Assembly: GCF_000380145.1 (NCBI RefSeq)
Contig: NZ_KB904588.1
Coordinates: 1-64,000 of the forward strand
From: Streptococcus thoraltensis DSM 12221
GTDB lineage: Bacteria; Bacillota; Bacilli; Lactobacillales; Streptococcaceae
Direction: 5' to 3'
Length of the DNA: 64,000 bases
In this document: positions 1 through 64,000 of the stretch, in pieces
How positions within the stretch are numbered: the first letter of the stretch is position 1
Layout: each line of letters begins with the position of its first letter
Notes under the pieces: generated by a model
Database searches by the model: none
Seen by the model: the letters and a program-made list of their open reading frames with translations, nothing else
Told to the model about the DNA's origin: nothing
Translations under genes and position numbers: made by a program

Positions 1-96
1 CAAAAGAAGCATCTTGTTGGCTTATTGTTAAGTGGTGAACGCTTCAAGGGACGTAGTGAGCTCTTAAGACAATTGAAGGAAATTTCAGAGAGATAG
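1..96 (+). CDS. C-terminal end of an unidentified protein (partial)
   Basis: An open frame runs in from the window edge and stops at TAG (94-96). The visible 31 residues are basic and include GLLLSGERFKGRSELLRQ. I do not recognise the family. The frame has no stop over its visible length and is followed by non-coding DNA, so it is probably the real end of a gene, but the stretch is too short for a function. Confidence 0.4.
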   Translation, partial: QKKHLVGLLLSGERFKGRSELLRQLKEISER

Positions 97-660
97 AAGA
101 AACCTAGTTTGATTTTTTGCTTGAGCTGGGGGCTTAGAGTCTAATCCATCTGACTTGAATTCAAATTTATACCAGCCATGACAAGTTGAATACTTCTTAA
201 TTTTGGGGTATGGCTTACTTAAAAATCAATTGAAAAATAAATAGAAGGTAAGTCATAAAGAATACTGTGCATAAGATAAGTAATAGAATTGAAAATATTA
301 TATCTAGAAGTTTTGATGTAACAATGGTTTCAAGGAGCAAAAACAAAACAAAAAGCGGGGCAAAAATTGGTTTCATAGTCTAAAAAGGGAGCATTTCCAC
401 AGTTGGAGATGCTCTTTTTCTAATACCATGGTTCATAATTATACTATCCCTAAAACAACTAGAGAGCCATAACTATGTATAAAGAGCATAGCATAAGTCA
501 ACTGATTTTAAATCTAAATCTCATATTCTATCTTCCTATGACTCACGAAGGTAGAATGAACTAGTTGTAGACAATAACCCGAGTGAAGTGTTACTTGAGA
601 ACAAATCACATATAGGGAGCCCTGTCTTTCATCCTGCTCTGAGACACGCTTTACTTATGC
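97..660. other. Non-coding stretch with one terminator-like hairpin
   Basis: No convincing gene is seen. A hairpin with arms GAGCAT/ATGCTC followed by CTTTTTC lies at 382-420 and looks like a rho-independent terminator reading rightward. A second imperfect inverted repeat (arms near ATTCTATCTTC and GAAGGTAGAAT) lies at about 527-562, just ahead of the IS110 relic, and may be part of that element. Confidence 0.4.
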
Positions 661-1740
661 ATGTGAAGTATTTTCAGATTGTAAAACAGCACAGATGAAC
701 GATGAAGTAATTTCGGTGAAATGGATGATTCAGGACACCTATTATCAGTTATAAAAACATCAATATTTTCCTTAGCAAAACGCTATCATCGCTCTGGAAG
801 ATACAGGACATTATGCCTTTAATCTCTTAAACTTCCTTCATGAACAAGACTATCAGGTTTATACCTACAATCCTCTACTCATCAAGGAATTCGCCAAATC
901 ACTCTCACTTCGTAAAATAAAAACTGATAAGAAAGACGCTCGTGTCATCGCACTGAAGCTCCTCTCTGACCCTAATCGCGAACAATTCCGTCATGATGAT
1001 AGACAAGAAAAATTAAAAATTCTTACCAGACATATCCACCGTCTAAAGAAGAAGCAGTCAGATTGGAAAGTACAGTATACACGTTGTTTTGACGTCGTCT
1101 TTCCTGAGTTAGATGAACTGATAGGAAAGCATTCTGACTGTGCTTACGAGCTCCTCTCACGCAACCCTAGCCCTCAAAAAATGCTTGATGCGAGATTTGA
1201 GAAGCTAATAGACATTAAACAATTAACAGTACCTAAAATGCAAGATATTCTAAAGGTCGCACCAAACGCTATCGGGACAACTTCGCTAGCCCGTGAGTTT
1301 GAACTAATCCAAATCATTGAGAATATTCAGCACTATAACAGGCTCACCGCTAAAGCCGAAAAATAAGTCGATGAGCTGATGGCTGAGCTCAACTCGGTCA
1401 TCACTACTGTTACTGGAATTGGAAATCAATTAGCTTCTGTTATTCTAGCTGAAATCAGAAACATTCATACCTTTGATAATCCTGCACAACTTCAGGCTTT
1501 CGCTGGACTTGAACCCGCCATTTACCAATTAGGGCAGATAGACTTATCAGGAAAAATGGTGAAAAGAGGGCCGCCTCATTTGAGATGGGCAATCTTACAG
1601 GCTGCTAAGGCAACGGCTCGCTTTTCTCTTGCTTTCTAAGCCTATCTCAGTAAGGGAAGCATTATAATATCGCCATCACTCACGTCGCTAAAAAGCTTAT
1701 CAGAGTACTATTTAAACTCCTCAAAAACAGCATTCTTTGA
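661..1740 (+). pseudogene. IS110-family transposase relic
   Basis: The translation resembles IS110-family transposases. It has an N-terminal DEDD-type part (the stretch ALEDTGHYAFNLLNFL near 790-840, then KTDKKDARVIALKLL) and a C-terminal Transposase_20 part (TVTGIGNQLASVILAEI, LQAFAGLEPAIY) at about 1400-1560. In-frame stops occur near 750 and 770, at 1364 and at 1637, and a frame change near 1650 is needed to reach a final TGA at 1738-1740. The gene is therefore dead. A hairpin at 1771-1805 (arms CCTTTGAAAAAT/ATTTTTCAAAGG, then T-rich) follows it and may be its terminator. Confidence 0.8.
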
Positions 1741-1770
1741 GGAACAAAAAGTGAGATAATCAACTTTTAA

Positions 1771-1805
1771 CCTTTGAAAAATAGCCATTTTTCAAAGGCT
1801 TTTGG
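1771..1805 (+). terminator. Hairpin after the IS110 relic
   Basis: A perfect 12-bp stem, CCTTTGAAAAAT with ATTTTTCAAAGG, and a 4-nt loop, followed by CTTTT. It reads as a rho-independent terminator for the preceding transposase relic. It could also act in the opposite direction. Confidence 0.5.
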
Positions 1806-1997
1806 TCTACTCTAAAATCATACAGATTGAAACAAAAAAGTATTTCTGTCAAAACTATTGACTTTTCTTATAGTTTGTCTTTTTAGACAATTGACTTATT
1901 AAAGATGAGGTATTCTTTATAGATGGCACCAAACGAGAAGTTAATGCCAAACTTTTTTATACGAAAATTACCTAAAAAAGTGCAAAAATCCTCTCTT

Positions 1998-2836
1998 ACG
2001 GTGCTCTAAGAGTGAATTTTTTGTCTATGGATTGTCAGCTCGCTCCTAACAGTCCTTTTTCTTTTTCTCGTGCCTGTTGGTAGGTTTGGTGAGTGCTTAG
2101 TAAATAATAGGCTAATTTTAAAAGGTCGTGTGCTATGGCAATGGTTGCTTCCTGTGGTTCTCGTCGTGATTTTAACTGAGAAAATCGTTTGGGATGGGTG
2201 AATCATTCTGTCACCGTGTGGCATAGACAGATTGGCATAAACAGCGTTTCAAATAAGCATTCCCATGCCTAATCTTAGTACTGCGTTATTCTTGAACTTT
2301 CATGATTTCCTAGGTAAAGCCCTACCTATGAGGTCAAATATCCAGCTGTCGGGAACTGATCCATGTCGCTACCTACTCCCGCAATAAAGATAGAAGCTGT
2401 TAGACGGCCAATGCCTGGGATAGAGCCTAAAATTTCCATTTCTTCTTGAAAGGTGTTTAGATAGCTATCAATCTGTTCTTCCAAGAATTGAATTTCCCTT
2501 TGATAATGGGGATAAATTCGGAGGACTCGTTAAGCCTAAATCGATGCTGTTCTGGGAAATAACCATCCAGTGCCTTGAGTAAGTCTGGCACTTTTTTCTT
2601 CAGACTAGTATCACAGCCTGTCGGACAATTCCCGCATCAATAGCAGATTTGTCACAAAGTAGTCGCATCAAATTCCGATCAGAACTTCCCTTAATATCCT
2701 CAATATATGTGGTCAACTTGATGACAACGAATTGTAAGATTTTGTGAATGCGATTGACTTCCTTGGTTCGATCTTCAACGAGATATTTTCGTTGTCGCGA
2801 TAACTTTCTCATTTCTTGAATCGTTTCATTAGGCAC
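1998..2836 (-). pseudogene. IS110-family transposase relic, opposite strand
   Basis: The reverse strand from 2836 reads as the middle of an IS110-type transposase (NETIQEMRKLSRQRKYLVEDR, then NRIHKILQFVVIKL). After frame changes it continues with SIPGIGRLTASIFIAGVGSDM at about 2360-2440 and a decayed C-terminus ending near 2000. Frameshifts and stops break it into at least three pieces. This relic is different in sequence from the one at 661-1740, so these are two separate insertions rather than one element. Confidence 0.7.
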
Positions 2837-3362
2837 AAAACTTTTAGGAAGCAGGTCAATTCAAGTCAACTTGGCAATACAGAAAGCAGCTTTTTAAAAC
2901 ACTCGTTGTTGCATCAAAATGAGATTCTTCGCGCTTAGGGTGAGTTGACGTGAGCGAACTATGCAAGACACACAACAGTATTGTATTGATACACATCAAT
3001 ACCTGGACAAGACTGATATAAGATGTCCATAGTTTTCCCTCTTTTATCAAATATAGAGGACTTATCTGCTGAGTTCATATCGTATTTTTATACTCATGCT
3101 CATAGTGATAATGTTGGGTTCTCGTCAGTAGAGTGGATTTATTTGTCCCTCGGCGTTTAAGGCCAACAAAGTAACAACCACAAAAACTTTACTAGAATTA
3201 TACACTCAATGACGGATTTGTAGTTTAGTTTTCATATATCGTGGGTGATGACCAAGTAGTCATGAATTTCTGTTCCAACCTCTTTTGGTATTGAAAAACT
3301 GTATTTTTTATAGGATTATGCTAGAATAATAGCAATTTTGGATGGAAAGAGGAGATTCGACA
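2837..3362. other. Intergenic region before the Old Yellow Enzyme gene
   Basis: No gene is supported here. The left part may hold a little more of the IS110 relic but is too decayed to place. The right part should carry the promoter of the downstream gene. A TAGAAT hexamer at 3322-3327 is a plausible -10 box, but I see no well-spaced -35. Confidence 0.4.
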
Positions 3363-4400
3363 ATGACAATGTTGCTTTCAACTGCTGAGATTGCAGGATT
3401 ATCCTTAAAAAACCGCGTGGTAATGTCACCGATGTGTATGTACGAAGTTCACAAGGAGGACGGTCTGCCGACTGCTTTTCACCGTGCCCATTATGGATCG
3501 CGTGCTATTGCTGGGGTCGGTCTTATTATTCAAGAAGCAACTGCGGTTGAAGCGGATGGACGTTTGACTAATCGTGACTTGGGGATTTGGACAGATGAGC
3601 AGGCAAACGCTCTCTCCCAGATGGTTGATGACTTGCACTATTTAGGAACTCAAGTTGGTGTACAACTAGGACATGGCGGCCGTAAAGCCCATGATGCTAT
3701 TGACCCTATCGCACCAAGCGCTATCGGTTATGGAGCTGATTTCAGAGAGCCACGTGAGATGACTCTAGAAGATATTGAGCGTGTCAAGAAAGCCTTTGTG
3801 GATGCGGCTAAACGTGCTGATAAAGCAGGTTATGACATGATTGAACTTCATGGGGCACATGGTTATTTAATTAACCAATTTTTAGAAGCTCAGTCTAATC
3901 AACGGAGCGACAACTATGGTGGTTCCCTTGAAAATCGTTTCCGTTTCTTGAAAGAAGTGGTTGAAGAGATTAAGAAAGTATTTTTTAAACCAATCTGGGT
4001 GCGTTTGTCTATGTCAGCTTATGATGAAACTGGTGTACAAAACACTATCGAAGATTACCAACAAATTGGTAAATGGTTAGAAGAACTTGGGGTAGCTTGT
4101 TTGGATATTTCAACAGGTGGTCTCATGGATGTTCGTCCTAATATCCCAATTTATGGAGGTTACCAAGCAGGGTTTACTGCAAGGATGAAAGAAGCTGTAT
4201 CAATTCCAGTAACAGCCGTTGGTCTTTTGAATAGCCCAGAGTTAGGTGAGCATTTATTACAAAGCGCTCAAGCCGATTTAATTTTACTTGGGCGTGGGAT
4301 TTTGCGTAATGTTAACTGGTTAGCAGATGCTGCAGCCACTCTTCATGATTATGATTATAAAGTCTATAATGATTCTTACCAAAGAGGTCAAATGAAATAA
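3363..4400 (+). CDS. namA: NADH:flavin oxidoreductase, Old Yellow Enzyme family (NamA/YqjM-like)
   Basis: A 345-residue FMN-dependent ene-reductase of the YqjM branch, which reduces activated C=C bonds and is linked to detoxification of electrophiles. Visible family features are the start SLKNRVVMSPMCMY with the YqjM-type Cys near the flavin, GVGLIIQEATAV, QLGHGGRKA, the AAKRADKAGYDMIELHGAHGYLINQFL block and the phosphate-binding end LILLGRGILRN. An in-frame ATG lies seven codons upstream, but AGAGGAG at 3347-3353 fits the start at 3363. It stands alone, 109 bp upstream of trxA. Assignment to the family is firm; the physiological substrate is unknown. Confidence 0.88.
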   Translation: MTMLLSTAEIAGLSLKNRVVMSPMCMYEVHKEDGLPTAFHRAHYGSRAIAGVGLIIQEATAVEADGRLTNRDLGIWTDEQANALSQMVDDLHYLGTQVGVQLGHGGRKAHDAIDPIAPSAIGYGADFREPREMTLEDIERVKKAFVDAAKRADKAGYDMIELHGAHGYLINQFLEAQSNQRSDNYGGSLENRFRFLKEVVEEIKKVFFKPIWVRLSMSAYDETGVQNTIEDYQQIGKWLEELGVACLDISTGGLMDVRPNIPIYGGYQAGFTARMKEAVSIPVTAVGLLNSPELGEHLLQSAQADLILLGRGILRNVNWLADAAATLHDYDYKVYNDSYQRGQMK

Positions 4401-4509
4401 CTTTCGTAGTAAATAGTTGTATCTTTCTTAAGATTTCGTTAAAATGGCTTTACATTAACCGTTAGGAAGCTAGCTCTGCTATATTTCCTAAAAAAGAAAG
4501 AGGTAAGAT

Positions 4510-4827
4510 ATGACTCAAGTTGTAACAGATGCAACCTTTGAAAAAGAAACTGCAGAAGGTCTCGTTTTGGTAGACTTCTGGGCAACATGGTGTGGTCCAT
4601 GTCTCATGCAGGCGCCAATCTTAGAGCAATTGTCTCAAGAGTTTGACGAAGATGAATTAAAAATCGTTAAGATGGATGTTGATGAAAATCCACACACAGC
4701 GCAATCATTTGGTATTATGTCAATCCCAACCCTTCTTTTCAAAAAAGATGGGCAAGTGGTTAAGCAAGTTGCTGGTGTTCACACCAAAGATCAAATCAAA
4801 GCTATTGTTGCAGAGTTAAGTGCGTAA
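4510..4827 (+). CDS. trxA: Thioredoxin
   Basis: A 105-residue thioredoxin, the usual length, with the active site WCGPC at about residues 28-32, the cis-proline segment SIPTLLFKKDGQ and no extra domains. It is a cytosolic disulfide reductase that serves ribonucleotide reductase and peroxide defence. The start is supported by AAAGAGGTAAGAT just upstream. A long inverted repeat follows the stop, so trxA appears to be transcribed alone or with the preceding flavin reductase. Confidence 0.95.
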   Translation: MTQVVTDATFEKETAEGLVLVDFWATWCGPCLMQAPILEQLSQEFDEDELKIVKMDVDENPHTAQSFGIMSIPTLLFKKDGQVVKQVAGVHTKDQIKAIVAELSA

Positions 4828-4847
4828 ATAAGATAAAAACGGTTGAG

Positions 4848-4906
4848 AAGAACCACTTATATGAACAGTATAAAAAGTTATACACTGTTCATATAAGGAG
4901 GTTCTT
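4848..4906 (+). terminator. Long inverted repeat after trxA
   Basis: Arms of about 22 bp (AAGAACC-A-CTTATATGAACAGT and its near-perfect complement ending in GGTTCTT) enclose a short loop and are followed by TTCTTA. It can serve as the trxA terminator. Because an IS3-type relic starts about 100 bp further on, it could instead derive from that element's end. Confidence 0.6.
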
Positions 4907-4999
4907 TTCTTATAGCTAAAAAAGGAAGTAAGTTTACAACCTATTTTCCCGAGTTGAAAAGGCAACACTATTCTGCTCAACTTTTATAAAGTGTTTTTC

Positions 5000-6085
5000 T
5001 CAAGCGATAACTCGCTTGGTCATGAGGTGGTAATTGAGGCTACCGTGAAGTCGGTGGTGGTTCCACCAGTGGACATAGTCATCGGTTTTAATAGTCAGCT
5101 CCTCCAGCGAGGAGAAGAGCTCTTGCTGGGTAAACTCAAGTTTGAAAGCACGATAGGTACTCTCAGCCACGGCATTGTCATAGGGACAACCCGCTTGACT
5201 AAATGAGCGTGTGATGCCAAACGTCTCTAACCTCTCATCTATCAGCTGGTTATCAAACTCCTTGCCACGATTAGAGTGGAAAATCTTGACTTTGGTGAGG
5301 GCATAAGGAATGCTCCGTATCGCCTGTTTAACTAATTCAGAGGTCTTATGCCAAGCAACGGACACCCCAATGATTTCACGATTAAAGAAGCCAATAATCA
5401 AGCAGACATAAGCCCACCACTGACCAACTCGAACATAGTTCAAGTCAGTGGCAAGAGCTTCAAGTGGTTGTTGTCGGTCAAAGTGTCTAGCTAGACATTT
5501 GACATAGCCGCGTCACTCTTACCTTTTGAATGCGATTTAAAAGAAACTTCTTGGTAGAGAGAAATCAAATTTAGCTTCTTCATGATCCGACGTCGAGATA
5601 GTCTGATTCCCTCAACTTCCAGACACTTCTTGATTTTCCTAGCACCGTATAGCCTTACTTTCAAGAAAAAAACGCTTAATCTTTTCTTCGAGCTCATCTT
5701 CTGACACAGGTTCGACGGCTTGGTAGTAATAGCTGGAGCGGGGAATGTTCAACCAGCGACACATGGCTGAAATGCTGTATTTATCCTTGTTAGCAGTGAT
5801 TATTTGCCTTTTTGTGCCATAATCACTGCCGCTTCCTTTAAGATATCTACCTGCATTTCTAGCTCTTTATCACGTTTCCTGAGGGCAATCAGTTTACGTT
5901 GCTCATCTGTTAGTTTATCAATGGGTTTAAACGAGCTAGTTGTGTCAGATTGTTCGAAAGTTGAAGGGGTTAAATCATATTCTTTGATTAACTCATTGCG
6001 CTTTCTACCTGCTTTGTAAAGGTTTATTACGATTTGTTGTTTGAAATCATCGGTGAAATGATGACGTGGTTTTTAGACATCATTT
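5000..6085 (-). pseudogene. IS3-family insertion sequence relic (orfA and orfB)
   Basis: On the reverse strand, 6078-5800 reads as an IS3 orfA product (HHFTDDFKQQIVINLYKAGR, then the leucine-rich KDKELEMQVDILKEAAVIMA). 5790-5000 reads as orfB with the integrase core (KIFHSNRGKEFDN, GCPYDNAVAESTYRAFK, and the HWWNHHRLHGSL end). Several frame changes and the loss of the orfA start make it inactive. The DDE motif is partly visible: the second Asp region and the catalytic Glu in AVAEST. Confidence 0.8.
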
Positions 6086-6457
6086 TCGCCTTGGTTTTTA
6101 GTGTAGAACGCTTTATAACTGCTGTCTAGTTTAGTGTAACTTGTTCAAGTCCTTACCATGGAGCAAAAGGATTGGACGTTCAATTCTTTAATGTGGTGAG
6201 AAATTGTGGTAGCTTGATTGGTTTGAAACGGCATCTTGTCAGTTTCTTTTGAACGATTTGGACAAGTTTAGGTTCTTAATCTTCAGCATTGCTGAAATTT
6301 ACACTTTTCCAGTCAGAATGACCTTGTTTAGATACTTTATAAGTTTGTTGTTTGTCTGTCGGTATTTGTCTAATATGCATTGGAGGTAAGAAAAAATCCC
6401 ATTCTTTTTTCTGTGCGAATGGAATTTGGTTGTTATGACATTGAACGGTCTACTTGG
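6086..6457. other. Intergenic region between the IS3 relic and the monooxygenase gene
   Basis: No gene is supported. It may hold further decayed IS sequence. The one clear element is the terminator hairpin at 6391-6427, annotated separately. Confidence 0.5.
6391..6427 (-). terminator. Terminator of the luciferase-like monooxygenase gene
   Basis: Read on the minus strand, arms AAATTCCATTC/GAATGGGATTT with a loop of about 12 nt are followed by a T-rich tail. It lies 31 bp beyond the stop codon at 6458. Confidence 0.7.
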
Positions 6458-7498
6458 TTACAATTCTTCTACGATTTCTGCTAGCAGCTTATAAGAATGG
6501 GCTTGAGCTTTGGGATCGTAAATAAAGGAATGAGCCATGAGTTCGTTAAATGAGAACTTTTTCTGATAGTCTTTCAACCCCTGTAAGACCGTTTCTTTAG
6601 AACCGATAAGGCTGCCTTTCATCATTTGCTTGATGACAGCTTTTTCGTTTCGGATTAGCTGATGCGGTTCAAGTAAAACAGGCCCAAAATTAGAAACCTT
6701 TTTGGCTTTTACATAATTCTCCCAAATTTCTTCTTCATTCTCTTTAGGAGGTTTTAAACCAGTTAGCTGACCAGTAATTAAATCAAGATTTGCTTGAATC
6801 TGTGTGGTTGCTAGGCGATGGGCTTGTGCATCTGTATCAGCAAGAAAAATATTTAAGGTCAGAATAAAGTAAGGTTCTTGGCTATATCTTGATGGTTTGA
6901 ATTCATGATGGTAGACATCGGCAGCATCCTGCAAGTGAGCAGGTGCAAAGTGAGAAGCAAAAGCATAGGGTAGTCCCAGACGGGCTGCCAAATGAGCGCT
7001 GTCTAGACTAGATCCTAGGATATAATAAGGAACTTTCCGACCATCGGCTGGAAAAGCTTTGACCTCTCCGACACCGTCAAAATAATTCTGTAATTCTTCA
7101 AAATCCCCTTCAAAATCAATATCCCAAGGCTCTTTACGACGGATGGCTTTCGCAGTCGCCCCATCTGTACCGGGAGCACGTCCAAGTCCTAAATCTAAGC
7201 GATTGGGGTAAAGAGCATCAAGTGTTCCGTATTGTTCAGCAACCAGATAGGGGCTGTGATTGGGCAACATAACCCCTCCCGCCCCAATACGAATGCGTTT
7301 GGTTTTATCTAAGAGTCTTTGAATCAATAGTTGTGTCGCCGAAGAAGCCAGACTGAGATTGTTATGATGTTCAGCAACCCAGTAGCGGTGATAGCCATAA
7401 GATTCGACTTTTTGCGCAAGTGTAATCATGTCGTCGACGGCTTGGTAAAATTCTTGTCCTTGTCGCAATGGAACCACATTTAAAACGGATAGTTTCAT
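6458..7498 (-). CDS. Luciferase-like flavin-dependent monooxygenase (group 1)
   Basis: A 346-residue single-domain protein of the bacterial luciferase-like (LLM) superfamily, of the type often annotated as MsnO8-like. It starts KLSVLNVVPLRQGQ and carries YHRYWVAEHHN, RIRIGAGGVMLPNHSPY, LYPNRLDLGLGRAPG and YILGSSLDSAHLAARLGLPYAFASHFAP. These proteins bind reduced FMN and have diverse, mostly unknown substrates. The gene diverges from marR with 186 bp between the start codons. That gap holds a perfect palindrome (7608-7628), so MarR may control both sides; this is inference. A terminator follows at 6391-6427. Confidence 0.85.
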   Translation of the reverse strand: MKLSVLNVVPLRQGQEFYQAVDDMITLAQKVESYGYHRYWVAEHHNNLSLASSATQLLIQRLLDKTKRIRIGAGGVMLPNHSPYLVAEQYGTLDALYPNRLDLGLGRAPGTDGATAKAIRRKEPWDIDFEGDFEELQNYFDGVGEVKAFPADGRKVPYYILGSSLDSAHLAARLGLPYAFASHFAPAHLQDAADVYHHEFKPSRYSQEPYFILTLNIFLADTDAQAHRLATTQIQANLDLITGQLTGLKPPKENEEEIWENYVKAKKVSNFGPVLLEPHQLIRNEKAVIKQMMKGSLIGSKETVLQGLKDYQKKFSFNELMAHSFIYDPKAQAHSYKLLAEIVEEL

Positions 7499-7607
7499 AA
7501 TACTCCTTTGAACTAGATTTTGTTAAAAAAACTTGTTCATTTGTTTTGATGTTGTAAAAAGTATCTTATCATGTTTACGAAAATAGGTCAGTTTTTTGAT
7601 ACCAGAA

Positions 7608-7628
7608 TTAGTCAAAATAATTGACTAA
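7608..7628. promoter_or_regulatory. Perfect palindrome, probable MarR operator
   Basis: TTAGTCAA and TTGACTAA are perfect 8-bp arms with a 5-bp AATAA spacer, the size typical of MarR-family sites. A further half-like TTGACTAG lies at about 7667-7674, just before the ribosome binding site of the MarR gene. The location between divergent genes supports an operator role; binding is not shown. Confidence 0.6.
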
Positions 7629-7684
7629 TAAAAGAAAATTAGCTAAACTCGATACAATAAAAGAATTTGACTAGAGGAGTGATT

Positions 7685-8140
7685 ATGACGAGGAAACTCA
7701 CTTTTAATCCTTATATTAGAAGTATGGATGAGCAGTTCAGTCTTTATGAATGGTTTGCCCGTCAATACGGCTTACAGAGAAAGTCTATGCAGATTTTATT
7801 TTGGGTTAAAAATTATCCTGAGATGACGGGGGAATATATTACTCAAAAAATTTTGGCGCAAAAAACCTACTCGAGCAAGCAAGTGGTCAACGCAACCATC
7901 AAATCTTGGCGTCAAAAGGGCTATATTCGATTATTGGAAAATCCGATAGATAAACGGCATAAGTCGATTCAGTTGACGCCTGAAGGCCAATTGTGGGCTG
8001 AAGAGATTTACCAAAAAATATCATTTATGGAGAATCGCGCAACAGCTGAACTTTCAAAAGAAGAACAAGGTCTATTGAATAAATTGACTATAAAATATAA
8101 TACAGCCCTCAAACAAGAAATGGAGAAAATGTATGATTGA
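7685..8140 (+). CDS. MarR-family transcriptional regulator
   Basis: A 151-residue winged-helix regulator. The DNA-binding part is visible as ITQKILAQKTYSSKQVVNATIKSWRQKGYIRLLENPIDKRHKSIQLTPEG split over residues of about 55-105, followed by a helical dimerisation end. Two starts are possible. AGAGGAG at 7673-7679 lies 5 bp before the ATG at 7685, so I use that rather than 7667. The stop codon overlaps the start of the downstream ABC ATPase gene by 8 bp, so it is co-transcribed with a compatible-solute transporter and probably regulates it. MarR/GbsR-type control of Opu systems is known in other Firmicutes. Confidence 0.88.
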   Translation: MTRKLTFNPYIRSMDEQFSLYEWFARQYGLQRKSMQILFWVKNYPEMTGEYITQKILAQKTYSSKQVVNATIKSWRQKGYIRLLENPIDKRHKSIQLTPEGQLWAEEIYQKISFMENRATAELSKEEQGLLNKLTIKYNTALKQEMEKMYD

Positions 8141-8861
8141 ATTTGACCATGTCAGTAAGTCTTTCGGTGACAAAATTGTCCTCAAAAACCAGAGTTTTAC
8201 CATTGCTGACAGCGAATTTTTGGTCTTAGTTGGACCATCTGGTTCTGGAAAAACAACGATTCTAAAAATGCTCAATCGTTTGATTGATTTAACAGATGGA
8301 AAAATTGTCATCGATGGCACGCAGCAAAATCAACTGAATATGCGGCAACTTCGTCTCTCTATGGGTTATGTCTTGCAGCAGATTGCTCTCTTTCCCAATC
8401 TAACAGTTGCTGAAAATATCGCCCTTATTCCCAAGATGAAAAAGTGGTCACCAGAGCGAATTAGGGAGCGGACACAATACTTACTGGAGCGGGTTGGTTT
8501 AACTCCAAGCAAGTATCTAAACCGTTATCCTAAGGATTTGTCCGGTGGGGAACAGCAACGTGTAGGCATTGTGCGTGCCATTATTCATGAACCGCAGTAC
8601 TTGCTTATGGATGAGCCTTTTTCAGCCTTGGATCCCATCAGCCGTGAGCAGTTGCAGGTTTTGACTAAAGAATTACATGAAGAGTTTGGAATGACGACCA
8701 TCTTTGTCACCCATGATGTTCGTGAAGCTCTAGCATTAGCAGATCGTATCGCTGTCCTCAATCAAGGAGAACTCGTGCAATTAGCTAGCCCACAAGCAAT
8801 TCTTGACCACCCAGCAGATGCTTTTGTGGCTGAATTATTTGGAGGTGTTCGCCATGACTAA
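8133..8861 (+). CDS. opuCA: Glycine betaine/choline-type ABC transporter ATPase
   Basis: A 242-residue ATPase. Walker A is GPSGSGKTT (about residues 33-41), the signature is [14 protein letters not shown] and Walker B is [12 protein letters not shown], followed by the switch His in FVTHDVREA. The C-terminal CBS domains found in longer OpuCA/ProV proteins are absent, so osmotic sensing through CBS is not expected. It sits between marR and the fused permease/binding protein gene, overlapping both by 8 bp. The proposed role is import of quaternary ammonium osmolytes, with substrate inferred from the partner protein. Confidence 0.85.
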
Positions 8862-10380
8862 TTTGATTTTGACTTTCCAAGCCAAATTTGGCGATTGGTT
8901 GACAGCCCTTGTAGAGCATTTACAGATTTCCTTGATTGCCCTGTTGGTGGCTATTCTCATTTCTGTGCCTCTGGCTATCTTTCTCAGTAAGCGTAAAAGC
9001 TGGGCTGAGGCGAGTTTGCAAGTGACAGGTGTTTTTCAAACGATTCCGTCATTGGCACTCTTAGGGTTGTTTATTCCCTTTATGGGGATTGGTACCTTGC
9101 CAGCAGTGGTGGCACTGGTTATCTATGCTATTTTTCCCATTATGCAGAGTACGGTGACGGCTATTGCCAGCATTGATCCCAGCCTGATTGAAGCGGGGAC
9201 AGCTTTCGGACTGAACCGTTGGGAACGGCTTAAAACTTTTGTGCTGCCGATTAGTATGCCTATCATCATGTCAGGAATTCGGACTTCTGCCGTCATGATT
9301 ATCGGAACAGCAACTCTGGCTTCCCTCATCGGTGCCGGTGGTCTTGGTTCCTTTATCATGTTGGGGATTGATAGAAATAACAGTTCGCTCATCTTGATTG
9401 GGGCGATTTCATCAGCTATTTTGGCAATACTCTTTAACGCCGTCTTGAAATTTTTGGAAAAAGCAAAGCTGAGAACTATTCTGCTATCCTTTGCGATCAT
9501 GGTCTTTGGACTTTTTATGACCTATGCGCCAGCTATTTTCAAAAACCTTAGCCACCGAGAGGATACCCTTGTCATTGCTGGCAAATTGGGAGCTGAACCG
9601 GAAATTTTGATTAACATGTACAAGGAGCTGATTGAGGATGAGAGCGAACTCAAAGTCGAGCTCAAACCCAGCTTTGGTAAGACCAGTTTTCTTTATGAAT
9701 CTGTAAAATCGGGCGATATTGACCTCTACCCTGAGTTTACGGGGACGGTGACGGGGAGTCTTTTGAAAAATCCTCCGAAGCTTTCCAATGATGCCAAAGA
9801 GGTTTACACCGCAGCTCGTGATGAGATTTTAAAGCAAGATGCTTTGGCTCTGCTGAAACCGATGGCCTATCAGAACACCTATGCTCTAGCAGTCACCAAG
9901 AAGTTTGCTCAAGAAAATAATTTGTCTAAGATTTCTGATTTGGCAAGAGTGCAAGATAAGCTAGTAGCAGGATTCTCTCTGGAATTCAATGATCGAGCAG
10001 ACGGCTATCCAGGCTTGCAACGTCTGTACGGCCTTAATTTCACGGTCAATACCATGGAGCCAGCTCTGCGTTATCAAGCTATCCAGACAGGTGATGTCAA
10101 TATCATCGATGCCTACTCTACTGATAGTCAGATTAAGGAGTATGATTTGGTCGTTTTAGAAGACGATAAACAACTCTTTCCACCTTATCAAGGCGCTCCG
10201 TTGATGAAAGATGAGCTCTTGAAAGAACATCCAGAGCTTGAGAAAATCCTCAATCAACTGGCTGGCAAAATCACCGAAACCGAAATGTCTGAAATGAACT
10301 ATCAAGTGGACGTTAAAGGAAAAGATGCAGCCCAAGTAGCACATGATTATTTAGACAAAGAAGGATTGCTTAAAAAATAG
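8854..10380 (+). CDS. opuCB: Fused permease and substrate-binding protein of a glycine betaine/choline ABC transporter
   Basis: A 508-residue fusion. Residues of about 1-210 form a five- or six-helix permease with an EAA-type loop ([14 protein letters not shown]). A transmembrane helix (about 220-240) then tethers a periplasmic-binding-type domain of the OpuAC/OsmX class ([52 protein letters not shown] region, [13 protein letters not shown]). The start at 8854 is chosen because GGAGG at 8841-8845 fits it; a longer frame begins at 8803 inside the ATPase gene. Such permease-binding fusions are common for Opu-type systems in streptococci. The exact substrate (betaine, choline or carnitine) cannot be read from sequence. 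Confidence 0.85.
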
Positions 10381-10389
10381 GAGAATCAG

Positions 10390-10908
10390 ATGACAAACTT
10401 TAAAGATTTATTGATTGATGATTTAAACCGTGCAGTGGCTCGATTTGAACGTGCTTTTCAGGGTGTCAGCCCAGAGCAGGCTAATCGTTTTCCACTTGCT
10501 GATAAAGCACCACAGATTAAGTCCATGACTTGGTTGCTCTGGCACACAGCATTGGTCTTGGATATTCAGATTGCTGAATTGGCAGACCAAGAAGGGCTAC
10601 TTAAGAAAAACGGTTGGGAGCAAAAATTACCATCAAGTTCCAGCCCAAGCTGGCTTCATACTTTAGAAGAAGCGCAGCAGATTAGAGTTGATAATCTTGA
10701 TGAGTTATTTACTTATTTTAAAGAAGCCCAAGTTGCTGCCGTAGAGTATATTCAGTCGCTACAAGAAACGGATCTAAATGATATTGTTGATGAGTCATGG
10801 ACACCAGCTGTCACTCGCGGCGTACGGTTAGTGTCTACTTTAGACGATGTCGCCATGCACTCGGGACAAGTCTTTTATGCAAGACGATTGTTGGGATTAA
10901 AGGATTAA
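10390..10908 (+). CDS. DinB-superfamily protein
   Basis: A 172-residue four-helix-bundle protein of the DinB/YfiT type. The family's metal-binding histidines are visible in WLLWHTALVLD (about residue 52) and near the end in DDVAMHSGQVFYARRLLG. DinB-type proteins are metal-dependent, and several act as thiol S-transferases; the substrate here is unknown. It starts 10 bp after the transporter gene with AGGAGAATCAG before the ATG, and precedes the NmrA-like gene closely, so it may belong to the same transcript. Confidence 0.78.
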   Translation: MTNFKDLLIDDLNRAVARFERAFQGVSPEQANRFPLADKAPQIKSMTWLLWHTALVLDIQIAELADQEGLLKKNGWEQKLPSSSSPSWLHTLEEAQQIRVDNLDELFTYFKEAQVAAVEYIQSLQETDLNDIVDESWTPAVTRGVRLVSTLDDVAMHSGQVFYARRLLGLKD

Positions 10909-10930
10909 ACAAGTGAAGGGAGAAGAAAAA

Positions 10931-11755
10931 ATGTTAGCAATCACAGGTGTAACAGGAAAGTTAGGTTCGCTTTTAGCACGAGATTTATCACAAAAAGGAA
11001 TACCTGCACGACTACTGGCTCGTCGACCACAAGCAGTTGAGACTTTACCACACATGACTGTTTACGAATCTTACTATGACAAGAGTCAGACAACGATTGA
11101 CGCTTTGACAGGTGCTGAAGTTCTATTTATGGTGTCGGCGCGTGAAGCTCTTGATCGTGTGGCTGAGCACAAGGCTTTGTTAGATGCTGCGAAGAGTGCA
11201 GGAGTTAAGCATATTGTCTACACTAGTTTCTATCAAGCAGCAGTGGATGCCACTTTTACCTTGTCGCGTGACCATGCGGCGACAGAAGCCTATATTAAAG
11301 AACTAGGTTTCACCTATACCTTTATCCGTGATAATTTTTATATGGATTTTTTCGTAGAATTATGTCAAGAATATGGCGAAATCAAGGGTCCAGCTGGTGG
11401 TGGAAAAGTTTCGGCGGTTGTTCGTGAGGATGTCTCAGCAGTGGCATTTAAGGTTTTGCAAAATCCTCAAAACTTTGAAAATCAAATCCTTGATATGACG
11501 GGTCCTGAGAGCTTGTCTATGGCTGAAATTGCTGAAATAGTGGGCAGAGCTTGGCGAAAAGAAATCTCATATGTGGAAGAGACGGTGGAAGAAGCATATG
11601 ATTCTAGAAAAGCTTGGCAGGCAGAAGATTGGGAATACGATAGCTGGGTATCAACCTATACTGCTATTGAAAAAGGAGAACTAGAAGCTGTCTCTAAGGA
11701 CATCGAACGTGTTCTAGGACGTCCAGCAACTTCCTTAAGAGAATTTTTGAAGTAG
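10931..11755 (+). CDS. NmrA-like NAD(P)-binding oxidoreductase
   Basis: A 274-residue atypical SDR. The Rossmann start is AITGVTGKLGSLLARDL, followed by HIVYTSFYQAA and a C-terminal quinone-reductase-like half (FIRDNFYMDFF, MTGPESLSMAEIAEIVGRAW). This matches the NmrA/QorB-like family that reduces quinones or senses NADP(H). A GTG frame opens at 10913, but GGGAGAAG precedes the ATG at 10931, which I prefer. A similar gene is present at 25394-26251 on the other strand; the two are clearly different proteins, not a recent duplicate. Confidence 0.82.
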   Translation: MLAITGVTGKLGSLLARDLSQKGIPARLLARRPQAVETLPHMTVYESYYDKSQTTIDALTGAEVLFMVSAREALDRVAEHKALLDAAKSAGVKHIVYTSFYQAAVDATFTLSRDHAATEAYIKELGFTYTFIRDNFYMDFFVELCQEYGEIKGPAGGGKVSAVVREDVSAVAFKVLQNPQNFENQILDMTGPESLSMAEIAEIVGRAWRKEISYVEETVEEAYDSRKAWQAEDWEYDSWVSTYTAIEKGELEAVSKDIERVLGRPATSLREFLK

Positions 11756-11777
11756 GCAATATTTTGCCTGCTTTTTC

Positions 11778-11808
11778 TTGACTTAGAGTTTACTTCAAGG
11801 TTTATAAT
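11778..11808 (+). promoter_or_regulatory. MerR-type promoter (19-bp spacer) of the acetyltransferase gene
   Basis: TTGACT (11778-11783) and TATAAT (11803-11808) are separated by 19 bp, the long spacing typical of MerR-activated promoters. The spacer holds an imperfect palindrome, CTTAGAGT-TT-ACTTCAAG. The same arrangement, nearly base for base, stands before the merR gene itself. Confidence 0.8.
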
Positions 11809-11835
11809 GAAATCATCATCAAACGAGGAGGACTT

Positions 11836-12396
11836 ATGGAAGAAGCATTCTTACCTTATATTAATACCGAGAAAATGGTTCCTGAAAAAGACGGTTTGCG
11901 TCAGTTGATTAGTCAGATTCAAGTCGAAAATAAACCTCTTGTTCAGGAATTAAATACCAACATTCAAACTTATGATTCAGCTAGAAAACTGTTGGAAAAA
12001 ATCACTGGTCAAAAGATTGACCCAACAACTATCATCAATGTTCCTTTTCAGACAGATTTTGGGCGCCACATCACCTTTGGAAAAAACGTCTACGTCAACA
12101 TGGACGTCTTCATGACAGACTTGGGGGGGATTACCATTGAAGATAATGTCCTCATTGCTCCACGCGCCAAGATTTTGACGGTTAACCATCCTTTAAAACC
12201 TAGTGACCGACATAAATTGGAGCTCAAATCGGTTACTCTCAAGAAAAATTGTTGGATAGGCGCTGACGCAACGATTATGCCAGGTGTGACAGTCGGTGAA
12301 AATGCTGTAGTCGCTGCAGGCGCATTAGTGACTAAGGATGTTCCAGCAGATACCCTTGTAGCCGGAATTCCAGCTAAAGTAATGAAAAAATTGTAA
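11836..12396 (+). CDS. Hexapeptide-repeat sugar O-acetyltransferase
   Basis: A 186-residue acyltransferase of the maltose/galactoside O-acetyltransferase class. A helical N-terminal cap is followed by left-handed beta-helix repeats (FGKNVYVNMDVFMTDLGG, IGADATIMPGVTVGENAVV). The catalytic-type His is in TVNHPL, and it ends with AGIPAKVMKKL. It would acetylate a small hydroxylated substrate with acetyl-CoA, which is not known here. GAGGAGG precedes the ATG. Expression is very likely controlled by the MerR regulator encoded next, through the matching promoter. Confidence 0.83.
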   Translation: MEEAFLPYINTEKMVPEKDGLRQLISQIQVENKPLVQELNTNIQTYDSARKLLEKITGQKIDPTTIINVPFQTDFGRHITFGKNVYVNMDVFMTDLGGITIEDNVLIAPRAKILTVNHPLKPSDRHKLELKSVTLKKNCWIGADATIMPGVTVGENAVVAAGALVTKDVPADTLVAGIPAKVMKKL

Positions 12397-12400
12397 AGGC

Positions 12401-12431
12401 TTGACTTAGAGTTTACTTTAAGGTTTATAAT
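12401..12431 (+). promoter_or_regulatory. MerR-type promoter (19-bp spacer) of merR
   Basis: TTGACT (12401-12406) and TATAAT (12426-12431) have a 19-bp spacer holding CTTAGAGT-TT-ACTTTAAG. It is a near copy of the promoter at 11778-11808, implying one regulator for both and autoregulation of merR. Confidence 0.8.
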
Positions 12432-12451
12432 AGAAAAAAGAGGAGTAGGGC

Positions 12452-12805
12452 ATGAATATAAAAAAAGCGGCTGAAGAAGTAGGACTTTCAGCGGACACGA
12501 TTCGCTATTATGAAAGAATTGGGCTCGTCCCTCCAATTACTCGAACAGAATCTGGTATCCGTGATTTTCAGCAAAATGATTTAGAAGCACTTGAATTTGT
12601 CAAATGCTTTCGAGCGGCAGGGGTATCTGTGGAAAGTCTTATAGATTATATGGCGCTTTTTCAAAAGGGAGATAGCACTAGTCAAGCACGGCTGGAGATT
12701 CTTCAAGGCGAACATGACAAAATGCAAGAGCGGTATAATGATTTAGGCAAGGCACTCCAACGCCTTGAATATAAAATCAAAGGCTACAAGGAAGGGAGAT
12801 ATTAA
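12452..12805 (+). CDS. MerR-family regulator, Cys52 (AdhR/NmlR) type
   Basis: A 117-residue regulator. The winged helix is IKKAAEEVGLSADTIRYYERIGL (split, residues 3-25), followed by IRDFQQNDLEALEFVKCF and a C-terminal dimer helix. A single cysteine falls at position 52, the place of the reactive Cys in AdhR and NmlR, which respond to aldehydes and other electrophiles. No metal-binding Cys cluster is present. Neighbours fit this: a GFA-family gene (now broken) overlaps its stop, and a zinc alcohol dehydrogenase lies downstream. The two 19-bp-spacer promoters are its likely targets. The aldehyde role is an inference from family and context. Confidence 0.87.
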   Translation: MNIKKAAEEVGLSADTIRYYERIGLVPPITRTESGIRDFQQNDLEALEFVKCFRAAGVSVESLIDYMALFQKGDSTSQARLEILQGEHDKMQERYNDLGKALQRLEYKIKGYKEGRY

Positions 12806-13155
12806 TGCTAAAAGGTTCTTGCCTATGTGGACAAGTTGCCTGTCAAGTCAATCAATACTCTTGGAAAATCAATAGCAGACGTTGTTGACTTGATCTGATG
12901 AAGACAGTTCTATCGGTGTCGCCTAGTCTGCTATTGATTTTCATTGAGTGTAAGTTACAGTTGCCTTGGTTTATTGCCACTACTTCTTTTGCCACAAAAC
13001 TACAAGTGTAGCTTTTTCAATCGAGTTTACGCTTGAGAAAAGCACGTTTAGAGTTTTAGAAAGAAGTAACAAATTAAGCCCTACGAATCGTTGCATGGGA
13101 AGATTCACTACTATTGTCAAAATTGTTCTAGTCAGCTTTACATCTAAAAAGTAAT
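12805..13155 (+). pseudogene. GFA-family (glutathione-dependent formaldehyde-activating type) gene, disrupted
   Basis: The ATG at 12805 overlaps the merR stop (TAATG) and starts MLKGSCLCGQVACQV, the metal-binding opening of GFA-family proteins. From about 12858 to 12953 the frame is replaced by an inverted copy of the core of the window's miniature repeat. The GFA sequence resumes at about 12966 with FCHKTTSVAFSIEFTLEKS. After another frame change it ends with YYCQNCSSQLYI, the family's second Cys pair region. The gene was therefore an intact member of the merR operon before the repeat landed in it. Confidence 0.75.
12858..12953 (-). repeat. Repeat core without terminal ends, inside the GFA gene
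   Basis: Read on the minus strand, this matches the palindromic core of the miniature elements (CAATGAAAATC..., GATAGAACTG, GTCAACAA, then the complementary arm). It lacks the TAGTC/GACTA ends and the flanking GATACATGGTCAC-type sequence. It interrupts the GFA gene. Confidence 0.75.
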
Positions 13156-13169
13156 CAACCTGACCTAGT

Positions 13170-13273
13170 ATAGTCTTTTGAATTAACTTTGATACATCGT
13201 CACTTTCGACTTGCCGTACGCGAGTACTGTCTGCGTCTCAGTTCCTTGTCTGAAAGCTAATTCATTTGACTAT
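13170..13273 (+). repeat. Miniature element copy A, short form (104 bp)
   Basis: It starts ATAGTCTTTTGAATTAACTT and ends with the inverted counterpart AATTCATTTGACTAT. TA dinucleotides flank both ends (TA-TAGTC and GACTA-TA). It carries the left GATACATCGTCACTTTCGACTTG-like segment (written split) and the right GTACTGTCTGCGTCTC segment, but no palindromic core between them. Confidence 0.8.
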
Positions 13274-13393
13274 AACTTTGAAAGTTGATTATTGGCTAAT
13301 TCACAAGACTTAGCGAAACTCCCCTGTAAACATAGTCACCAAGATTTCGAGTGGGCTTTGTTAGATGACGAAAAATAATAGAAAGAGGATATT

Positions 13394-14452
13394 ATGACAA
13401 AATCAACAATGAAAACAGCTATTTTTGAATCTGCTGGTCAGATGATTATTGAAGAAGTTGAAAAACCTTCTATTCAAGCTACCGATGATGTGATTATCAA
13501 GGTGGTTCGTGCCTGCGTTTGTGGGTCTGATTTATGGTCCTACTCTCATGGCGATGACAAGGGAAGCCACTCCGAAAATTCTGGACATGAAGCTTTAGGA
13601 ATTGTGGAAGAGGTTGGTTCTGACATTACAACCCTCGTTCCAGGGGACTTTGTCATTGTTCCCTTTACTCATGGTTGCGGGGAATGCGATGCCTGTCGTT
13701 CTGGTTTTGATGGAACCTGTGACAATCATGAAATGCCAACTAACTGGTCAAGTGGCTTCCAATCAGAGTACATTCGCTTTCATTATGCCAATTGGGCACT
13801 TGTAAAAGTTCCCGGTCAACCAAGTGATTATTCAGAAGGGATGATCAAGTCCCTACTTACCCTAGCTGATGTGATGCCCACAGGTTATCATGCAGCTCGT
13901 TGTGCTAATGTTCAAAAAGGAGATAAGGTTGTCGTGATTGGAGATGGTGCTGTCGGACAGTGTGCCGTAATAGCTGCTAAAATGCGAGGTGCCTCTCAAA
14001 TCATCCTCATGAGTCGCTACGAAGATCGCCAACAATTGGCGCTTGAACTCGGTGCAACTGCAGTAGTAGCTGAGCGCGGTCAAGAAGGTATTGCCAAAGT
14101 CCGTGAGATTCTAGGTGGTGGAGCAGACGCTGCTTTAGAGTGTGTTGGAACTGAAGGTGCTATTGAGCAAGCCATCGGAGTCCTTCATAATGGAGGTCGA
14201 GTCGGCTACGTTGGTGTTCCCCATTATAGCAACCGTCCAATTGGATCAACTTTTGCCCAAAACATTTCTTTTGGTGGAGGGTCAGCTTCTGTCACAACTT
14301 ACGACAAAGAATTTTTACTTAAAGCAGTTTTAGATGGAAACATTAATCCAGGAAAAGTCTTCACGGATACTTATAAATTAGAAGACATCAACCAAGCCTA
14401 TCAAGATATGGCTGATCGAAAAACCATTAAATCCATGCTCGTAGTATCTTAA
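13394..14452 (+). CDS. Zinc-dependent alcohol dehydrogenase (MDR family)
   Basis: A 352-residue medium-chain dehydrogenase. The catalytic zinc ligands are visible as CVCGSDLW (Cys) and SGHEALG (His-Glu). The structural zinc site appears as CGECDACRSGFDGTC, and the NAD(P) Rossmann motif as VVIGDGAVGQCAVIAAK. It reduces aldehydes or oxidises alcohols. The position downstream of a Cys52 MerR gene and a broken GFA gene suggests aldehyde detoxification, but no 19-bp-spacer promoter was seen directly ahead of it. AGAGGATATT precedes the ATG. An alternative ATG lies five codons downstream. Confidence 0.88.
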   Translation: MTKSTMKTAIFESAGQMIIEEVEKPSIQATDDVIIKVVRACVCGSDLWSYSHGDDKGSHSENSGHEALGIVEEVGSDITTLVPGDFVIVPFTHGCGECDACRSGFDGTCDNHEMPTNWSSGFQSEYIRFHYANWALVKVPGQPSDYSEGMIKSLLTLADVMPTGYHAARCANVQKGDKVVVIGDGAVGQCAVIAAKMRGASQIILMSRYEDRQQLALELGATAVVAERGQEGIAKVREILGGGADAALECVGTEGAIEQAIGVLHNGGRVGYVGVPHYSNRPIGSTFAQNISFGGGSASVTTYDKEFLLKAVLDGNINPGKVFTDTYKLEDINQAYQDMADRKTIKSMLVVS

Positions 14453-14538
14453 GAAAACTTTAAGGGAATTTAGATATACTCTAAACATCCTAAACCTTTT
14501 CTTTTTCGAGTGATACCCTCACTCAATCATAATCTCTT

Positions 14539-14568
14539 AAAACCAGGTGGCTCGGCTGTCTGGTTTCC
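14539..14568 (+). terminator. Weak hairpin after the alcohol dehydrogenase gene
   Basis: Arms AAACCAG and CTGGTTT enclose a 13-nt loop, followed by CC rather than a clean T-run. It may be a weak terminator or a leader structure of the next gene. Confidence 0.35.
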
Positions 14569-14597
14569 TTATGTTACAATAGACATGAGGTGATTTT

Positions 14598-15239
14598 ATG
14601 ACTATAAAAGCAGTGATTTTTGATATGGACGGTGTTCTTTTTGACACAGAAATATTTTATTTTGAACGTCGAAAACATTTTTTGGCTCAAAGAGGGATTA
14701 GTATTGATCATTTAGCGCCAAAAGACTTTATCGGAGGCAATGTTAAACAAACCTGGCAACTAGTTCTAGGTGATGATTATGATAAATGGGATATTCCTAA
14801 ACTTGAAGAGGAGTATCGTCGGCAAAAAGAAGAGCAACCTGCTCCCTATCCAGATTTAATAATGTCTGGAGCAAAAACAGTCATTGACGACTTAAAAGCA
14901 AGTGGCTATCGTTTGGCTTTAGCCTCAAGCTCGGCTATTCTTGATATTGAACGTGCTCTGAAGGGTTCAGGACTGTATCAAGCTTTTGAAGTTATCTTGT
15001 CAGGGGAAGATTTTCCAGAAAGCAAACCCCACCCAGCTATCTATCAAGAAGCCATTACACAGTTAGGTCTTGAGAAAGATCAAGCCCTAGTTATCGAAGA
15101 TAGCCAAAAAGGGATAGAAGCGGGAAAAAGAGCTGGATTAAAAGTGCTTGCTCTTAAAGATAATCGCTTCGGTGTTGACCAGAGTCAAGCAGATTTTTCT
15201 ATTGACCACTTAGGGCAACTATTTGATTTTCTTGATTAG
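14598..15239 (+). CDS. HAD-family hydrolase, beta-phosphoglucomutase-like
   Basis: A 213-residue HAD subfamily IA protein. The nucleophile motif is IFDMDGVLFDTE (Asp9 and Asp11), motif II is LALASSS, the lysine is in SKPHPAIYQEA, and motif IV is VIEDSQKGIEAGKRAG. The helical cap lies at about residues 17-85. It is a phosphatase or phosphomutase for a sugar phosphate; sequence does not decide which. It is monocistronic, with a strong bidirectional terminator after it. Confidence 0.85.
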   Translation: MTIKAVIFDMDGVLFDTEIFYFERRKHFLAQRGISIDHLAPKDFIGGNVKQTWQLVLGDDYDKWDIPKLEEEYRRQKEEQPAPYPDLIMSGAKTVIDDLKASGYRLALASSSAILDIERALKGSGLYQAFEVILSGEDFPESKPHPAIYQEAITQLGLEKDQALVIEDSQKGIEAGKRAGLKVLALKDNRFGVDQSQADFSIDHLGQLFDFLD

Positions 15240-15248
15240 AAACTAGAA

Positions 15249-15280
15249 AAACAGCCTTTCGTGCGGAAGGCTGTTTTGTT
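15249..15280. terminator. Bidirectional terminator between the HAD gene and mutY
   Basis: The stem AACAGCCTT/AAGGCTGTT has an 8-nt loop, with TTTTG on the plus side and TTTTTC on the minus side. It can end both the rightward HAD transcript and the leftward mutY transcript. Confidence 0.85.
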
Positions 15281-15334
15281 TATGACTTGTTTTTATATCT
15301 CTAATTTCTGTAGTGGGTAACGCCATGGCAGGGG

Positions 15335-16486
15335 TTATGATTCTTTTTTTAGATATTCTGCTAACATCTTTTTTTGAGGAGTTGCCATAGGGTAGCTATC
15401 TAAATCATCTATCTTAACCCAATGTAGATACTGACTTTCTTGTAATTCTTCTTTGTTAATTAAGCCTTCAAACAATGTCATTGTCCATTTTTGATGGCTA
15501 AAAGTATGCTTGAGCTGTCTGAAATTTCGCTCAGTCCAGGTCGGTTTTATGGCATAGCTTTCTTCGAAATTATCTTTTTGTGAAATGGTTTCTAAAAAGG
15601 TATTTTCATCTTCAAAAAGACTAGTCTGCTGACTTATAAAGGAGGTTTCTATTAGCGGAAAGGACCAAAAGCCACCCAACAATCGTTCTTGCGTCTTTTT
15701 TTCAAGGAGCAATTCTCCCTCTTGATTTCGGATGATAAAGGCCTGAATTTCCAAAGGTTTTGGTTTTTTCTTAGGTAACTTGATAGGATATTTATCATAG
15801 GTACCATTGAGATATGCAGCGTTAAAAAAACGAATAGGGGATTCATCAGGTCGAGGATTTTTAGCAGATTCAATATCTGTTCCCAAATCCATCAAAGCCT
15901 GATTGAAATCCCCAGGTCTCTCTGGGTCAATCAAGATTTCCATAATAGCTTGGAAAATTTTTCGATTCTTAGGGTCGCCAATATCATAATCCACTTCAAA
16001 AAGCCTAGCCATAACACGCATGACATTACCATCAACGGCTGGTTCAGGTAGATTGAAAGCGATACTAGCAATCGCTCCTGCCGTGTATGGTCCGATTCCT
16101 TTTAGTGAGACGATATCCTCATATTTTGATGGGAAAGTTTCGTCAAAGTCCGACATGATTTGCTGGGCAGCTTTTTGCATGTTTCGCACGCGAGAGTAGT
16201 AGCCTAACCCCTCCCACGCTTTTAGTAATTTTTCCTCTGGCGCATTAGCCAAATCGGCTACCGTGGGAAACCATTCTAAAAAGCGCTCATAATAGGGAAT
16301 AACCGTAACTACTTGTGTTTGTTGCAGCATGATTTCACTAATCCAAATGTAATAGGGATTGCTCGTACGTCGCCAAGGCAAGTCTCTTTTTTCTTGATCA
16401 TACCATGCTAAAAGTGTGCGTCGAAATGAAGTAATTTTATCATTGTCCCACATCTCGATACCGTAATCTTTTAAATTTACCATCAT
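15335..16486 (-). CDS. mutY: Adenine DNA glycosylase, cluster-lacking MutY
   Basis: A 383-residue glycosylase that removes adenine opposite 8-oxoguanine. Visible are the catalytic Glu in SEIMLQQTQV, the helix-hairpin-helix SLKGIGPYTAGAIASIAF with the Asp in AVDGNVMRV, and a C-terminal NUDIX-like recognition domain (from about residue 240). The stretch after QALMDLGTDIE, where most MutY proteins have four Fe-S cysteines, reads SAKNPRPDESPIRFF with none. Clusterless MutY is known from streptococci and lactobacilli. I keep the first ATG, which GGAGAA precedes at slightly long spacing; an internal Met (residue 12) has no good site. Confidence 0.93.
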   Translation of the reverse strand: MMVNLKDYGIEMWDNDKITSFRRTLLAWYDQEKRDLPWRRTSNPYYIWISEIMLQQTQVVTVIPYYERFLEWFPTVADLANAPEEKLLKAWEGLGYYSRVRNMQKAAQQIMSDFDETFPSKYEDIVSLKGIGPYTAGAIASIAFNLPEPAVDGNVMRVMARLFEVDYDIGDPKNRKIFQAIMEILIDPERPGDFNQALMDLGTDIESAKNPRPDESPIRFFNAAYLNGTYDKYPIKLPKKKPKPLEIQAFIIRNQEGELLLEKKTQERLLGGFWSFPLIETSFISQQTSLFEDENTFLETISQKDNFEESYAIKPTWTERNFRQLKHTFSHQKWTMTLFEGLINKEELQESQYLHWVKIDDLDSYPMATPQKKMLAEYLKKES

Positions 16487-16538
16487 AAGTGCAGTAGGGT
16501 TCTCCTATATAACATTGAAAATACCACAGGGGTGTCAA

Positions 16539-17018
16539 CTAGATAAAGAAGTCTGAAAAATAATCTAGTTCTTTAGGGCGCTTAATTAAAGCGTAGGGCA
16601 TTATGGTAATACCTAAATTGTAATCTTTAACAGCTTGATTGTAATCTATCTTAGCTTGTGTCAGCTGGTCTTCATAGCGGTGTATTTGGCTAATCAAAGC
16701 AGGTGGTGCACTTTCTTGATAGGTCAGCATATTGCGCTTAAGCCCTGCTAGATGCTCACGGGTTAGTTCAATATCATTGGCAAAACGCCAAACATCTTGC
16801 TCAAGGTTTTTGATGTAATATTTTTGCTTGAAGTAGAGCTTACTTGTCGCTGTTATAATAGATAAGGCAAAAACGATACTATTTCCTAAAGGTTGCCATA
16901 CCGAATGTTCATCAGGCATGATAATATTCCAGACAATCATATAGATGCCCCAATATACCGCAATGTTTAGGAGAAATCGGAGTATGGAAACATTGGGGTT
17001 GGCATGTTTTCTAATCAC
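16539..17018 (-). CDS. Small membrane protein with coiled coil and LemA-like tail
   Basis: I do not recognise a named family. Two N-terminal membrane helices (FLLNIAVYWGIYMIVWNII; SIVFALSIITATSKLYF) are followed by a charged coiled-coil region. The tail, AKIDYNQAVKDYNLGI-type, then PYALIKRPKELDYF, resembles the end of LemA proteins. A longer frame starts at 17054, but GAGGTG six bases before a GTG at 17018 is the better initiation site, giving 159 residues. It lies 52 bp upstream of mutY on the same strand, so the two may share a transcript. Confidence 0.65.
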   Translation of the reverse strand: MIRKHANPNVSILRFLLNIAVYWGIYMIVWNIIMPDEHSVWQPLGNSIVFALSIITATSKLYFKQKYYIKNLEQDVWRFANDIELTREHLAGLKRNMLTYQESAPPALISQIHRYEDQLTQAKIDYNQAVKDYNLGITIMPYALIKRPKELDYFSDFFI

Positions 17019-17130
17019 AAAAAACACCTCACTTAAAATGAAAGGATAAGTCATAAAGCTGAAACCTTATATTAAAGGTCTGTAAAAGTTTACAAATAGT
17101 ATAACATAAAAGTTGCTACATTTTTCTAAA

Positions 17131-17172
17131 GTCAAGTTTTTTCTTGACAAAAGTAAGCGCATACAATATAAT
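17131..17172 (+). promoter_or_regulatory. Consensus promoter of the RYKNGD peptide locus, with inverted repeat over the -35
   Basis: TTGACA (17144-17149) and TATAAT (17167-17172) with a 17-bp spacer form an unusually perfect sigma-A promoter reading toward the four micro-ORFs. GTCAAG (17131-17136) and CTTGAC (17143-17148) form an inverted repeat separated by TTTTTT, the right arm overlapping the -35. This could be a repressor operator. Confidence 0.75.
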
Positions 17173-17223
17173 AAAACTATAAAGAAGGATGACAGAAGAA
17201 ACAGATTTATAGGAGGTAATCTT

Positions 17224-17268
17224 ATGATGAAACCACATGTCGCACGGTACAAGAACGGAGATAGCTAA
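17224..17268 (+). CDS. Micro-peptide 1 of the RYKNGD family
   Basis: A 14-residue ORF, MMKPHVARYKNGDS. AGGAGG (17211-17216) lies 7 bp before ATG-ATG, and it is the first ORF after a consensus promoter. It shares RYKNGD with three downstream micro-ORFs whose DNA and N-termini differ, and the codons of the shared block also vary (CGG TAC AAG against CGC TAT AAA). The peptide, not the DNA, is therefore conserved. Function is unknown; candidates are a RiPP precursor, a secreted signal or a leaderless bioactive peptide. Confidence 0.65.
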   Translation: MMKPHVARYKNGDS

Positions 17269-17422
17269 GTCTCCGGATAAATAGTAGGCAGACTTTACAC
17301 ATTATAACTTTACATTTTTGCGTATCAAAGTGATCACTGATGAAACCTTAAGTATAAGGATTGACTAAAGTACTTTAATTACAAAGTTTCTAGAACTTGT
17401 TTTCAATTAGGAGGTAATACTC

Positions 17423-17479
17423 ATGATGGAATTCAACAAAGGACGCTATAAAAACGGAGACAACTTAAGCTATTCTTGA
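17423..17479 (+). CDS. Micro-peptide 2 of the RYKNGD family
   Basis: An 18-residue ORF, MMEFNKGRYKNGDNLSYS, with AGGAGG at 17409-17414 and a start context (AGGAGGTAAT, then ATGATG) almost the same as for peptide 1. It has GRYKNGDN like peptide 3, with a four-residue extension. A weak TTGACT at 17361-17366 could be part of its own promoter. No signal peptide is possible at this length. Confidence 0.65.
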   Translation: MMEFNKGRYKNGDNLSYS

Positions 17480-17605
17480 AAATAATTTAAGAAGTGAATC
17501 CGATGTAAATAGGTATTAATTATTTCTCGAAATGAGAGATTTGCATTAGTTTTATTTAGATAATAATGGTGGTAAATCACCAATTGAGCTCAATAAAGTC
17601 GTCGC

Positions 17606-17660
17606 GTTACTCAGGGTGTGCTGAAAAAATAAAATATTGTTGATGTCACTCAGGTTGTGC
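17606..17660 (+). repeat. Direct repeats GT(T/C)ACTCAGG(G/T)TGTGC ahead of peptide 3
   Basis: Two copies, at 17606-17621 and 17645-17660, match at 14 of 16 bases. A shorter third copy (GTCACTCAGGTT) occurs at 17776-17787 ahead of peptide 4. A/T-rich -10-like stretches follow copies two and three (around 17663-17670 and 17795-17801), so the boxes may be activator sites or -35-region elements of internal promoters. Confidence 0.55.
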
Positions 17661-17714
17661 ATATATAAAAATCGTAAATTCAGACTTGTTTAAGGACAAT
17701 ATGGAGGAACGCCT

Positions 17715-17759
17715 ATGCTAAAATTTGATATTGGACGTTACAAGAACGGTGACAATTAA
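17715..17759 (+). CDS. Micro-peptide 3 of the RYKNGD family
   Basis: A 14-residue ORF, MLKFDIGRYKNGDN, with GGAGG at 17703-17707 before the ATG. It ends exactly after GDN, so the shared motif forms the C-terminus. Peptide 4 begins similarly (MLRFNISRYKNGD), suggesting these two arose by duplication. Confidence 0.65.
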   Translation: MLKFDIGRYKNGDN

Positions 17760-17775
17760 GTCAAAGATTATCACA

Positions 17776-17787
17776 GTCACTCAGGTT
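17776..17787 (+). promoter_or_regulatory. Third CTCAGG box, ahead of peptide 4
   Basis: GTCACTCAGGTT is identical to the first 12 bases of the box at 17645. It stands 25 bp before the start of peptide 4, with TTAAAAT between, so it is placed like a regulator site. Confidence 0.45.
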
Positions 17788-17812
17788 AATGAATGTTAAA
17801 ATGAGGTGAACG

Positions 17813-17863
17813 ATGCTAAGATTTAATATTAGCCGTTATAAAAACGGAGACAAATCCCTTTAA
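17813..17863 (+). CDS. Micro-peptide 4 of the RYKNGD family
   Basis: A 16-residue ORF, MLRFNISRYKNGDKSL, with GAGGTGAACG upstream of the ATG. It is the last clear member of the set. After it, GAGGAGG at about 17873-17880 stands before an open frame with only ATT/ATC where a start should be (17886-17948, ending in NKGFNDAMYSL). This may be a fifth, decayed ORF without the motif. Confidence 0.6.
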   Translation: MLRFNISRYKNGDKSL

Positions 17864-18007
17864 TGAAAAATTAGAGGAGGAAAATATTATCCAGAATATA
17901 AAAAACGAAATTAACAAAGGTTTTAATGACGCTATGTACTCCTTATGAAATCACTCGTATGAAAGGAGAATTATATTTTAGGCAAATATTTTACACATTG
18001 AAATGAA

Positions 18008-18043
18008 AGAGATACTTACAAGCGTGCAGTAAGTATCTTTTTA
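18008..18043 (+). terminator. Terminator of the RYKNGD locus
   Basis: GATACTTAC (18011-18019) and GTAAGTATC (18029-18037) form a 9-bp perfect stem, extended by A/T pairs and followed by TTTTTAATTTT. It closes the unit that began at the promoter 17144-17172 and separates it from the tRNA gene. Confidence 0.8.
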
Positions 18044-18057
18044 ATTTTGTGAAAGTC

Positions 18058-18085
18058 TTGACAATGCTAGCCAAAGTGTTAAAAT
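18058..18085 (+). promoter_or_regulatory. Promoter of the tRNA gene
   Basis: TTGACA (18058-18063) and TAAAAT (18080-18085), spaced by 16 bp, stand 11 bp before the tRNA gene. Confidence 0.6.
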
Positions 18086-18096
18086 AATCATGTTAA

Positions 18097-18169
18097 GCCG
18101 ATTTAGCTCAGTTGGTAGAGCAACGCACTCGTAACGCGTAGGTCACAGGTTCGAGCCCTGCAATCGGCA
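18097..18169 (+). tRNA. tRNA-Thr (anticodon CGT)
   Basis: A 73-nt cloverleaf: acceptor GCCGATT/AATCGGC with discriminator A, D arm GCTC...GAGC, anticodon loop CTCGTAA giving CGT (reads ACG, threonine), and T arm CAGGTTCGAGCCCTG. CCA is not encoded. A 19-bp palindrome and an IS200-like remnant follow on its 3' side, so this may be a site of past integrations. Confidence 0.93.
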
Positions 18170-18324
18170 TAAATAGTTAATCATTTAATATCAAACTAGT
18201 ATTACATTCTATGTATATCAGGGACTTATCATTTTTACTAGATTGAATAAAATTTTAGAAAGTCAGAAATGTTAGGCCAAATTTTGACCAAGAGTCTGAC
18301 CAATGGTTAATGTAGACTAAATTG

Positions 18325-18371
18325 ACATAATAAAGCCTACTAATTTTAAAGGTTAGTAGGTTTTATTATGT
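18325..18371. terminator. 19-bp-stem inverted repeat downstream of tRNA-Thr
   Basis: ACATAATAAAGCCTACTAA pairs with TTAGTAGGTTTTATTATGT over 19 positions with one wobble pair. T-rich DNA follows on the plus side. It could be a terminator for the tRNA transcript or the end structure of a lost mobile element. Confidence 0.5.
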
Positions 18372-18507
18372 TTATTATTTTGTCTAATAAAGTCTTTTAT
18401 GATGGATTTTAATGGTTTGTGTTTGCATTGTTTAGCTGTCATACAAAAAATCTCCAAACGCTATAAAAGAGAGGTGTTTAAGCCCATTGTATAGCGAAAG
18501 GAGAAGT

Positions 18508-18669
18508 ATGGGAAATAAAACAAATAGTTTATCGCATGCAAAGTGGACATGGATGAAAGCCAACATCTTTAGGCGCTGGCTGGTATTATGGGCTTATAGG
18601 CCTTGCCCAAACCACCCGTCGGATGGTTATGATTTGTTCATCTTTTTATCCATATCATCGTGTACATGA
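18508..18669 (+). pseudogene. IS200/IS605-type transposase remnant joined to unrelated sequence
   Basis: After GAAAGGAG, an ATG at 18508 opens with MGNKTNSLSHAKWT, which matches the usual start of IS200-type TnpA proteins. The following residues do not match; the Tyr and HUH motifs are missing. The sequence therefore joins a transposase 5' end to other DNA after about 14 codons. A different frame over 18570-18670 (GAGWYYGLIGLAQTT) is open, but I do not recognise it. Confidence 0.55.
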
Positions 18670-18781
18670 TTAGTGCTTATTTTGGGCAAAAATCATTTCA
18701 AGAAATATTTATCATAAGATAGTATCTTGAGTCTCGTTTTTTTATACTCCTAATTAGCCTTAGTGGATATGCGACTGTTAC

Positions 18782-20146
18782 TCACAGATTATTTTTTAGA
18801 CCGTATTGCAAATCTATTCCTAAGTGATCGCGTAGTGTCTCTCCCTCGTAGTCGTCGTGAAAAAGGCCACGTTTTTGAAGTACGGGAATCACTTTTTCGA
18901 CAAAATCTTTAACACCTTTTTGACTATCTGGTACAATTGAGAATCCATCGGTAGCACCTGCTCTAAACCATTCTTCCATAAAATCAGCTACATCATCAGC
19001 TGTTCCAATGACAACGGGGTGGTAGTAGATAGCTCCGTGTGCTAATACATCTCTTGGACTCAGTTCTTGTTGGATTAATTCAACAGCTTTTGGTGATCGA
19101 GGATCGAGTGGATTAGGGACTGCAAAACGACTTACGGATTCCAATAATGGTTTCGTCGTATCCACTCCTGTTAAATCAATGCCAATCATTGCTGATAAAT
19201 AACGAATTTGTCCTTTGTACTCATCTTCAGTCATGAAATCAAGCAATTCACGGCGACGAGTGATCGCTTCGTCATAGGTATTTGCCACCGAAACCATAAA
19301 GCCAGAAAACATCTTGATATCGTCCGCAGATCTGCCATGCCTGATAGCACTTTCTTTCAATAAACTTCTATAATCTCTAGCTTCTTCAATAGTAAAAGGA
19401 TTAGCGTAAACACCGCTGGCATACTTACCAGCCATTTCAATCCCTTCTTGACTTGGTCCCGCTTGAAATAAAGGTGGCTGTCCTTGTGGACTAGGCGGAA
19501 TTGGAAGAGGACCTTTTGTTTGATAGTATTCTCCCTGATAATGAACTGGCTTAATAGCTTTACTATCCATGAATTCTCCAGAGTCTTGATCAGCCAGATA
19601 AGCTTCCTTTCCGAAGCTTCCCCATAACGATTGAACAGCTTCAATCATTTCGTCAGCCATTTCATAACGAGTTGTTGTATCAGTAAGTGAGGCATTCCCA
19701 AAATTATAAGCAACTTCAGGAGTTCCTGTCGTTACAGCATTCCACCCAACACGTCCACCACTCATGACATCTAGAGCTTTTAATTGTCGTGCTAAGTTAT
19801 AAGGTAAATTGTAGGTGGTTGAATATGTTGCGACCAATCCAATTTTATCGGTGTGAGATGCAACTGCTGAGAGTAGTGTCATTGGCTCCATGACAAACAT
19901 CGGAGATTTACGATCCACATCACCACTAACACCAGCACCTACACTTGCTGGTGTGTCTGCGATAAATAAGGTATGAATTTTTCCTTTTTCAGCTAACTTT
20001 GCTAATTCAATATATGTTTTAATATTGGTAAAGGCTTTGGGATCTGAATCTGAATAGCGCCAAGATAAGGTCTCTCCACCGTAGCCCGTTACTAACATCA
20101 TAGCTAATTTTAGCTGTTTGTTACTATTATTTAAATAATCTTCCAT
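18782..20146 (-). CDS. NtaA/SnaA/DszA-family FMN-dependent monooxygenase
   Basis: A 454-residue two-component monooxygenase of the luciferase-like superfamily, nitrilotriacetate monooxygenase type. Features are the start KLAMMLVTGYGG...WRYSDSDP, the block KIHTLFIADTPAS, EPMTLLSAVASHTDKIGLVA, the signature NLARQLKALDVMSGGRVGWN and FQAGPSQEGIEMAGKYA. Such enzymes use FMNH2 supplied by a partner reductase. The gene starts 9 bp after the nitronate monooxygenase-like gene ends, so the pair forms an operon. The natural substrate cannot be told. Confidence 0.85.
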   Translation of the reverse strand: MEDYLNNSNKQLKLAMMLVTGYGGETLSWRYSDSDPKAFTNIKTYIELAKLAEKGKIHTLFIADTPASVGAGVSGDVDRKSPMFVMEPMTLLSAVASHTDKIGLVATYSTTYNLPYNLARQLKALDVMSGGRVGWNAVTTGTPEVAYNFGNASLTDTTTRYEMADEMIEAVQSLWGSFGKEAYLADQDSGEFMDSKAIKPVHYQGEYYQTKGPLPIPPSPQGQPPLFQAGPSQEGIEMAGKYASGVYANPFTIEEARDYRSLLKESAIRHGRSADDIKMFSGFMVSVANTYDEAITRRRELLDFMTEDEYKGQIRYLSAMIGIDLTGVDTTKPLLESVSRFAVPNPLDPRSPKAVELIQQELSPRDVLAHGAIYYHPVVIGTADDVADFMEEWFRAGATDGFSIVPDSQKGVKDFVEKVIPVLQKRGLFHDDYEGETLRDHLGIDLQYGLKNNL

Positions 20147-20155
20147 ATCATACCC

Positions 20156-21124
20156 CTATTTGATTCCATTCATTAGACGATCGATAATAGTAGCTACTGG
20201 ATCGATACTGTGAATCATTGAAATCCCTAAACCAAAGGACGCAAAGCCATCAGATAAGTCTCCGTCAAGCATACCCTTACGCATACCTGAGGCTGGGTTG
20301 GAAGCTTTGAAAATATCTTCGTTGCTTTCCAGATTGTGATCCATTTCTGCAAGTTTATTTGGCAACTTCCCAGGAAGTGAACGATAATAAGCTGGTTTGG
20401 TACGATACAATAACATATCAGTTGCATCCGATTTTAATAATTGTTCTTTGATATTATCAGCCATTCGAGATTCTTCAGCTGCAAGAAAAGCCGTTCCTGC
20501 GAAAAGTCCCTCTGCTCCCAATGCCATAGCCGCTTTTGCAGTTCGCTCATCGGTAATCCCTCCAGCAGCGAGAACTGGGACACGTCCTTTAGCTGCATCC
20601 ACAACTAGAGGAACGATTGAGAAAGTTCCAATGACTTGACTTGGTACTTGACCACCTTCGTCAAATCCTGTTGCCACAATGATGTCTGCCCCACCGTTGA
20701 TAGCTTCCTCTGTGGTTTCAGCAGTTGGTTCTCCTCGGTAAATAACCTTGATTCCAGCTGCTTTAAACTTTTGAACCCATTCTTTTGAAAAAGCTCCTAC
20801 CATCACAGCCACTTCAACCTTCTCTTCAATCATCATATCGAGCATCGGTTGGGTATAAATATCATGACCATTGACAGTTGGGATGACATTAATACCGATT
20901 GGATTTGAAGTGATTTTACGGGCGATTTTCACTTCACGACGCATATTTTCAACGGTTTCTTCAGGAGTCGTCGCTGGAGTTGTTTGACCAGCGTTGATAC
21001 CTAAAACTCCTAGACCACCAGCCTTACTAATAGTTCCAACAAATTTTCCATCCGTTAACCAACTCATTGGTCCTTGGATAATTGGTTTTTCGACTCCTAA
21101 AATTTCTGTTACACGATTTTTCAT
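20156..21124 (-). CDS. Nitronate monooxygenase-like (2-nitropropane dioxygenase family) flavoprotein
   Basis: A 322-residue TIM-barrel FMN protein: start EKPIIQGPMSWLTDG, SKAGGLGVLGINAG, GADIIVATGFDEGGQ, phosphate-binding VPVLAAGGITDERTAKAAMALGAEGLFAGTAFL (written here as a block, residues of about 178-210). The family includes nitronate monooxygenases and the enoyl-ACP reductase FabK. This copy is away from fatty-acid genes and is paired with a monooxygenase under a divergent TetR, so an oxidative role is more likely than FabK. Confidence 0.82.
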   Translation of the reverse strand: MKNRVTEILGVEKPIIQGPMSWLTDGKFVGTISKAGGLGVLGINAGQTTPATTPEETVENMRREVKIARKITSNPIGINVIPTVNGHDIYTQPMLDMMIEEKVEVAVMVGAFSKEWVQKFKAAGIKVIYRGEPTAETTEEAINGGADIIVATGFDEGGQVPSQVIGTFSIVPLVVDAAKGRVPVLAAGGITDERTAKAAMALGAEGLFAGTAFLAAEESRMADNIKEQLLKSDATDMLLYRTKPAYYRSLPGKLPNKLAEMDHNLESNEDIFKASNPASGMRKGMLDGDLSDGFASFGLGISMIHSIDPVATIIDRLMNGIK

Positions 21125-21198
21125 TGCAATTCCTCACTTTCTTTTATAGACTATATAGTACACCTGTCATAAAAACGAAACAAGGACAGCTAATCACC

Positions 21199-21220
21199 AT
21201 TTGTCCTATAAGTGACAAAT
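21199..21220. promoter_or_regulatory. Probable TetR operator between the divergent genes
   Basis: ATTTGTC and GACAAAT are perfect 7-bp arms around an 8-bp centre, about 35 bp before the tetR start and 75 bp before the nitronate monooxygenase start. Extra GTCAT/GGACAG motifs nearby may be weaker half-sites. Confidence 0.6.
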
Positions 21221-21254
21221 AACATCTAACTGTCATAGAAAGTGAGATTTTTTA

Positions 21255-21797
21255 ATGGATAAACGCTTTGAACGAAGTGAAAAAAATATTTGCCAAGCAT
21301 TTTTAGAATTGTTGAAAAATAGCAGTTACGCTAAAATAACGGTCAGCGATATTTGTCGCAAGGCTGACTGTTCTAGAAATACTTTTTACCTTCACTATGA
21401 TAGCAAGGAGCACTTAATGACGGCTTTACTATACGATATTATTGCCAACATTGAAAAAAGTTGTCGTCCTGTCGTCAAACAATTTAGCAAAATTGGTCTA
21501 GCGGAATCCCGCCAATTTACAGATCAAATTTTAGAAGCAATTGCCGAACAAAAAATAGCACTTAACATACTATTTGGTCAAAAAGACTGGCATTTTTCGC
21601 AACAGTTGGGTGAGGTATTACTTAATGCAAGCATTGAGGAGGCTGAGAAACTTAATCAGACATACAATCTGCCACATTTGATTTATTTTACCCACGGTAT
21701 TGTGGGCTACATTCACCATTGGCTGAAGACTAGTATCTCTTTGGACATTGCTCAAGAAGAATTGCATCAAGCTGTTCATTTTAGTTTTCAAAAATAG
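21255..21797 (+). CDS. TetR/AcrR-family transcriptional regulator
   Basis: A 180-residue repressor. The N-terminal helix-turn-helix is ITVSDICRKADCSRNTFYLHY (split, residues of about 25-45), followed by a helical ligand-binding region with a TetR_C-like WLKTSISLD segment. It diverges from the flavin oxidoreductase operon with a palindromic operator between and most likely represses it in response to a small molecule. Its last 28 bp are repeated at 25312-25339. Confidence 0.87.
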   Translation: MDKRFERSEKNICQAFLELLKNSSYAKITVSDICRKADCSRNTFYLHYDSKEHLMTALLYDIIANIEKSCRPVVKQFSKIGLAESRQFTDQILEAIAEQKIALNILFGQKDWHFSQQLGEVLLNASIEEAEKLNQTYNLPHLIYFTHGIVGYIHHWLKTSISLDIAQEELHQAVHFSFQK

Positions 21798-21799
21798 AC
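21772..21799 (+). repeat. 28-bp direct repeat, left copy (3' end of tetR)
   Basis: CTGTTCATTTTAGTTTT followed by (C)AAAAATAGAC is repeated at 25312-25339 with one mismatch. This copy covers the last codons and stop of tetR. The two copies bracket the esterase/transporter/AraC module. Confidence 0.7.
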
Positions 21800-21807
21800 A
21801 TTCAGCT

Positions 21808-21850
21808 TTAACCCCCTCAAGTTATTCACAAAAAGACTTGAGGGGGTTAT
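21808..21850. terminator. Bidirectional terminator between tetR and the esterase gene
   Basis: Arms TTAACCCCCTCAAGT and ACTTGAGGGGGTTAT pair over about 14 bp, with a 13-nt loop. It serves the converging tetR and esterase transcripts. Confidence 0.85.
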
Positions 21851-21858
21851 TCTAATAA

Positions 21859-22746
21859 TTAATAACGATTAAAAAAGTCTGCAATTTCCTTGTATGCTTC
21901 ATAACTTTCTGGTAAATCATACATCATATAAGTATGAAAAAGACCTTCTTTTACGATTAATTTAACATCTACACCAGCTGCTTTCAACTGAGCATACATT
22001 CTAGTTGATTCATCTAATAGAATTTCTTCCTTGCATGCATGAAGTAAAACTGGTGGCCATCCTCGTAAATCTGACTTAATAGGTGATAACACAGGATTAT
22101 TAGGATCTCCATCTTTATAGTATATTTCTGACATCATTTCTGGAAGATTAAGATTAACAACTATTTCTGTAGAAGCATTGGAAGTCATACTATCTGATTG
22201 GTATAAAGCATCAACGCTGCCACTAATAGCGCAAACAGCACCTGGCATAGATATCCCTTCCTGTTTCAAGTAAGCACATAACGACATGACCAGAGCACCC
22301 CCAGCGGACTCTCCGATGAGAGCAATATTTTGGGCTTCATATCCCCTATCTAACAGCCCCTTATAAACATTGACACAATCCTCAATAGCTGCTGGCTGTG
22401 AAAACTCCGGAGATAATCTATAGTTCACACTATATGTATTCCTTTTCGTTAAAGATGCCAAATTCGCTAACATAAATCTTCCTGAATAATGGTGTCCCAT
22501 AACCATTCCTCCGCCATGAATATGAAGAATAATTTTTTCAGAATGATTTTCAACTGTAATTTTCTCAACTTGAATACCATTAATTTTCAATTCTTTATGT
22601 GACGTATCTTCGGGAAGAGGTTCTAAAACAATTCCTTTTTCAAAATTTTGTCGCATCATATCAACATTTAAATGATGAAAGTCAGCTATAGGGACATAGA
22701 CTTTTTTTAAGTGATCCATAAATTCTTTTGTTTTTGAACTAACCAT
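21859..22746 (-). CDS. Alpha/beta hydrolase, hormone-sensitive lipase (esterase) family
   Basis: A 295-residue esterase with the oxyanion motif HGGG at residues 77-80 and the nucleophile GESAGG at 145-150 (Ser147). The acid is probably in EEILLDESTRM and the His in GLFHTYMM. The frame can be extended upstream, but AAAGGAGAAATAGAA before the ATG at 22746 supports this start. That start overlaps the stop of the upstream transporter gene by 8 bp, so both are co-expressed. It probably deacylates what the transporter brings in; this is inference. Confidence 0.84.
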   Translation of the reverse strand: MVSSKTKEFMDHLKKVYVPIADFHHLNVDMMRQNFEKGIVLEPLPEDTSHKELKINGIQVEKITVENHSEKIILHIHGGGMVMGHHYSGRFMLANLASLTKRNTYSVNYRLSPEFSQPAAIEDCVNVYKGLLDRGYEAQNIALIGESAGGALVMSLCAYLKQEGISMPGAVCAISGSVDALYQSDSMTSNASTEIVVNLNLPEMMSEIYYKDGDPNNPVLSPIKSDLRGWPPVLLHACKEEILLDESTRMYAQLKAAGVDVKLIVKEGLFHTYMMYDLPESYEAYKEIADFFNRY

Positions 22747-24148
22747 TTCTATTTCTCCTTTTTTCATTTTCTTTAACAATTGTTGGATATTTCTTTTCTA
22801 AATTATAAAATAAGAAACACAACAAAATAATAACAAAACAAATCCCTAAGGTATGAATATTTAAAAAACTTATACTATTAATTGATGACTGTGATTGAAC
22901 AATGACATTAGGATTGTAGCCTCCTATTGACAGTACCATCCCCATAACTGCTGATCCTAAAGCTGCTCCTACTTTACTACCAAAGGAAGCAGCACTATTA
23001 GTCATACCAATTAATTTATAGTCGAATTTGTACTCATTCCATTCACTAGTATTCACAATCATAGGGAGCAAAACAGTACTCAAAGCCGACGTTGCAAATG
23101 TAACACCCGAATTACCAATCATAAAGATATAAAGATTATACGGGTCAATCAATCGAATCAAAACTCCAATAATACCAACAACGACTCCAATAATACCTGT
23201 TATTTTTAAGCTTGTTTTTTTAATAAGATAGGGCATTAGTAAGAAAGATATGATAATGATTGGAACAGTCGATAATGTAATCGCTGCGACCAAATTGTCA
23301 TTTCCTAAAATCCATTTTGCATAATAAGGAAGGGTTGCTCCTTGCAATACAAAAATAACAAATAGAAAAAATTGTGCCACCACTGTAGATACCCAATATT
23401 TATTGTGGAGTAAAAACTTAAGTGACGTTAAAAGTGACAAACCATCATCACTATTTTTAGTTGACTCAGTATTATCAACATAACGTTCATGCGTGCATTT
23501 GTAGCAAATGGCTAATAGTAAAGACCCCAAGAGTCCTAAACCTGCTGCAAATATTATCCATGACTGTTGAGTCCCACCTAATAGATTGGTAATAGGGAGA
23601 ACCGTTGCACCAAATAATATACCGACAACATTATTAAACACTGTACGCATATTTCCCATTTTACCACGTTCTTCCAAACTTTTAGTTGTGTAATTTATCA
23701 ATGCAAAGTATGGAATTGTGATACCAGTAAAAACAACTGCTCTTGCAAAAAACATTGTTATAATAGCATAAAGATTTTTGAAGAATGGGCTAATATCTGG
23801 TACTAAGGTTAGTAAAATAATGGATAGAAAAACCGGAACAATCATTAGTTTTAACCAAGGCCGTGATTTTCCTTCTTTGAAGTGAACTTTATCAAATAGT
23901 CTTCCCATTATTAAATCGGAAATCCCATCACTTAGAGTCGAAATAAGCATAATTAAACTTACTGAAGCAACCGATATACCGACCTTATCGGTGTAAAAGT
24001 AGGAAATATTACTACACATTTGACTTATACAATTTATAGCAGCCATGCCGGATGCATCTCCTAAATATTCTTTCGTCGAAACAACTTTAGGAATACCATC
24101 TTTATCCAAAATAGCTGAGAAATTATCGTTTGATTTTTTTCTCTTCAT
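22739..24148 (-). CDS. GPH-type (MelB-like) sugar/cation symporter
   Basis: A 469-residue twelve-helix MFS protein of the glycoside-pentoside-hexuronide family. The N-terminal MLISTLSDGISDLIMGRLFDK (split) with SRPWLKLM corresponds to the family's DP-x-x-G and RPW region. A second-half cytoplasmic loop and a C-terminal charged tail are present. No EIIA domain is fused. The substrate is unknown. It is the first gene of an operon with the esterase and diverges from an araC gene, with GAAAGGAAAATGTCTC before the ATG. Confidence 0.85.
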   Translation of the reverse strand: MKRKKSNDNFSAILDKDGIPKVVSTKEYLGDASGMAAINCISQMCSNISYFYTDKVGISVASVSLIMLISTLSDGISDLIMGRLFDKVHFKEGKSRPWLKLMIVPVFLSIILLTLVPDISPFFKNLYAIITMFFARAVVFTGITIPYFALINYTTKSLEERGKMGNMRTVFNNVVGILFGATVLPITNLLGGTQQSWIIFAAGLGLLGSLLLAICYKCTHERYVDNTESTKNSDDGLSLLTSLKFLLHNKYWVSTVVAQFFLFVIFVLQGATLPYYAKWILGNDNLVAAITLSTVPIIIISFLLMPYLIKKTSLKITGIIGVVVGIIGVLIRLIDPYNLYIFMIGNSGVTFATSALSTVLLPMIVNTSEWNEYKFDYKLIGMTNSAASFGSKVGAALGSAVMGMVLSIGGYNPNVIVQSQSSINSISFLNIHTLGICFVIILLCFLFYNLEKKYPTIVKENEKRRNRNG

Positions 24149-24271
24149 GAGACATTTTCCTTTCTAAACTGAAACCTTTCAAAATGACTTTTGACTTCAC
24201 TTTAAAAATTGACTTTTAATTTGTAATTTTTTACAATTTTCTACAATAAACAAAGTAGAAAAGGAGATACC

Positions 24272-25102
24272 ATGTTAAGTAGTGTCTACTTTGAAAACAC
24301 TTCTCTTCCAATACCAATAAAGGGTATAGCTGACAGTTTTGCATCCATCATTAATCGTAATGATGCCAACAATGATACGAGCCTACATTGGCATAATAGC
24401 CTCGAAATTGTCCTCGTACTTGAGGGATGCGTAAAAACAATCGTTAATGGTAAAACTGATATAATAGCAGAAAACCAATGCCACATCGTTAATAGCAATG
24501 CCATTCATTCTGCCGTCAAACAAAATTCTGGTAAGATACAGGCTCTAGTCCTTCAAATCTCTGATAATTATTTAAAAAATCTTTTACCTCACAATCAAAA
24601 TTTTACTTTTCTCATCCAAAAAGATAACACCGCTTATCAAGAACTGGTAGAAACATTACATCAAATCGTTCCACACCTTACGGCACAAACTCCCATATCA
24701 CAATTTGCATTGGCTAGTTTGGTTAATCAAGTACTTTTTTTATTGTTTTCCAATTTTACAGTAGAAACCACTGATAACGAATCCTTTTCAGGAGAAATCA
24801 TTGATTATATCAATAGTCATTATACTGAAGCACTCTCTTTGGATGATTTAGCAACTATATCAGGCTTTCAAAAGAATTACTTTTGTCGGAAATTTAAGAA
24901 AGAGACAGGAGTTTCTTTTACTTATTATCTCAACAACGTTAGATTGAATGCAGGACTGTCACTCCTCTCACAAAAACAAAGTACTGCTTTAGAATGTGCA
25001 TTAGAAGCAGGTTTCGCTTCCGAAAAAAATATGATCTATTGGTGTCAAAAGATTCATCATTGTAGCCCAAATGAGTATGTTAAGCAACTATTGACAGTGT
25101 AA
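24272..25102 (+). CDS. AraC-family transcriptional regulator
   Basis: A 276-residue regulator: an N-terminal cupin-like sensor (SLHWHNSLEIVLVLEG, NQCHIVNSNAIHS) and a C-terminal double helix-turn-helix (LSLDDLATISGFQKNYFCRKFKKETG split, then ALEAGFASEKNMIYWCQK). It is likely the activator of the divergent transporter-esterase operon in response to the sugar. The ribosome site AAAGGAGATACC precedes the ATG. Confidence 0.87.
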   Translation: MLSSVYFENTSLPIPIKGIADSFASIINRNDANNDTSLHWHNSLEIVLVLEGCVKTIVNGKTDIIAENQCHIVNSNAIHSAVKQNSGKIQALVLQISDNYLKNLLPHNQNFTFLIQKDNTAYQELVETLHQIVPHLTAQTPISQFALASLVNQVLFLLFSNFTVETTDNESFSGEIIDYINSHYTEALSLDDLATISGFQKNYFCRKFKKETGVSFTYYLNNVRLNAGLSLLSQKQSTALECALEAGFASEKNMIYWCQKIHHCSPNEYVKQLLTV

Positions 25103-25311
25103 CCAACCAAACTGATCATGTTCTTATAATATCAACACAAAAATAAAAGCGCTTCCATTTTTGTGCTTGATTTTTCCGATATATTATCTTTTGCGGATAT
25201 TAATATATAAGCTTCAATAAATTTAATTGACTATCAAATATAAATACTACAGAAATTTTAGCATTTAATTTTTTGTACTATTACCTAAGGCAGACACTAA
25301 TTTCGGAAGTA

Positions 25312-25339
25312 CTGTTCATTTTAGTTTTTAAAAATAGAC
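25312..25339 (+). repeat. 28-bp direct repeat, right copy (tetR end remnant)
   Basis: It matches 21772-21799 at 27 of 28 positions, although no tetR gene precedes it. It looks like the scar of an insertion or recombination that brought in the module 21.8-25.3 kb. Confidence 0.65.
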
Positions 25340-25340
25340 G

Positions 25341-25372
25341 AAAAAACACCTTGAGTTTAATGGCTCAAGGTG
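25341..25372 (-). terminator. Terminator of the second NmrA-type gene
   Basis: On the minus strand, CACCTTGAG and CTCAAGGTG form a perfect 9-bp stem with an 8-nt loop, followed by TTTTTT. Confidence 0.85.
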
Positions 25373-25393
25373 ATTATCATACTCAATAAGATA

Positions 25394-26251
25394 CTAGTTT
25401 AGAAGCTCTTCAATCGCTTCTGCGATAGGGGTTTGTGGGCGTCCTAAAAGTGTCTCAAGGTCTGTACGTGTGACCTCCAAAGCACCATTTGCAATATCAT
25501 TTTGAATCGCTGTTGCAAAATCTGCCTCATCTTGTGGAACACCAGCTGCGAGAAGACCCTTTTTATAATCATCCAAACTAAGTGAGACTTCCTCAACGTC
25601 TTTTTCTGTCGCTTCTTTAAAAGCTTGATAGAGATTCTGATAGGTGATTGCTTTACCAGAAAGTTCTAAGATGTGGTTTTCATCAAAAGGTTGTACCAAG
25701 GCATTAGCTGCGGCTTCTGCTAAATCACGGCGAAGCACCCACCCAACCTGTCCTTCTCCAGCAGCATAAACGAATCCTTTTCCTGCTAAAGCAGTTTGGA
25801 AAATACCAGATTCGTTTTCAAGATACCAGTTATTTCGTAAAATCTTATATGTTATTCCTGATTCTTTAATGAGTTTTTCAGTTAAGATGTGATCAGGAGC
25901 TAGAATAGAGTCAGAGTTTTCACCTTTTGGAATACTTGTATAAACAATTTTTTTAATCCTCGCTTTAGTAGCTGCAGCAATAACGTTTTGATGTTGCACA
26001 TTGCGCGGAGTTTCTTGACCTGGTTCGCCAGAGACAAACATTAGGGTTGTTATGCCTTGAAAAGCTTTTTCCAAGCTTTCTTTATCTGTATAATCTCCAA
26101 TTCGGACATCAAACCCGTCCTTTGCAAAAGGCTGACCTTTTTCTTCAGAACGCACTAAAACAGCAATATCTTCTTTTGGTGTTTGAAGGACAAGATTGTC
26201 CAAGATACCTTTTCCAAGGTGTCCTGTGACACCAGTGATTAAATAAGTCAT
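25394..26251 (-). CDS. NmrA/QorB-like NAD(P)H-dependent oxidoreductase
   Basis: A 285-residue atypical SDR with the Rossmann start YLITGVTGHLGKGILDNL, IVYTSIPKGENSD, ILRNNWYLENE and a C-terminal ATEKDVEEVSLSLDDYKKG region. It is close to the QOR2/YtfG quinone reductases, which protect against quinone stress. Monocistronic, with a terminator after the stop and a palindrome (26270-26292) just upstream of its start. It is different from the gene at 10931-11755. Confidence 0.83.
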   Translation of the reverse strand: MTYLITGVTGHLGKGILDNLVLQTPKEDIAVLVRSEEKGQPFAKDGFDVRIGDYTDKESLEKAFQGITTLMFVSGEPGQETPRNVQHQNVIAAATKARIKKIVYTSIPKGENSDSILAPDHILTEKLIKESGITYKILRNNWYLENESGIFQTALAGKGFVYAAGEGQVGWVLRRDLAEAAANALVQPFDENHILELSGKAITYQNLYQAFKEATEKDVEEVSLSLDDYKKGLLAAGVPQDEADFATAIQNDIANGALEVTRTDLETLLGRPQTPIAEAIEELLN

Positions 26252-26689
26252 ATCATTCTCCTTTTCTATATTGTCAAGTTAAGTATGACAATTGAATGTA
26301 GACCATCATACACCTATATAGTAATAACGTCAAGAAAGGGATTTTGTTATTTTAGAAAGGGATAATATCAATATTGGAAGAGATTTGTAGATGAGGGTTT
26401 ATTATTTTTGCAATATATTATCATTTGGGAATTTGAAGAAGTAAAGACTGAAGAGAGTATTAAAAAAATTGTATGAAGCGTCTAATTAAATAAATACTCA
26501 GTTTGTGATATTATCTTAAAATCTGGCTGTTTTTAATGACTTATTGTGCCTAAATTTACTTTAAAAAGACATCACAATACAATTTAAACATTGAGTTATC
26601 AGTGCTTTTAATCTGTTACCTTTATGTAAATTTCTGGGAGATAGTTTTTTTCATAAAAAATTTTAACCAATAATAGAAAAAGAAAATCC
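26252..26689. other. Intergenic region between the QorB-like gene and rpsF
   Basis: Apart from the palindrome at 26270-26292 next to the minus-strand gene, I see only A/T-rich DNA without coding signs. The rpsF promoter follows at 26690. Confidence 0.5.
26270..26292. promoter_or_regulatory. Palindromic operator candidate of the QorB-like gene
   Basis: ATTGTCA and TGACAAT are perfect 7-bp arms with a 9-bp spacer, 19 bp upstream of the start codon, a position where a repressor would block transcription. No regulator gene is adjacent. Confidence 0.5.
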
Positions 26690-26718
26690 TTGCCATTTCA
26701 TTTCCAAACTGGTATAAT
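26690..26718 (+). promoter_or_regulatory. Promoter of rpsF-ssb-rpsR
   Basis: TTGCCA (26690-26695) and TATAAT (26713-26718) with a 17-bp spacer and a TG two bases before the -10 (extended -10). Confidence 0.75.
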
Positions 26719-26726
26719 AACATCTT

Positions 26727-26766
26727 GTGAGAATACCTCACTTACCCCTTGCTAGGTCTTGGGGTC
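26727..26766 (+). ncRNA. Possible ribosomal protein leader structure
   Basis: Two small hairpins, GTGAG/CTCAC at 26727-26741 and ACCCC/GGGGT at 26744-26765, lie in the leader between the promoter and the rpsF ribosome site. S6:S18 leaders are known before rpsF in other bacteria; I cannot match the conserved motif, so this is tentative. Confidence 0.3.
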
Positions 26767-26791
26767 ATTAGTCCAAAAGGAGGAAATATCA

Positions 26792-27082
26792 ATGGCTAAA
26801 TACGAAATTCTTTATATTATTCGTCCAAACATTGAAGAAGAAGCAAAAACTGCTTTGGTAGAACGTTTTGATTCTATCTTGACTGACAACGGTGCTACAA
26901 TCGTTGAATCAAAAGATTGGGAAAAACGTCGCTTTGCATACGAAATCAAAGATTTCCGCGAAGGTCTTTACCATATTGTTACTGTTGAAGCTGAAGATGC
27001 CTTTGCTCTTAACGAGTTTGACCGTCTTTCAAAAATCAACACTGACATTCTTCGTCACATGATCGTTAACCTCGAAGCATAA
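26792..27082 (+). CDS. rpsF: 30S ribosomal protein S6
   Basis: A 96-residue S6 protein ([50 protein letters not shown]), of typical length. AAAGGAGG at 26776-26783 fixes the start at 26792; an in-frame ATG further up is not used. It binds S18 in the small subunit platform. First gene of the conserved rpsF-ssb-rpsR operon. Confidence 0.97.
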
Positions 27083-27093
27083 GAAGGTAGTTT

Positions 27094-27582
27094 ATGATTA
27101 ATAATGTAGTACTTGTTGGTCGCATGACCAGAGATGCAGAACTTCGTTACACACCAAGTAATGTTGCTGTTGCAACTTTCACCCTTGCAGTTAATCGTAA
27201 CTTCAAGAGTCAAAATGGTGAACGTGAAGCTGATTTCATTAACTGTGTAATTTGGCGTCAGCCAGCTGAAAATTTGGCTAACTGGGCTAAAAAAGGTGCC
27301 TTAATTGGTGTCACTGGACGCATCCAGACACGTAATTATGAAAATCAACAAGGCCAACGTGTCTATGTAACTGAAGTTGTTGCGGATAATTTCCAAATGT
27401 TGGAAAGCCGTGCTACACGTGAAGGTGGTTCACAAAGCGCTTATAATGGTGGTGGCTATAATAGCCAATCATCAAATAGTAGTCCTTCACCTTCATCACA
27501 AACACCAAACTTCGGTCGAGATGAGAGTCCATTTGGCAATTCAAACCCAATGGATATTTCAGATGACGATCTGCCGTTCTAG
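27094..27582 (+). CDS. ssb: Single-stranded DNA-binding protein
   Basis: A 162-residue SSB: OB fold in residues 1-105 ([39 protein letters not shown]), a Gln/Ser/Asn-rich linker and the acidic tip [10 protein letters not shown] that recruits repair and replication partners. It acts at replication forks and recombination intermediates. It is translated 11 bp after rpsF. Confidence 0.97.
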
Positions 27583-27619
27583 GATGGACATTAACACTAT
27601 AATATAAGGAGAAAATAAC

Positions 27620-27859
27620 ATGGCTCAACAACGTCGTGGCGGATTCAAACGCCGTAAAAAAGTTGATTATATCGCAGCTAACAAAATTGAATACGTTGAT
27701 TACAAAGATACTGAACTTCTTAGCCGTTTCGTTTCAGAACGTGGAAAAATTCTTCCTCGTCGTGTAACGGGAACTTCAGCTAAAAACCAACGTAAAGTGA
27801 CAACTGCAATCAAACGTGCTCGCGTTATGGCTCTTATGCCTTACGTTAACGAAGACTAA
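27620..27859 (+). CDS. rpsR: 30S ribosomal protein S18
   Basis: A 79-residue S18 ([46 protein letters not shown] with break, ending LMPYVNED). No zinc-ribbon cysteines are present, so it is the zinc-independent type. AAGGAGAAAATAAC precedes the ATG. A terminator follows. Confidence 0.97.
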
Positions 27860-27868
27860 TTCGTTAGA

Positions 27869-27897
27869 ACGCTCCCTCTTTAGGGGAGCGTTTTTTG
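27869..27897 (+). terminator. Terminator of the rpsF operon
   Basis: ACGCTCCC and GGGGAGCGT form a strong stem followed by TTTTTT. Confidence 0.9.
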
Positions 27898-27978
27898 CTT
27901 GTAGTGGGGGACGATTTACATGGCTCTTTGTCACAACTGCAGTAGGTGACTTATAGCTAGACAAGAGAGGAGATGTCT

Positions 27979-28269
27979 CTATCTTATCGCTTTTTGTATG
28001 TTTAAAGTGATGAGTATCTTACTTCTAAAGTTAGCACAATTTCGAAAACCAAGAGCTGGGCGTTTAATGGCTTTGGTGAGTTTGTTGCTAGTTTCGTGTT
28101 TAGCATTGGAATAGGGGAAATAGGGTGATTGAAGGGCTATGGTGATATAGTCTTTGTAATTCTTAGACGTCCTGAAGACAGTCTGAAATATAGTGGTTCC
28201 TGACGTAGCGTGTTCTGCCATGAATCCGAAAAGTGTAGGGGCTTTTGAATAGAAAAAAGACTTCATCAA
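27979..28269 (-). pseudogene. ISL3-family transposase C-terminal remnant
   Basis: The minus-strand frame contains VFRTSKNYKDYITIALQS, then YSNAKHETSNKLTKAIKR and FGFRN-like ALGFRNCANFRSKI, the conserved C-terminal end of ISL3 (IS1167-like) transposases. Only about the last 80 residues remain; the upstream residues are foreign. Inactive. Confidence 0.75.
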
Positions 28270-28289
28270 CGAAGTCTTTTAGTTATTAA

Positions 28290-28961
28290 TTATCTTCTAG
28301 GTGCAGCTTGTGCGGACATGGCGCTCAAGATGTTGTATTTTTTCTTGAAGTAGTAGCGTACTGCGAAGGCTATTGCTCCAATTAGAATGAGTAAGAGTGG
28401 CGGTAATTGTGGGTTGATAGCTGCTGGTAACAAGGTAGTTGCGCTAAATAGAAGGAGCCAGCCGACCATGAGAAGTCCTAAGAGAATGATGCTTTTCCAA
28501 AAACTTGGACGTTGGGCTTTTTCTTTGCCCATATGGCGGTAGACATAGTAGTAGGTTGCATAGAGAAAGGCTCCACCCCCAAGACCAACAACAATCAGTG
28601 TTAATATCCCGTAAGATTGGGATTTGCTGTTGTCGAGCGCAAGGATACCTAGGATTAAGCCAAGAAAACCAAGCCAAAAGAGAGAAGCATCCATCCACAT
28701 GAGCCAAGGATTAGTGTTTTTAGCTTCCTGAGCTGCAGCCTTTTCCTCTTCTGCTGATTTAGTGAATTGTGCTGCCCATGAAGTTGGAGCGCCGAGGAAA
28801 GAGCGAGCTGGAACGCCATTTTTTTGATTTTCTTCAATACTTGGCAAAATATCTTCCAAAATCGTTTTAATTTCAGCATCCGTTTTACCATCTTGAATTA
28901 GTTGTTTAGTTGCAATGTGAATAAATTCTTGATTTTTATGAGTGAGATTGTTTAAATCCAT
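28290..28961 (-). CDS. DUF1129-family membrane protein
   Basis: A 223-residue protein. The hydrophilic N-terminal part (NLTHKNQEFIHIATKQLIQDG, then a linker with FLGAPTSWAAQF) is followed by four membrane helices from about residue 92 onward and a basic tail. It fits the DUF1129 family of Firmicutes membrane proteins, whose role is not established. It stands alone on the minus strand between an ISL3 remnant and a miniature element. Confidence 0.75.
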   Translation of the reverse strand: MDLNNLTHKNQEFIHIATKQLIQDGKTDAEIKTILEDILPSIEENQKNGVPARSFLGAPTSWAAQFTKSAEEEKAAAQEAKNTNPWLMWMDASLFWLGFLGLILGILALDNSKSQSYGILTLIVVGLGGGAFLYATYYYVYRHMGKEKAQRPSFWKSIILLGLLMVGWLLLFSATTLLPAAINPQLPPLLLILIGAIAFAVRYYFKKKYNILSAMSAQAAPRR

Positions 28962-29140
28962 GATAATCCTTTCAGAAATGGGAATATTTAACTGATAGTT
29001 AATTTTGTAAAATGCGTAGAAAGCATCAGATTGTTAACAAGATTAAGCCAGCTAGAAATAAATGTGTCGCCTCATCTTATCTAGTTAGTTTCTAGAATTG
29101 AGTTGTCTAGGCTATGGTATCTTACCCTTAAATTGATGAT
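28962..29140. other. Short intergenic region before element copy B
   Basis: No gene is seen. It should carry the promoter of the DUF1129 gene on the minus strand, which I could not place with confidence. Confidence 0.4.
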
Positions 29141-29352
29141 ATAGTCTTTTGAAGTAACTTTGATACAGCATCACTTTCGACTTGCCGTACTCATACTTAA
29201 TGAAAATCAAAAGCAGACTAGGCGATCCCGATACAGATAGAACTGAAGCTTATCAAATCAAGTCAACAAGGTCTGCTTTTGACTTTCGAAGAGTATCAAG
29301 TATTGTCCGCGTCTTTTCTGTTTCTTATTTGAAAGTTAATTCATTTGGCTAT
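29141..29352 (+). repeat. Miniature element copy B, full form (about 212 bp)
   Basis: It starts ATAGTCTTTTGAAGTAACTT and ends AATTCATTTGGCTAT, with TA on both outer sides. The centre holds the palindromic core, arms near ATGAAAATCAAAAGCAGAC and GTCTGCTTTTGACTTTCG. Confidence 0.85.
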
Positions 29353-29497
29353 ATTATTTTGCGTAAAAAGCTAGTAAGATGTTTTGGGAGGGTCTGATTA
29401 GTAAAGAGGTTATGACCTCAAAAAGCAAAATCGCTATCAATTGTTTCTTGACTAACCTGATTTGACGAGTGGCTTTACTGCTGATAAATAGCAAATA

Positions 29498-30442
29498 TCA
29501 AAACCATTTTTTTCTAATAAAGTAAACCACAACCATCATACTAAGTACAGAAGCGATAAAGACAATGTACCAGAATGCATGTGGCAGACCATTTAGAGGT
29601 AGCCAGTTATTTTGGAAGTTCATGCCGTAAGCTGAGAAGATTACGGTTGGAATATCCAGTGCCATGGTCATCAGAGCCAAGGTTTTCATGATCGTGTTCT
29701 GGTTATTATTGATGATAGCAGCAGAAGTTTCTGCCATTGCATTCAAGACATTTTCGTAAATGCCAGCCATCTCGATAGCCTGTTGGGTCTCAATTAGGGT
29801 ATCTTCAAGTAAGTCTTCATCCTCAACGTATTTTTTGAGGCTTGATGTATTGCTGGAGAGTTTTTTAACGATTCGCTCATTCATCTTGAGTGAGGCTTTT
29901 AGGTAGACGATGGATTTTTCCAATTCCATCATGTCAATCAGCTGTTCGTTACGAGTGGCATCTTCCAATTGAGCTTCGATACGGTCACTCTGACGGTCAA
30001 TAGAACGCAAGGCGGTTAGATATAAAATGGCGTTGCGATAGAGCAGTTGAAAAATGAATCGTGTCTTCATAAAAGTGTAGAAACTTTTAACGCGATTATT
30101 TTTAAACTGATCAAAAATAGATAGTTCTTCCAGACAGGTGGTAATAACAGCGTTTTCAGCTACGATAATTCCCAAGGGGATAGTCATGTAGTAGTTTTTG
30201 TTATTACGCTCTTCATAGGTAGGGACGTCGACGATAATCAAGGTATAATCATCCTCAACGGTGATACGAGAAGTTTCCTCAATATCGAGAGGAGCTCGTA
30301 AATCGCTAATATCGATATTGAAGCGCTCGGCTACTTGATGGGATTCTTCCTGGGAAGGGTTGACCAAATTAATCCAAGCACCTGGCTCGAATGTATCGAT
30401 TTCTTTGAAGTCAATTCCAGTTGACAGAAACATTTGTTTCAT
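29498..30442 (-). CDS. corA: CorA-type magnesium/divalent cation channel
   Basis: A 314-residue CorA-family protein: a long cytoplasmic funnel with helices at about residues 120-250, then two membrane helices at the C-terminus. The family motif YGMN is followed by FQNNWLPLNGLPHAFWY, and the protein ends in KKW. It forms a pentameric Mg2+ channel. AAGGAGGG is too near the first ATG of the frame, so I use the ATG two codons later (30442). Monocistronic. Confidence 0.9.
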   Translation of the reverse strand: MKQMFLSTGIDFKEIDTFEPGAWINLVNPSQEESHQVAERFNIDISDLRAPLDIEETSRITVEDDYTLIIVDVPTYEERNNKNYYMTIPLGIIVAENAVITTCLEELSIFDQFKNNRVKSFYTFMKTRFIFQLLYRNAILYLTALRSIDRQSDRIEAQLEDATRNEQLIDMMELEKSIVYLKASLKMNERIVKKLSSNTSSLKKYVEDEDLLEDTLIETQQAIEMAGIYENVLNAMAETSAAIINNNQNTIMKTLALMTMALDIPTVIFSAYGMNFQNNWLPLNGLPHAFWYIVFIASVLSMMVVVYFIRKKWF

Positions 30443-30882
30443 GTGCATTCCCTCCTTAAGTTAGAATTTAGCCATACTCACCTATTATACTCTATTTTAG
30501 CTTTAAAAAAAAGCAGAGTCTGACGATTCTTTTTACAGTAAAAAAATCTGATTTTGTTATAATAGAGTAATCCTAAGCAGTTTCTTAACAAATCATGACA
30601 TTTTAAAATCTGATTAAAGAATTTATCGGAAGATGCCTTAAATGCTTTAAAAAAGCTAAATCTTCCTAAACTTTTGAAACTCTTGGAGCTCTTTTTAAAA
30701 GATGAGGAGAAAAAGTCACTCAGTTATTAGGTTTTGAAAAATGCTTGTTTAGCTTCTGAATAACAATGAAAGGAATTGAACACGCCCTAAAAGCTATGAA
30801 AAAAGAAACGGGCTTGGAGGAAAATTCTCTGTAGTCGTTTCTTGTTTCTACGATGCAGTTGATGGGTTTTGTATCTTATATT
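30443..30882. other. Intergenic region between corA and uvrA
   Basis: The genes diverge, so both promoters should be here, but I cannot place either with confidence. TTGTTATAATAGAG at about 30554 contains TATAAT. The stretch 30620-30840 shows broken open segments (for example PKLLKLLELFLKDEEKKS) that I do not recognise and that may be an old gene remnant. A SOS-type box was looked for by eye and not found. Confidence 0.35.
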
Positions 30883-33705
30883 ATGCAAGATAAGTTAGTG
30901 ATTCATGGGGCACGCGCCCACAATTTAAAAAATATTGATGTGGAGATTCCACGAGATAAGCTGGTCGTAGTGACGGGGCTGTCTGGTTCTGGGAAATCTT
31001 CATTGGCTTTTGATACCATTTATGCTGAAGGACAACGACGCTATGTGGAAAGTCTTTCTGCCTATGCCCGTCAATTTTTGGGCAACATGGAAAAGCCTGA
31101 TGTTGACTCGATTGATGGACTTAGTCCAGCTATTTCTATTGACCAAAAAACAACCAGCAAAAATCCTCGCTCGACTGTTGGTACGGCAACAGAGATTAAT
31201 GACTATCTCCGTTTACTATATGCGCGTGTGGGGACACCTTATTGTATCAATGGACATGGCGCCATTTCAGCCTCTTCTGTTGAACAGATTGTTGACGAGG
31301 TTTTAGAATTGCCCGAACGCACCCGGATGCAAATCCTTGCCCCAATCGTTCGTCGCAAAAAAGGGCAACATAAATCTATTTTTGAACGGATACAAAAAGA
31401 CGGTTATGTTCGAGTTCGTGTAGACGGCGATATCTTTGATGTGACAGAAGTTCCCGAGTTGTCTAAGAGTAAAATGCATAATATCGAAGTGGTCATTGAT
31501 CGCTTGGTCAATAAAGACGGTATCCGCTCACGTCTCTTTGATTCTGTTGAGGCGGCTTTGCGTCTAGGCGATGGCTATCTTATAATTGATACTATGGATG
31601 GTAATGAGTTGCTATATTCAGAACATTACTCATGTCCTGTTTGTGGCTTTACTGTCCCCGAGTTAGAACCTCGGCTGTTCTCATTCAATGCGCCATTTGG
31701 TTCTTGTCCAACTTGTGATGGCTTGGGAATGAAGCTGGTGGTGGATTTGGATATGATCGTGCCAGATGTGACAAAAACCCTTAGAAACGGAGCTTTAGCA
31801 CCGTGGAACCCCATTTCGTCAAATTACTATCCAACCATGCTTGAGCAAGCAATGACTAGCTTTGGTGTTGATATGGATACTCCTTGGAAGGATTTGTCTG
31901 ATGAGGATAAGGACTTGATTCTCTACGGTTCTGGAGACCGTGAATTCCATTTTCATTATAAAAATGACTTTGGTGGGGTACGTGATATTGACCTCCCCTT
32001 TGAGGGAGTGGTGACTAATGTTAATCGCCGTTACCACGAAACTAACTCGGAGTATACACGCAGCGTTATGCGTGAGTACATGAATGAGCTGACTTGCTCG
32101 ACCTGCCACGGCTATCGCCTCAATGATGCTGCGCTGTCGGTGCGTGTTGGAGGAGCGGAAGGGATGAATATTGGACAGATTTCAGAACTGTCCATCGAAG
32201 ATCATCTAAAGCAAATCTCACGGTTAACCCTCGGGCAAAATGACGAAATGATTGCTCGTCCAATTCTTAAAGAAATCACTGACCGTTTGACTTTCTTGAA
32301 TAATGTCGGTCTTAATTACCTAACCTTATCTCGAATGGCTGGAACCCTATCAGGCGGTGAAAGTCAACGTATTCGCTTGGCGACACAAATCGGTTCGAAT
32401 CTTAGTGGAGTCCTTTATGTTCTTGACGAGCCTTCTATCGGACTTCATCAGAGGGATAATGACCGTTTAATTTCCAGTTTGAAAAAAATGCGTGATCTTG
32501 GAAATACGTTGATTGTCGTGGAACACGATGAAGATACGATGATGGAAGCGGACTGGTTGATTGACGTAGGTCCAGGAGCTGGTGCGCTTGGTGGTGAGAT
32601 TGTCGCTTCGGGAACGCCTAAACAAGTTGCTAAATCGAAAAAATCAATCACCGGTCAATACCTATCCGGTCGAAAAGCAATCCCTGTCCCAGAAGAACGC
32701 CGTCAAGGGAATGGACGTTTTATCAAGGTTAAAGGTGCCAGTGAGCATAATCTTCAAACGATTGATGTAAAATTCCCACTTGGCAAATTTATCGCCGTTA
32801 CAGGTGTTTCAGGTTCTGGAAAATCAACTTTGGTCAATAGCATTCTCAAAAAAGCTATCGCACAAAAATTAAATCGCAATTCTGATAAACCAGGTAAACA
32901 TCAGTCTGTCGAAGGCATTGAGCATATTGAACGCTTGATTGACATTGACCAAAGTCCAATTGGTCGCACGCCTCGATCCAACCCAGCGACTTACACAGGT
33001 GTTTTTGATGATATTCGTGACCTGTTCGCCCAAACTAATGAGGCTAAAATTCGTGGTTATAAAAAAGGTCGTTTCTCCTTTAACGTTAAGGGGGGACGCT
33101 GTGAAGCCTGTTCTGGTGATGGGATTATCAAGATTGAGATGCACTTTTTGCCAGATGTCTATGTTCCTTGTGAGGTTTGCCATGGTACACGTTACAATTC
33201 TGAAACTTTGGAAGTGCACTACAAGGGAAAAACGATTGCGGACATTTTAGAAATGACCGTAGATGATGCGGTGGAATTCTTCGCAGCCATTCCGAAGATT
33301 TCCCGTAAAATCCAGACCATAAAAGACGTTGGTCTAGGCTATGTGACACTCGGTCAGCCAGCAACTACTCTATCAGGTGGGGAAGCTCAACGGATGAAAC
33401 TGGCTAGTGAATTGCATAAACGCTCGACTGGCAAATCCTTCTATATCTTAGATGAACCCACAACAGGACTTCATACGGATGATATTGCCCGATTGATTAC
33501 CGTTTTGAATCGTTTTGTGGATGAAGGAAATACCGTTCTTGTCATTGAGCATAATCTTGACGTTATCAAGACAGCAGACCATATCATCGACCTTGGTCCA
33601 GAAGGTGGTGTCGGTGGAGGACAAATCATCGCAACAGGAACACCAGAAGAAGTGGCACGAGTGGAATCTTCTTATACAGGGCAATATTTAAAAACCAAAT
33701 TATAA
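30883..33705 (+). CDS. uvrA: UvrABC excinuclease subunit A
   Basis: A 940-residue UvrA, of normal length. It has two ABC ATPase modules, with Walker [10 protein letters not shown] at about residue 32 and GVSGSGKST at about 640. Signatures are [16 protein letters not shown] and [16 protein letters not shown]. Zinc fingers appear as CPVCGF...CPTCDG and CEACSGDG...CEVCHGTR. It recognises bulky DNA damage in nucleotide excision repair. The family's usual start [15 protein letters not shown] fixes the start at 30883, though the ribosome site there is poor; the frame extends ten codons upstream. Confidence 0.96.
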
Positions 33706-33711
33706 AATGAC

Positions 33712-33742
33712 AACCAAGCTCACTTTAAGGGCTTGGTTTTTC
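33712..33742 (+). terminator. uvrA terminator
   Basis: AACCAAGC and GCTTGGTT pair around an 11-nt loop, followed by TTTTC. Confidence 0.85.
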
Positions 33743-33767
33743 TTCAAAATATCTACTTATCCCCTTT

Positions 33768-33830
33768 GAAAATCAAATTCAGACCTTATTGACTTGATTT
33801 GCTGAACTTCAATTCTATCTGCATTTTACC
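33768..33830 (-). repeat. Partial repeat core without ends
   Basis: On the minus strand it matches the GATAGAATTG...AAATCAAGTCAATAAGGTCTG...GATTTTCAAAG part of the miniature-element core, with no terminal inverted repeats nearby. It stands immediately downstream of the uvrA terminator. Confidence 0.65.
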
Positions 33831-34110
33831 GTTGCTGCGCTTATCTCTCACCAATTTCATCTGAACTCATTCGGTAGCATGACTGTTGCAGGTGCAGCCT
33901 TTATTGGTTCGGGCGCTATCACACAAGATAGTTAGACTTATTTTGACAAAGTTAAAGAAGGAGCGATACTTTCATTGGAAATGACTAAGGAAATATGACA
34001 AGTACTATGTTGACAGCAGCTATTGCAATCTGGATGGGTAAAATGATTAAGAGACCTTTCGGGTCAGTAGAGTTTGTCTTGACTTCCTTTTCTTTTAAAA
34101 AATGAATTAT
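33831..34110 (+). pseudogene. Unrecognised gene remnant
   Basis: Broken frames read ALISHQFHLNSFGSMTVAGA, then FIGSGAITQDS-stop, DKVKEGAILSLEMTKE-stop and, in a last open piece, STMLTAAIAIWMGKMIKRPFG. The Ala/Gly/Ile-rich composition suggests the C-terminal end of a membrane protein. I do not recognise the family. It is truncated on the left by the repeat core at 33768-33830. Confidence 0.35.
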
Positions 34111-34168
34111 TCCCCGTTTTTGGGGGATTTTTTGTTAAAATAAGGTAAGTTTAATTCAGGAGGTTAGC

Positions 34169-35233
34169 ATGGATTCTAGGATTGTTCGTTTTGAAGAAAA
34201 ATTAGCTCAATCAGGTTTGGATGCTTTTTTAGTGACAGGGCAAAATAATATTTACTATCTGACTGGTTTTTGGGGGACTGAAAGCACTGTTTTCATCACT
34301 CGAAATCGTCGCATCTTTATGACGGATGCTCGCTATACATTGATTGCCAAGGAAGTCGTTGAGGGATTTGACATTATTGAAACGCGTACGGCTTTGGCTG
34401 AAGTTTCTAAAATAATTAAGGAAGATCAACTGTCCAGAGTTGGTTTTGATAGTCAGGTTTCATATGCTTTTTATGGGCAATTGACAAGTTTGTCACCTGC
34501 TACGGAGTGGTTGCCTCAGGCGGATTTTGTAGAAACCTTGCGCGTGATAAAAGACAAGTCGGAGATTGAGACTATTCGTCAGGCGTGTCAAATTTCTGAT
34601 AGGGCTTTTTTAGATTTGCTTGATTTTATCAAACCTGGTCAAACGACAGAGTTGCAAGTGGCTAATTTCCTTGATTTTCAGATGCGTAGCTATGGTGCTT
34701 CGGGTGTGTCCTTTGAGACTATCGTGGCTTCTGGTTACCGCTCTGCTATGCCTCATGGGGTTGCCAGTGACAAGGTCATTCAGTCGGGTGAATCCTTAAC
34801 CCTTGACTTCGGTTGTTACTACAAGCATTATGTCAGTGATATGACGCGTACGATTCATATTGGACATGTAACGGATGAAGAGCGAGAGATTTACCATATT
34901 GTCCTTAAAGCCAATCAGACCTTGATTGACCAAGCAAAAGCAGGTATGACTTATAGAGATTTTGATGCCATTCCTCGCCAGATTTTAGAGGATGCGGGTT
35001 ATGGAGAATTCTTCACACATGGTATCGGTCATGGCATTGGTTTGGATATTCATGAAAATCCATTTTTCCGTGGTAGTGAGGATAAGCTGGAGACTGGTAT
35101 GGTAGTAACGGATGAACCAGGAATCTACCTGCCAAACAAATATGGGCTTCGTATCGAAGATGATTTGGTCATTACAGAAACTGGGTGCGAAGTATTGACC
35201 AAAGCCCCTAAAGAATTGATCGTATTGAAATAG
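34169..35233 (+). CDS. pepP: Xaa-Pro aminopeptidase (M24 family)
   Basis: A 354-residue M24B metallopeptidase: an N-terminal creatinase-like domain (GLDAFLVTGQNNIYYLTGF) and a pita-bread domain with metal ligands in LTLDFGCYYKHYVSDMTRT (two Asp), HGIGHGIGLDIHENP (His), TDEPGIYLP (Glu) and LRIEDDLVI (Glu). It removes N-terminal residues before proline. AGGAGGTTAGC precedes the ATG. The order pepP-comEB-efp-asp23-nusB is typical of streptococci. Confidence 0.92.
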   Translation: MDSRIVRFEEKLAQSGLDAFLVTGQNNIYYLTGFWGTESTVFITRNRRIFMTDARYTLIAKEVVEGFDIIETRTALAEVSKIIKEDQLSRVGFDSQVSYAFYGQLTSLSPATEWLPQADFVETLRVIKDKSEIETIRQACQISDRAFLDLLDFIKPGQTTELQVANFLDFQMRSYGASGVSFETIVASGYRSAMPHGVASDKVIQSGESLTLDFGCYYKHYVSDMTRTIHIGHVTDEEREIYHIVLKANQTLIDQAKAGMTYRDFDAIPRQILEDAGYGEFFTHGIGHGIGLDIHENPFFRGSEDKLETGMVVTDEPGIYLPNKYGLRIEDDLVITETGCEVLTKAPKELIVLK

Positions 35234-35242
35234 GAGAGAAAG

Positions 35243-35707
35243 ATGGAGAGACTATCCTGGCAAGATTATTTTATGGCGAATGCTGAGTTGATTTCTAAGC
35301 GTTCAACCTGTGATAGAGCTTTTGTAGGCGCTGTTTTGGTTAAAAATAATCGCATTATTGCGACTGGCTATAATGGTGGCGTTTCAGCGACAGATAACTG
35401 TAACGAAGCAGGCCATTATATGGAAGATGGGCATTGTATTAGAACGGTTCATGCGGAGATGAATGCTCTTATCCAATGTGCCAAAGAAGGAATTTCAACA
35501 GATGGCACTGAGATTTATGTGACGCATTTTCCTTGCTTAAACTGTACTAAAGCTCTTCTACAAGCGGGGATAAAGAAAATCACTTATAAAGCTAACTACC
35601 GACCACATTCATTTGCTATTGAGCTTTTGGAGAAAAAAGGTGTGGCTTATATTCAACATGATGTGCCTGAATTGACCCTAGGAACTGAGGACGAGTCGCA
35701 AATGTGA
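35243..35707 (+). CDS. comEB: dCMP deaminase-like protein (ComE operon protein 2)
   Basis: A 154-residue zinc deaminase: VHAEMNAL supplies the ligand His and catalytic Glu, and [11 protein letters not shown] supplies the two Cys. It fits the deoxycytidylate deaminase family, converting dCMP to dUMP for thymidylate synthesis. Despite the name, in other genera it is not strictly needed for competence. It starts 9 bp after pepP with GGAGAGAAAG. Confidence 0.9.
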
Positions 35708-35802
35708 GCATAAGCCATGAAAAATATTTTGATTTTTTACAAAAGCTAGTATTTGTGCTAAAATGAAGTGATAAATAATTTTTACAAAGAGGTAATAATA
35801 GA

Positions 35803-36363
35803 ATGATTGAAGCAAGTAAGCTTAGAGCAGGTATGACTTTCGTAACATCTGATGGCAAATTGATTAAAGTTTTGGATGCGAGTCATCATAAACCTGGTAA
35901 AGGTAACACTATCATGCGTATGAAATTGCGTGATGTGCGTTCAGGGTCAACATTTGACACGACTTACCGCCCAGATGAAAAATTTGAGCAAGCAATCATT
36001 GAAACTCGTCCTGCTCAATACCTTTACAAAATGGATGATACAGCATTCTTCATGGATACTGAAAGCTACGACCAATACGAAATCCCAGTAGCAAACGTTG
36101 AAAATGAATTGCTGTACGTTTTAGAAAACGAAGAAGTGAAGATTCAATTCTATGGAACAGAAGTTATTGGTGTGACTGTACCAACAACTGTTGAATTGAC
36201 AGTCGTTGAAACACAACCATCTATCAAAGGGGCAACAGTTACTGGTTCAGGTAAACCTGCAACTCTTGAAACAGGTCTTGTGGTTAATGTTCCTGACTTT
36301 ATCGAAGTTGGTCAAAAACTTGTTGTTAACACTGCTGAGGGTACATACGTTTCACGTGCCTAA
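35803..36363 (+). CDS. efp: Translation elongation factor P
   Basis: A 186-residue EF-P with three beta-barrel domains. The modification-loop region reads [18 protein letters not shown], with Lys at the tip, followed by the OB domains ([18 protein letters not shown], and the typical end [19 protein letters not shown]). It rescues ribosomes stalled at polyproline. AAAGAGGTAATAATAGA precedes the ATG. Confidence 0.96.
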
Positions 36364-36443
36364 TGCCAAGGTAAAGAAACTTATAGTTGAGGTTTTTCAC
36401 TATGAAAAAACCTGTTTAAACTATAGTGACGAAAGGAAAAGCT

Positions 36444-36839
36444 ATGATTACTGAAAATATTGGTGAAATCGTTATTTCGCCACGCGTATTGGAAGTTATT
36501 ACAGGGATTGCTGCAACTAAGGTTGAAGGTGTTCACTCATTGCACAACAAAAAAGCAGCAGATACGCTAAGTAAAGCGAGTCTTGGTCGCGGTGTTTACT
36601 TGAAGAATGATGAGAGTGGTGATGTTATTGCCGACATCTATGTCTATCTTCAATATGGTGTCAGTGTACCAGCTGTTTGCATCGCTGTACAGAAAGCTGT
36701 CAAAGCAGCTGTTTATGATATGGCTGAAGTAACAGTTGCTCAAGTAAATGTTCATGTAGTTGGAATTGTCCCTGAAAAGACTCCAAAACCTGATTTGAAC
36801 AGTCTCTTCAGCGAGGATTTTTTGAATGAGCAAGACTAG
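36444..36839 (+). CDS. asp23: Asp23/Gls24-family envelope stress protein
   Basis: A 131-residue DUF322 protein ([24 protein letters not shown], then [23 protein letters not shown]). Asp23-type proteins sit at the membrane in envelope-stress physiology. GAAAGGAAAAGCT places the start at 36444 rather than six codons upstream. Its last 14 bp overlap nusB, so translation is coupled. Confidence 0.9.
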
Positions 36840-37260
36840 TAGTTTTACTGGCTCAAGACGTGATCTCCGTGAACGTGCATTTCAAGCCTTATTTAGCATG
36901 GAGTTTGGTGGTGAATTTTTACAAGCATCTGAATCAGCCTATCTTCATGACAAGAAAGTTGAGTCTGAGGAAAATGTCGAAGTCCCAGCCTTCTTATTGA
37001 ATCTTGTTAATGGCGTTGAAAGCCATAAGGGTGAATTAGATGCCTTGATTTCAGAAAAATTGCGTAAGGGGTGGTCTATTGAGCGCCTAACCCTAACGGA
37101 TAAGACCATGCTTCGTCTTGGTTTGTATGAGATTAAGTTTTTTGAGGAAACACCTGAACGCGTTGCCTTAAATGAAATTATCGAGATTGCTAAGAAATAC
37201 TCAGATGAAACCTCTGCTAAGTTCATTAATGGTCTCTTGAGCCAATTTATTGTTGAATAA
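36826..37260 (+). CDS. nusB: Transcription antitermination factor NusB
   Basis: A 144-residue all-helical NusB ([56 protein letters not shown] split, FINGLLSQF). It works with NusA, NusE and NusG in rRNA antitermination. The start lies inside asp23; the gene ends the operon, and a terminator follows. Confidence 0.95.
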
Positions 37261-37270
37261 TTGAATAGTA

Positions 37271-37305
37271 AAAAAGCCTTTCAAGCTAGTCTTGGAAGGC
37301 TTTTA
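37271..37305 (+). terminator. Terminator of the efp-asp23-nusB operon
   Basis: AAAAGCCTTTCAAG pairs with CTTGGAAGGCTTTT with one mismatch around a short loop, followed by AG. A clear stem-loop terminator. Confidence 0.8.
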
Positions 37306-37339
37306 GAAGGTTTTCACAAGTAGAATTTAACATAGAAAT

Positions 37340-37638
37340 TTTGATGAAGAGATTGTCCTGTTCACTTTTACCTCATCCAACACCTGAGCCGTGTCATGAT
37401 GACTACTTGCTATTATGGAATCATTTGTCAAGCAGTCTCTAGCCTATCGGGTTTTTAAAAAGCATTGGCGACTCTTTTAAAAAGATAGTTGAAAGCTCTC
37501 TTATAAACCTTTCTATTCACGAAAATTTAGACAAAACACCGCGTGAGATTATAAATAGGGCTCTAGCTTTCTCAAACGAGCTTCGTTATTATTAGGACCT
37601 CTATCAGCTACTGTTATGGCATTTTCAAGAGAAGAATT
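37340..37638 (+). pseudogene. ISL3-family (IS1167-like) transposase remnant, cut by a miniature element
   Basis: Broken frames contain VKQSLAYRVFKKHWRL, TPREIINRALAFSNELRYY and LYQLLLWHFQE, which match a central part of IS1167-like ISL3 transposases. Frame changes and stops inactivate it. Copy C of the miniature element begins at the right end of the match, and nothing of the transposase continues beyond it. Confidence 0.65.
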
Positions 37639-37830
37639 ATAGTCTTTTGAATTAACTTTGATACATGGTCACTTTCGACTTGCCCTACTCAAGCAAACTA
37701 GATGATGCCGATGCAGATAGAACTGAAGCTCATCAAATCAAGTCAACAAGGTCTGCTTTTGATTTTCGAAGAGTATCAAGTACTGTCTGTGTCTCAACTC
37801 CTTGTTCTGAAAGTTAATTCATTTGACTGT
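37639..37830 (+). repeat. Miniature element copy C (about 192 bp)
   Basis: ATAGTCTTTTGAATTAACTT at the left, AATTCATTTGACTGT at the right (last base pair of the end changed), with TA outside both ends. The left arm of the core palindrome is shortened. It is inserted at the edge of an ISL3 relic. Confidence 0.82.
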
Positions 37831-37842
37831 AAAATACTTATA

Positions 37843-37870
37843 CAAAAGAGAGAACCAATCTGATTCTCTC
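37843..37870 (-). terminator. Terminator of the dhuD-dhuI-kdgK-kdgA operon
   Basis: On the minus strand, GAGAGAA and TTCTCTC form a 7-bp stem followed by TTTTG, 56 bp beyond the kdgA stop. Confidence 0.75.
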
Positions 37871-37925
37871 ACGCTTAGTTATCGTCATCTGCTATAGTTG
37901 CATATGGCTGATAAGACGATTTGTT

Positions 37926-38561
37926 CTAGGTTTTAGCTAACTGTATAAATTCAGCAGCTATTTTTGTAATCTCACTAAACTGTTGTTTTTCTGCTAGCTG
38001 ATTAAATTCGCCCCCGATACCAATGATTGAGGCGCCACTATTAAACCAATCTTGGGCATTAGTCAAGCTGACACCGCCTGTCACCATAAGGCGAACTTGT
38101 GGCAAGGGACCCTTGATAGATTTAAGAAAACTAGTTCCTAAGCTACCGCCTGGAAAAATTTTAATGATTTCACACCCAGCTTCAAGAGCGGTTGTAATTT
38201 CAGATAAAGTCATACATCCAGGTAGATAAGGAACGGTATAGCGATTGCAAATGGTTGCTGTATTGGCATTAAAAGAGGGTGATACAACAAATTTAGCGCC
38301 AGACAAAATAGCTAATCGGGCAGTTTCTGAATCTAAAACGGTTCCTGCTCCAATAATGATATGTGGTTCAGCTTGGTAGAGGTCATTCAATGCTTTGATG
38401 ACCTGGCTGGCTTCAGAGTTGGTATAAGCTACTTCAACAGCAGTGATTCCACCTTCTATACAGGCTTTGGCTGCTTGGATAGCTTCATCTTTGGTATTTC
38501 CTCTTATAACGACAACAACTTTTTGTTGCTCAAGTTTTAATAGTATTTCAGATTTTATCAT
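37926..38561 (-). CDS. kdgA: 2-dehydro-3-deoxy-phosphogluconate aldolase
   Basis: A 211-residue class I aldolase (KDPG/KHG family) that splits 2-keto-3-deoxy-6-phosphogluconate into pyruvate and glyceraldehyde-3-phosphate. Motifs are VVIRGNTKDEAIQAAKACIEGG (split), the Glu in AVEVAYT, the Schiff-base Lys in SGAKFVVSPSFN and MVTGGVSLTNAQDWFNSGA. A longer frame starts at 38576, but GAGGAAG before the ATG at 38561 is preferred. It is the last gene of the uronate operon, 11 bp after kdgK. Confidence 0.93.
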   Translation of the reverse strand: MIKSEILLKLEQQKVVVVIRGNTKDEAIQAAKACIEGGITAVEVAYTNSEASQVIKALNDLYQAEPHIIIGAGTVLDSETARLAILSGAKFVVSPSFNANTATICNRYTVPYLPGCMTLSEITTALEAGCEIIKIFPGGSLGTSFLKSIKGPLPQVRLMVTGGVSLTNAQDWFNSGASIIGIGGEFNQLAEKQQFSEITKIAAEFIQLAKT

Positions 38562-38572
38562 AACCTTCTTCC

Positions 38573-39580
38573 TCAACGGACAATATCATTAGTTTGATGA
38601 AGTACTTTTTTGACGTTTTCTGGCGACTCAAACATATTGTCTCCAGAAATAGTACATTTGAGACTGGCAGCTGCAACAGCAAAATTGACGATGTCTTGAG
38701 GGACAGCGTTTTGTAACAACTGATAAAGTGCGCCAGCAACGAAGGCATCACCGCTACCAATGCGTTCTAAGATTGGCGTTGTTATTTGCTTTGACACAAC
38801 GAATTGTGCTGATTTATTGTATAGATAAGCCTGATAGCTATTACGTCCCCACTCATCTTGTAGCCGACTGGTGTGAAATATAGTTTGCAGGTCGAATGCT
38901 TTTGTTAAGTCAAGCATTCGTTTTTTAATATCCTCTTGACTAGCTGTAGAACGATCGAAAAAGCTTGTATCGCTTTCTGATAGCATCAGTGGCTCTATTC
39001 CAAAACAAATGTCAATGTTTTTTGCAAAATCTGAAAAAACATGTTTAGCTTCGAGTGGATCAATAAGATGGCTTCTAAAATTGAGGTCTAAGGAGAGCAA
39101 TACCTCTCTTTTTTTAGCTTCTTTGATTAGTAATTTAGTAATATCCCTTAACTCTTTGCTTAGTGCTAGCGTGATACCGCTAAAGTGAAAAATACTAACA
39201 TTATCAAAAAGCGCATCGAAATCAATACTATCGGTCTTTAAATAATGGAGGCAGGTCAAGTCTCTATCATAAGTAATTTCACCTTGGCGACAACCATAAG
39301 GAGGCTGAGCGAAATAAATGCCCAAACGGTTATCGAGTTGTTGAATTGCTGAGACATCAATATGATTGGAACTTAAAAAATTCATAAAAGTTTTACCAAT
39401 CGGATTGCGGGGTAGCGCCGTCAATAGCCGAGTATCTTGCTCAAATCCTTGTAGAGCTCTTGCGATGTTAACTTCTGACCCGCCGTAATACAGATTAGTC
39501 GGAACCTGATTTGTAAACGGTTGGTATGCTGATGGGCTAATACGAATGAGTGCTTCACCAAATAGAAGTACTTTGGACAT
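38573..39580 (-). CDS. kdgK: 2-keto-3-deoxygluconate kinase (PfkB family)
   Basis: A 335-residue sugar kinase that phosphorylates KDG made by DhuD. PfkB features are the N-terminal LFGEALIRISPSA, YYGGSEVNIARALQGF and the C-terminal ATP/anion-hole motif LERIGSGDAFVAGALY with the catalytic Asp. GGAGGC precedes the ATG. Second from the end of the uronate operon. Confidence 0.92.
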   Translation of the reverse strand: MSKVLLFGEALIRISPSAYQPFTNQVPTNLYYGGSEVNIARALQGFEQDTRLLTALPRNPIGKTFMNFLSSNHIDVSAIQQLDNRLGIYFAQPPYGCRQGEITYDRDLTCLHYLKTDSIDFDALFDNVSIFHFSGITLALSKELRDITKLLIKEAKKREVLLSLDLNFRSHLIDPLEAKHVFSDFAKNIDICFGIEPLMLSESDTSFFDRSTASQEDIKKRMLDLTKAFDLQTIFHTSRLQDEWGRNSYQAYLYNKSAQFVVSKQITTPILERIGSGDAFVAGALYQLLQNAVPQDIVNFAVAAASLKCTISGDNMFESPENVKKVLHQTNDIVR

Positions 39581-39607
39581 AAGAGGAAAAGCCTCCTTTC
39601 GTTTGGT

Positions 39608-40246
39608 TCAGGCTAAGAGTGCTTTTAAGTAGTCAGCAATCTTGTCATTTTGACAGTTAGAAAAGAAATAGTCTTCAAAGTGTTTTCCTGAAATGGTTTC
39701 TTTTAGGAAGTCTTGGTCAATGTCAGTCAGAACGGTCATGATATCCTTATAAGTAAGGGCTTTAACATCATTTAAAATACGGGCATTTCGTTGTTCTGGG
39801 ATAGCGCGTTCTTTTGGATAGCCGCCACCTTTTTCCTCTTCAAAAAGACGTTCGAACATATAGCGGAGATTAAGCTCTCCCCCCCAGCCAAAGCCTTTGG
39901 CGAATGGTAATGATAGGGCATTTCCACCGTTTACTTGAGAGAAAAGGTAAGCATCAACAGGGTCCACAGCTAAACCACAGACGACTCCGGGAAAACTGTT
40001 GCAAGCTAACATTGCCCCTACACCAGTTCCACAGCCTGTGATTACAAAGTCTGCCGCGCCACTATTAAGTAAAATAGATGCCAAAAGACCATTTTGCACG
40101 TAGGTCAATTGACTTTCCCCCTCCTCACCATACATACCGTAGTTAAAGAGTTCGTAACCTTTTTGGTCGGCGACTTTTTTTAGTTCATTGAAGATAATGT
40201 TATTTTTTGCGGCTTGACTATTTTCATTAATTAAAGCTATTTTCAC
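39608..40246 (-). CDS. dhuI: RpiB/LacAB-family isomerase, probable DhuI
   Basis: A 212-residue RpiB-fold isomerase (MKIALINENSQAAKN, DFVITGCGTGVGAMLACNSFPG, GGNALSLPFAKGFGWGGELN). In the Streptococcus agalactiae GAG pathway an RpiB-type enzyme, DhuI, converts the open-chain unsaturated uronate product (DHU). Position between dhuD and kdgK supports the same role here. It begins with GTG, with AAAGGAG 7 bp before it. It is longer than typical RpiB. Confidence 0.85.
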   Translation of the reverse strand: MKIALINENSQAAKNNIIFNELKKVADQKGYELFNYGMYGEEGESQLTYVQNGLLASILLNSGAADFVITGCGTGVGAMLACNSFPGVVCGLAVDPVDAYLFSQVNGGNALSLPFAKGFGWGGELNLRYMFERLFEEEKGGGYPKERAIPEQRNARILNDVKALTYKDIMTVLTDIDQDFLKETISGKHFEDYFFSNCQNDKIADYLKALLA

Positions 40247-40260
40247 GATTGTACTCCTTT

Positions 40261-41073
40261 TTATTCAGGTTGTTTACCAATATATGCTAAGATACCACCA
40301 TCGACATAGAGAATATGTCCGTTAACGAAATTTGAAGCATCACTTGCTAAAAAGACAGCTGGAGCGCTTAAATCATCAGGATTTCCCCATCGAGAGGCAG
40401 GTGTTTTCGAGATGATAAACTGGTCAAATGGATGCCTTGTACCATCTTCTTGAAGTTCGCGTAGGGGTGCTGTTTGAGGAGTTGCAATATAACCGGGACC
40501 GATGCCGTTACATTGAATATTGGCAGACCCAAATTCAGAGGCAATGTTTTTAGTTAGCATTTTTAGTCCACCTTTAGCTGCCGCATAAGCAGCTACTGTT
40601 TCTCGACCTAGTTCGCTCATCATAGAGCAGATATTGATAATTTTACCGTGTCCTTTTTCTATCATTCCTGGAATAACGGCTTTAGATACAATGAAAGGTG
40701 CTGTTAGATCAATATCAATGACTTGACGAAAATCAGCAGGATTCATTTCTAACATTGGTGTTCGTTTGATGATACCTGCATTATTAACGAGGATATCAAT
40801 GATACCTACCTCGTCTTTAATTTGTTGAACCAATTCTTGAATGCCGTCTTCATCGGTAACGTCACAAACATAGCCGTGAGCTGTAATTCCCAATTCGTTA
40901 TAGGCGGCAAGTCCCTTGTCTACCAACTCTTGGTTAATGTCGTTGAAAACAATTGTCGAACCAGCTTTTGCCAATGCAGTTGCAATAGAAAAACCAATGC
41001 CGTAGGATGCTCCGGTTATCAGAGCGATTTTACCATTAAGCGAAAAATGTTCCATTGAAAAATGATGTGTCAT
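40261..41073 (-). CDS. dhuD: SDR-family reductase, probable DhuD (2-keto-3-deoxygluconate dehydrogenase type)
   Basis: A 270-residue short-chain dehydrogenase: cofactor motif TGASYGIGFSIA, NNAG in LVNNAGIIKRT, catalytic Ser in NICSMMSE, and YAAAKGG with Tyr and Lys. Homologues are called gluconate 5-dehydrogenase, but in GAG loci this position is DhuD, which makes 2-keto-3-deoxygluconate. First gene of the leftward operon. GGAGGTATCTTAAG precedes the ATG, and RegR-type operators lie in its promoter. Confidence 0.87.
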   Translation of the reverse strand: MTHHFSMEHFSLNGKIALITGASYGIGFSIATALAKAGSTIVFNDINQELVDKGLAAYNELGITAHGYVCDVTDEDGIQELVQQIKDEVGIIDILVNNAGIIKRTPMLEMNPADFRQVIDIDLTAPFIVSKAVIPGMIEKGHGKIINICSMMSELGRETVAAYAAAKGGLKMLTKNIASEFGSANIQCNGIGPGYIATPQTAPLRELQEDGTRHPFDQFIISKTPASRWGNPDDLSAPAVFLASDASNFVNGHILYVDGGILAYIGKQPE

Positions 41074-41099
41074 CTTAAGATACCTCCAAAAAAGTAGTA

Positions 41100-41113
41100 G
41101 TAAACCCGTTTAC
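41100..41113. promoter_or_regulatory. RegR-type operator, proximal site of dhuD
   Basis: GTAAACCCGTTTAC is a near-perfect LacI-family palindrome just downstream of the dhuD -10 box (41118-41123), where a bound repressor would block initiation. Confidence 0.7.
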
Positions 41114-41117
41114 AAGA

Positions 41118-41146
41118 ATACTAACATGGTAAACCGGTTTTGTCAA
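41118..41146 (-). promoter_or_regulatory. dhuD promoter with internal RegR-type operator
   Basis: On the minus strand, TTGACA (41141-41146) and TAGTAT (41118-41123) have a 17-bp spacer. The spacer holds most of the second operator, GTAAACCGGTTTTG at 41129-41142. Two operators on one promoter suggest tight repression. Confidence 0.75.
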
Positions 41147-42050
41147 TGATTTAATGTTACCGTTTTCTAAAAAGTATCATTCGAAAGTGATAATGTTTTA
41201 GTTAGGTCAAAGATAGAACTATCTTGTTTATTACCTTATAGAATGAAAAATATTGGACTAACTATGGCTGAATTAAAGAGAATAAGGTCATTGAATTTAT
41301 TGACTACGAGCAGAAAAAGAAAAACGAGTCCCACTGGAGCTTGGCTTATCAAAAGGTGAGTTAATCGCCACATCTTAGGTTACCAGTAACCGAAAAAAAG
41401 CAGTCTTTCTACATGGCAACTGAAGCAGAAAGCCTACACACGCCATGTCAAGGACATCAAACAAGCCTTTATTGTGCACTATAGCATTTATGATCCTTAT
41501 AAGCCCACTATCCTTGGCTTCGATGAATTCTTAGAGGAAGATAACGCCATTCACTACTCCGATACGCGGGTTAGAAAGCTATTCTACAGAAGATGGGCTT
41601 AGTCTCGCCTAAGACTAAGAGAAAAGCTGTCAAAAACCTTGAGGAAGAGGCTAAAGAAAGGCAAATTGAGATGAGGCGAAGTATTGCACTTCCCAAATCT
41701 CAGGATTTCCTAGATGAATTTCAAAAAACACATCCTAGTAACTCCCGCAAGAAATAGAGAGGTAAACTTAAATAGAGAGAGGTCAGTCAGTGCTTCTGGT
41801 TCAATAATTATGAACCCCACCTTCATGTTGCTATTGACGATTCCTCTTGGGCATGTGTGTTTGTAGAGGTCTTTTGTGACAGACAGGAAATAGTGAATGA
41901 TTGCTACTATGTCCTTTAACAAATACTGGTAACCGCGGCACACTTTTTCAGACATTGTTATAGAAGAAAGCAGCTGTTCTTCTGCCCATTATAGTCAAGC
42001 CCAACAAACCAGACGATTGGAGAGACGATGAAGATGAGCCTAGTATAGTT
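41147..42050 (+). pseudogene. IS1202-like (ISNCY) transposase relic between the divergent GAG operons
   Basis: Broken plus-strand frames at about 41265-41960 read HVKDIKQAFIVHYSIYDPYKP (split), FDEFLEEDNAIHYSDTRVRKL, then FWFNNYEPHLHVAIDDSS and FCDRQEIVND. The latter part matches the catalytic region of IS1202-type transposases. Many stops and frame changes are present. It has pushed the two divergent promoters of the GAG locus apart. The flanks (41147-41264 and 41961-42050) hold nothing recognisable. Confidence 0.65.
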
Positions 42051-42249
42051 ATAGTCTTTTGAATTAACTTCGAGATATGGTCGCTTACTTATACTCAATG
42101 AAAATCAAAAGTAGACTAGGCGACACAGATAGCAGATAGAGCTAAAGTTCATCATATCAAGTCAACAAGGTCTGGTTTTGATTTTCGAAGAGCATCAAGT
42201 ACTGTCCGTGTTTCAACTTCTTGTTCTGAAAGTTAATTCAAAAGACTAT
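42051..42249 (+). repeat. Miniature element copy D (about 199 bp)
   Basis: It starts ATAGTCTTTTGAATTAACTT and ends AATTCAAAAGACTAT, with TA outside both ends. The core palindrome is present (ATGAAAATCAAAAGTAGAC and GGTCTGGTTTTGATTTTCG). It lies between the IS1202-like relic and the PTS promoter. Confidence 0.83.
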
Positions 42250-42529
42250 AATAGCCACAAGTTTCTTAGCGATGGCTGGCTTTGCCTTGAAAAGTCCATC
42301 AAGAACCGAAAGCCCAGACTGGCTAGTTGAGTATTTAGTAGAGACGATTAGAAAATAGACTGAAAAATAAGGGAGTATGATGCCCTTATTTGCTGTTCAA
42401 GCAAAAATACTTATTCAGAAACGGTCGCATAACCTTTAAAAATAGAAGGATTGCTAACACGCATGACATGCTATTTGAAAATTGTGAAGCAATCCGAAAC
42501 AGCAGGAATGATTCTTATCAAAAAAAGTA
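42250..42529. other. Intergenic region before the PTS promoter
   Basis: No gene is supported. The left part may still be transposase relic. The sequence is otherwise unremarkable up to the promoter at 42530. Confidence 0.4.
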
Positions 42530-42583
42530 TTGACAGCTCTTTTTGAAAGCGCTATAATTAATCTGCGTAGTAAACCGGTAAAC
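42530..42583 (+). promoter_or_regulatory. Promoter, cre-like site and RegR-type operator of the PTS-ugl operon
   Basis: TTGACA (42530-42535) and TATAAT (42553-42558) with a 17-bp spacer. TGAAAGCGCTATAA at 42543-42556 matches the CcpA cre consensus at all but one position and overlaps the -10. GTAAACCGGTAAAC at 42570-42583 is a LacI-type operator at the expected transcription start. This predicts dual control: catabolite repression and RegR repression. Confidence 0.8.
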
Positions 42584-42599
42584 TTAAAAAGGAGAAGAT

Positions 42600-43034
42600 A
42601 TGACGAAAATTATTGTTTTAGCCCACGGAAACTTTCCAAGCGGTATTTTAAGCTCTTTGGAATTGATTGCGGGGAAACAAGAAAATATTATTGGAATAGA
42701 CTTTTTACCCTCAATGTCTTCGGTTGATTTAAAAGATCGTTTGCTATCTGCCTTTGGGGAATCCAAGCGTATTTTAATTTTGACAGACTTGCTAGGGGGA
42801 ACACCATTTAACGTTGCATCAACCTTATCCGTTTCTGAAGAAGATAGGGATATTAAAGTCTTAAGTGGTTTAAATCTAGCAATGCTAATCGAAGCAGTCT
42901 TTGCACGTGATAATATTCAAGACCTTGAATCATTGACAGAAAAAGTTCTTGGATCAGCTCAATTAGGTATTTCGGAGTTTTCAAAGTGCTTGAAAGAAGA
43001 TGACGAACAGGTTGAATTCGAGGGAGGAATTTAA
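42600..43034 (+). CDS. PTS EIIA component, mannose/GAG type
   Basis: A 144-residue mannose-family EIIA. The phospho-accepting His is in VLAHGNFPSGI (about residue 10), followed by LILTDLLGGTPFNVAS. It passes phosphate from HPr to EIIB during import of GAG-derived disaccharides. AAAGGAGAAGAT precedes the ATG. First gene of the rightward GAG operon; EIIB, EIIC and EIID follow after ugl. Confidence 0.92.
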   Translation: MTKIIVLAHGNFPSGILSSLELIAGKQENIIGIDFLPSMSSVDLKDRLLSAFGESKRILILTDLLGGTPFNVASTLSVSEEDRDIKVLSGLNLAMLIEAVFARDNIQDLESLTEKVLGSAQLGISEFSKCLKEDDEQVEFEGGI

Positions 43035-43037
43035 ATC

Positions 43038-44234
43038 ATGCCAACCATAAAGCATATCTTGATTGAAGAAATCAAGGATACGGAGAGGTTTTTATCTCAA
43101 CCATTACTTACGAAAGAAGAAGTTAAGGCAGCGATTGATCAGGCATTGGCGCAGTTGCGATGTAACATTGACTATTTTGGCGAAAATTACCCAACTCCGG
43201 CAACTTTTGATAATTGTTATCAAATAATGGACAACACGGAATGGACGAATGCTTTTTGGACGGGATGTTTGTGGTTAGCTTTTGAATACAGTCAAGATGA
43301 GACTATAAAAGACCTAGCTCACACTAATGTCTTATCCTTTTTGGAACGTGTTAATCAGCAAATCGAATTGGAGCATCATGATTTAGGTTTTCTCTACACC
43401 CCTTCTTGCATGGCTGAGTATCGTATTAATCAAAATGCATCAGCGCTTGAAGCATCTCTAAAAGCTGCAGATAAGTTAATCGAACGGTACCAAGAAAAAG
43501 GTGGTTTTATTCAGGCTTGGGGCGAGTTAGGTCATCAAGATCATTATCGCTTGATTATAGATTGTCTTTTAAATATTCAGCTTCTTTTCTTCGCTTATGA
43601 ACAAACCGGAGACATGAAGTATAAAGAGATAGCAGAAACTCACTTTTATAGCTCTGCCAATACAGTCATTCGTGATGATGCGTCGGCTTTCCATACCTAC
43701 TATTTCGACCCTCAAACTGGTCAACCTATTAAAGGTGTAACACGACAAGGTTATAGCGATGATTCATCTTGGGCTAGGGGGCAATCTTGGGGAATTTATG
43801 GCATTCCATTGAGTTATCGAAAGATGAAAGATCCTCAGCAGATTTCCTTATTTAAAGGGATGACGAATTATTTCTTAAACCGCTTACCAGAGGATAATGT
43901 CTCCTATTGGGATCTTATCTTTAACGACGGCTCAGATCAATCACGAGATTCATCGGCTACCGCTATTTCTGTTTGTGGAATTCATGAGATGTTAAAATAT
44001 CTACCAGAAGTAGACCAAGATAAGGATATTTATAAGCATGCGATGCATACAATGTTAAGAAGTCTCATTGAGCATTACTCAAATCGTGACATAGAGTCAG
44101 GAAGACCATTGTTATTACATGGCGTCTATTCTTGGCATTCAGGAAAAGGAGTTGATGAAGGAAATATCTGGGGAGATTACTATTATTTAGAAGCGCTTAT
44201 TCGGTTTTATAAAGATTGGGAGCTTTACTGGTAA
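43038..44234 (+). CDS. ugl: Unsaturated glucuronyl hydrolase (GH88)
   Basis: A 398-residue GH88 enzyme with an (alpha/alpha)6 fold that hydrates the unsaturated uronate of lyase-made disaccharides and frees the amino sugar. Visible are WTNAFWTGCLWLAFEYS, HDLGFLYTPSCMAEYR, DDSSWARGQSWGIYGI and SSATAISVCGIHEM. It starts 3 bp after the EIIA gene. Placement inside the PTS operon implies it acts on phosphorylated or just-imported disaccharide in the cytosol. No signal peptide. Confidence 0.94.
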   Translation: MPTIKHILIEEIKDTERFLSQPLLTKEEVKAAIDQALAQLRCNIDYFGENYPTPATFDNCYQIMDNTEWTNAFWTGCLWLAFEYSQDETIKDLAHTNVLSFLERVNQQIELEHHDLGFLYTPSCMAEYRINQNASALEASLKAADKLIERYQEKGGFIQAWGELGHQDHYRLIIDCLLNIQLLFFAYEQTGDMKYKEIAETHFYSSANTVIRDDASAFHTYYFDPQTGQPIKGVTRQGYSDDSSWARGQSWGIYGIPLSYRKMKDPQQISLFKGMTNYFLNRLPEDNVSYWDLIFNDGSDQSRDSSATAISVCGIHEMLKYLPEVDQDKDIYKHAMHTMLRSLIEHYSNRDIESGRPLLLHGVYSWHSGKGVDEGNIWGDYYYLEALIRFYKDWELYW

Positions 44235-44248
44235 ATCAATCATCTTGG

Positions 44249-44265
44249 TAAGATTATCAATCTTA
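44249..44265 (+). promoter_or_regulatory. Small hairpin between ugl and the EIIB gene
   Basis: TAAGATT and AATCTTA pair around ATC in the 79-bp gap. There is no T-run, so it is more likely a processing or stability element than a terminator. Confidence 0.35.
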
Positions 44266-44313
44266 GCAACAAAAAAATGAGGAGATCCTTAAAGGGATTA
44301 AAAAGGAGAATAA

Positions 44314-44805
44314 ATGGCAGTACCAAATATTGTAATGACTCGTGTCGACGAGAGATTGATTCATGGTCAAGGGCAATTATGGGTGAAATTTTTATCTTGT
44401 AACACCGTTATTGTCGCTAATGACGTGGTTTCACAAGATAGCATCCAACAAACATTGATGAAAACAGTGGTTCCAGAATCCATTGCATTGAGATTTTTTA
44501 GCATTCAAAAAGTTATTGATCTTATTCATAAAGCAAATCCAGCCCAGACTATTTTTATCATTGTGAAGGATTTAAAAGATGCTTATCGCTTAGTAGAAGG
44601 TGGAGTTCCCATTAAAGCTATTAACATTGGTAACATTCACAATGCTGAGGGTAAAGAGCAAGTTAGCCGTTCGATTTTTTTAGGCTCGGATGACAAGGAA
44701 TATTTAAGACGACTTCATCATGACTATCAAGTGACGTTTGATACAAAGTCAACACCTGCAGGAAACGACGGTGGCGTTAACGTTGACTTATTAGATTATA
44801 TTTAA
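44314..44805 (+). CDS. PTS EIIB component, mannose/GAG type
   Basis: A 163-residue EIIB. It carries RVDERLIHGQGQLWVKFL with the phosphorylated His near residue 19, followed by ANDVVSQDSIQQTLMK. It transfers phosphate from EIIA to the incoming sugar. AAAGGAGAATAA precedes the ATG. Closest in context to the AgaV-type subunits. Confidence 0.92.
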   Translation: MAVPNIVMTRVDERLIHGQGQLWVKFLSCNTVIVANDVVSQDSIQQTLMKTVVPESIALRFFSIQKVIDLIHKANPAQTIFIIVKDLKDAYRLVEGGVPIKAINIGNIHNAEGKEQVSRSIFLGSDDKEYLRRLHHDYQVTFDTKSTPAGNDGGVNVDLLDYI

Positions 44806-44842
44806 TACTTATTTAGAAGTATCTATATAAAGGGAGAACAAA

Positions 44843-45709
44843 ATGGATATTAGTATTGTACAAGCTATTTTAATTGGTTTGTGGACAGCATTTTGCTTTA
44901 GCGGTATGTTGCTTGGTTTATATACCAATCGCTGTATTGTCCTATCATTGGGTGTTGGGATTATTTTAGGAGACATTCCAACGGCGCTAGCAGCGGGTGC
45001 TATTTCTGAATTGGCTTACATGGGATTTGGTGTCGGTGCTGGTGGAACTGTACCCCCTAATCCTATCGGTCCGGGGATTTTTGGGACACTAATGGCAATT
45101 ACAACGGCAGCAAGTAAAGACAAAATCACTCCAGAAGCTGCTTTGGCTTTATCAACACCAATCGCAGTAGGGATTCAATTCCTACAAACGGCAACGTATA
45201 CGGCTTTTGCTGGTAGCCCTGAAGCAGCTAAAAAAGCTCTGCAACAGGGTAATTTAAACGGTTTTAAGCGTGCAGCTAATGGCACTATCTGGGCTTTTGC
45301 GGCTGTAGGATTCTTACTTGGTATTACAGGTGCCCTATCTATGGACACTCTTACCAAGCTCTTTGCTCTAATTCCACCAGTCCTTCTTAATGGTTTAACG
45401 CTTGCAGGTAGAATGCTACCCGCCATTGGATTTGCGATGATTCTCTCTGTTATGGCAAAAAAAGAACTTATTCCTTATATCATTTTGGGGTATGTTCTAG
45501 CGGTGTACTTTGGTTTGCCAGTGCTTACGCCAACAGCCAATGAAGATGGGCTGTTGACGGCGGTCACAACGTCTTCAGTTTTAGGCGTACCTACAATTGG
45601 TGTGGCTTTGATTGCAACAATATTTGCTTTAATTGATGTCTTTAGAAAACCTACTAATGCAGTGGTAGAATCAAAACCTGAAGGAGAGGCACAAGATGAC
45701 TGGATCTAA
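44843..45709 (+). CDS. PTS EIIC component, mannose/GAG type
   Basis: A 288-residue membrane subunit (GLWTAFCFSGMLLGLYTNR, then a Gly/Ala-rich motif region ISELAYMGFGVGAGGTVPP-N) that forms the sugar channel with EIID. GGGAGAACAAA precedes the ATG. Its stop overlaps the EIID start by 14 bp. Confidence 0.92.
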   Translation: MDISIVQAILIGLWTAFCFSGMLLGLYTNRCIVLSLGVGIILGDIPTALAAGAISELAYMGFGVGAGGTVPPNPIGPGIFGTLMAITTAASKDKITPEAALALSTPIAVGIQFLQTATYTAFAGSPEAAKKALQQGNLNGFKRAANGTIWAFAAVGFLLGITGALSMDTLTKLFALIPPVLLNGLTLAGRMLPAIGFAMILSVMAKKELIPYIILGYVLAVYFGLPVLTPTANEDGLLTAVTTSSVLGVPTIGVALIATIFALIDVFRKPTNAVVESKPEGEAQDDWI

Positions 45710-46511
45710 AAAATTAGCAAAAAGTGATTACACAAAAACAGCTTTACGCGCATTTTATTTACAAAATGGTTTTAATTATAGTAACTATCAAGGGTTAGGT
45801 TATACGAATGTCATGTACCCAGCTCTAAAAAAATACTATGGTAATGATAAGGCAGGATTGACAGCAGCTTTAGAAGAAAACGTGGAATTTTATAATACGA
45901 ACCCACATTTTCTGCCATTTGTAACGAGTTTGCATTTGGCGATGTTAGAAAATGAACGCCCACAAGATGAAATTCGAGGTATCAAGATGGCTCTTATGGG
46001 GCCATTGGCAGGGATAGGTGATTCCTTATCGCAATTTTGTTTGGCGCCACTTTTTTCAACAATTGCAGCCTCACTAGCTTCTGATGGACTGGTTATAGGA
46101 CCGATTATCTTCTTTGTTGCAATGAACCTTATCCTAACCACCATCAAACTTGTAACTGGTTTATATGGTTATAAATTGGGAACAACATTTATTGACAAAC
46201 TAAGTGAGCAGATGTCAGTTATTTCGCGGGCAGCTAACATTGTTGGGGTTACCGTTATTTCAAGTTTGGCAGCAACGCAAGTAAAATTAACCATACCATA
46301 CACATTTGCACCAGACAAAGTAACAAGTGCTTCTCAAAAAATTGTTACAGTCCAAGGTATGCTTGATAAAATCGCTCCAGCGATGTTACCAGTTCTCTAT
46401 ACGTTACTAATGTTTTATCTTATCAAAAATAAAAAATGGTCAACCTATAAATTGGTTATCTTAACAGTTATTATCGGAATTATTGGTAGCTGGTTAGGTG
46501 TGCTTGCGTAA
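45696..46511 (+). CDS. PTS EIID component, mannose/GAG type
   Basis: A 271-residue EIID. ALRAFYLQNGFNYSNYQGLG near the N-terminus, FLPFVTSLHLAMLEN, and IKMALMGPLAGIGDSLSQF are hallmark EIID segments, followed by C-terminal membrane helices. It partners with the EIIC encoded just before it. A terminator-like hairpin follows. Confidence 0.93.
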   Translation: MTGSKKLAKSDYTKTALRAFYLQNGFNYSNYQGLGYTNVMYPALKKYYGNDKAGLTAALEENVEFYNTNPHFLPFVTSLHLAMLENERPQDEIRGIKMALMGPLAGIGDSLSQFCLAPLFSTIAASLASDGLVIGPIIFFVAMNLILTTIKLVTGLYGYKLGTTFIDKLSEQMSVISRAANIVGVTVISSLAATQVKLTIPYTFAPDKVTSASQKIVTVQGMLDKIAPAMLPVLYTLLMFYLIKNKKWSTYKLVILTVIIGIIGSWLGVLA

Positions 46512-46520
46512 TAGGATAGA

Positions 46521-46552
46521 AAAAGGATTGGACTTTTGACTGATCCTTTTTT
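46521..46552 (+). terminator. Hairpin after the EIID gene, possibly partial terminator
   Basis: AAAAGGAT and ATCCTTTT with a 14-nt loop, then TTG. It lies between EIID and the heparinase-like gene, so it may reduce but not stop readthrough into the latter. Confidence 0.6.
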
Positions 46553-46577
46553 GTTTAGGATAGTTGGGGGATAGGTT

Positions 46578-48485
46578 ATGAACAAGGAACGTGCGAAATG
46601 GTTTTTTAGCAATCATGATAGTGCTTTTTGTAGACAGTATATTTTAACAAATCATAAGGAATCGTATGATTCTATGAAAGAGTCTGTTGATTTAATAATG
46701 GACAATACATTTATATTCAATGGTAATTGGGACATGGAGCCCTGTCATCTACCTTATCAATTACAGGAGTTGTGTTGGGATCAATCTGTAACAAATGATC
46801 CTGAATGGAATTATATGCTAAATAGGCAGAGTTATTTTCTTAACTTTCTGACTGTTCATTTAGTTGAAGATGATTATCGTTACATTGATAAGTTAAAAGA
46901 AATGATGTTTCATTGGATTGATTGTGATTTTGAATTAAAGCCGAATTCCTTAACCAGTCGTCCATTGGATACTGGTATTAGATGTTTAGTGTGGCTGAAG
47001 GTTGTTCTATACTTACAACGTGCCCATCTAATAAAGGAAGAAGAATTAACTAAAATTCTAGTTTCCATCAAAAAACAACTTCGTTATTTGCAGGAACATT
47101 ATATTGAAAAGTATAGTTTAAGCAATTGGGGTGTCTTTCAGACTACGGCAATGTTAGCATGGCTGTATTATTTTGAAGAGGACTTTGATATGCCAGATTT
47201 GCAAGCATTTGCCGAATCCGAGTTAGAAGAACAACTAAGATTGCAAATTTTAGAAGATGGTAGTCAGTATGAGCAATCGATTATGTATCATGTTGAAGTT
47301 TATAAGGCGCTTCTTGATCTTGTCATCTTTGTACCAGACTGTAAAAAACGTTTAAAGCCTGTCCTTGACAAAATGGCTCATTATATAGTGATGATGACGG
47401 GACCAGATCACCATCAGATAGCATTTGGAGATAGTGATGTGACCGATACTCGTGATGTATTGACCTTATCAGCCTTGGTTCTCAAGTCTGGTCGATTAAA
47501 AGCCTATGGTTATCATACGGTTAATATTGAAACGTTAATGTACTTTGGTAAATCAGCTGTTCAGCACTATCAACAGATTATCGCTGAACCTGAGCAAGCG
47601 CAACTAGCCCTGTTTGACTGTAGTGGGCATGTGTGTTCAAAAGAACCGCAAAGGTATTTGTTTTTCAAGTGTGGTTCATTAGGCAGCGCTCATAGTCATA
47701 GCGATCAAAATAGTTTCTGCCTCTATGATGGTGATGTGCCGATTATTATCGATCCAGGACGTTACACCTATAGAGAAGACCCCATGCGCTATTTTTTAAA
47801 AAGCTCAAAGAGCCATTCGACTTGCTTTATCAAAGACAAAAACTTAGAAGAGATAACCGATTCTTGGAGTTATGCCAAATATCCACTAGCGCACCATGTA
47901 GCTCTGACGAGACAGGATAACCTTTTTTTGATAGAAGGTCATTACTCAGCTGATGTTGACGGGCAATTGTTTACACATAGGCGCTTTATCTTAGGATTAC
48001 CAAACCCTTTAACACTTATTGTTGACGACGTTAGCTATCCGGGGACACATGAGTTGGAAAGTCAATTTATCTTGGATAAGGATGTTACGATTGATCATCA
48101 ACGAGTGAACCAGCTACATTTTCATAGTGATATTTCGTTTAGTGAGGACAGTTTTTTGATCTCTAAAAAATACAATCAATTAGTAAACAGCAAGAGACTT
48201 TATAAAACAATACCCTTTGAAAATAAGATTCTAGATTATACCTTGATAGCCGATCAAAAATGTCAGGTGTTACGCTTGCCTTTAATTCAGACAGGCTCTG
48301 AAAAGCTATTGAAAAATGGTTTAGCTTGGGAAATTATCGATAATGAGCATCATTATCTGGTCGGGATAATGCTAAACGATATTCTATCCGGGGATAAACT
48401 CTATAAAATCAAAGGTCATAAAGTTCGAGGAAAAGTAGTTGTATTTGATGTTAAAAAATCTCAATATGTTCGATTAAAAAGTTAG
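46578..48485 (+). CDS. Heparinase II/III-family protein (putative oligosaccharide lyase)
   Basis: A 635-residue cytosolic protein: an alpha-toroid N-terminal half (WPDW-like NWDMEPCHLPYQLQELCW, NWGVFQTTAMLAWLYYF) and a C-terminal beta-sandwich with the heparinase II/III core (SLGSAHSHSDQNSFCLYDGD, IIDPGRYTYREDPMRYF). The His and Tyr of those motifs are probable catalytic residues. No signal peptide, so it would act on imported fragments. Equivalent genes sit in the pneumococcal hyaluronan locus. The exact substrate is not established here. Confidence 0.82.
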   Translation: MNKERAKWFFSNHDSAFCRQYILTNHKESYDSMKESVDLIMDNTFIFNGNWDMEPCHLPYQLQELCWDQSVTNDPEWNYMLNRQSYFLNFLTVHLVEDDYRYIDKLKEMMFHWIDCDFELKPNSLTSRPLDTGIRCLVWLKVVLYLQRAHLIKEEELTKILVSIKKQLRYLQEHYIEKYSLSNWGVFQTTAMLAWLYYFEEDFDMPDLQAFAESELEEQLRLQILEDGSQYEQSIMYHVEVYKALLDLVIFVPDCKKRLKPVLDKMAHYIVMMTGPDHHQIAFGDSDVTDTRDVLTLSALVLKSGRLKAYGYHTVNIETLMYFGKSAVQHYQQIIAEPEQAQLALFDCSGHVCSKEPQRYLFFKCGSLGSAHSHSDQNSFCLYDGDVPIIIDPGRYTYREDPMRYFLKSSKSHSTCFIKDKNLEEITDSWSYAKYPLAHHVALTRQDNLFLIEGHYSADVDGQLFTHRRFILGLPNPLTLIVDDVSYPGTHELESQFILDKDVTIDHQRVNQLHFHSDISFSEDSFLISKKYNQLVNSKRLYKTIPFENKILDYTLIADQKCQVLRLPLIQTGSEKLLKNGLAWEIIDNEHHYLVGIMLNDILSGDKLYKIKGHKVRGKVVVFDVKKSQYVRLKS

Positions 48486-48550
48486 TTATTACAAACTTTA
48501 TTAAGTTTTTGTCTTGTGAAAATGTGATATACTAAATAATATACGACAGT

Positions 48551-48671
48551 ATAGTCTTTTAAATTAACTTTGATACATGGTCACTTTCGACTTGCCCTAC
48601 TCACATTCTTCGAAAATCAAGTACTGTTCTGTGTCTTAGAGCCTTGTCTGGAAGTTAATTCATTTGACTAT
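48551..48671 (+). repeat. Miniature element copy E, short form (121 bp), just before regR
   Basis: ATAGTCTTTTAAATTAACTT at the left, AATTCATTTGACTAT at the right, with TA outside both ends. Of the core only about 20 bp (TTCGAAAATCAAGTACTG region) remains. It stands between a possible -10 (TATACT, 48528-48533) and the regR start. Confidence 0.82.
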
Positions 48672-48699
48672 AGTAATAAAATGAGGAGGGAGAATAATT

Positions 48700-49701
48700 T
48701 TGCCCAAAAAAGTTACCATAACTGACATTGCGCAATTATCAGAGACATCCAAGACGACAGTATCATTTTATTTAAATCACAAATTTGAAAAGATGTCAGA
48801 AGAAACTCGTCAGCGTATTGAAGAAGCTATCCAAAAAACCGGGTATAAACCGAGTGTCATTGCAAGGAGTATGAACTCTAAACGGACTCATTTAATCGGT
48901 GTCTTAATCGGAGATATAACAAATACCTTTTCTAATCAAATTGTCAAAGGAATTGAAACCGTTACCAAAGAAAAGGGTTATCAAGTTATCATCGGTAATA
49001 GTAATTACGACTCTAAAAATGAGGATCATTACATTGAAAATATGCTTAATTTAGGCGTTGACGGCTTTATCATCCAACCGACATCTAATTTTAGGAAATA
49101 CTCAAGAATTATTAATGAAAAAGAAAAAGCGATGGTGTTCTTTGATAGTCAATTGTATGAACATCGGACGAATTGGGTGAAAACGAATAACTATGATGCT
49201 GTCTATGATATGGTGCAAGTCAGTATCGAAAAAGGCTATACCGATTTCGTGATGATTACAGCAGATACTAGTTTATTAAGCACAAGAATTGAGCGCGCTT
49301 CAGGTTTTATTGATGCACTATCTGAAAAGAATTATGATTATCAAAAATTAATTATCAATCAAGACGATTCCGATGCTGCTTTGGTTGAAGAGTTCCTGGA
49401 CAAACATATCAATCGATCAAATAACACTTTGGTTTTTGTTCCTAATTGTTGGGCGCTACATATGGTGTTTGGTGTCATGAAAAAGTTGAAATTTGAAATG
49501 CCACAGATTGGTTTAGTTGGTTTCGATAATTTAGAATGGACAAATTTTTCATCTCCGACAGTAACAACGATTGTTCAGCCTGCCTATGATGAAGGGCGTG
49601 AAGCAGCTGAAATATTGATTAGTGAAGTAGAAGGAGCAAGGTCTGAAGAAAAACAAAAAATCTTTGATTGTAATATTGAATGGAAAGGTTCAACTCTGTA
49701 A
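48700..49701 (+). CDS. regR: LacI-family regulator of the GAG/hyaluronan locus (RegR-like)
   Basis: A 333-residue repressor. The N-terminal HTH is VTITDIAQLSETSKTTVSFYL (split, residues 4-25) with a hinge helix (VIARSMNSKRTHLIGVLIGD); the periplasmic-binding-type effector domain follows, ending VGFDNLEWTNFSSPTVTTI. It starts with TTG at 48700, supported by GAGGAGGG at 48683-48690. It is the last gene of the locus, as RegR is in pneumococci. Palindromes matching a LacI-type site stand at the dhuD, PTS and hyaluronate lyase promoters. Confidence 0.9.
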   Translation: MPKKVTITDIAQLSETSKTTVSFYLNHKFEKMSEETRQRIEEAIQKTGYKPSVIARSMNSKRTHLIGVLIGDITNTFSNQIVKGIETVTKEKGYQVIIGNSNYDSKNEDHYIENMLNLGVDGFIIQPTSNFRKYSRIINEKEKAMVFFDSQLYEHRTNWVKTNNYDAVYDMVQVSIEKGYTDFVMITADTSLLSTRIERASGFIDALSEKNYDYQKLIINQDDSDAALVEEFLDKHINRSNNTLVFVPNCWALHMVFGVMKKLKFEMPQIGLVGFDNLEWTNFSSPTVTTIVQPAYDEGREAAEILISEVEGARSEEKQKIFDCNIEWKGSTL

Positions 49702-50225
49702 ATATCTTAACAATCACTTGTTTCAGCTCTCTTTGACTTAGCCCCAATAAATATAGTCAGATGGCTGGCTGTTAGGTCAAGACGTCGTATCTGAATGCCA
49801 GAAACAGTGTGACTTATAAAAGCTACTTTCACCAGCAACTAAATTTAGGTAAAGATTGAGCCAGTTTCCCCATCTTGTCTAAAGCAGTTTGCCTGCGTTT
49901 AGAAAGTCTTAATCGTTCACCAGCATAATAGCTAACCTCTTCAATCATTGGAGAGGTTTTCTTGATATGTAGAAAGACTGTTCAGCTAGTTTTGTGAGCT
50001 TATCAGCCAGATGAGCGACAGGCTTGTCAAGAACGTGACTTGGAATCGAAAAATCCATGACCAAAAGAGCTACTTCTAAACTTGCTTTACTCACAGCAAT
50101 TCCGAAAACCGCATGCATAATACTTCATTGACTTGACTGACTCCCTGTTTTAGTGATTCCATTTTCGATACTCAATGTCAAGCACCATAGAGCCTTACAA
50201 CTTGATAAGACATCTTTATTCTAAT
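49702..50225 (-). pseudogene. IS110-type transposase relic downstream of regR
   Basis: On the minus strand from about 50120 the frame begins MHAVFGIAVSKASLEVALLV, the usual N-terminus of IS110-family transposases. It then decays (VLDKPVAHLADKLTKLAEQS; RLRLSKRRQTALDKMGKLAQ) with frame changes to about 49800. The remaining bases up to 50225 hold no gene. Confidence 0.6.
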
Positions 50226-50440
50226 ATAGTCTTTTGCATTATCTTTGCTACATGGTTACTTTCGACTTGCCCTACTCATGCTCAATCTCAATGAAAATTA
50301 AAAGCAGACTAGCCGCCGCTGCAGATAGAACTGCCTTCATCAAAGCAAGTCAACAAGGTTTGTTTTTGATTTTCATTGAGTATCAAGTCCTGTTCTGCGT
50401 CTTTTCTGTTCCTTGTCTGATAGTTAATTCATTTGGCTAT
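50226..50440 (+). repeat. Miniature element copy F (about 215 bp)
   Basis: ATAGTCTTTTGCATTATCTT at the left and AATTCATTTGGCTAT at the right, with TA outside both ends. Full core present (ATGAAAATTAAAAGCAGAC and GGTTTGTTTTTGATTTTC). It lies between the regR-side IS110 relic and the hyaluronate lyase terminator. Confidence 0.83.
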
Positions 50441-50707
50441 ATAAAGAAAAAGTAGTGAGGAAATCTCCGATGGGAGGTTCCCTCACTACTAATTTTAGTA
50501 TGTTTGTCAATTAAGCAAGATTTCATTCTCTAGAAGGACTAGCCATCAAAGCAAGAGATTAGGTGCGCCAGTGGAATTACCACCCTATACATGGTAGTTT
50601 CGCTTACCAAATGCCTTTGGCTCTGAGAATCACTGCTTAATCCAATGCATTTGATTAATTTTCTGTAGTAAACCGTTGCTATTTTAATGCCATAAAATGA
50701 TGAGACA
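50441..50707. other. Region after the hyaluronate lyase gene
   Basis: Contains the terminator annotated separately, and a TAGTAAACCGTT half-operator-like string near 50667-50678. No gene is seen. Confidence 0.4.
50451..50490 (-). terminator. Terminator of the hyaluronate lyase gene
   Basis: AGTAGTGAGG...CCTCACTACT forms a long stem, extended inward by CTCC/GGAG pairs, with TTTTTCTTT following on the minus strand. It lies about 220 bp beyond the stop. Confidence 0.8.
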
Positions 50708-53700
50708 TCAACCTTCGCTATCTCTTTTGCGCTTTCTAGACGTAAACAAGGCAGCTAGCACCATTGCTATGCCACCATAAATGGTAGCCAATTGGTTATT
50801 TCTTTCACCCGTCTTTGGCAAATTCTCGTCACTCTTTATTTGAGATGGTGTTGATTTTTTGACTAGTTGAGGTGACAGAGCTCGTCCAGAGGGTTTGCTT
50901 GCTGCCGGGAGAACGGTTTGATCTGTTTTCACTGAATCGTCTTTCACTGAGTCGTGACGTTTTGGTTCTGATTCAGGCTTTTCGATTTCTTGATTATCTG
51001 CTTTACCATTACTGTTTGCATCGTTAACAATGACGTTTGAGGTTGTTACTTTAGCAAGACGAGCTTTAAGAGTGGCCTTTGCTCTGCCTTCTGACAATTT
51101 GTCAACTAATGCTGTTGCTGCAGCTTTTTTATCGATTGTTGCCTTGTTTAAGCCATCAATGTCAGCTTTTTCAGCTGGGTTAATAAGCCCATCTTTCTCA
51201 ACGGCGACTTTCTTGTCTTTACCAGCTTTAGCAGCAGTCTCAGCGTCTGTTACAGCAGCTTCAGCACTAGCGAGGACTTTAGCTTCGTCAGCTTCTTTGT
51301 CGCTTGGTTTGGTTTGCGTTACTGTTTGAACATCAAAGGTTTTTTTGTTGAAGTCAATGGTTAGATGACGTCCTGAAGCAGCATCATAAATGCTAGCAGC
51401 ATGGCTATCATTTTGAAGTAGTTTGACATCAAGTTTCGCTAGCAATGCTTCAAAGGCTTGGCGAGTAATATTTGGAACAATCATATAAGCGTAGCTATCG
51501 CCATTTTCTTTATGCGCTTGAGAGATAGTGACAAAGGTATTGTTAACAACCTTATTAGCAGTGGCAGATTTATCATTGCCATTAATATCGGACCACTTAC
51601 CAGTTTGTAGTACCTTCATCAGTGATAATGTTGTCGGCTTAAAGAAGACATAGCCGATATTACGTTTGACTTCATCAGTTTCAAGAAAAACACTTTTTGT
51701 TGAAGCATAGTCATGAGCTTTATCTGTCAGACTGATTTCTTTTCCATTGAGATAAGTCTTATAAGGATGTTTCTGATCTTCTTTACGCTGCTCAATAGTT
51801 GTTGCTGCCTCATCATTGGAGGTGTTTTGGATATTATTTCCAACAAAAACAATTCTACCATCTAGTACAAACCAACCTTTATTGAGAGTTAGGGTTTTAT
51901 TGAAGTTTGTAAAGGTCATGGCAGCCATAGCAGTTGTATCATCAACCTTATGACTTCTGACAAATGCACCATCAGGAAGGGTTCCCATCCCTACCATTTT
52001 TGCCTGCTCTTTGATATTCTTAGCTGTTCCATCAGGTCGTTTAGCGTTTGTTTCTGTGGTGCCAGGTAGCTTATAAGGATTAACAGTAGCCCAATAGTGA
52101 TTGCTATAATGTCCTAAATCAGCATTGTAGAGATAAAACATCCCATCACTAGTATGCCAGCCACGCAAGTTTTCATTGTTCATAGCTTCAAAATTTTGTG
52201 TCTTATCTGAGAACATGGATAAGCCAATCCCATAATCCTTTTGGGCATTGTAGACTGCTAATTTATCCATACTGTTGTAGGATTTGACATAACTGTGCGT
52301 TTTTAAAATAGGGATGCTAGGGTCTTCTAAAAGCTCCTTCATTAACTGAATATCACGGTAGGTTTTTAAGTTTTTGAAGGTGTCATAAAAGCTGTGCCCC
52401 TCAGATACGATTGTTTTGACTCTAGATTTAATAGCTGTTTTCTGAGGTTCATTTGACATGTCGGCAATCCGTAAAATAGCGCGAAGGACTTCGACAGCTG
52501 CGACATGGCTTTCAGCATTAGAACGACTGACTGAGCGTCCACGTGTCATATCCATCAGTTCACCGTGCGCCATGAGTGGTAAAAAAGATTCATTGATCCA
52601 ATGATAGATGACGTTCATTTTATCATTGGACATGGGGGAACCCGTTTTTTGGATAATTGGGATTAGTTGTGATAATCCATCGATGAGAACATTGCCATAG
52701 GAACCGTTGTAGGCAAGCCCTTTATTATAAAGAGGGCTCTTTGGGTTAGTGACAGCATGATCAATCAGTGAGCCATCTTGATAAAACCCATTGCCTTCAG
52801 TGACAAAAGTAAAGGCGGTTTCAATGGCTTTGATAGTGTCAGCGATTGTCTTGTCATCGTGACGAAGCAATCCAGCAATCAACTTGACACGCCCCATATC
52901 CGTCATGTTAGCAACGGCAGCTTTAAAGGTTGGAAAATCTGGATTAGTGCTAGTCGTACGAAATGATGTTGGGTCTGGCACGAAATGTTCAATAGGCTGT
53001 GTGTATTTGGTGATCTCACTTTGTGTAAAGTGCGACTTTAATAAGGAGAGAGTATTATTGATGGCACGCGGTACGCCAATTTCGTAATCCCACCAGTTAA
53101 CACTGGCATTGCCTTTTTCCTGACGATAATAAGTCTTTTCATTATAGGCATTTTGATATAAAAACTCTAAACTGTTTTTGACAAGCGCGATGGCAGCTGC
53201 ATCATTATAGTATTTTGAACTGGGGTTAGTGACCTGTTTGGCAATATCTTCAAGCTTACGATAGCTAGCAGTTAGATTGGCTGAAATCTTATAATCACTT
53301 TTGTCTTTCCAAAGATAGGTTCTATCTGGAGCGCTATTGTAATCAGCAATATGTTTATCAACGGTCTCCTCTAACTTTTTATGATAGGCTACCATGTAGG
53401 GATTCTTATCATCATAGACATCATTACCTGCAATGGTACTATTCCAGTCCTTGAGTAATTGATCGTAATTAGTGCGCTGTTTATTAGCAGCGCTTGGAAG
53501 GTCTGATACCTCGTTTACAACTGGACTGTCGCTAGTTTCAGACGTTTGCGTGAGATTGCTAGGAACAGCTTCAGTTTCGGTATCAGGGCTTGTTGCTGGG
53601 TTAGCTTGGACATCAGTAGGAGCTTCAGGGCTGATAGCTTCCGTGGTTGCAGGAACTTCAGGGCTGCTATCAGCTTGATGAAGGCTGTCCTGAGCTGGCG

Positions 53701-53848
53701 TTACTGTTTGCATGTTTTCAACAGTAGTAGAAGGGATGTTGGAGAGGTCATTAGCTTGAACCTTTTCGTTGAGTGAGATGAGAAAAAGTCCTAGAACAAC
53801 TGTGGAATAAAGCATGATTTTCTTGTGTTGGTGACGGTGTTGTGACAT
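50708..53848 (-). CDS. hysA: Cell-wall-anchored hyaluronate lyase (PL8)
   Basis: A 1046-residue secreted lyase that cleaves hyaluronan, and possibly chondroitin, by beta-elimination to unsaturated disaccharides. Signal peptide residues 1-32 (cut after VQA); a Thr/Ser/Pro/Glu-rich linker to about 125; alpha-toroid catalytic domain with NWWDYEIGVPRAINNTL, candidate catalytic Asn314, His364 and Tyr384; beta-sandwich domains to about 860; then an Ala/Lys/Asp-rich helical segment. It has a sorting signal LPKTG at 1010-1014 with a hydrophobic stretch and RKRKR tail, so sortase attaches it to the wall. GGGAGGATTTTT precedes the ATG. It faces the other GAG genes' terminus and has its own RegR-type operators. 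Confidence 0.93.
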   Translation of the reverse strand: MSQHRHQHKKIMLYSTVVLGLFLISLNEKVQANDLSNIPSTTVENMQTVTPAQDSLHQADSSPEVPATTEAISPEAPTDVQANPATSPDTETEAVPSNLTQTSETSDSPVVNEVSDLPSAANKQRTNYDQLLKDWNSTIAGNDVYDDKNPYMVAYHKKLEETVDKHIADYNSAPDRTYLWKDKSDYKISANLTASYRKLEDIAKQVTNPSSKYYNDAAAIALVKNSLEFLYQNAYNEKTYYRQEKGNASVNWWDYEIGVPRAINNTLSLLKSHFTQSEITKYTQPIEHFVPDPTSFRTTSTNPDFPTFKAAVANMTDMGRVKLIAGLLRHDDKTIADTIKAIETAFTFVTEGNGFYQDGSLIDHAVTNPKSPLYNKGLAYNGSYGNVLIDGLSQLIPIIQKTGSPMSNDKMNVIYHWINESFLPLMAHGELMDMTRGRSVSRSNAESHVAAVEVLRAILRIADMSNEPQKTAIKSRVKTIVSEGHSFYDTFKNLKTYRDIQLMKELLEDPSIPILKTHSYVKSYNSMDKLAVYNAQKDYGIGLSMFSDKTQNFEAMNNENLRGWHTSDGMFYLYNADLGHYSNHYWATVNPYKLPGTTETNAKRPDGTAKNIKEQAKMVGMGTLPDGAFVRSHKVDDTTAMAAMTFTNFNKTLTLNKGWFVLDGRIVFVGNNIQNTSNDEAATTIEQRKEDQKHPYKTYLNGKEISLTDKAHDYASTKSVFLETDEVKRNIGYVFFKPTTLSLMKVLQTGKWSDINGNDKSATANKVVNNTFVTISQAHKENGDSYAYMIVPNITRQAFEALLAKLDVKLLQNDSHAASIYDAASGRHLTIDFNKKTFDVQTVTQTKPSDKEADEAKVLASAEAAVTDAETAAKAGKDKKVAVEKDGLINPAEKADIDGLNKATIDKKAAATALVDKLSEGRAKATLKARLAKVTTSNVIVNDANSNGKADNQEIEKPESEPKRHDSVKDDSVKTDQTVLPAASKPSGRALSPQLVKKSTPSQIKSDENLPKTGERNNQLATIYGGIAMVLAALFTSRKRKRDSEG

Positions 53849-53871
53849 AAAAATCCTCCCGATAGATTTTA

Positions 53872-53921
53872 TTAAACCGGTTTACAAACATCAGTATACC
53901 TCTTTTGTAAGCGTTTGTAAA
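53872..53921 (-). promoter_or_regulatory. Promoter of the hyaluronate lyase gene with RegR-type operator and cre-like site
   Basis: On the minus strand, TTTACA (53916-53921) and TATACT (53893-53898) with a 17-bp spacer. The palindrome TTAAACCGGTTTAC at 53872-53885 lies between the -10 and the start codon. TGTAAGCGTTTGTA at 53906-53919 resembles a cre site with two mismatches and covers the -35 and spacer. Confidence 0.75.
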
Positions 53922-53952
53922 TATATTTTAAGGTAAATATAAGAAAAATAAA

Positions 53953-53966
53953 GTAAAACGGTAAAC
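53953..53966. promoter_or_regulatory. Second RegR-like operator upstream of hysA
   Basis: GTAAAACGGTAAAC matches the PTS-operon operator GTAAACCGGTAAAC at 13 of 14 positions. About 80 bp from the first hysA operator, it could support repressor looping. Confidence 0.55.
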
Positions 53967-54057
53967 TTTCTGTCTAAAAAGCTCTATGCTAGTAGATGGG
54001 GGATAGAGACTAGTCTTCGTGATTGGCAGTACAGTGTTGGTTTTGTTAATTTTCATG

Positions 54058-54272
54058 TGTAGCCTTTTGAATTAAACTTGATACATGATCACTGTCGACT
54101 TGCCCTACTCATACTCACTGAAAATCAAAAGCAGATTAGCCGCCGCCGATGATGATAGAACTGGTGTTGGTCAAAGCCAGTCAACAAGGTTTGCTTTTGG
54201 TTTTCGAAGAGTATCAAGTACTGCTCTGCGTCTTTTCTGTCCCTTGTTCTGAAAGTTAATTCATTTGACTAT
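54058..54272 (+). repeat. Miniature element copy G (about 215 bp)
   Basis: The left end is degenerate (GTAGCCTTTTGAATTAAACT) and the right end is AATTCATTTGACTAT followed by TA. Core present (CTGAAAATCAAAAGCAGATT and GTTTGCTTTTGGTTTTCG). It separates the hyaluronan and sucrose loci. Confidence 0.8.
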
Positions 54273-54314
54273 AGAAAGGTTGTTATTTCTAGTTTTTTGG
54301 CTACAAAGAAAAAA

Positions 54315-54351
54315 GATTGGAGAAAAGTCCAAAATGGACTTTTCTCCAATC
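54315..54351 (-). terminator. Terminator of the scrB-scrR operon
   Basis: A perfect 16-bp stem (GATTGGAGAAAAGTCC and its complement) with a 5-nt loop; on the minus strand it is followed by TTTTTTCTTT. It lies 166 bp beyond the scrR stop. Confidence 0.85.
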
Positions 54352-54516
54352 TGCGTTGAGTTTATTAGTTTTTATAGGCTAGATATGCGATGTATATATG
54401 ATGTGAGCCTTAATTCAGTTCATTTTCCGATTCAAACTCTCTTTACGAGATTGACTTTTGCGGAGGTGGGGACAACATCGAACGCTCGGAATTATTGATT
54501 TTGTCTTTCTCTGTTT

Positions 54517-55482
54517 TTATACCGTTCTACCAGCAGAGTAACTAATCGGTAAAACATAGTCTCGACTGGTTTCTTGACCGGAAATTTTCTTGATTAAGAC
54601 GTCTACCATGAGGCTAGCTAAATCTTCGATGGGCTGCTTAATGGTTGTTAATTGTGGATAGTACTGTTCAATAAAGTCCGTTCCATCATACCCAACAAGT
54701 TTTAAATCCTCAGGAATTTGCTTGCCCATCTCTTGAGCAACTTTAATCACTTGAATGGCTGTCAAATCATCAGAAGTAAAGATGCCGTCTGGATTTTCTT
54801 TGGCGATAATGGAGCGGATTTCCATTTCTCGCCTTAGGGTTGATAACTCCCGCGGAATGTGATGGACTGGCGTTTCCTTTCCTAGTTCAGAGATAAAGCC
54901 TAGTTGGCGTAATCCGGTTGGAGAGTTAGAATTATCATTACCCGCAATCATAATAGTATGTTTACATCCCGCTTTTTTTAGGAGTTGCCCTGCGAGTTTG
55001 CCACCTTCGAAATTATCAGAAGACACGATGGGGATATGAGGAGCAAGGTTACGGTCGAAAGCAATGATGGGCGCTTCGACTTTTTCATAATCCTCAATAC
55101 CTAGATTGTGGCTGGATGAGATGATACCATCTACTTGATTGGCAGATAGCATTTCTAAATATTCTTTTTCTTTGACAGGATTGTTCTGGCTATTACAAAT
55201 AATGGTTTTGTAGCCTTTTTCAAAAAGCTGAATTTCCAAATGCTCAATCAATTGTGCAAAGAAAATGTTGGAAATATTAGGGAAAATCAAGCCGACCAAT
55301 TGAGGGGATTTTCCTTGCAGACTGCGCGCTAAGTTGTTTGGTTTATAGCCCAGTTCACGCATGGCTTGATGGACTTTGTCGATGGTTTTTTGTGAGAGAT
55401 AGCCTTTTTTATTGATAACGCGTGAAACAGTAGTCGGGCTAACGCCAGCTAGTTGTGCAACATCAGTGAGTTTTGCGACCAT
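54517..55482 (-). CDS. scrR: Sucrose operon repressor (LacI family)
   Basis: A 321-residue LacI-type repressor: HTH AKLTDVAQLAGVSPTTVSRVI with hinge GYKPNNLARSLQGKSPQLVG, then an effector domain ending with EDLASLMVDVLIKKISG. It represses the scrB-scrR and scrA promoters when sucrose-6-phosphate is absent. It starts 1 bp after the scrB stop. Confidence 0.94.
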   Translation of the reverse strand: MVAKLTDVAQLAGVSPTTVSRVINKKGYLSQKTIDKVHQAMRELGYKPNNLARSLQGKSPQLVGLIFPNISNIFFAQLIEHLEIQLFEKGYKTIICNSQNNPVKEKEYLEMLSANQVDGIISSSHNLGIEDYEKVEAPIIAFDRNLAPHIPIVSSDNFEGGKLAGQLLKKAGCKHTIMIAGNDNSNSPTGLRQLGFISELGKETPVHHIPRELSTLRREMEIRSIIAKENPDGIFTSDDLTAIQVIKVAQEMGKQIPEDLKLVGYDGTDFIEQYYPQLTTIKQPIEDLASLMVDVLIKKISGQETSRDYVLPISYSAGRTV

Positions 55483-55483
55483 A

Positions 55484-56923
55484 TTAGACGTTTAATTCAA
55501 AGTAGCTACCGCTAATTTGCCCTTCTTGAATTTGAATACCAGATTGGTCTTGGCTTGGAAAGACACGGCCGGTAAAGACTTTTTCACCATCGTTAACAAA
55601 AATTTCAAAGATTGATTTATCGACAAAAATGTTGAGTTTTGTCTCTGTTTTTTCAATGTCACATTGACGTTTGCGACCAAAGTCGATAGCATACTGTTGA
55701 CCAGCAGAAGAGCGATCAACAACAAGTTGTCCTTGGATAGTATCAATTGTGATTTTAAGACCATTTAACTGTTCATCAGAAAATAGAATTAGCTGGGATT
55801 TATCATTTGCAGGAACGGTTACTTCCAGTTCATAAGTGTTTTGACTGCTAGATAGATTGGACAAGGTTTTGGCTCCCAATCGTAAATCCTTCATAGCTGG
55901 AACGGGGTATTGATAGAGTTTGCCGTCTCGGATTGAGAGTTCCTTAACCAAACTCATAGCTCCTTGGTAGTCGTATTGATCAGTAGGATAGTCGACATCT
56001 GGTAATCCAATCCAGCTGATAGTGTAAACTTTACCATCTGGTGCATTAAAACCTTGTGTCGCATAGGCTTCAAAACCGTAGTCTAGATTGTGAATTGGTG
56101 ATGCTCCGACAAGCTGGGCTGAATTTGTGTCAAACGATTGACATATTTTATAGGTGTTAGGATAAATATTGTCATAATTGAGTTCAGATTTATCTAAACC
56201 TTGTGGGCTGTAAAGGAGGACAGGTTGCCCGTCAACAAAGACGAGATTTGGGCATTCAATCATGTATTCTGAACCAGTACCACCAAATTCAAGATTTCCC
56301 ACAAATTCCCAGTTATTAACGTCATTATTAGTAGCTTTATACAGTTTGATGAAGCCTTTTTTATCAAGGTTTTGAGCGCCTACAATGGCATAGAATTGTC
56401 CTTGGTAGTTGAAGATTTGGGGGTCACGAAAATGTTCGGTTATATCTTGTGGTTGCTGGATGAGAACTTTGTCAAATTTTTCAATATGACCATCCTTATC
56501 CATCCAAGCGCCTACCTGAAGGGGATTGCGAACCCAGTTTTCATCGCGGACATTCCCCGTATAAAAGAGGAAGAGCTTGTCGTCAATTTCATAGGCGGAA
56601 CCAGAGTATGCGCCGTGACTGTCATGAGCATGATCAGGTTCTAGTGTGATTCCTGTTTCTTTAAAGTGGATAAGGTCACTTGATTCAGTGTGAACCCATT
56701 GTTTTAAGCCGTGGGCAGCGCCAAACGGCCAGTTTTGATAGAAGAGCTGGAACTTGCCATCAAAGTAAGAAAACCCATTGGGGTCATTTAATAACCCAGT
56801 TTTTGGCTCTAGGTGGTAGCTAGCAAGCCATGGTGATTTTGCTTTATTTTCAGCAATTTTATTTTTTTCATCTTCTGTCCAATCCTCGTAACGGCGATAA
56901 CGGACTTCTGTAGGTAAATTCAT
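55484..56923 (-). CDS. scrB: Sucrose-6-phosphate hydrolase (GH32)
   Basis: A 479-residue GH32 enzyme that splits sucrose-6-phosphate into glucose-6-phosphate and fructose. The nucleophile Asp is in GLLNDPNGFSYF, the stabiliser in FRDPQIF, the acid/base Glu in YMIECPNLVF. A C-terminal beta-sandwich carries FVDKSIFEIFVNDGE. The start matches other streptococcal ScrB proteins (MNLPTEVRYRRYEDW), although no clear ribosome site stands before it. It diverges from scrA. Confidence 0.95.
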   Translation of the reverse strand: MNLPTEVRYRRYEDWTEDEKNKIAENKAKSPWLASYHLEPKTGLLNDPNGFSYFDGKFQLFYQNWPFGAAHGLKQWVHTESSDLIHFKETGITLEPDHAHDSHGAYSGSAYEIDDKLFLFYTGNVRDENWVRNPLQVGAWMDKDGHIEKFDKVLIQQPQDITEHFRDPQIFNYQGQFYAIVGAQNLDKKGFIKLYKATNNDVNNWEFVGNLEFGGTGSEYMIECPNLVFVDGQPVLLYSPQGLDKSELNYDNIYPNTYKICQSFDTNSAQLVGASPIHNLDYGFEAYATQGFNAPDGKVYTISWIGLPDVDYPTDQYDYQGAMSLVKELSIRDGKLYQYPVPAMKDLRLGAKTLSNLSSSQNTYELEVTVPANDKSQLILFSDEQLNGLKITIDTIQGQLVVDRSSAGQQYAIDFGRKRQCDIEKTETKLNIFVDKSIFEIFVNDGEKVFTGRVFPSQDQSGIQIQEGQISGSYFELNV

Positions 56924-57232
56924 AAGTAAGATATATCAGAGCTAAGCAGTTGTGCGACTAGCTCCGTGTTCAGTAGACGGTTGTCGAATGAACACATCAT
57001 CCTTTCTGTTTTATTAGCAACAGTGACAAAAAAACGAATTGTTGTTTTCTGTCAAATTATGTCAATTATATAGTAAACGTTTTCGCATTAAAAATCAATG
57101 TTTTACTGTCAAAAAATAACAATTTCTGCAAAACGCTTGACATATTTTTGAAATCTGATAAAATGATTGTGTGATGTGAAACGCTTTCACTAAACTTAAA
57201 TAGAAAATGATAAAAAAGGAGTCTTTTTGCAA
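56924..57232. promoter_or_regulatory. Divergent scrB/scrA control region
   Basis: For scrA, TTGACA (57137-57142) and TAAAAT (57159-57164) with a 16-bp spacer, followed by the palindrome GTGAAACGCTTTCAC at 57176-57190, which would be a ScrR site. A second LacI/cre-like site, AGTAAACGTTTTCGCA, lies at about 57072-57087 on the scrB side. The scrB promoter itself was not placed with confidence. Confidence 0.75.
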
Positions 57233-59146
57233 ATGGATAACAAGCAAATTGCAGAAGAAGTCATCGTTGCCCTTGGTGGCCGTGATAACGTTAAAAGTGT
57301 TGCCCACTGTGCGACACGTCTTCGTGTGATGGTTAACGATGAATCAAAGATCGATAAAGCCAAAACCGAAGGCATTGAAAAAGTACAAGGAGCTTTCTTT
57401 AACTCAGGTCAATACCAAATCATCTTTGGTACAGGTACTGTCAATAAAATTTATGATGAAGTTGTCGCATTAGGACTTCCAACTTCATCAACTGGTGAGC
57501 AAAAAGAAGAAGCCGCTAAACAAGGTAATGCTTTCCAACGTGCCATTCGTACATTTGGTGACGTCTTTGTTCCATTGCTTCCAGCTATCGTTGCGACTGG
57601 TCTTTTCATGGGTATCCGTGGTGCTATCAACAACGATACTATTTTGGGTATGTTTGGAACAACTCAAGAAGCTTTCTCATCAACAAACTTCTATACATAT
57701 ACAGTTGTTTTAACTGACACAGCTTTTGCCTTCTTCCCTGCTTTGATTTCATGGTCAGCCTTCCGTGTATTTGGTGGTAATCCAGTTATCGGTTTGGTCT
57801 TGGGTCTTATGATGGTAAACTCAGCCCTTCCCAACGCTTGGGATGTTGCATCTAGAACAGCAAAACCAATTGAATTCTTCGGATTTATTCCAGTGGTTGG
57901 TTACCAAAACTCAGTTCTCCCAGCCTTCTTCGTAGGTCTTTTGGGGGCTAAACTTGAGAAAAAACTACATAAAATTATTCCGGATGTCCTTGACCTTCTT
58001 GTCGTACCATTCTTGACATTTACAATTATGTCGGCCTTGGCACTCTTTGTCATTGGTCCAGTCTTCCACAGTGTTGAAAACTATGTTCTTGCTGGAACTA
58101 AATTTATCCTTAACTTGCCACTTGGTCTTTCAGGTCTTATCCTCGGTGGTCTTCACCAAATCATCGTTGTTACTGGTGTTCACCACATCTTTAACCTACT
58201 TGAATCACAATTAATTGCGGCTGACGGTAAGGATCCATTCAACGCCATTATCACAGCAGCGATGACAGCACAAGCTGGGGCAACGCTTGCAGTTGGTGTT
58301 AAAACGAAAAACAAAAAATTGAAAGCTCTTGCTTTCCCTGCAGCCCTTTCAGCCGGTCTTGGTATTACTGAACCTGCCATCTTTGGTGTTAACTTACGTT
58401 TTGGTAAGCCATTTATCATGGGTCTTATCGCCGGTGCAGCTGGTGGTTGGTTGGCATCAATCTTCAACCTTGCTGGTACTGGTTTTGGAATTACAATCAT
58501 TCCAGGTACTCTTCTCTACCTCAATGGTCAAGTGCTTAAATACGTAATCATGGTTCTTGGAACAACAGCTCTTGCCTTCGTTTTGACTTACTTCTTTGGT
58601 TATAAGGACGAAGAACCTCTTGCCCAAGCAGCATCTACATCTACAGAAAAAGTACAATCTGCGCCTGCAGTAGCAGCAACTCCTACAACCCTTTCAGAAG
58701 AAACAATTGTGTCACCACTTAATGGTGAAGTTGTTGAATTAACTTCTGTTAATGACCCAGTATTTGCCTCACAAGCTATGGGTAAAGGGATTGCCATCAA
58801 ACCAACTGACAATACGGTCTACTCTCCAGTTGATGGTGTCGTTCAAATTGCTTTTGACACAGGCCATGCTTACGGTATTAAGTCTAATGATGGAGCAGAG
58901 ATTCTCATCCATATCGGTATTGACACTGTTTCGATGGATGGTAAGGGATTTGATCAAAAGGTTAAAGCTAATCAGGCGGTTAAAAAAGGTGATGTTATCG
59001 GGACGTTTGATCTTGATGAAATCGCAGCAGCAGGTCTTGATAGCACAACTATGATTATCGTTACAAATACAGCAGACTATGCTGAGGTTAACTCCCTAGC
59101 AGCAGGAACTGTTGCCAAAGGTGATGCCTTGCTTGCTGTAAAATAA
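57233..59146 (+). CDS. scrA: PTS sucrose-specific EIIBCA
   Basis: A 637-residue fused permease. The EIIB domain (residues 1-90) has the phospho-Cys in VAHCATRLRV; EIIC has about ten membrane helices with GLGITEPAIFGVNL; a linker of Ala/Pro/Thr leads to EIIA (from about residue 480) with the His in EILIHIGIDTVSM. It imports and phosphorylates sucrose. AAAAAAGGAG before the ATG at 57233 decides against the frame start at 57227. A terminator-like hairpin lies at 59165-59196. Confidence 0.95.
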   Translation: MDNKQIAEEVIVALGGRDNVKSVAHCATRLRVMVNDESKIDKAKTEGIEKVQGAFFNSGQYQIIFGTGTVNKIYDEVVALGLPTSSTGEQKEEAAKQGNAFQRAIRTFGDVFVPLLPAIVATGLFMGIRGAINNDTILGMFGTTQEAFSSTNFYTYTVVLTDTAFAFFPALISWSAFRVFGGNPVIGLVLGLMMVNSALPNAWDVASRTAKPIEFFGFIPVVGYQNSVLPAFFVGLLGAKLEKKLHKIIPDVLDLLVVPFLTFTIMSALALFVIGPVFHSVENYVLAGTKFILNLPLGLSGLILGGLHQIIVVTGVHHIFNLLESQLIAADGKDPFNAIITAAMTAQAGATLAVGVKTKNKKLKALAFPAALSAGLGITEPAIFGVNLRFGKPFIMGLIAGAAGGWLASIFNLAGTGFGITIIPGTLLYLNGQVLKYVIMVLGTTALAFVLTYFFGYKDEEPLAQAASTSTEKVQSAPAVAATPTTLSEETIVSPLNGEVVELTSVNDPVFASQAMGKGIAIKPTDNTVYSPVDGVVQIAFDTGHAYGIKSNDGAEILIHIGIDTVSMDGKGFDQKVKANQAVKKGDVIGTFDLDEIAAAGLDSTTMIIVTNTADYAEVNSLAAGTVAKGDALLAVK

Positions 59147-59164
59147 TCCTAAACCCTTGAGAGG

Positions 59165-59196
59165 ATACTCTAGTCTTAGATTAGGGTATTTTCTTA
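59165..59196 (+). terminator. Probable terminator after scrA
   Basis: ATACTCTA and TAGGGTAT pair with one mismatch around a 9-nt loop, followed by TTTTC. It may be leaky, allowing scrK expression. Confidence 0.5.
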
Positions 59197-59282
59197 ATAT
59201 AGGGATTAAAGAATGTTTCTTGCTAGAAGCAGCGAATTTACTTATAATGATGATAAAAATGTGAGATATAAAAGGAGATGCT

Positions 59283-60185
59283 ATGCCTAAATTATATGGG
59301 AGCGTGGAAGCTGGTGGCACAAAGTTTGTTTGTGCTGTCGGTGATGAACATTTTCAAGTGGTTGAAAAAACACAATTTCCAACGACAACACCTTATGAAA
59401 CTATTGAACGTACGGTAGAATTTTTCAAACGTTATGAAGAAGATCTAGAAGGTATCGCTATTGGTTCATTTGGTCCGATTGATATTGATCAAAATTCTGA
59501 TACCTACGGCTATATCACAACAACTCCGAAGGAACACTGGGCGAATGTTGACTTGGTCGGTTTGATTTCGAAAGAATTTAATGTACCATTTTACTTTACA
59601 ACAGACGTAAACAGTTCCGCTTACGGAGAAGTCATGGTGCGTAAGGGTGTTGATAGTTTGGTTTATTACACCATCGGTACAGGTATCGGAGCTGGTGCTA
59701 TTCAACGTGGTGAATTTGTTGGTGGCGTTGGACACACAGAAGCAGGTCATGTCTACGTACCTCGCCACCCTCGTGATTATGCCAATGAATTCCAAGGGAC
59801 ATGCCCTTTCCATAAAGGCTGTCTGGAAGGCTTGGCTGCCGGTCCGTCCCTTGAAGCTCGGACGGGAATTCGTGGTGAATTGATTGAACAAAATTCAGAT
59901 GTTTGGGATATCCAAGCCTACTATATAGCGCAAGCAGCTGTTCAAGCGACCGTTCTCTATCGCCCACAAGTCATTGTTTTTGGCGGAGGAGTTATGGCAC
60001 AGGATCATATGTTGCGCCGTGTTCGTGAAAAATTTACAGCTCTACTCAACGGCTATCTTCCAGTTCCTGATGTGACAGAATATATCGTAACACCTGCAGT
60101 GGCGGAAAATGGTTCGGCTACGCTAGGTAATTTTGCACTGGCAAAAGATGTCTCAGATCGTAAGGCTAGCTACGGTTTATCATAA
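59283..60185 (+). CDS. scrK: Fructokinase (ROK family)
   Basis: A 300-residue ROK kinase that phosphorylates the fructose released by ScrB. ATP motif GSVEAGGTKFVCAVG, sugar-binding TTDVNSSAYGEV, the zinc site GHTEAGHVYVPRHPRD with CPFHKGCLEG, and VFGGGVMAQDHML. AAAGGAGATGCT precedes the ATG. Downstream of scrA in the same direction. Confidence 0.95.
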   Translation: MPKLYGSVEAGGTKFVCAVGDEHFQVVEKTQFPTTTPYETIERTVEFFKRYEEDLEGIAIGSFGPIDIDQNSDTYGYITTTPKEHWANVDLVGLISKEFNVPFYFTTDVNSSAYGEVMVRKGVDSLVYYTIGTGIGAGAIQRGEFVGGVGHTEAGHVYVPRHPRDYANEFQGTCPFHKGCLEGLAAGPSLEARTGIRGELIEQNSDVWDIQAYYIAQAAVQATVLYRPQVIVFGGGVMAQDHMLRRVREKFTALLNGYLPVPDVTEYIVTPAVAENGSATLGNFALAKDVSDRKASYGLS

Positions 60186-60190
60186 AATGA

Positions 60191-60217
60191 AAATCTGGTT
60201 GCGACCAGATTTTTTTG
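60191..60217 (+). terminator. scrK terminator
   Basis: AAATCTGGT and ACCAGATTT with a TGCG loop, followed by TTTTT. Confidence 0.88.
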
Positions 60218-60352
60218 TGTCCAAAATCAAAATGGTTAGTCTTGGGCAGAGATTTTTTGAGATAAGCAGACTTTGCCTTGAACCGCATTTTAAAAAGGAG
60301 TATAATGACCCTACTTTGCTTCTAAAAAGAAGGATCTTGAAAGGAAACGGAT

Positions 60353-61330
60353 ATGGCTAAACCTTTATTTTTAGCACCAGTAATGCAGGAGAAAATTTGG
60401 GGTGGTAGTCGCCTAGCACAAGAATACGGTTATGAGATTCCATCGAATCATACGGGTGAGTGTTGGGCTATTTCAGCGCATCCAAATGGTGTATCTACGA
60501 TTAAAAATGGCAAATTTAAGGGGATGGGATTGGATGAGCTATACAAAAATCATCCAGACGTCTTTGGACATCCAGACAGCACGGTATTTCCATTACTAAC
60601 AAAAATTCTTGATGCTAATGATTGGTTGAGTGTCCAAGTTCACCCAGATGATGAGTATGCCATGATTCATGAGGGAGAGCTAGGAAAGACAGAGTGCTGG
60701 TATATTCTCTCAGCTGAAGAGGGGGCTGAAATTATTTATGGTCACAATGCTAAGTCTAAAGAGGAGTTGGCTCAGATGATTGAATCAGGAGATTGGGAGC
60801 ATCTCTTGACTCGTATTCCAGTCAAAGCAGGTGATTTTTATTATGTACCAAGTGGTACCATGCATGCCATTGGTAAAGGAATCATGATTTTGGAAACCCA
60901 ACAGTCAAGTGATACGACCTACCGTGTCTATGATTTTGACCGAAAAGATGACCAAGGAAATCTTCGTGAGCTTCATTTGAAACAATCCGTCGATGTGATG
61001 ACGATTGGACAACCGCAAAATAGCACCCCTGCCAAACTTATAGTTGGAGGGCTTACTTCAACACTCTTGGTTGCTAATCCTTTCTTTATGGTATATAACT
61101 GGAAAGTTTCTCGCTCTGTTGCCATGCAACAAACAGCACCTTACTTATTAGTTAGTGTTATTGATGGGGAAGGGCATATTACAGTAGATAATGGGATTTT
61201 CTGTATCCGAAAAGGAGATCATTTCATTATTCCTAATCAAGTGAAATCGTGGGAGTTCGATGGGAAAATTGATATGATTGTTAGCCACGTAGGAGAAAAG
61301 AATGATGACGGATTTGGATTGGTTGATTAA
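60353..61330 (+). CDS. manA: Mannose-6-phosphate isomerase (type I)
   Basis: A 325-residue zinc enzyme interconverting mannose-6-phosphate and fructose-6-phosphate. Metal ligands are in LSVQVHPDDEYA (Gln, His), GKTECWYIL (Glu) and GTMHAIGKG (His). ETQQSSDTTYRVYDF is a family signature. GGAAACGGAT precedes the ATG. Its end overlaps the next small gene by 29 bp. Confidence 0.94.
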   Translation: MAKPLFLAPVMQEKIWGGSRLAQEYGYEIPSNHTGECWAISAHPNGVSTIKNGKFKGMGLDELYKNHPDVFGHPDSTVFPLLTKILDANDWLSVQVHPDDEYAMIHEGELGKTECWYILSAEEGAEIIYGHNAKSKEELAQMIESGDWEHLLTRIPVKAGDFYYVPSGTMHAIGKGIMILETQQSSDTTYRVYDFDRKDDQGNLRELHLKQSVDVMTIGQPQNSTPAKLIVGGLTSTLLVANPFFMVYNWKVSRSVAMQQTAPYLLVSVIDGEGHITVDNGIFCIRKGDHFIIPNQVKSWEFDGKIDMIVSHVGEKNDDGFGLVD

Positions 61331-61631
61331 TCAATTTCCTGAGGAAGCTATCTTTTATCAAGGGCGTTACTTTCAAGTCAAGCGCTATGGTGAGCATCAA
61401 TTCGCTCTTTCTATTTCAGAACCTGGTCCTTGTGGTGACAAAACACCACATCCTATCTTGAAATTTCATTATCAGAATCACCAATTAGCATACAGCTATT
61501 TTGCAGATTTTGTAGTAAGTCCGATGGTAACTGTTTATGCAGCAACAGAAAATCTTCCTTTTTTCAAGGAAAAAATGGCAGAAACAGTATCTGAATTTAT
61601 GTCAGTATTCCCCAAAGAAGAGATGAATTAA
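61302..61631 (+). CDS. Hypothetical protein overlapping manA
   Basis: A 109-residue soluble protein (DLDWLINQFPEEAIFYQGRYF, AYSYFADFVVSPMVTVYAA split). I do not recognise a family. It starts inside the last codons of manA (alternative start three bases later), with GGAGAAAAG just upstream, so its translation is coupled to manA. Codon use is similar to its neighbours. The real-gene call rests on the overlap, the ribosome site and a clean frame up to the miniature element. Confidence 0.65.
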   Translation: MMTDLDWLINQFPEEAIFYQGRYFQVKRYGEHQFALSISEPGPCGDKTPHPILKFHYQNHQLAYSYFADFVVSPMVTVYAATENLPFFKEKMAETVSEFMSVFPKEEMN

Positions 61632-61635
61632 AATC

Positions 61636-61847
61636 ATAGTCTTTTGAATTAACTTTGACACATCGCAACTTTCGTCTTGCCATACGCATACTCAATGAAA
61701 ATCAAAAGCAGACTAGGCGACACAGATAGCAGATAGAACTGTCTTTATCACATCAAGTCAATAAGGTCTGCTTTTGATTTTCGAAGAGTATCAAGTATTG
61801 TTCGCGTCTTTTTGTTCCTTGTTTTGAAAGTTAAGTCATTTGACTAT
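61636..61847 (+). repeat. Miniature element copy H (about 212 bp)
   Basis: ATAGTCTTTTGAATTAACTT at the left (outer dinucleotide CA rather than TA) and AAGTCATTTGACTAT with TA at the right. Full core with arms ATGAAAATCAAAAGCAGAC and GTCTGCTTTTGATTTTCG. It starts 4 bp after the stop of the hypothetical gene. Confidence 0.85.
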
Positions 61848-62293
61848 AGTAACTTGAAGCGGTCGATTTTGGCTCTTCTTTTTTTAGTTTAAGCGTTGGA
61901 TTAAAATGGTCTATCCCAAAATCATTTTACGTCTTCTGCGTGAACTTCAAAGAAACAAAAAGGGTTTCAATTGGGAATTGGAGTAGGCGTTGCTGACTTT
62001 AAACATTCGGTCTGTAAGCGCTAATTTTGTCAGTGAATGATGACGAAACTGACTTAGAAAGCTAGCTTCTCCTCTTCAAAAATTTTCCGAGACTTTTTGA
62101 ATGCTCAAGAAGACGACATTTTTAAATTCATTTAATGAAAGTAGAGAAGCTGTGGACTTTTACCTCAGCTTTTTGGCAGGGCTGACACTTCAAAAATCTG
62201 CTGGATTGATAGTATTTTTCTTCTTTTTATTTCGTTGAATTTACCCTTGTATTATGCTAAAATGAGAAGATAAGACTATCGAAAGGGAAAAAG
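61848..62293. other. Intergenic region before secA
   Basis: No gene is supported. Short open pieces (for example around 61900-61990) are broken and not recognised. The secA promoter should lie near 62210-62275; TATGCTAAAATGAG at about 62252 contains a plausible extended -10 (TGCTAAAAT). Confidence 0.4.
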
Positions 62294-64000
62294 ATGGCAA
62301 ATATAATCCGAGACATCATTGAAAATGATAAAGGTGAATTAAAAAAACTTGATAAAATAGCCAAAAAGGTTGAGAGCTATGCTGATGAGATGGCGGCTCT
62401 TAGCGATCCTGACTTGCAAGCCAAAACCGAAGAATTTAAGAAACGCTACCAAAATGGGGAAACTTTAGATGAACTTCTTCCAGAAGCTTTTGCGGTTGTC
62501 CGTGAAGGTGCTAAGCGTGTCTTGGGACTATATCCTTACCATGTGCAAATCATGGGTGGGATTGTTCTCCACCACGGTGATGTGCCAGAGATGCGTACTG
62601 GTGAGGGGAAAACCCTAACGGCAACTATGCCTGTTTATCTAAATGCCCTTGCTGGTGAAGGAGTTCATGTTATCACCGTTAACGAATACCTTTCAACGCG
62701 TGATGCGACTGAAATGGGGGAATTGTATAGCTGGTTAGGACTCTCTGTGGGGATTAACCTTTCAGCCAAATCATCGCTTGAAAAACGCGAAGCCTATGCT
62801 TGCGACATCACCTATTCAACCAACTCAGAAGTTGGTTTTGACTATCTTCGTGACAACATGGTGGTTCGTCAAGAAGATATGGTGCAACGTCCACTTAATT
62901 TTGCTTTGGTCGATGAGGTTGACTCAGTTCTGATTGACGAAGCTAGGACGCCTTTGATTGTGTCTAGCCCAGCAAGTTCAGAAACCAACCAACTTTACTA
63001 CATGGCAGATCGTTTTGTTAAAACTTTGAAACGTGATGATTATGCGATTGACGTGCCAAGTAAGACAATTGGTCTTATGGATTCAGGGATTGATAAGGCG
63101 GAGAAATTCTTCAAACTTGAAAACTTGTATGATTTGGAGAATGTTGCTCTAACGCACTTTATCGATAATGCCCTTCGAGCTAACTACATCATGCTCTTAG
63201 ATATTGACTATGTGGTTAGTGAAGAACAAGAAATCCTGATTGTTGACCAATTTACAGGGCGCACTATGGAAGGGCGACGCTTCTCTGACGGTCTTCACCA
63301 AGCGATTGAAGCCAAAGAAGATGTGCCGATTCAAGACGAATCCAAAACATCAGCGTCTATCACCTACCAAAATATGTTCCGTATGTACAAAAAATTGGCA
63401 GGTATGACTGGTACTGGTAAAACTGAGGAAGAGGAATTCCGCGAAATCTATAACATGCGCATTATTCCAATTCCAACGAACCGCCCTATTCAACGTATTG
63501 ATAATGCGGATTTGCTCTATCCAACATTGGAATCCAAATTCCGCGCTGTTATTGCAGATATTAAAGAACGTCATGCAAAAGGGCAACCCATCTTGGTTGG
63601 TACAGTTGCTGTTGAGACCAGTGAATTGATTTCAAAAAATCTGGTTGAAGCAGGTATTCCACATGAAGTTTTGAATGCTAAAAATCACTTCAAGGAAGCG
63701 CAAATCATCATGAATGCTGGTCAGAGAGGAGCTGTCACTATCGCTACCAATATGGCTGGTCGTGGTACGGACATCAAACTCGGTGAAGGTGTTCGTGAAC
63801 TTGGTGGTCTCTGTGTTATTGGGACAGAACGTCATGAAAGTCGTCGTATCGATAACCAGCTCCGTGGGCGTTCAGGTCGTCAGGGTGACCCAGGTGAGTC
63901 ACAATTCTACCTTTCACTAGAAGATGAATTACTCCGTCGCTTTGGTACGGATCGTATCAAACAGTTCTTAGAGCGTTTCAACGCCGATCAGGATGAGGAC
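62294..64000 (+). CDS. secA: Preprotein translocase ATPase SecA (3' end outside window)
   Basis: 569 codons are visible with no stop before the window edge; full SecA is about 840 residues. It starts [16 protein letters not shown] after GAAAGGGAAAAAG. Walker A is [14 protein letters not shown] (about residue 100), the DEAD-type box [19 protein letters not shown], and the second helicase motif [15 protein letters not shown] with [12 protein letters not shown]. It drives export through SecYEG. It is the housekeeping type, not SecA2, judged from the typical start and motifs. Confidence 0.95.

Follow-up and report, generated by a model that had tools for sequence, protein, structure and literature searches.

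The window, the 64,000-nucleotide stretch of Streptococcus thoraltensis DSM 12221 analysed here, contains a transcription-unit-like segment at positions 17144–18042 with coding capacity for four micro-peptides that lack a leader and have RYKNGD as their common core (Table 1). The perfect TTGACA-17-TATAAT promoter given in the preliminary description is borne out by agreement at every consensus position, and an SD word precedes each of the four ORFs of 14–18 codons, for which ribosome sites had likewise been claimed. The rho-independent terminator reported there also holds on folding, the hairpin having an energy of −15 kcal/mol and a z-score of −5.4, with 0 of 200 shuffles equally good; it is absent from the consensus scan because its loop of 9 exceeds the scan maximum of 8. 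In the 2.39-Mb genome, exactly 4 sites match the codon pattern for [R/S]YKNGD, and all of them belong to this array. The flanking DNA had been called unrelated, which is correct in part: segments of 60 nt surrounding ORF1 and ORF3 show 70% similarity, as old duplicates would.

Table 1. Elements of the RYKNGD array in the window and the divergent gene that marks its locus
Feature	Position	Strand	Basis
Sigma-70-type promoter TTGACA-17-TATAAT	17144..17172	+	12/12 consensus match
Predicted CcpA binding site (cre) AAGTAAGCGCATACAA, within promoter spacer	17151..17166	+	1 mismatch to the cre consensus
Ribosome-binding site AGGAGG, micro-ORF 1	17211..17216	+	Sequence, SD-word scoring
Micro-ORF 1, MMKPHVARYKNGDS	17224..17268	+	ORF reading, genome motif scan, SD scoring
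Ribosome-binding site AGGAGG, micro-ORF 2	17409..17414	+	Sequence, SD-word scoring
Micro-ORF 2, MMEFNKGRYKNGDNLSYS	17423..17479	+	ORF reading, genome motif scan, SD scoring
Decayed hairpin-arm copy of the post-ORF RNA element with SD-like AAGAAG	17459..17508	+	Pattern and folding
Start-stop ATGTAA of the window RNA-element copy	17503..17508	+	Sequence
Micro-ORF 3, MLKFDIGRYKNGDN; SD GGAGG at 17703..17707	17715..17759	+	ORF reading, motif scan, SD scoring
Micro-ORF 4, MLRFNISRYKNGDKSL; SD GAGGTG at 17803..17808	17813..17863	+	ORF reading, motif scan, SD scoring
SD AGGAGG, then a possible fifth copy, decayed and lacking ATG	17875..17914	+	Sequence reading; inference
Anti-SD-like 9-mer CTCCTTATG	17939..17947	+	3' of last micro-ORF in 22/32 arrays
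Intrinsic terminator	18006..18042	+	−15 kcal/mol, z −5.4; inverted repeat
mutY, divergent neighbour marking the conserved locus	15335..16486	−	Pfam HhH-GPD and NUDIX_4

The array is accompanied by the divergent mutY gene, a 171-aa ORF with a sub-threshold match to LemA, a tRNA gene downstream, and metabolic and regulatory genes. The 10 genes scanned against Pfam in the region from 10.4 to 21.8 kb include those for a HAD hydrolase, a luciferase-like monooxygenase, a nitronate monooxygenase, MerR and TetR regulators, and others; no maturase, transporter or peptide receptor was found among these 10 neighbours, in agreement with the earlier statement that none is adjacent. The same genome carries two Rgg-type regulators, identified by Rgg_C matches and both located on other contigs, and no relative of the TprA-type regulator was found in it. 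The cre-like site in the promoter, the linkage to mutY, the RNA hairpin element and the relatives outside Streptococcus do not figure in the preliminary description.

Distribution in Streptococcus and selection on the peptide

Motif DNA was detected in 52 of 147 congeneric genomes, a figure that includes chance matches because the pattern admits SYKNGD as well. The 51 loci compared are the window and 50 stretches from 45 genomes, covering 46 of the 52 matching genomes; the 6 matching genomes outside this set have Ser codons only. At 32 of the 51 loci, counting the window, a divergently oriented mutY precedes the motif. These 32 loci hold 123 exact RYKNGD copies, 1–8 per locus, which is above chance and extends the observation well beyond the single array of the preliminary description. 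Four copies are present at 8 loci, two at seven, three at six and five at six, and more rarely six (two loci), eight (two loci) or one (one locus). The distance from mutY to the first motif is 137–758 nt at 31 of the 32 loci and 5.6 kb at L072. Carriers include strains of S. vestibularis (with an array, L115), S. uberis, S. gallolyticus, S. equinus, S. orisratti, S. hyovaginalis, S. hillyeri and S. ferus. The 19 loci outside the set of 32 are 12 bacteriocin-linked singles, 2 solitary singles (L052, L059), an array with no mutY in its stretch (L067), and four apparent chance matches (L045, L080, L083, L084).

Within 5 kb of the arrays, rpsF, ssb and rpsR are found at 20–21 of the 32 loci, a DUF1129 gene at 14, a thioredoxin gene at 13, and CorA-like and mutS2 genes at 10 each. 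The gene next downstream varies: examples are rpsF, a pair of ABC transporter genes, a 94-aa gene accompanied by a signal peptidase, and a tRNA. Because the genes near the arrays are housekeeping or of unknown function and the next gene is variable, the array unit looks autonomous. The search for conserved neighbours yielded the mutY linkage and no modification enzyme, receptor or exporter common to arrays. No receptor gene adjoins the arrays at the 32 loci, and the gene clusters commonest within 5 kb of them include neither a modification enzyme nor a dedicated exporter. RiPP and dedicated signal systems were sought around the 50 stretches and the window, and none was found beside arrays. An RNPP_C receptor likewise finds no support as the array partner: RNPP_C occurs in 30 of the 147 Streptococcus genomes, in 4 of 32 array genomes versus 26 of 115 others, and its presence does not track the arrays.

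This 32-locus comparison supports the earlier proposal of a multi-copy micro-peptide system under peptide-level selection and without local partners. Its suggestion of a RiPP precursor finds no support among the clusters most shared near the arrays, which hold no modification enzyme, and its suggestion that partners have been lost is disfavoured because 0 of 32 loci show any partner. The alternative of an RRNPP signal fares unevenly, in that the two Rgg-type regulators in the window genome and the Phr-like genes beside some singles speak for it and the scarcity of RNPP_C among array genomes speaks against it.

Comparison of 15 array pairs gives 41 synonymous versus 18 nonsynonymous differences over 1,077 nt in the RYKNGD core, 11 of the 18 nonsynonymous differences coming from one poorly aligned pair (the window and L044) that was kept in the count. 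The N-terminal flanks of the same pairs give 27 synonymous and 62 nonsynonymous differences over 927 nt, and outside the ORFs 1,488 of 9,367 positions (16%) differ. On these sequence comparisons selection acts at the level of the peptide, in accord with the previous claim that RYKNGD is kept while its codons differ. All six Arg codons are used in the motif among 114 distinct copies, and CGG and AGG together account for 49 of the 114, versus 12.5% in surrounding genes. An origin of the conservation in underlying RNA structure was rejected, as the codons vary freely.

The residues preceding RYKNGD in the 114 distinct copies are N (80), H (16) or D (10), followed by V/I/L (100) and S/G/A (104), giving a consensus that is mostly [N/H/D]-[V/I/L]-[G/A/S]-RYKNGD with no Cys in the conserved part. 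A start codon is present for 122 of the 123 copies (ATG in 121 of 122), and an SD word of 4–6 bases for 117 of the 122 micro-ORFs, whose starts were picked by best SD and are thereby biased toward good ribosome sites. A stop codon directly follows the motif Asp in 36 of 114 copies versus 9.7 expected, and tails of at most 2 residues follow the motif in 65 versus 27.0 expected, where the expectations are plain base shuffles of downstream DNA. This excess of immediate stops and short tails favours a short released product, and the short product itself seems to be under selection. RYKNGD is present also in unrelated long proteins.

Single-copy relatives

At 12 Streptococcus loci one RYKNGD micro-ORF precedes a lactococcin-972-type operon. 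The bacteriocin gene exceeds the Pfam cut-off in both scanned members of its cluster (L047, L053) and looks disrupted in L058 and L071; for the related 98-aa gene of L055 and L070 the match is sub-threshold at best, and for the 90-aa gene of L042 there is none. An HTH regulator belonging to one cluster adjoins 8 of these 12 singles, with an RNPP_C match that exceeds its cut-off in L042 but stays sub-threshold in L053, and Phr-like ORFs, recognized by eye, precede the micro-ORF. The micro-ORF of the TprA/PhrA type looks broken because its frame has an upstream stop and no ATG. The names PhrA (from the C-terminus LDVGKAD) and yabA are our own assignments.

Outside Streptococcus, the matches listed include MHINPQRYKNGDTS… in L161 and L208 (labelled uncultured bacterium, proteobacterium), MNYMNPQRYKNGD… in Peptostreptococcus sp. 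D1, and MTARYKNGD in Erysipelotrichaceae. The viral-collection contig L317 contains the micro-ORF MIYLNPQRYKNGDI…, the sole convincing case of the viral scans. Among the matches listed, the non-Streptococcus micro-ORFs precede genes with a hydrophobic N-terminal segment, including those for an amidase-domain protein and a C39-like peptidase; exceptions are the first copy in L207, and L231, which ends too soon. A class-wide sample of 398 genomes, in which two matches came without loci, revealed no clear micro-ORF outside Streptococcus among the loci returned, apart from the weak TTG-start case L242.

Promoter and RNA features of the arrays

A promoter with a cre-like sequence in its spacer was found at 32 of 32 arrays versus 28 of 2,057 background tiles, with cut-offs that were fixed after the arrays had been seen; a stricter cre pattern matched only 2 of the 32. 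The combination also lies within 600 bp upstream of mutY in 9 of 30 array-less genomes, and at every one of the 7 complete Streptococcus singles outside the TprA type (L042, L055, L057, L070, L149, L167, L202). It was found at 0 of 7 TprA-type singles scanned and at 0 of 9 loci outside Streptococcus, some of which have little upstream DNA, and was not found at L181, by eye an array end cut by its stretch. From the position of this putative site, exhaustion of glucose is predicted to induce array expression.

Two RNA features accompany the ORFs. The 9-mer at the 3' end of the array (Table 1) is complementary to TAAGGAG-type ribosome sites. A post-ORF element after some ORFs has the conserved loop GUUGCAnAAAAUAGC and covarying arms, which form a hairpin that masks an SD-like AAGGAG; an ATG comes next, often as ATG-TAA. 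In a swapped-arm test that took in all 34 of 44 segments holding a loop-like word, the native arms averaged −8.8 kcal/mol versus −6.5 kcal/mol for swapped arms, and 0 of 1000 permutations were as good, a count that is not a probability because the sequences are related. In 5 of the 34 segments, the window's included, the native arms are no better than most swaps. The window copy is decayed, with a z-score of −0.5 that is no better than shuffles, and is worse than swapped arms. A strict 25-base pattern of the element matches in 8 of 147 genomes, always at array positions, and RNAalifold on a MAFFT alignment returned no structure.

A terminator-like hairpin lies within 450 nt 3' of 30 of the 32 arrays; because the same loose scan matches background tiles as well (486 of 861), good support for a terminator is confined to the window array. 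Searched against Rfam at gathering cut-offs, the window yielded tRNA only, and 8 array loci of ∼3 kb yielded no family above cut-off except tRNA, with sub-threshold matches to SpF25 in L014 (on the strand opposite the array) and to Atu_C9 in L021.

Possible roles of the peptide and the transcript

The apparent autonomy of the unit, its repetition, the small size of its product and the lack of diversification in the motif together point to a peptide that acts in trans on a conserved target. The preferred reading, to which a probability of about 0.4 is assigned, is that the four RYKNGD leaderless micro-peptides stand behind a promoter overlapping a predicted cre and that the released peptide acts inside the cell on such a target; the ORFs, selection on the peptide, the arrays with their varying copy number, the conserved locus, the promoter match with its cre-like site and the excess of immediate stops are observed, and repression by CcpA, translation of the ORFs, action in the cytosol and the target itself are inferred. 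In the presence of glucose, CcpA would occupy the cre, which separates the −35 box from the −10 box, and so prevent transcription. Once preferred sugars are exhausted, a single short mRNA would be produced that ends ahead of the next gene. Ribosomes would initiate separately at the site of every micro-ORF and each mRNA would therefore deliver several doses of the peptide, a dosage by repetition, with fM-x-x-N-[VIL]-[GAS]-RYKNGD as the product. As the peptide has no signal sequence, it would be expected to remain in the cytosol and to bind a conserved machine there, the first candidates being the ribosome or a central protein of metabolism or RNA decay, as with SR1P. That the motif is unchanged in contigs of other families suits a conserved target. 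Several observations count in the other direction: the covarying SD-masking hairpin and CTCCTTATG are not needed by a pure peptide gene, and, among the matches listed, the singles outside Streptococcus lie mostly directly upstream of genes for secreted or membrane proteins, which fits a cis-acting leader equally well. The lack of a promoter-plus-cre match at the non-Streptococcus loci and TprA-type singles scanned, its presence near mutY in some array-less genomes, the high background of the terminator scan and the occurrence of RYKNGD in long proteins count in that direction too.

The closest precedent for the preferred reading is SR1P of Bacillus, a GapA-binding peptide whose encoding RNA is under repression by both CcpN and CcpA (PMC8152036). 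The arrays resemble SR1/SR1P in comprising a small RNA unit with a conserved small peptide, additional conserved RNA features and carbon-source repression, the last being predicted for the arrays; they differ in that SR1P is one 39-aa peptide, reported from Bacillales only, whereas the arrays contain 1–8 exact copies of mostly 10–20 aa. The single RYKNGD micro-ORFs between a phr-like gene and a bacteriocin operon are situated within TprA/PhrA-type lactococcin-972-like loci, for which a galactose/glucose response is known (PMC6120550, PMC6753895). The window array, unlike those loci, lacks the regulator, the Phr gene and the bacteriocin.

The strongest rival, owing to the position of the singles upstream of genes and to the hairpin geometry, is that RYKNGD causes pausing or arrest as part of the nascent chain, with the halted ribosome holding mRNA structure open or protecting the mRNA, the singles serving as leader peptides of secreted-protein or bacteriocin genes, and the array transcript holding several ribosomes. 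In its favour are the identity of the motif in distant contigs, the placement of most singles just upstream of secreted- or membrane-protein-like genes (in L161 the stop overlaps the next start), and a hairpin that after some ORFs begins a few nucleotides past the Asp codon, masks an SD and has arms that outperform swaps. A stalling streptococcal leader peptide is known in MsrDL (PMC10314930), which shares with the present loci a very short ORF, a structure beside it and, for the singles, a location upstream of another gene. However, unlike arrest leaders, the arrays have no common regulated downstream gene, and that of the window has a terminator; the favoured immediate stops are not required by simple arrest at Asp, and no hairpin was seen by eye after the singles outside Streptococcus. 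Arrest is regarded as possible though on balance unlikely.

Less probable than arrest, and next after it among the rivals, is a role as leaderless pheromones that would leave the cell, be taken up again and be sensed by an RRNPP-type receptor whose gene lies at another locus; multiple copies in an array would then increase the amount of signal. Peptide signals without a leader are known from Firmicutes, and the leaderless communication peptides (SIP/RopB; PMC10518010) share with the arrays tiny leaderless ORFs, strong ribosome sites and streptococcal hosts. The HTH regulator cluster at 8 of 12 bacteriocin-linked singles, with one member above the RNPP_C cut-off and Phr-like genes preceding, and the two Rgg-type proteins of the window genome fit this idea, but at those singles the Phr-like peptide is already the expected ligand, and among array genomes RNPP_C is found in 4 of 32 versus 26 of 115 elsewhere, with no receptor linked to the 32 arrays. 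Moreover, those communication peptides are described as hydrophobic, have codes that are distinct among close species and lie near a receptor gene, whereas RYKNGD is hydrophilic, repeated and invariant. An improbable further reading makes the transcript mainly a CcpA-controlled base-pairing small RNA whose seed is the 9-mer complementary to TAAGGAG sites, the peptides being secondary or a second function. The recurrence of the 9-mer 3' of the last ORF, the covarying hairpin after some ORFs and the dual-function precedent of SR1 (PMC8152036) agree with it; against it, conservation is strongest at the amino-acid level with codon choice free, the 9-mer is absent from 10 of 32 arrays, and the array has no Rfam match above cut-off. 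That the array encodes RiPP precursors or leaderless bacteriocins in multiple copies, as tandem tiny genes and the singles in bacteriocin loci might suggest, is very unlikely: the clusters common to arrays lack a modification enzyme and a dedicated exporter, there is no division into leader and core since the conserved part runs to the end of many peptides, that part has no Cys, and at the single-copy loci the lactococcin-972-like protein is the likely bacteriocin.

A wider reading, as doubtful as arrest, would join several of these elements. RYKNGD may define a Firmicutes-wide class of micro-peptides directed at the ribosome or another core machine, amplified in streptococci into a carbon-gated transcript with repeated micro-ORFs, ATG-TAA start-stop ORFs and an anti-SD-like sequence; RNA and peptides would jointly retune translation when glucose runs out, and the singles would serve bacteriocin and secreted-protein operons.

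A search of full text for the string RYKNGD returned zero open-licence PMC papers, and no paper describing the array was found there. To our knowledge, no counterpart has been described for a single micro-peptide encoded in tandem by micro-ORFs that can each start separately, behind a promoter with predicted carbon control and with no partner gene nearby. The array represents a widespread, strongly selected streptococcal gene family with products of mostly 10–20 residues, a length below the usual size limit of gene finders. If the target is found, the family would connect the exhaustion of sugars with streptococcal programmes for bacteriocins or secretion, and would provide an example of a nine-residue peptide core conserved across distant bacteria.

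Reading frame of RYKNGDV at TprA/PhrA-type loci

The RYKNGDV motif is kept at eight TprA/PhrA-type loci from other genomes (L047, L053, L054, L056, L058, L063, L071 and L073), where its frame is preceded by TGA and lacks an ATG, while an overlapping ATG-started frame terminates at AGA-TAG immediately 5' of the motif. These loci would represent either a broken gene or a frameshift site.

Relatives outside the arrays

A trio consisting of a small HTH regulator, an NPQRYKNGD micro-ORF and a signal-peptide-like protein is common to L317, a contig from a viral collection, and L199, from Peptostreptococcus. Because the trio in L317 comes after genes resembling a phage head-tail module, it may be a mobile module there. 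In L216, a single RYKNGD micro-ORF is followed after ∼1.2 kb by an AgrB-family gene. Sigma-factor-like proteins of L144, L156 and L171 also contain RYKNGD near their start (…NLRLVAHIVKKY and similar), probably by coincidence.

Features located in the window and in fetched loci
Feature	Sequence	Positions	Strand
Start-stop ORF after the micro-ORF hairpin	window	17503-17508	
Second terminator-like hairpin	window	18320-18376	
HTH regulator, NPQRYKNGD micro-ORF, signal-peptide-like protein	L317	1-1000	minus
AgrB-family gene	L216	1364-1942	

Hairpins, ultra-short ORFs and candidate RNAs

Start-stop or ultra-short ORFs lie behind a masked SD, 3' of the micro-ORF hairpin, in L066, L061, L064 and others; they take the form ATG-TAA or ATG CCA …, in most cases with the stop within ∼5 codons. 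In the window, past the tRNA gene, a strong inverted repeat followed by a T-rich stretch makes up the second terminator-like hairpin.

Solitary MLKMNMSRYKNGD ORFs under predicted cre control occur in S. merionis, S. moroccensis and S. ovuberis (L167, L202 and L149). The ∼300 nt downstream remain alignable across the three loci, with conserved blocks, which suggests that this DNA encodes a structured RNA.

Upstream of mutY and ∼60 bp from it, the array-less genomes L270, L271, L272, L273 and L282 have a cre-type promoter of another kind (such as TTGAAAGCGTTTT…TATAAT), at which a long intergenic stretch begins. In the three sequences compared by eye (L270, L273 and L282), this stretch has blocks in common, and it matches no Rfam family above cut-off. 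It may be a further RNA under carbon control, in the place that the arrays occupy in other genomes.
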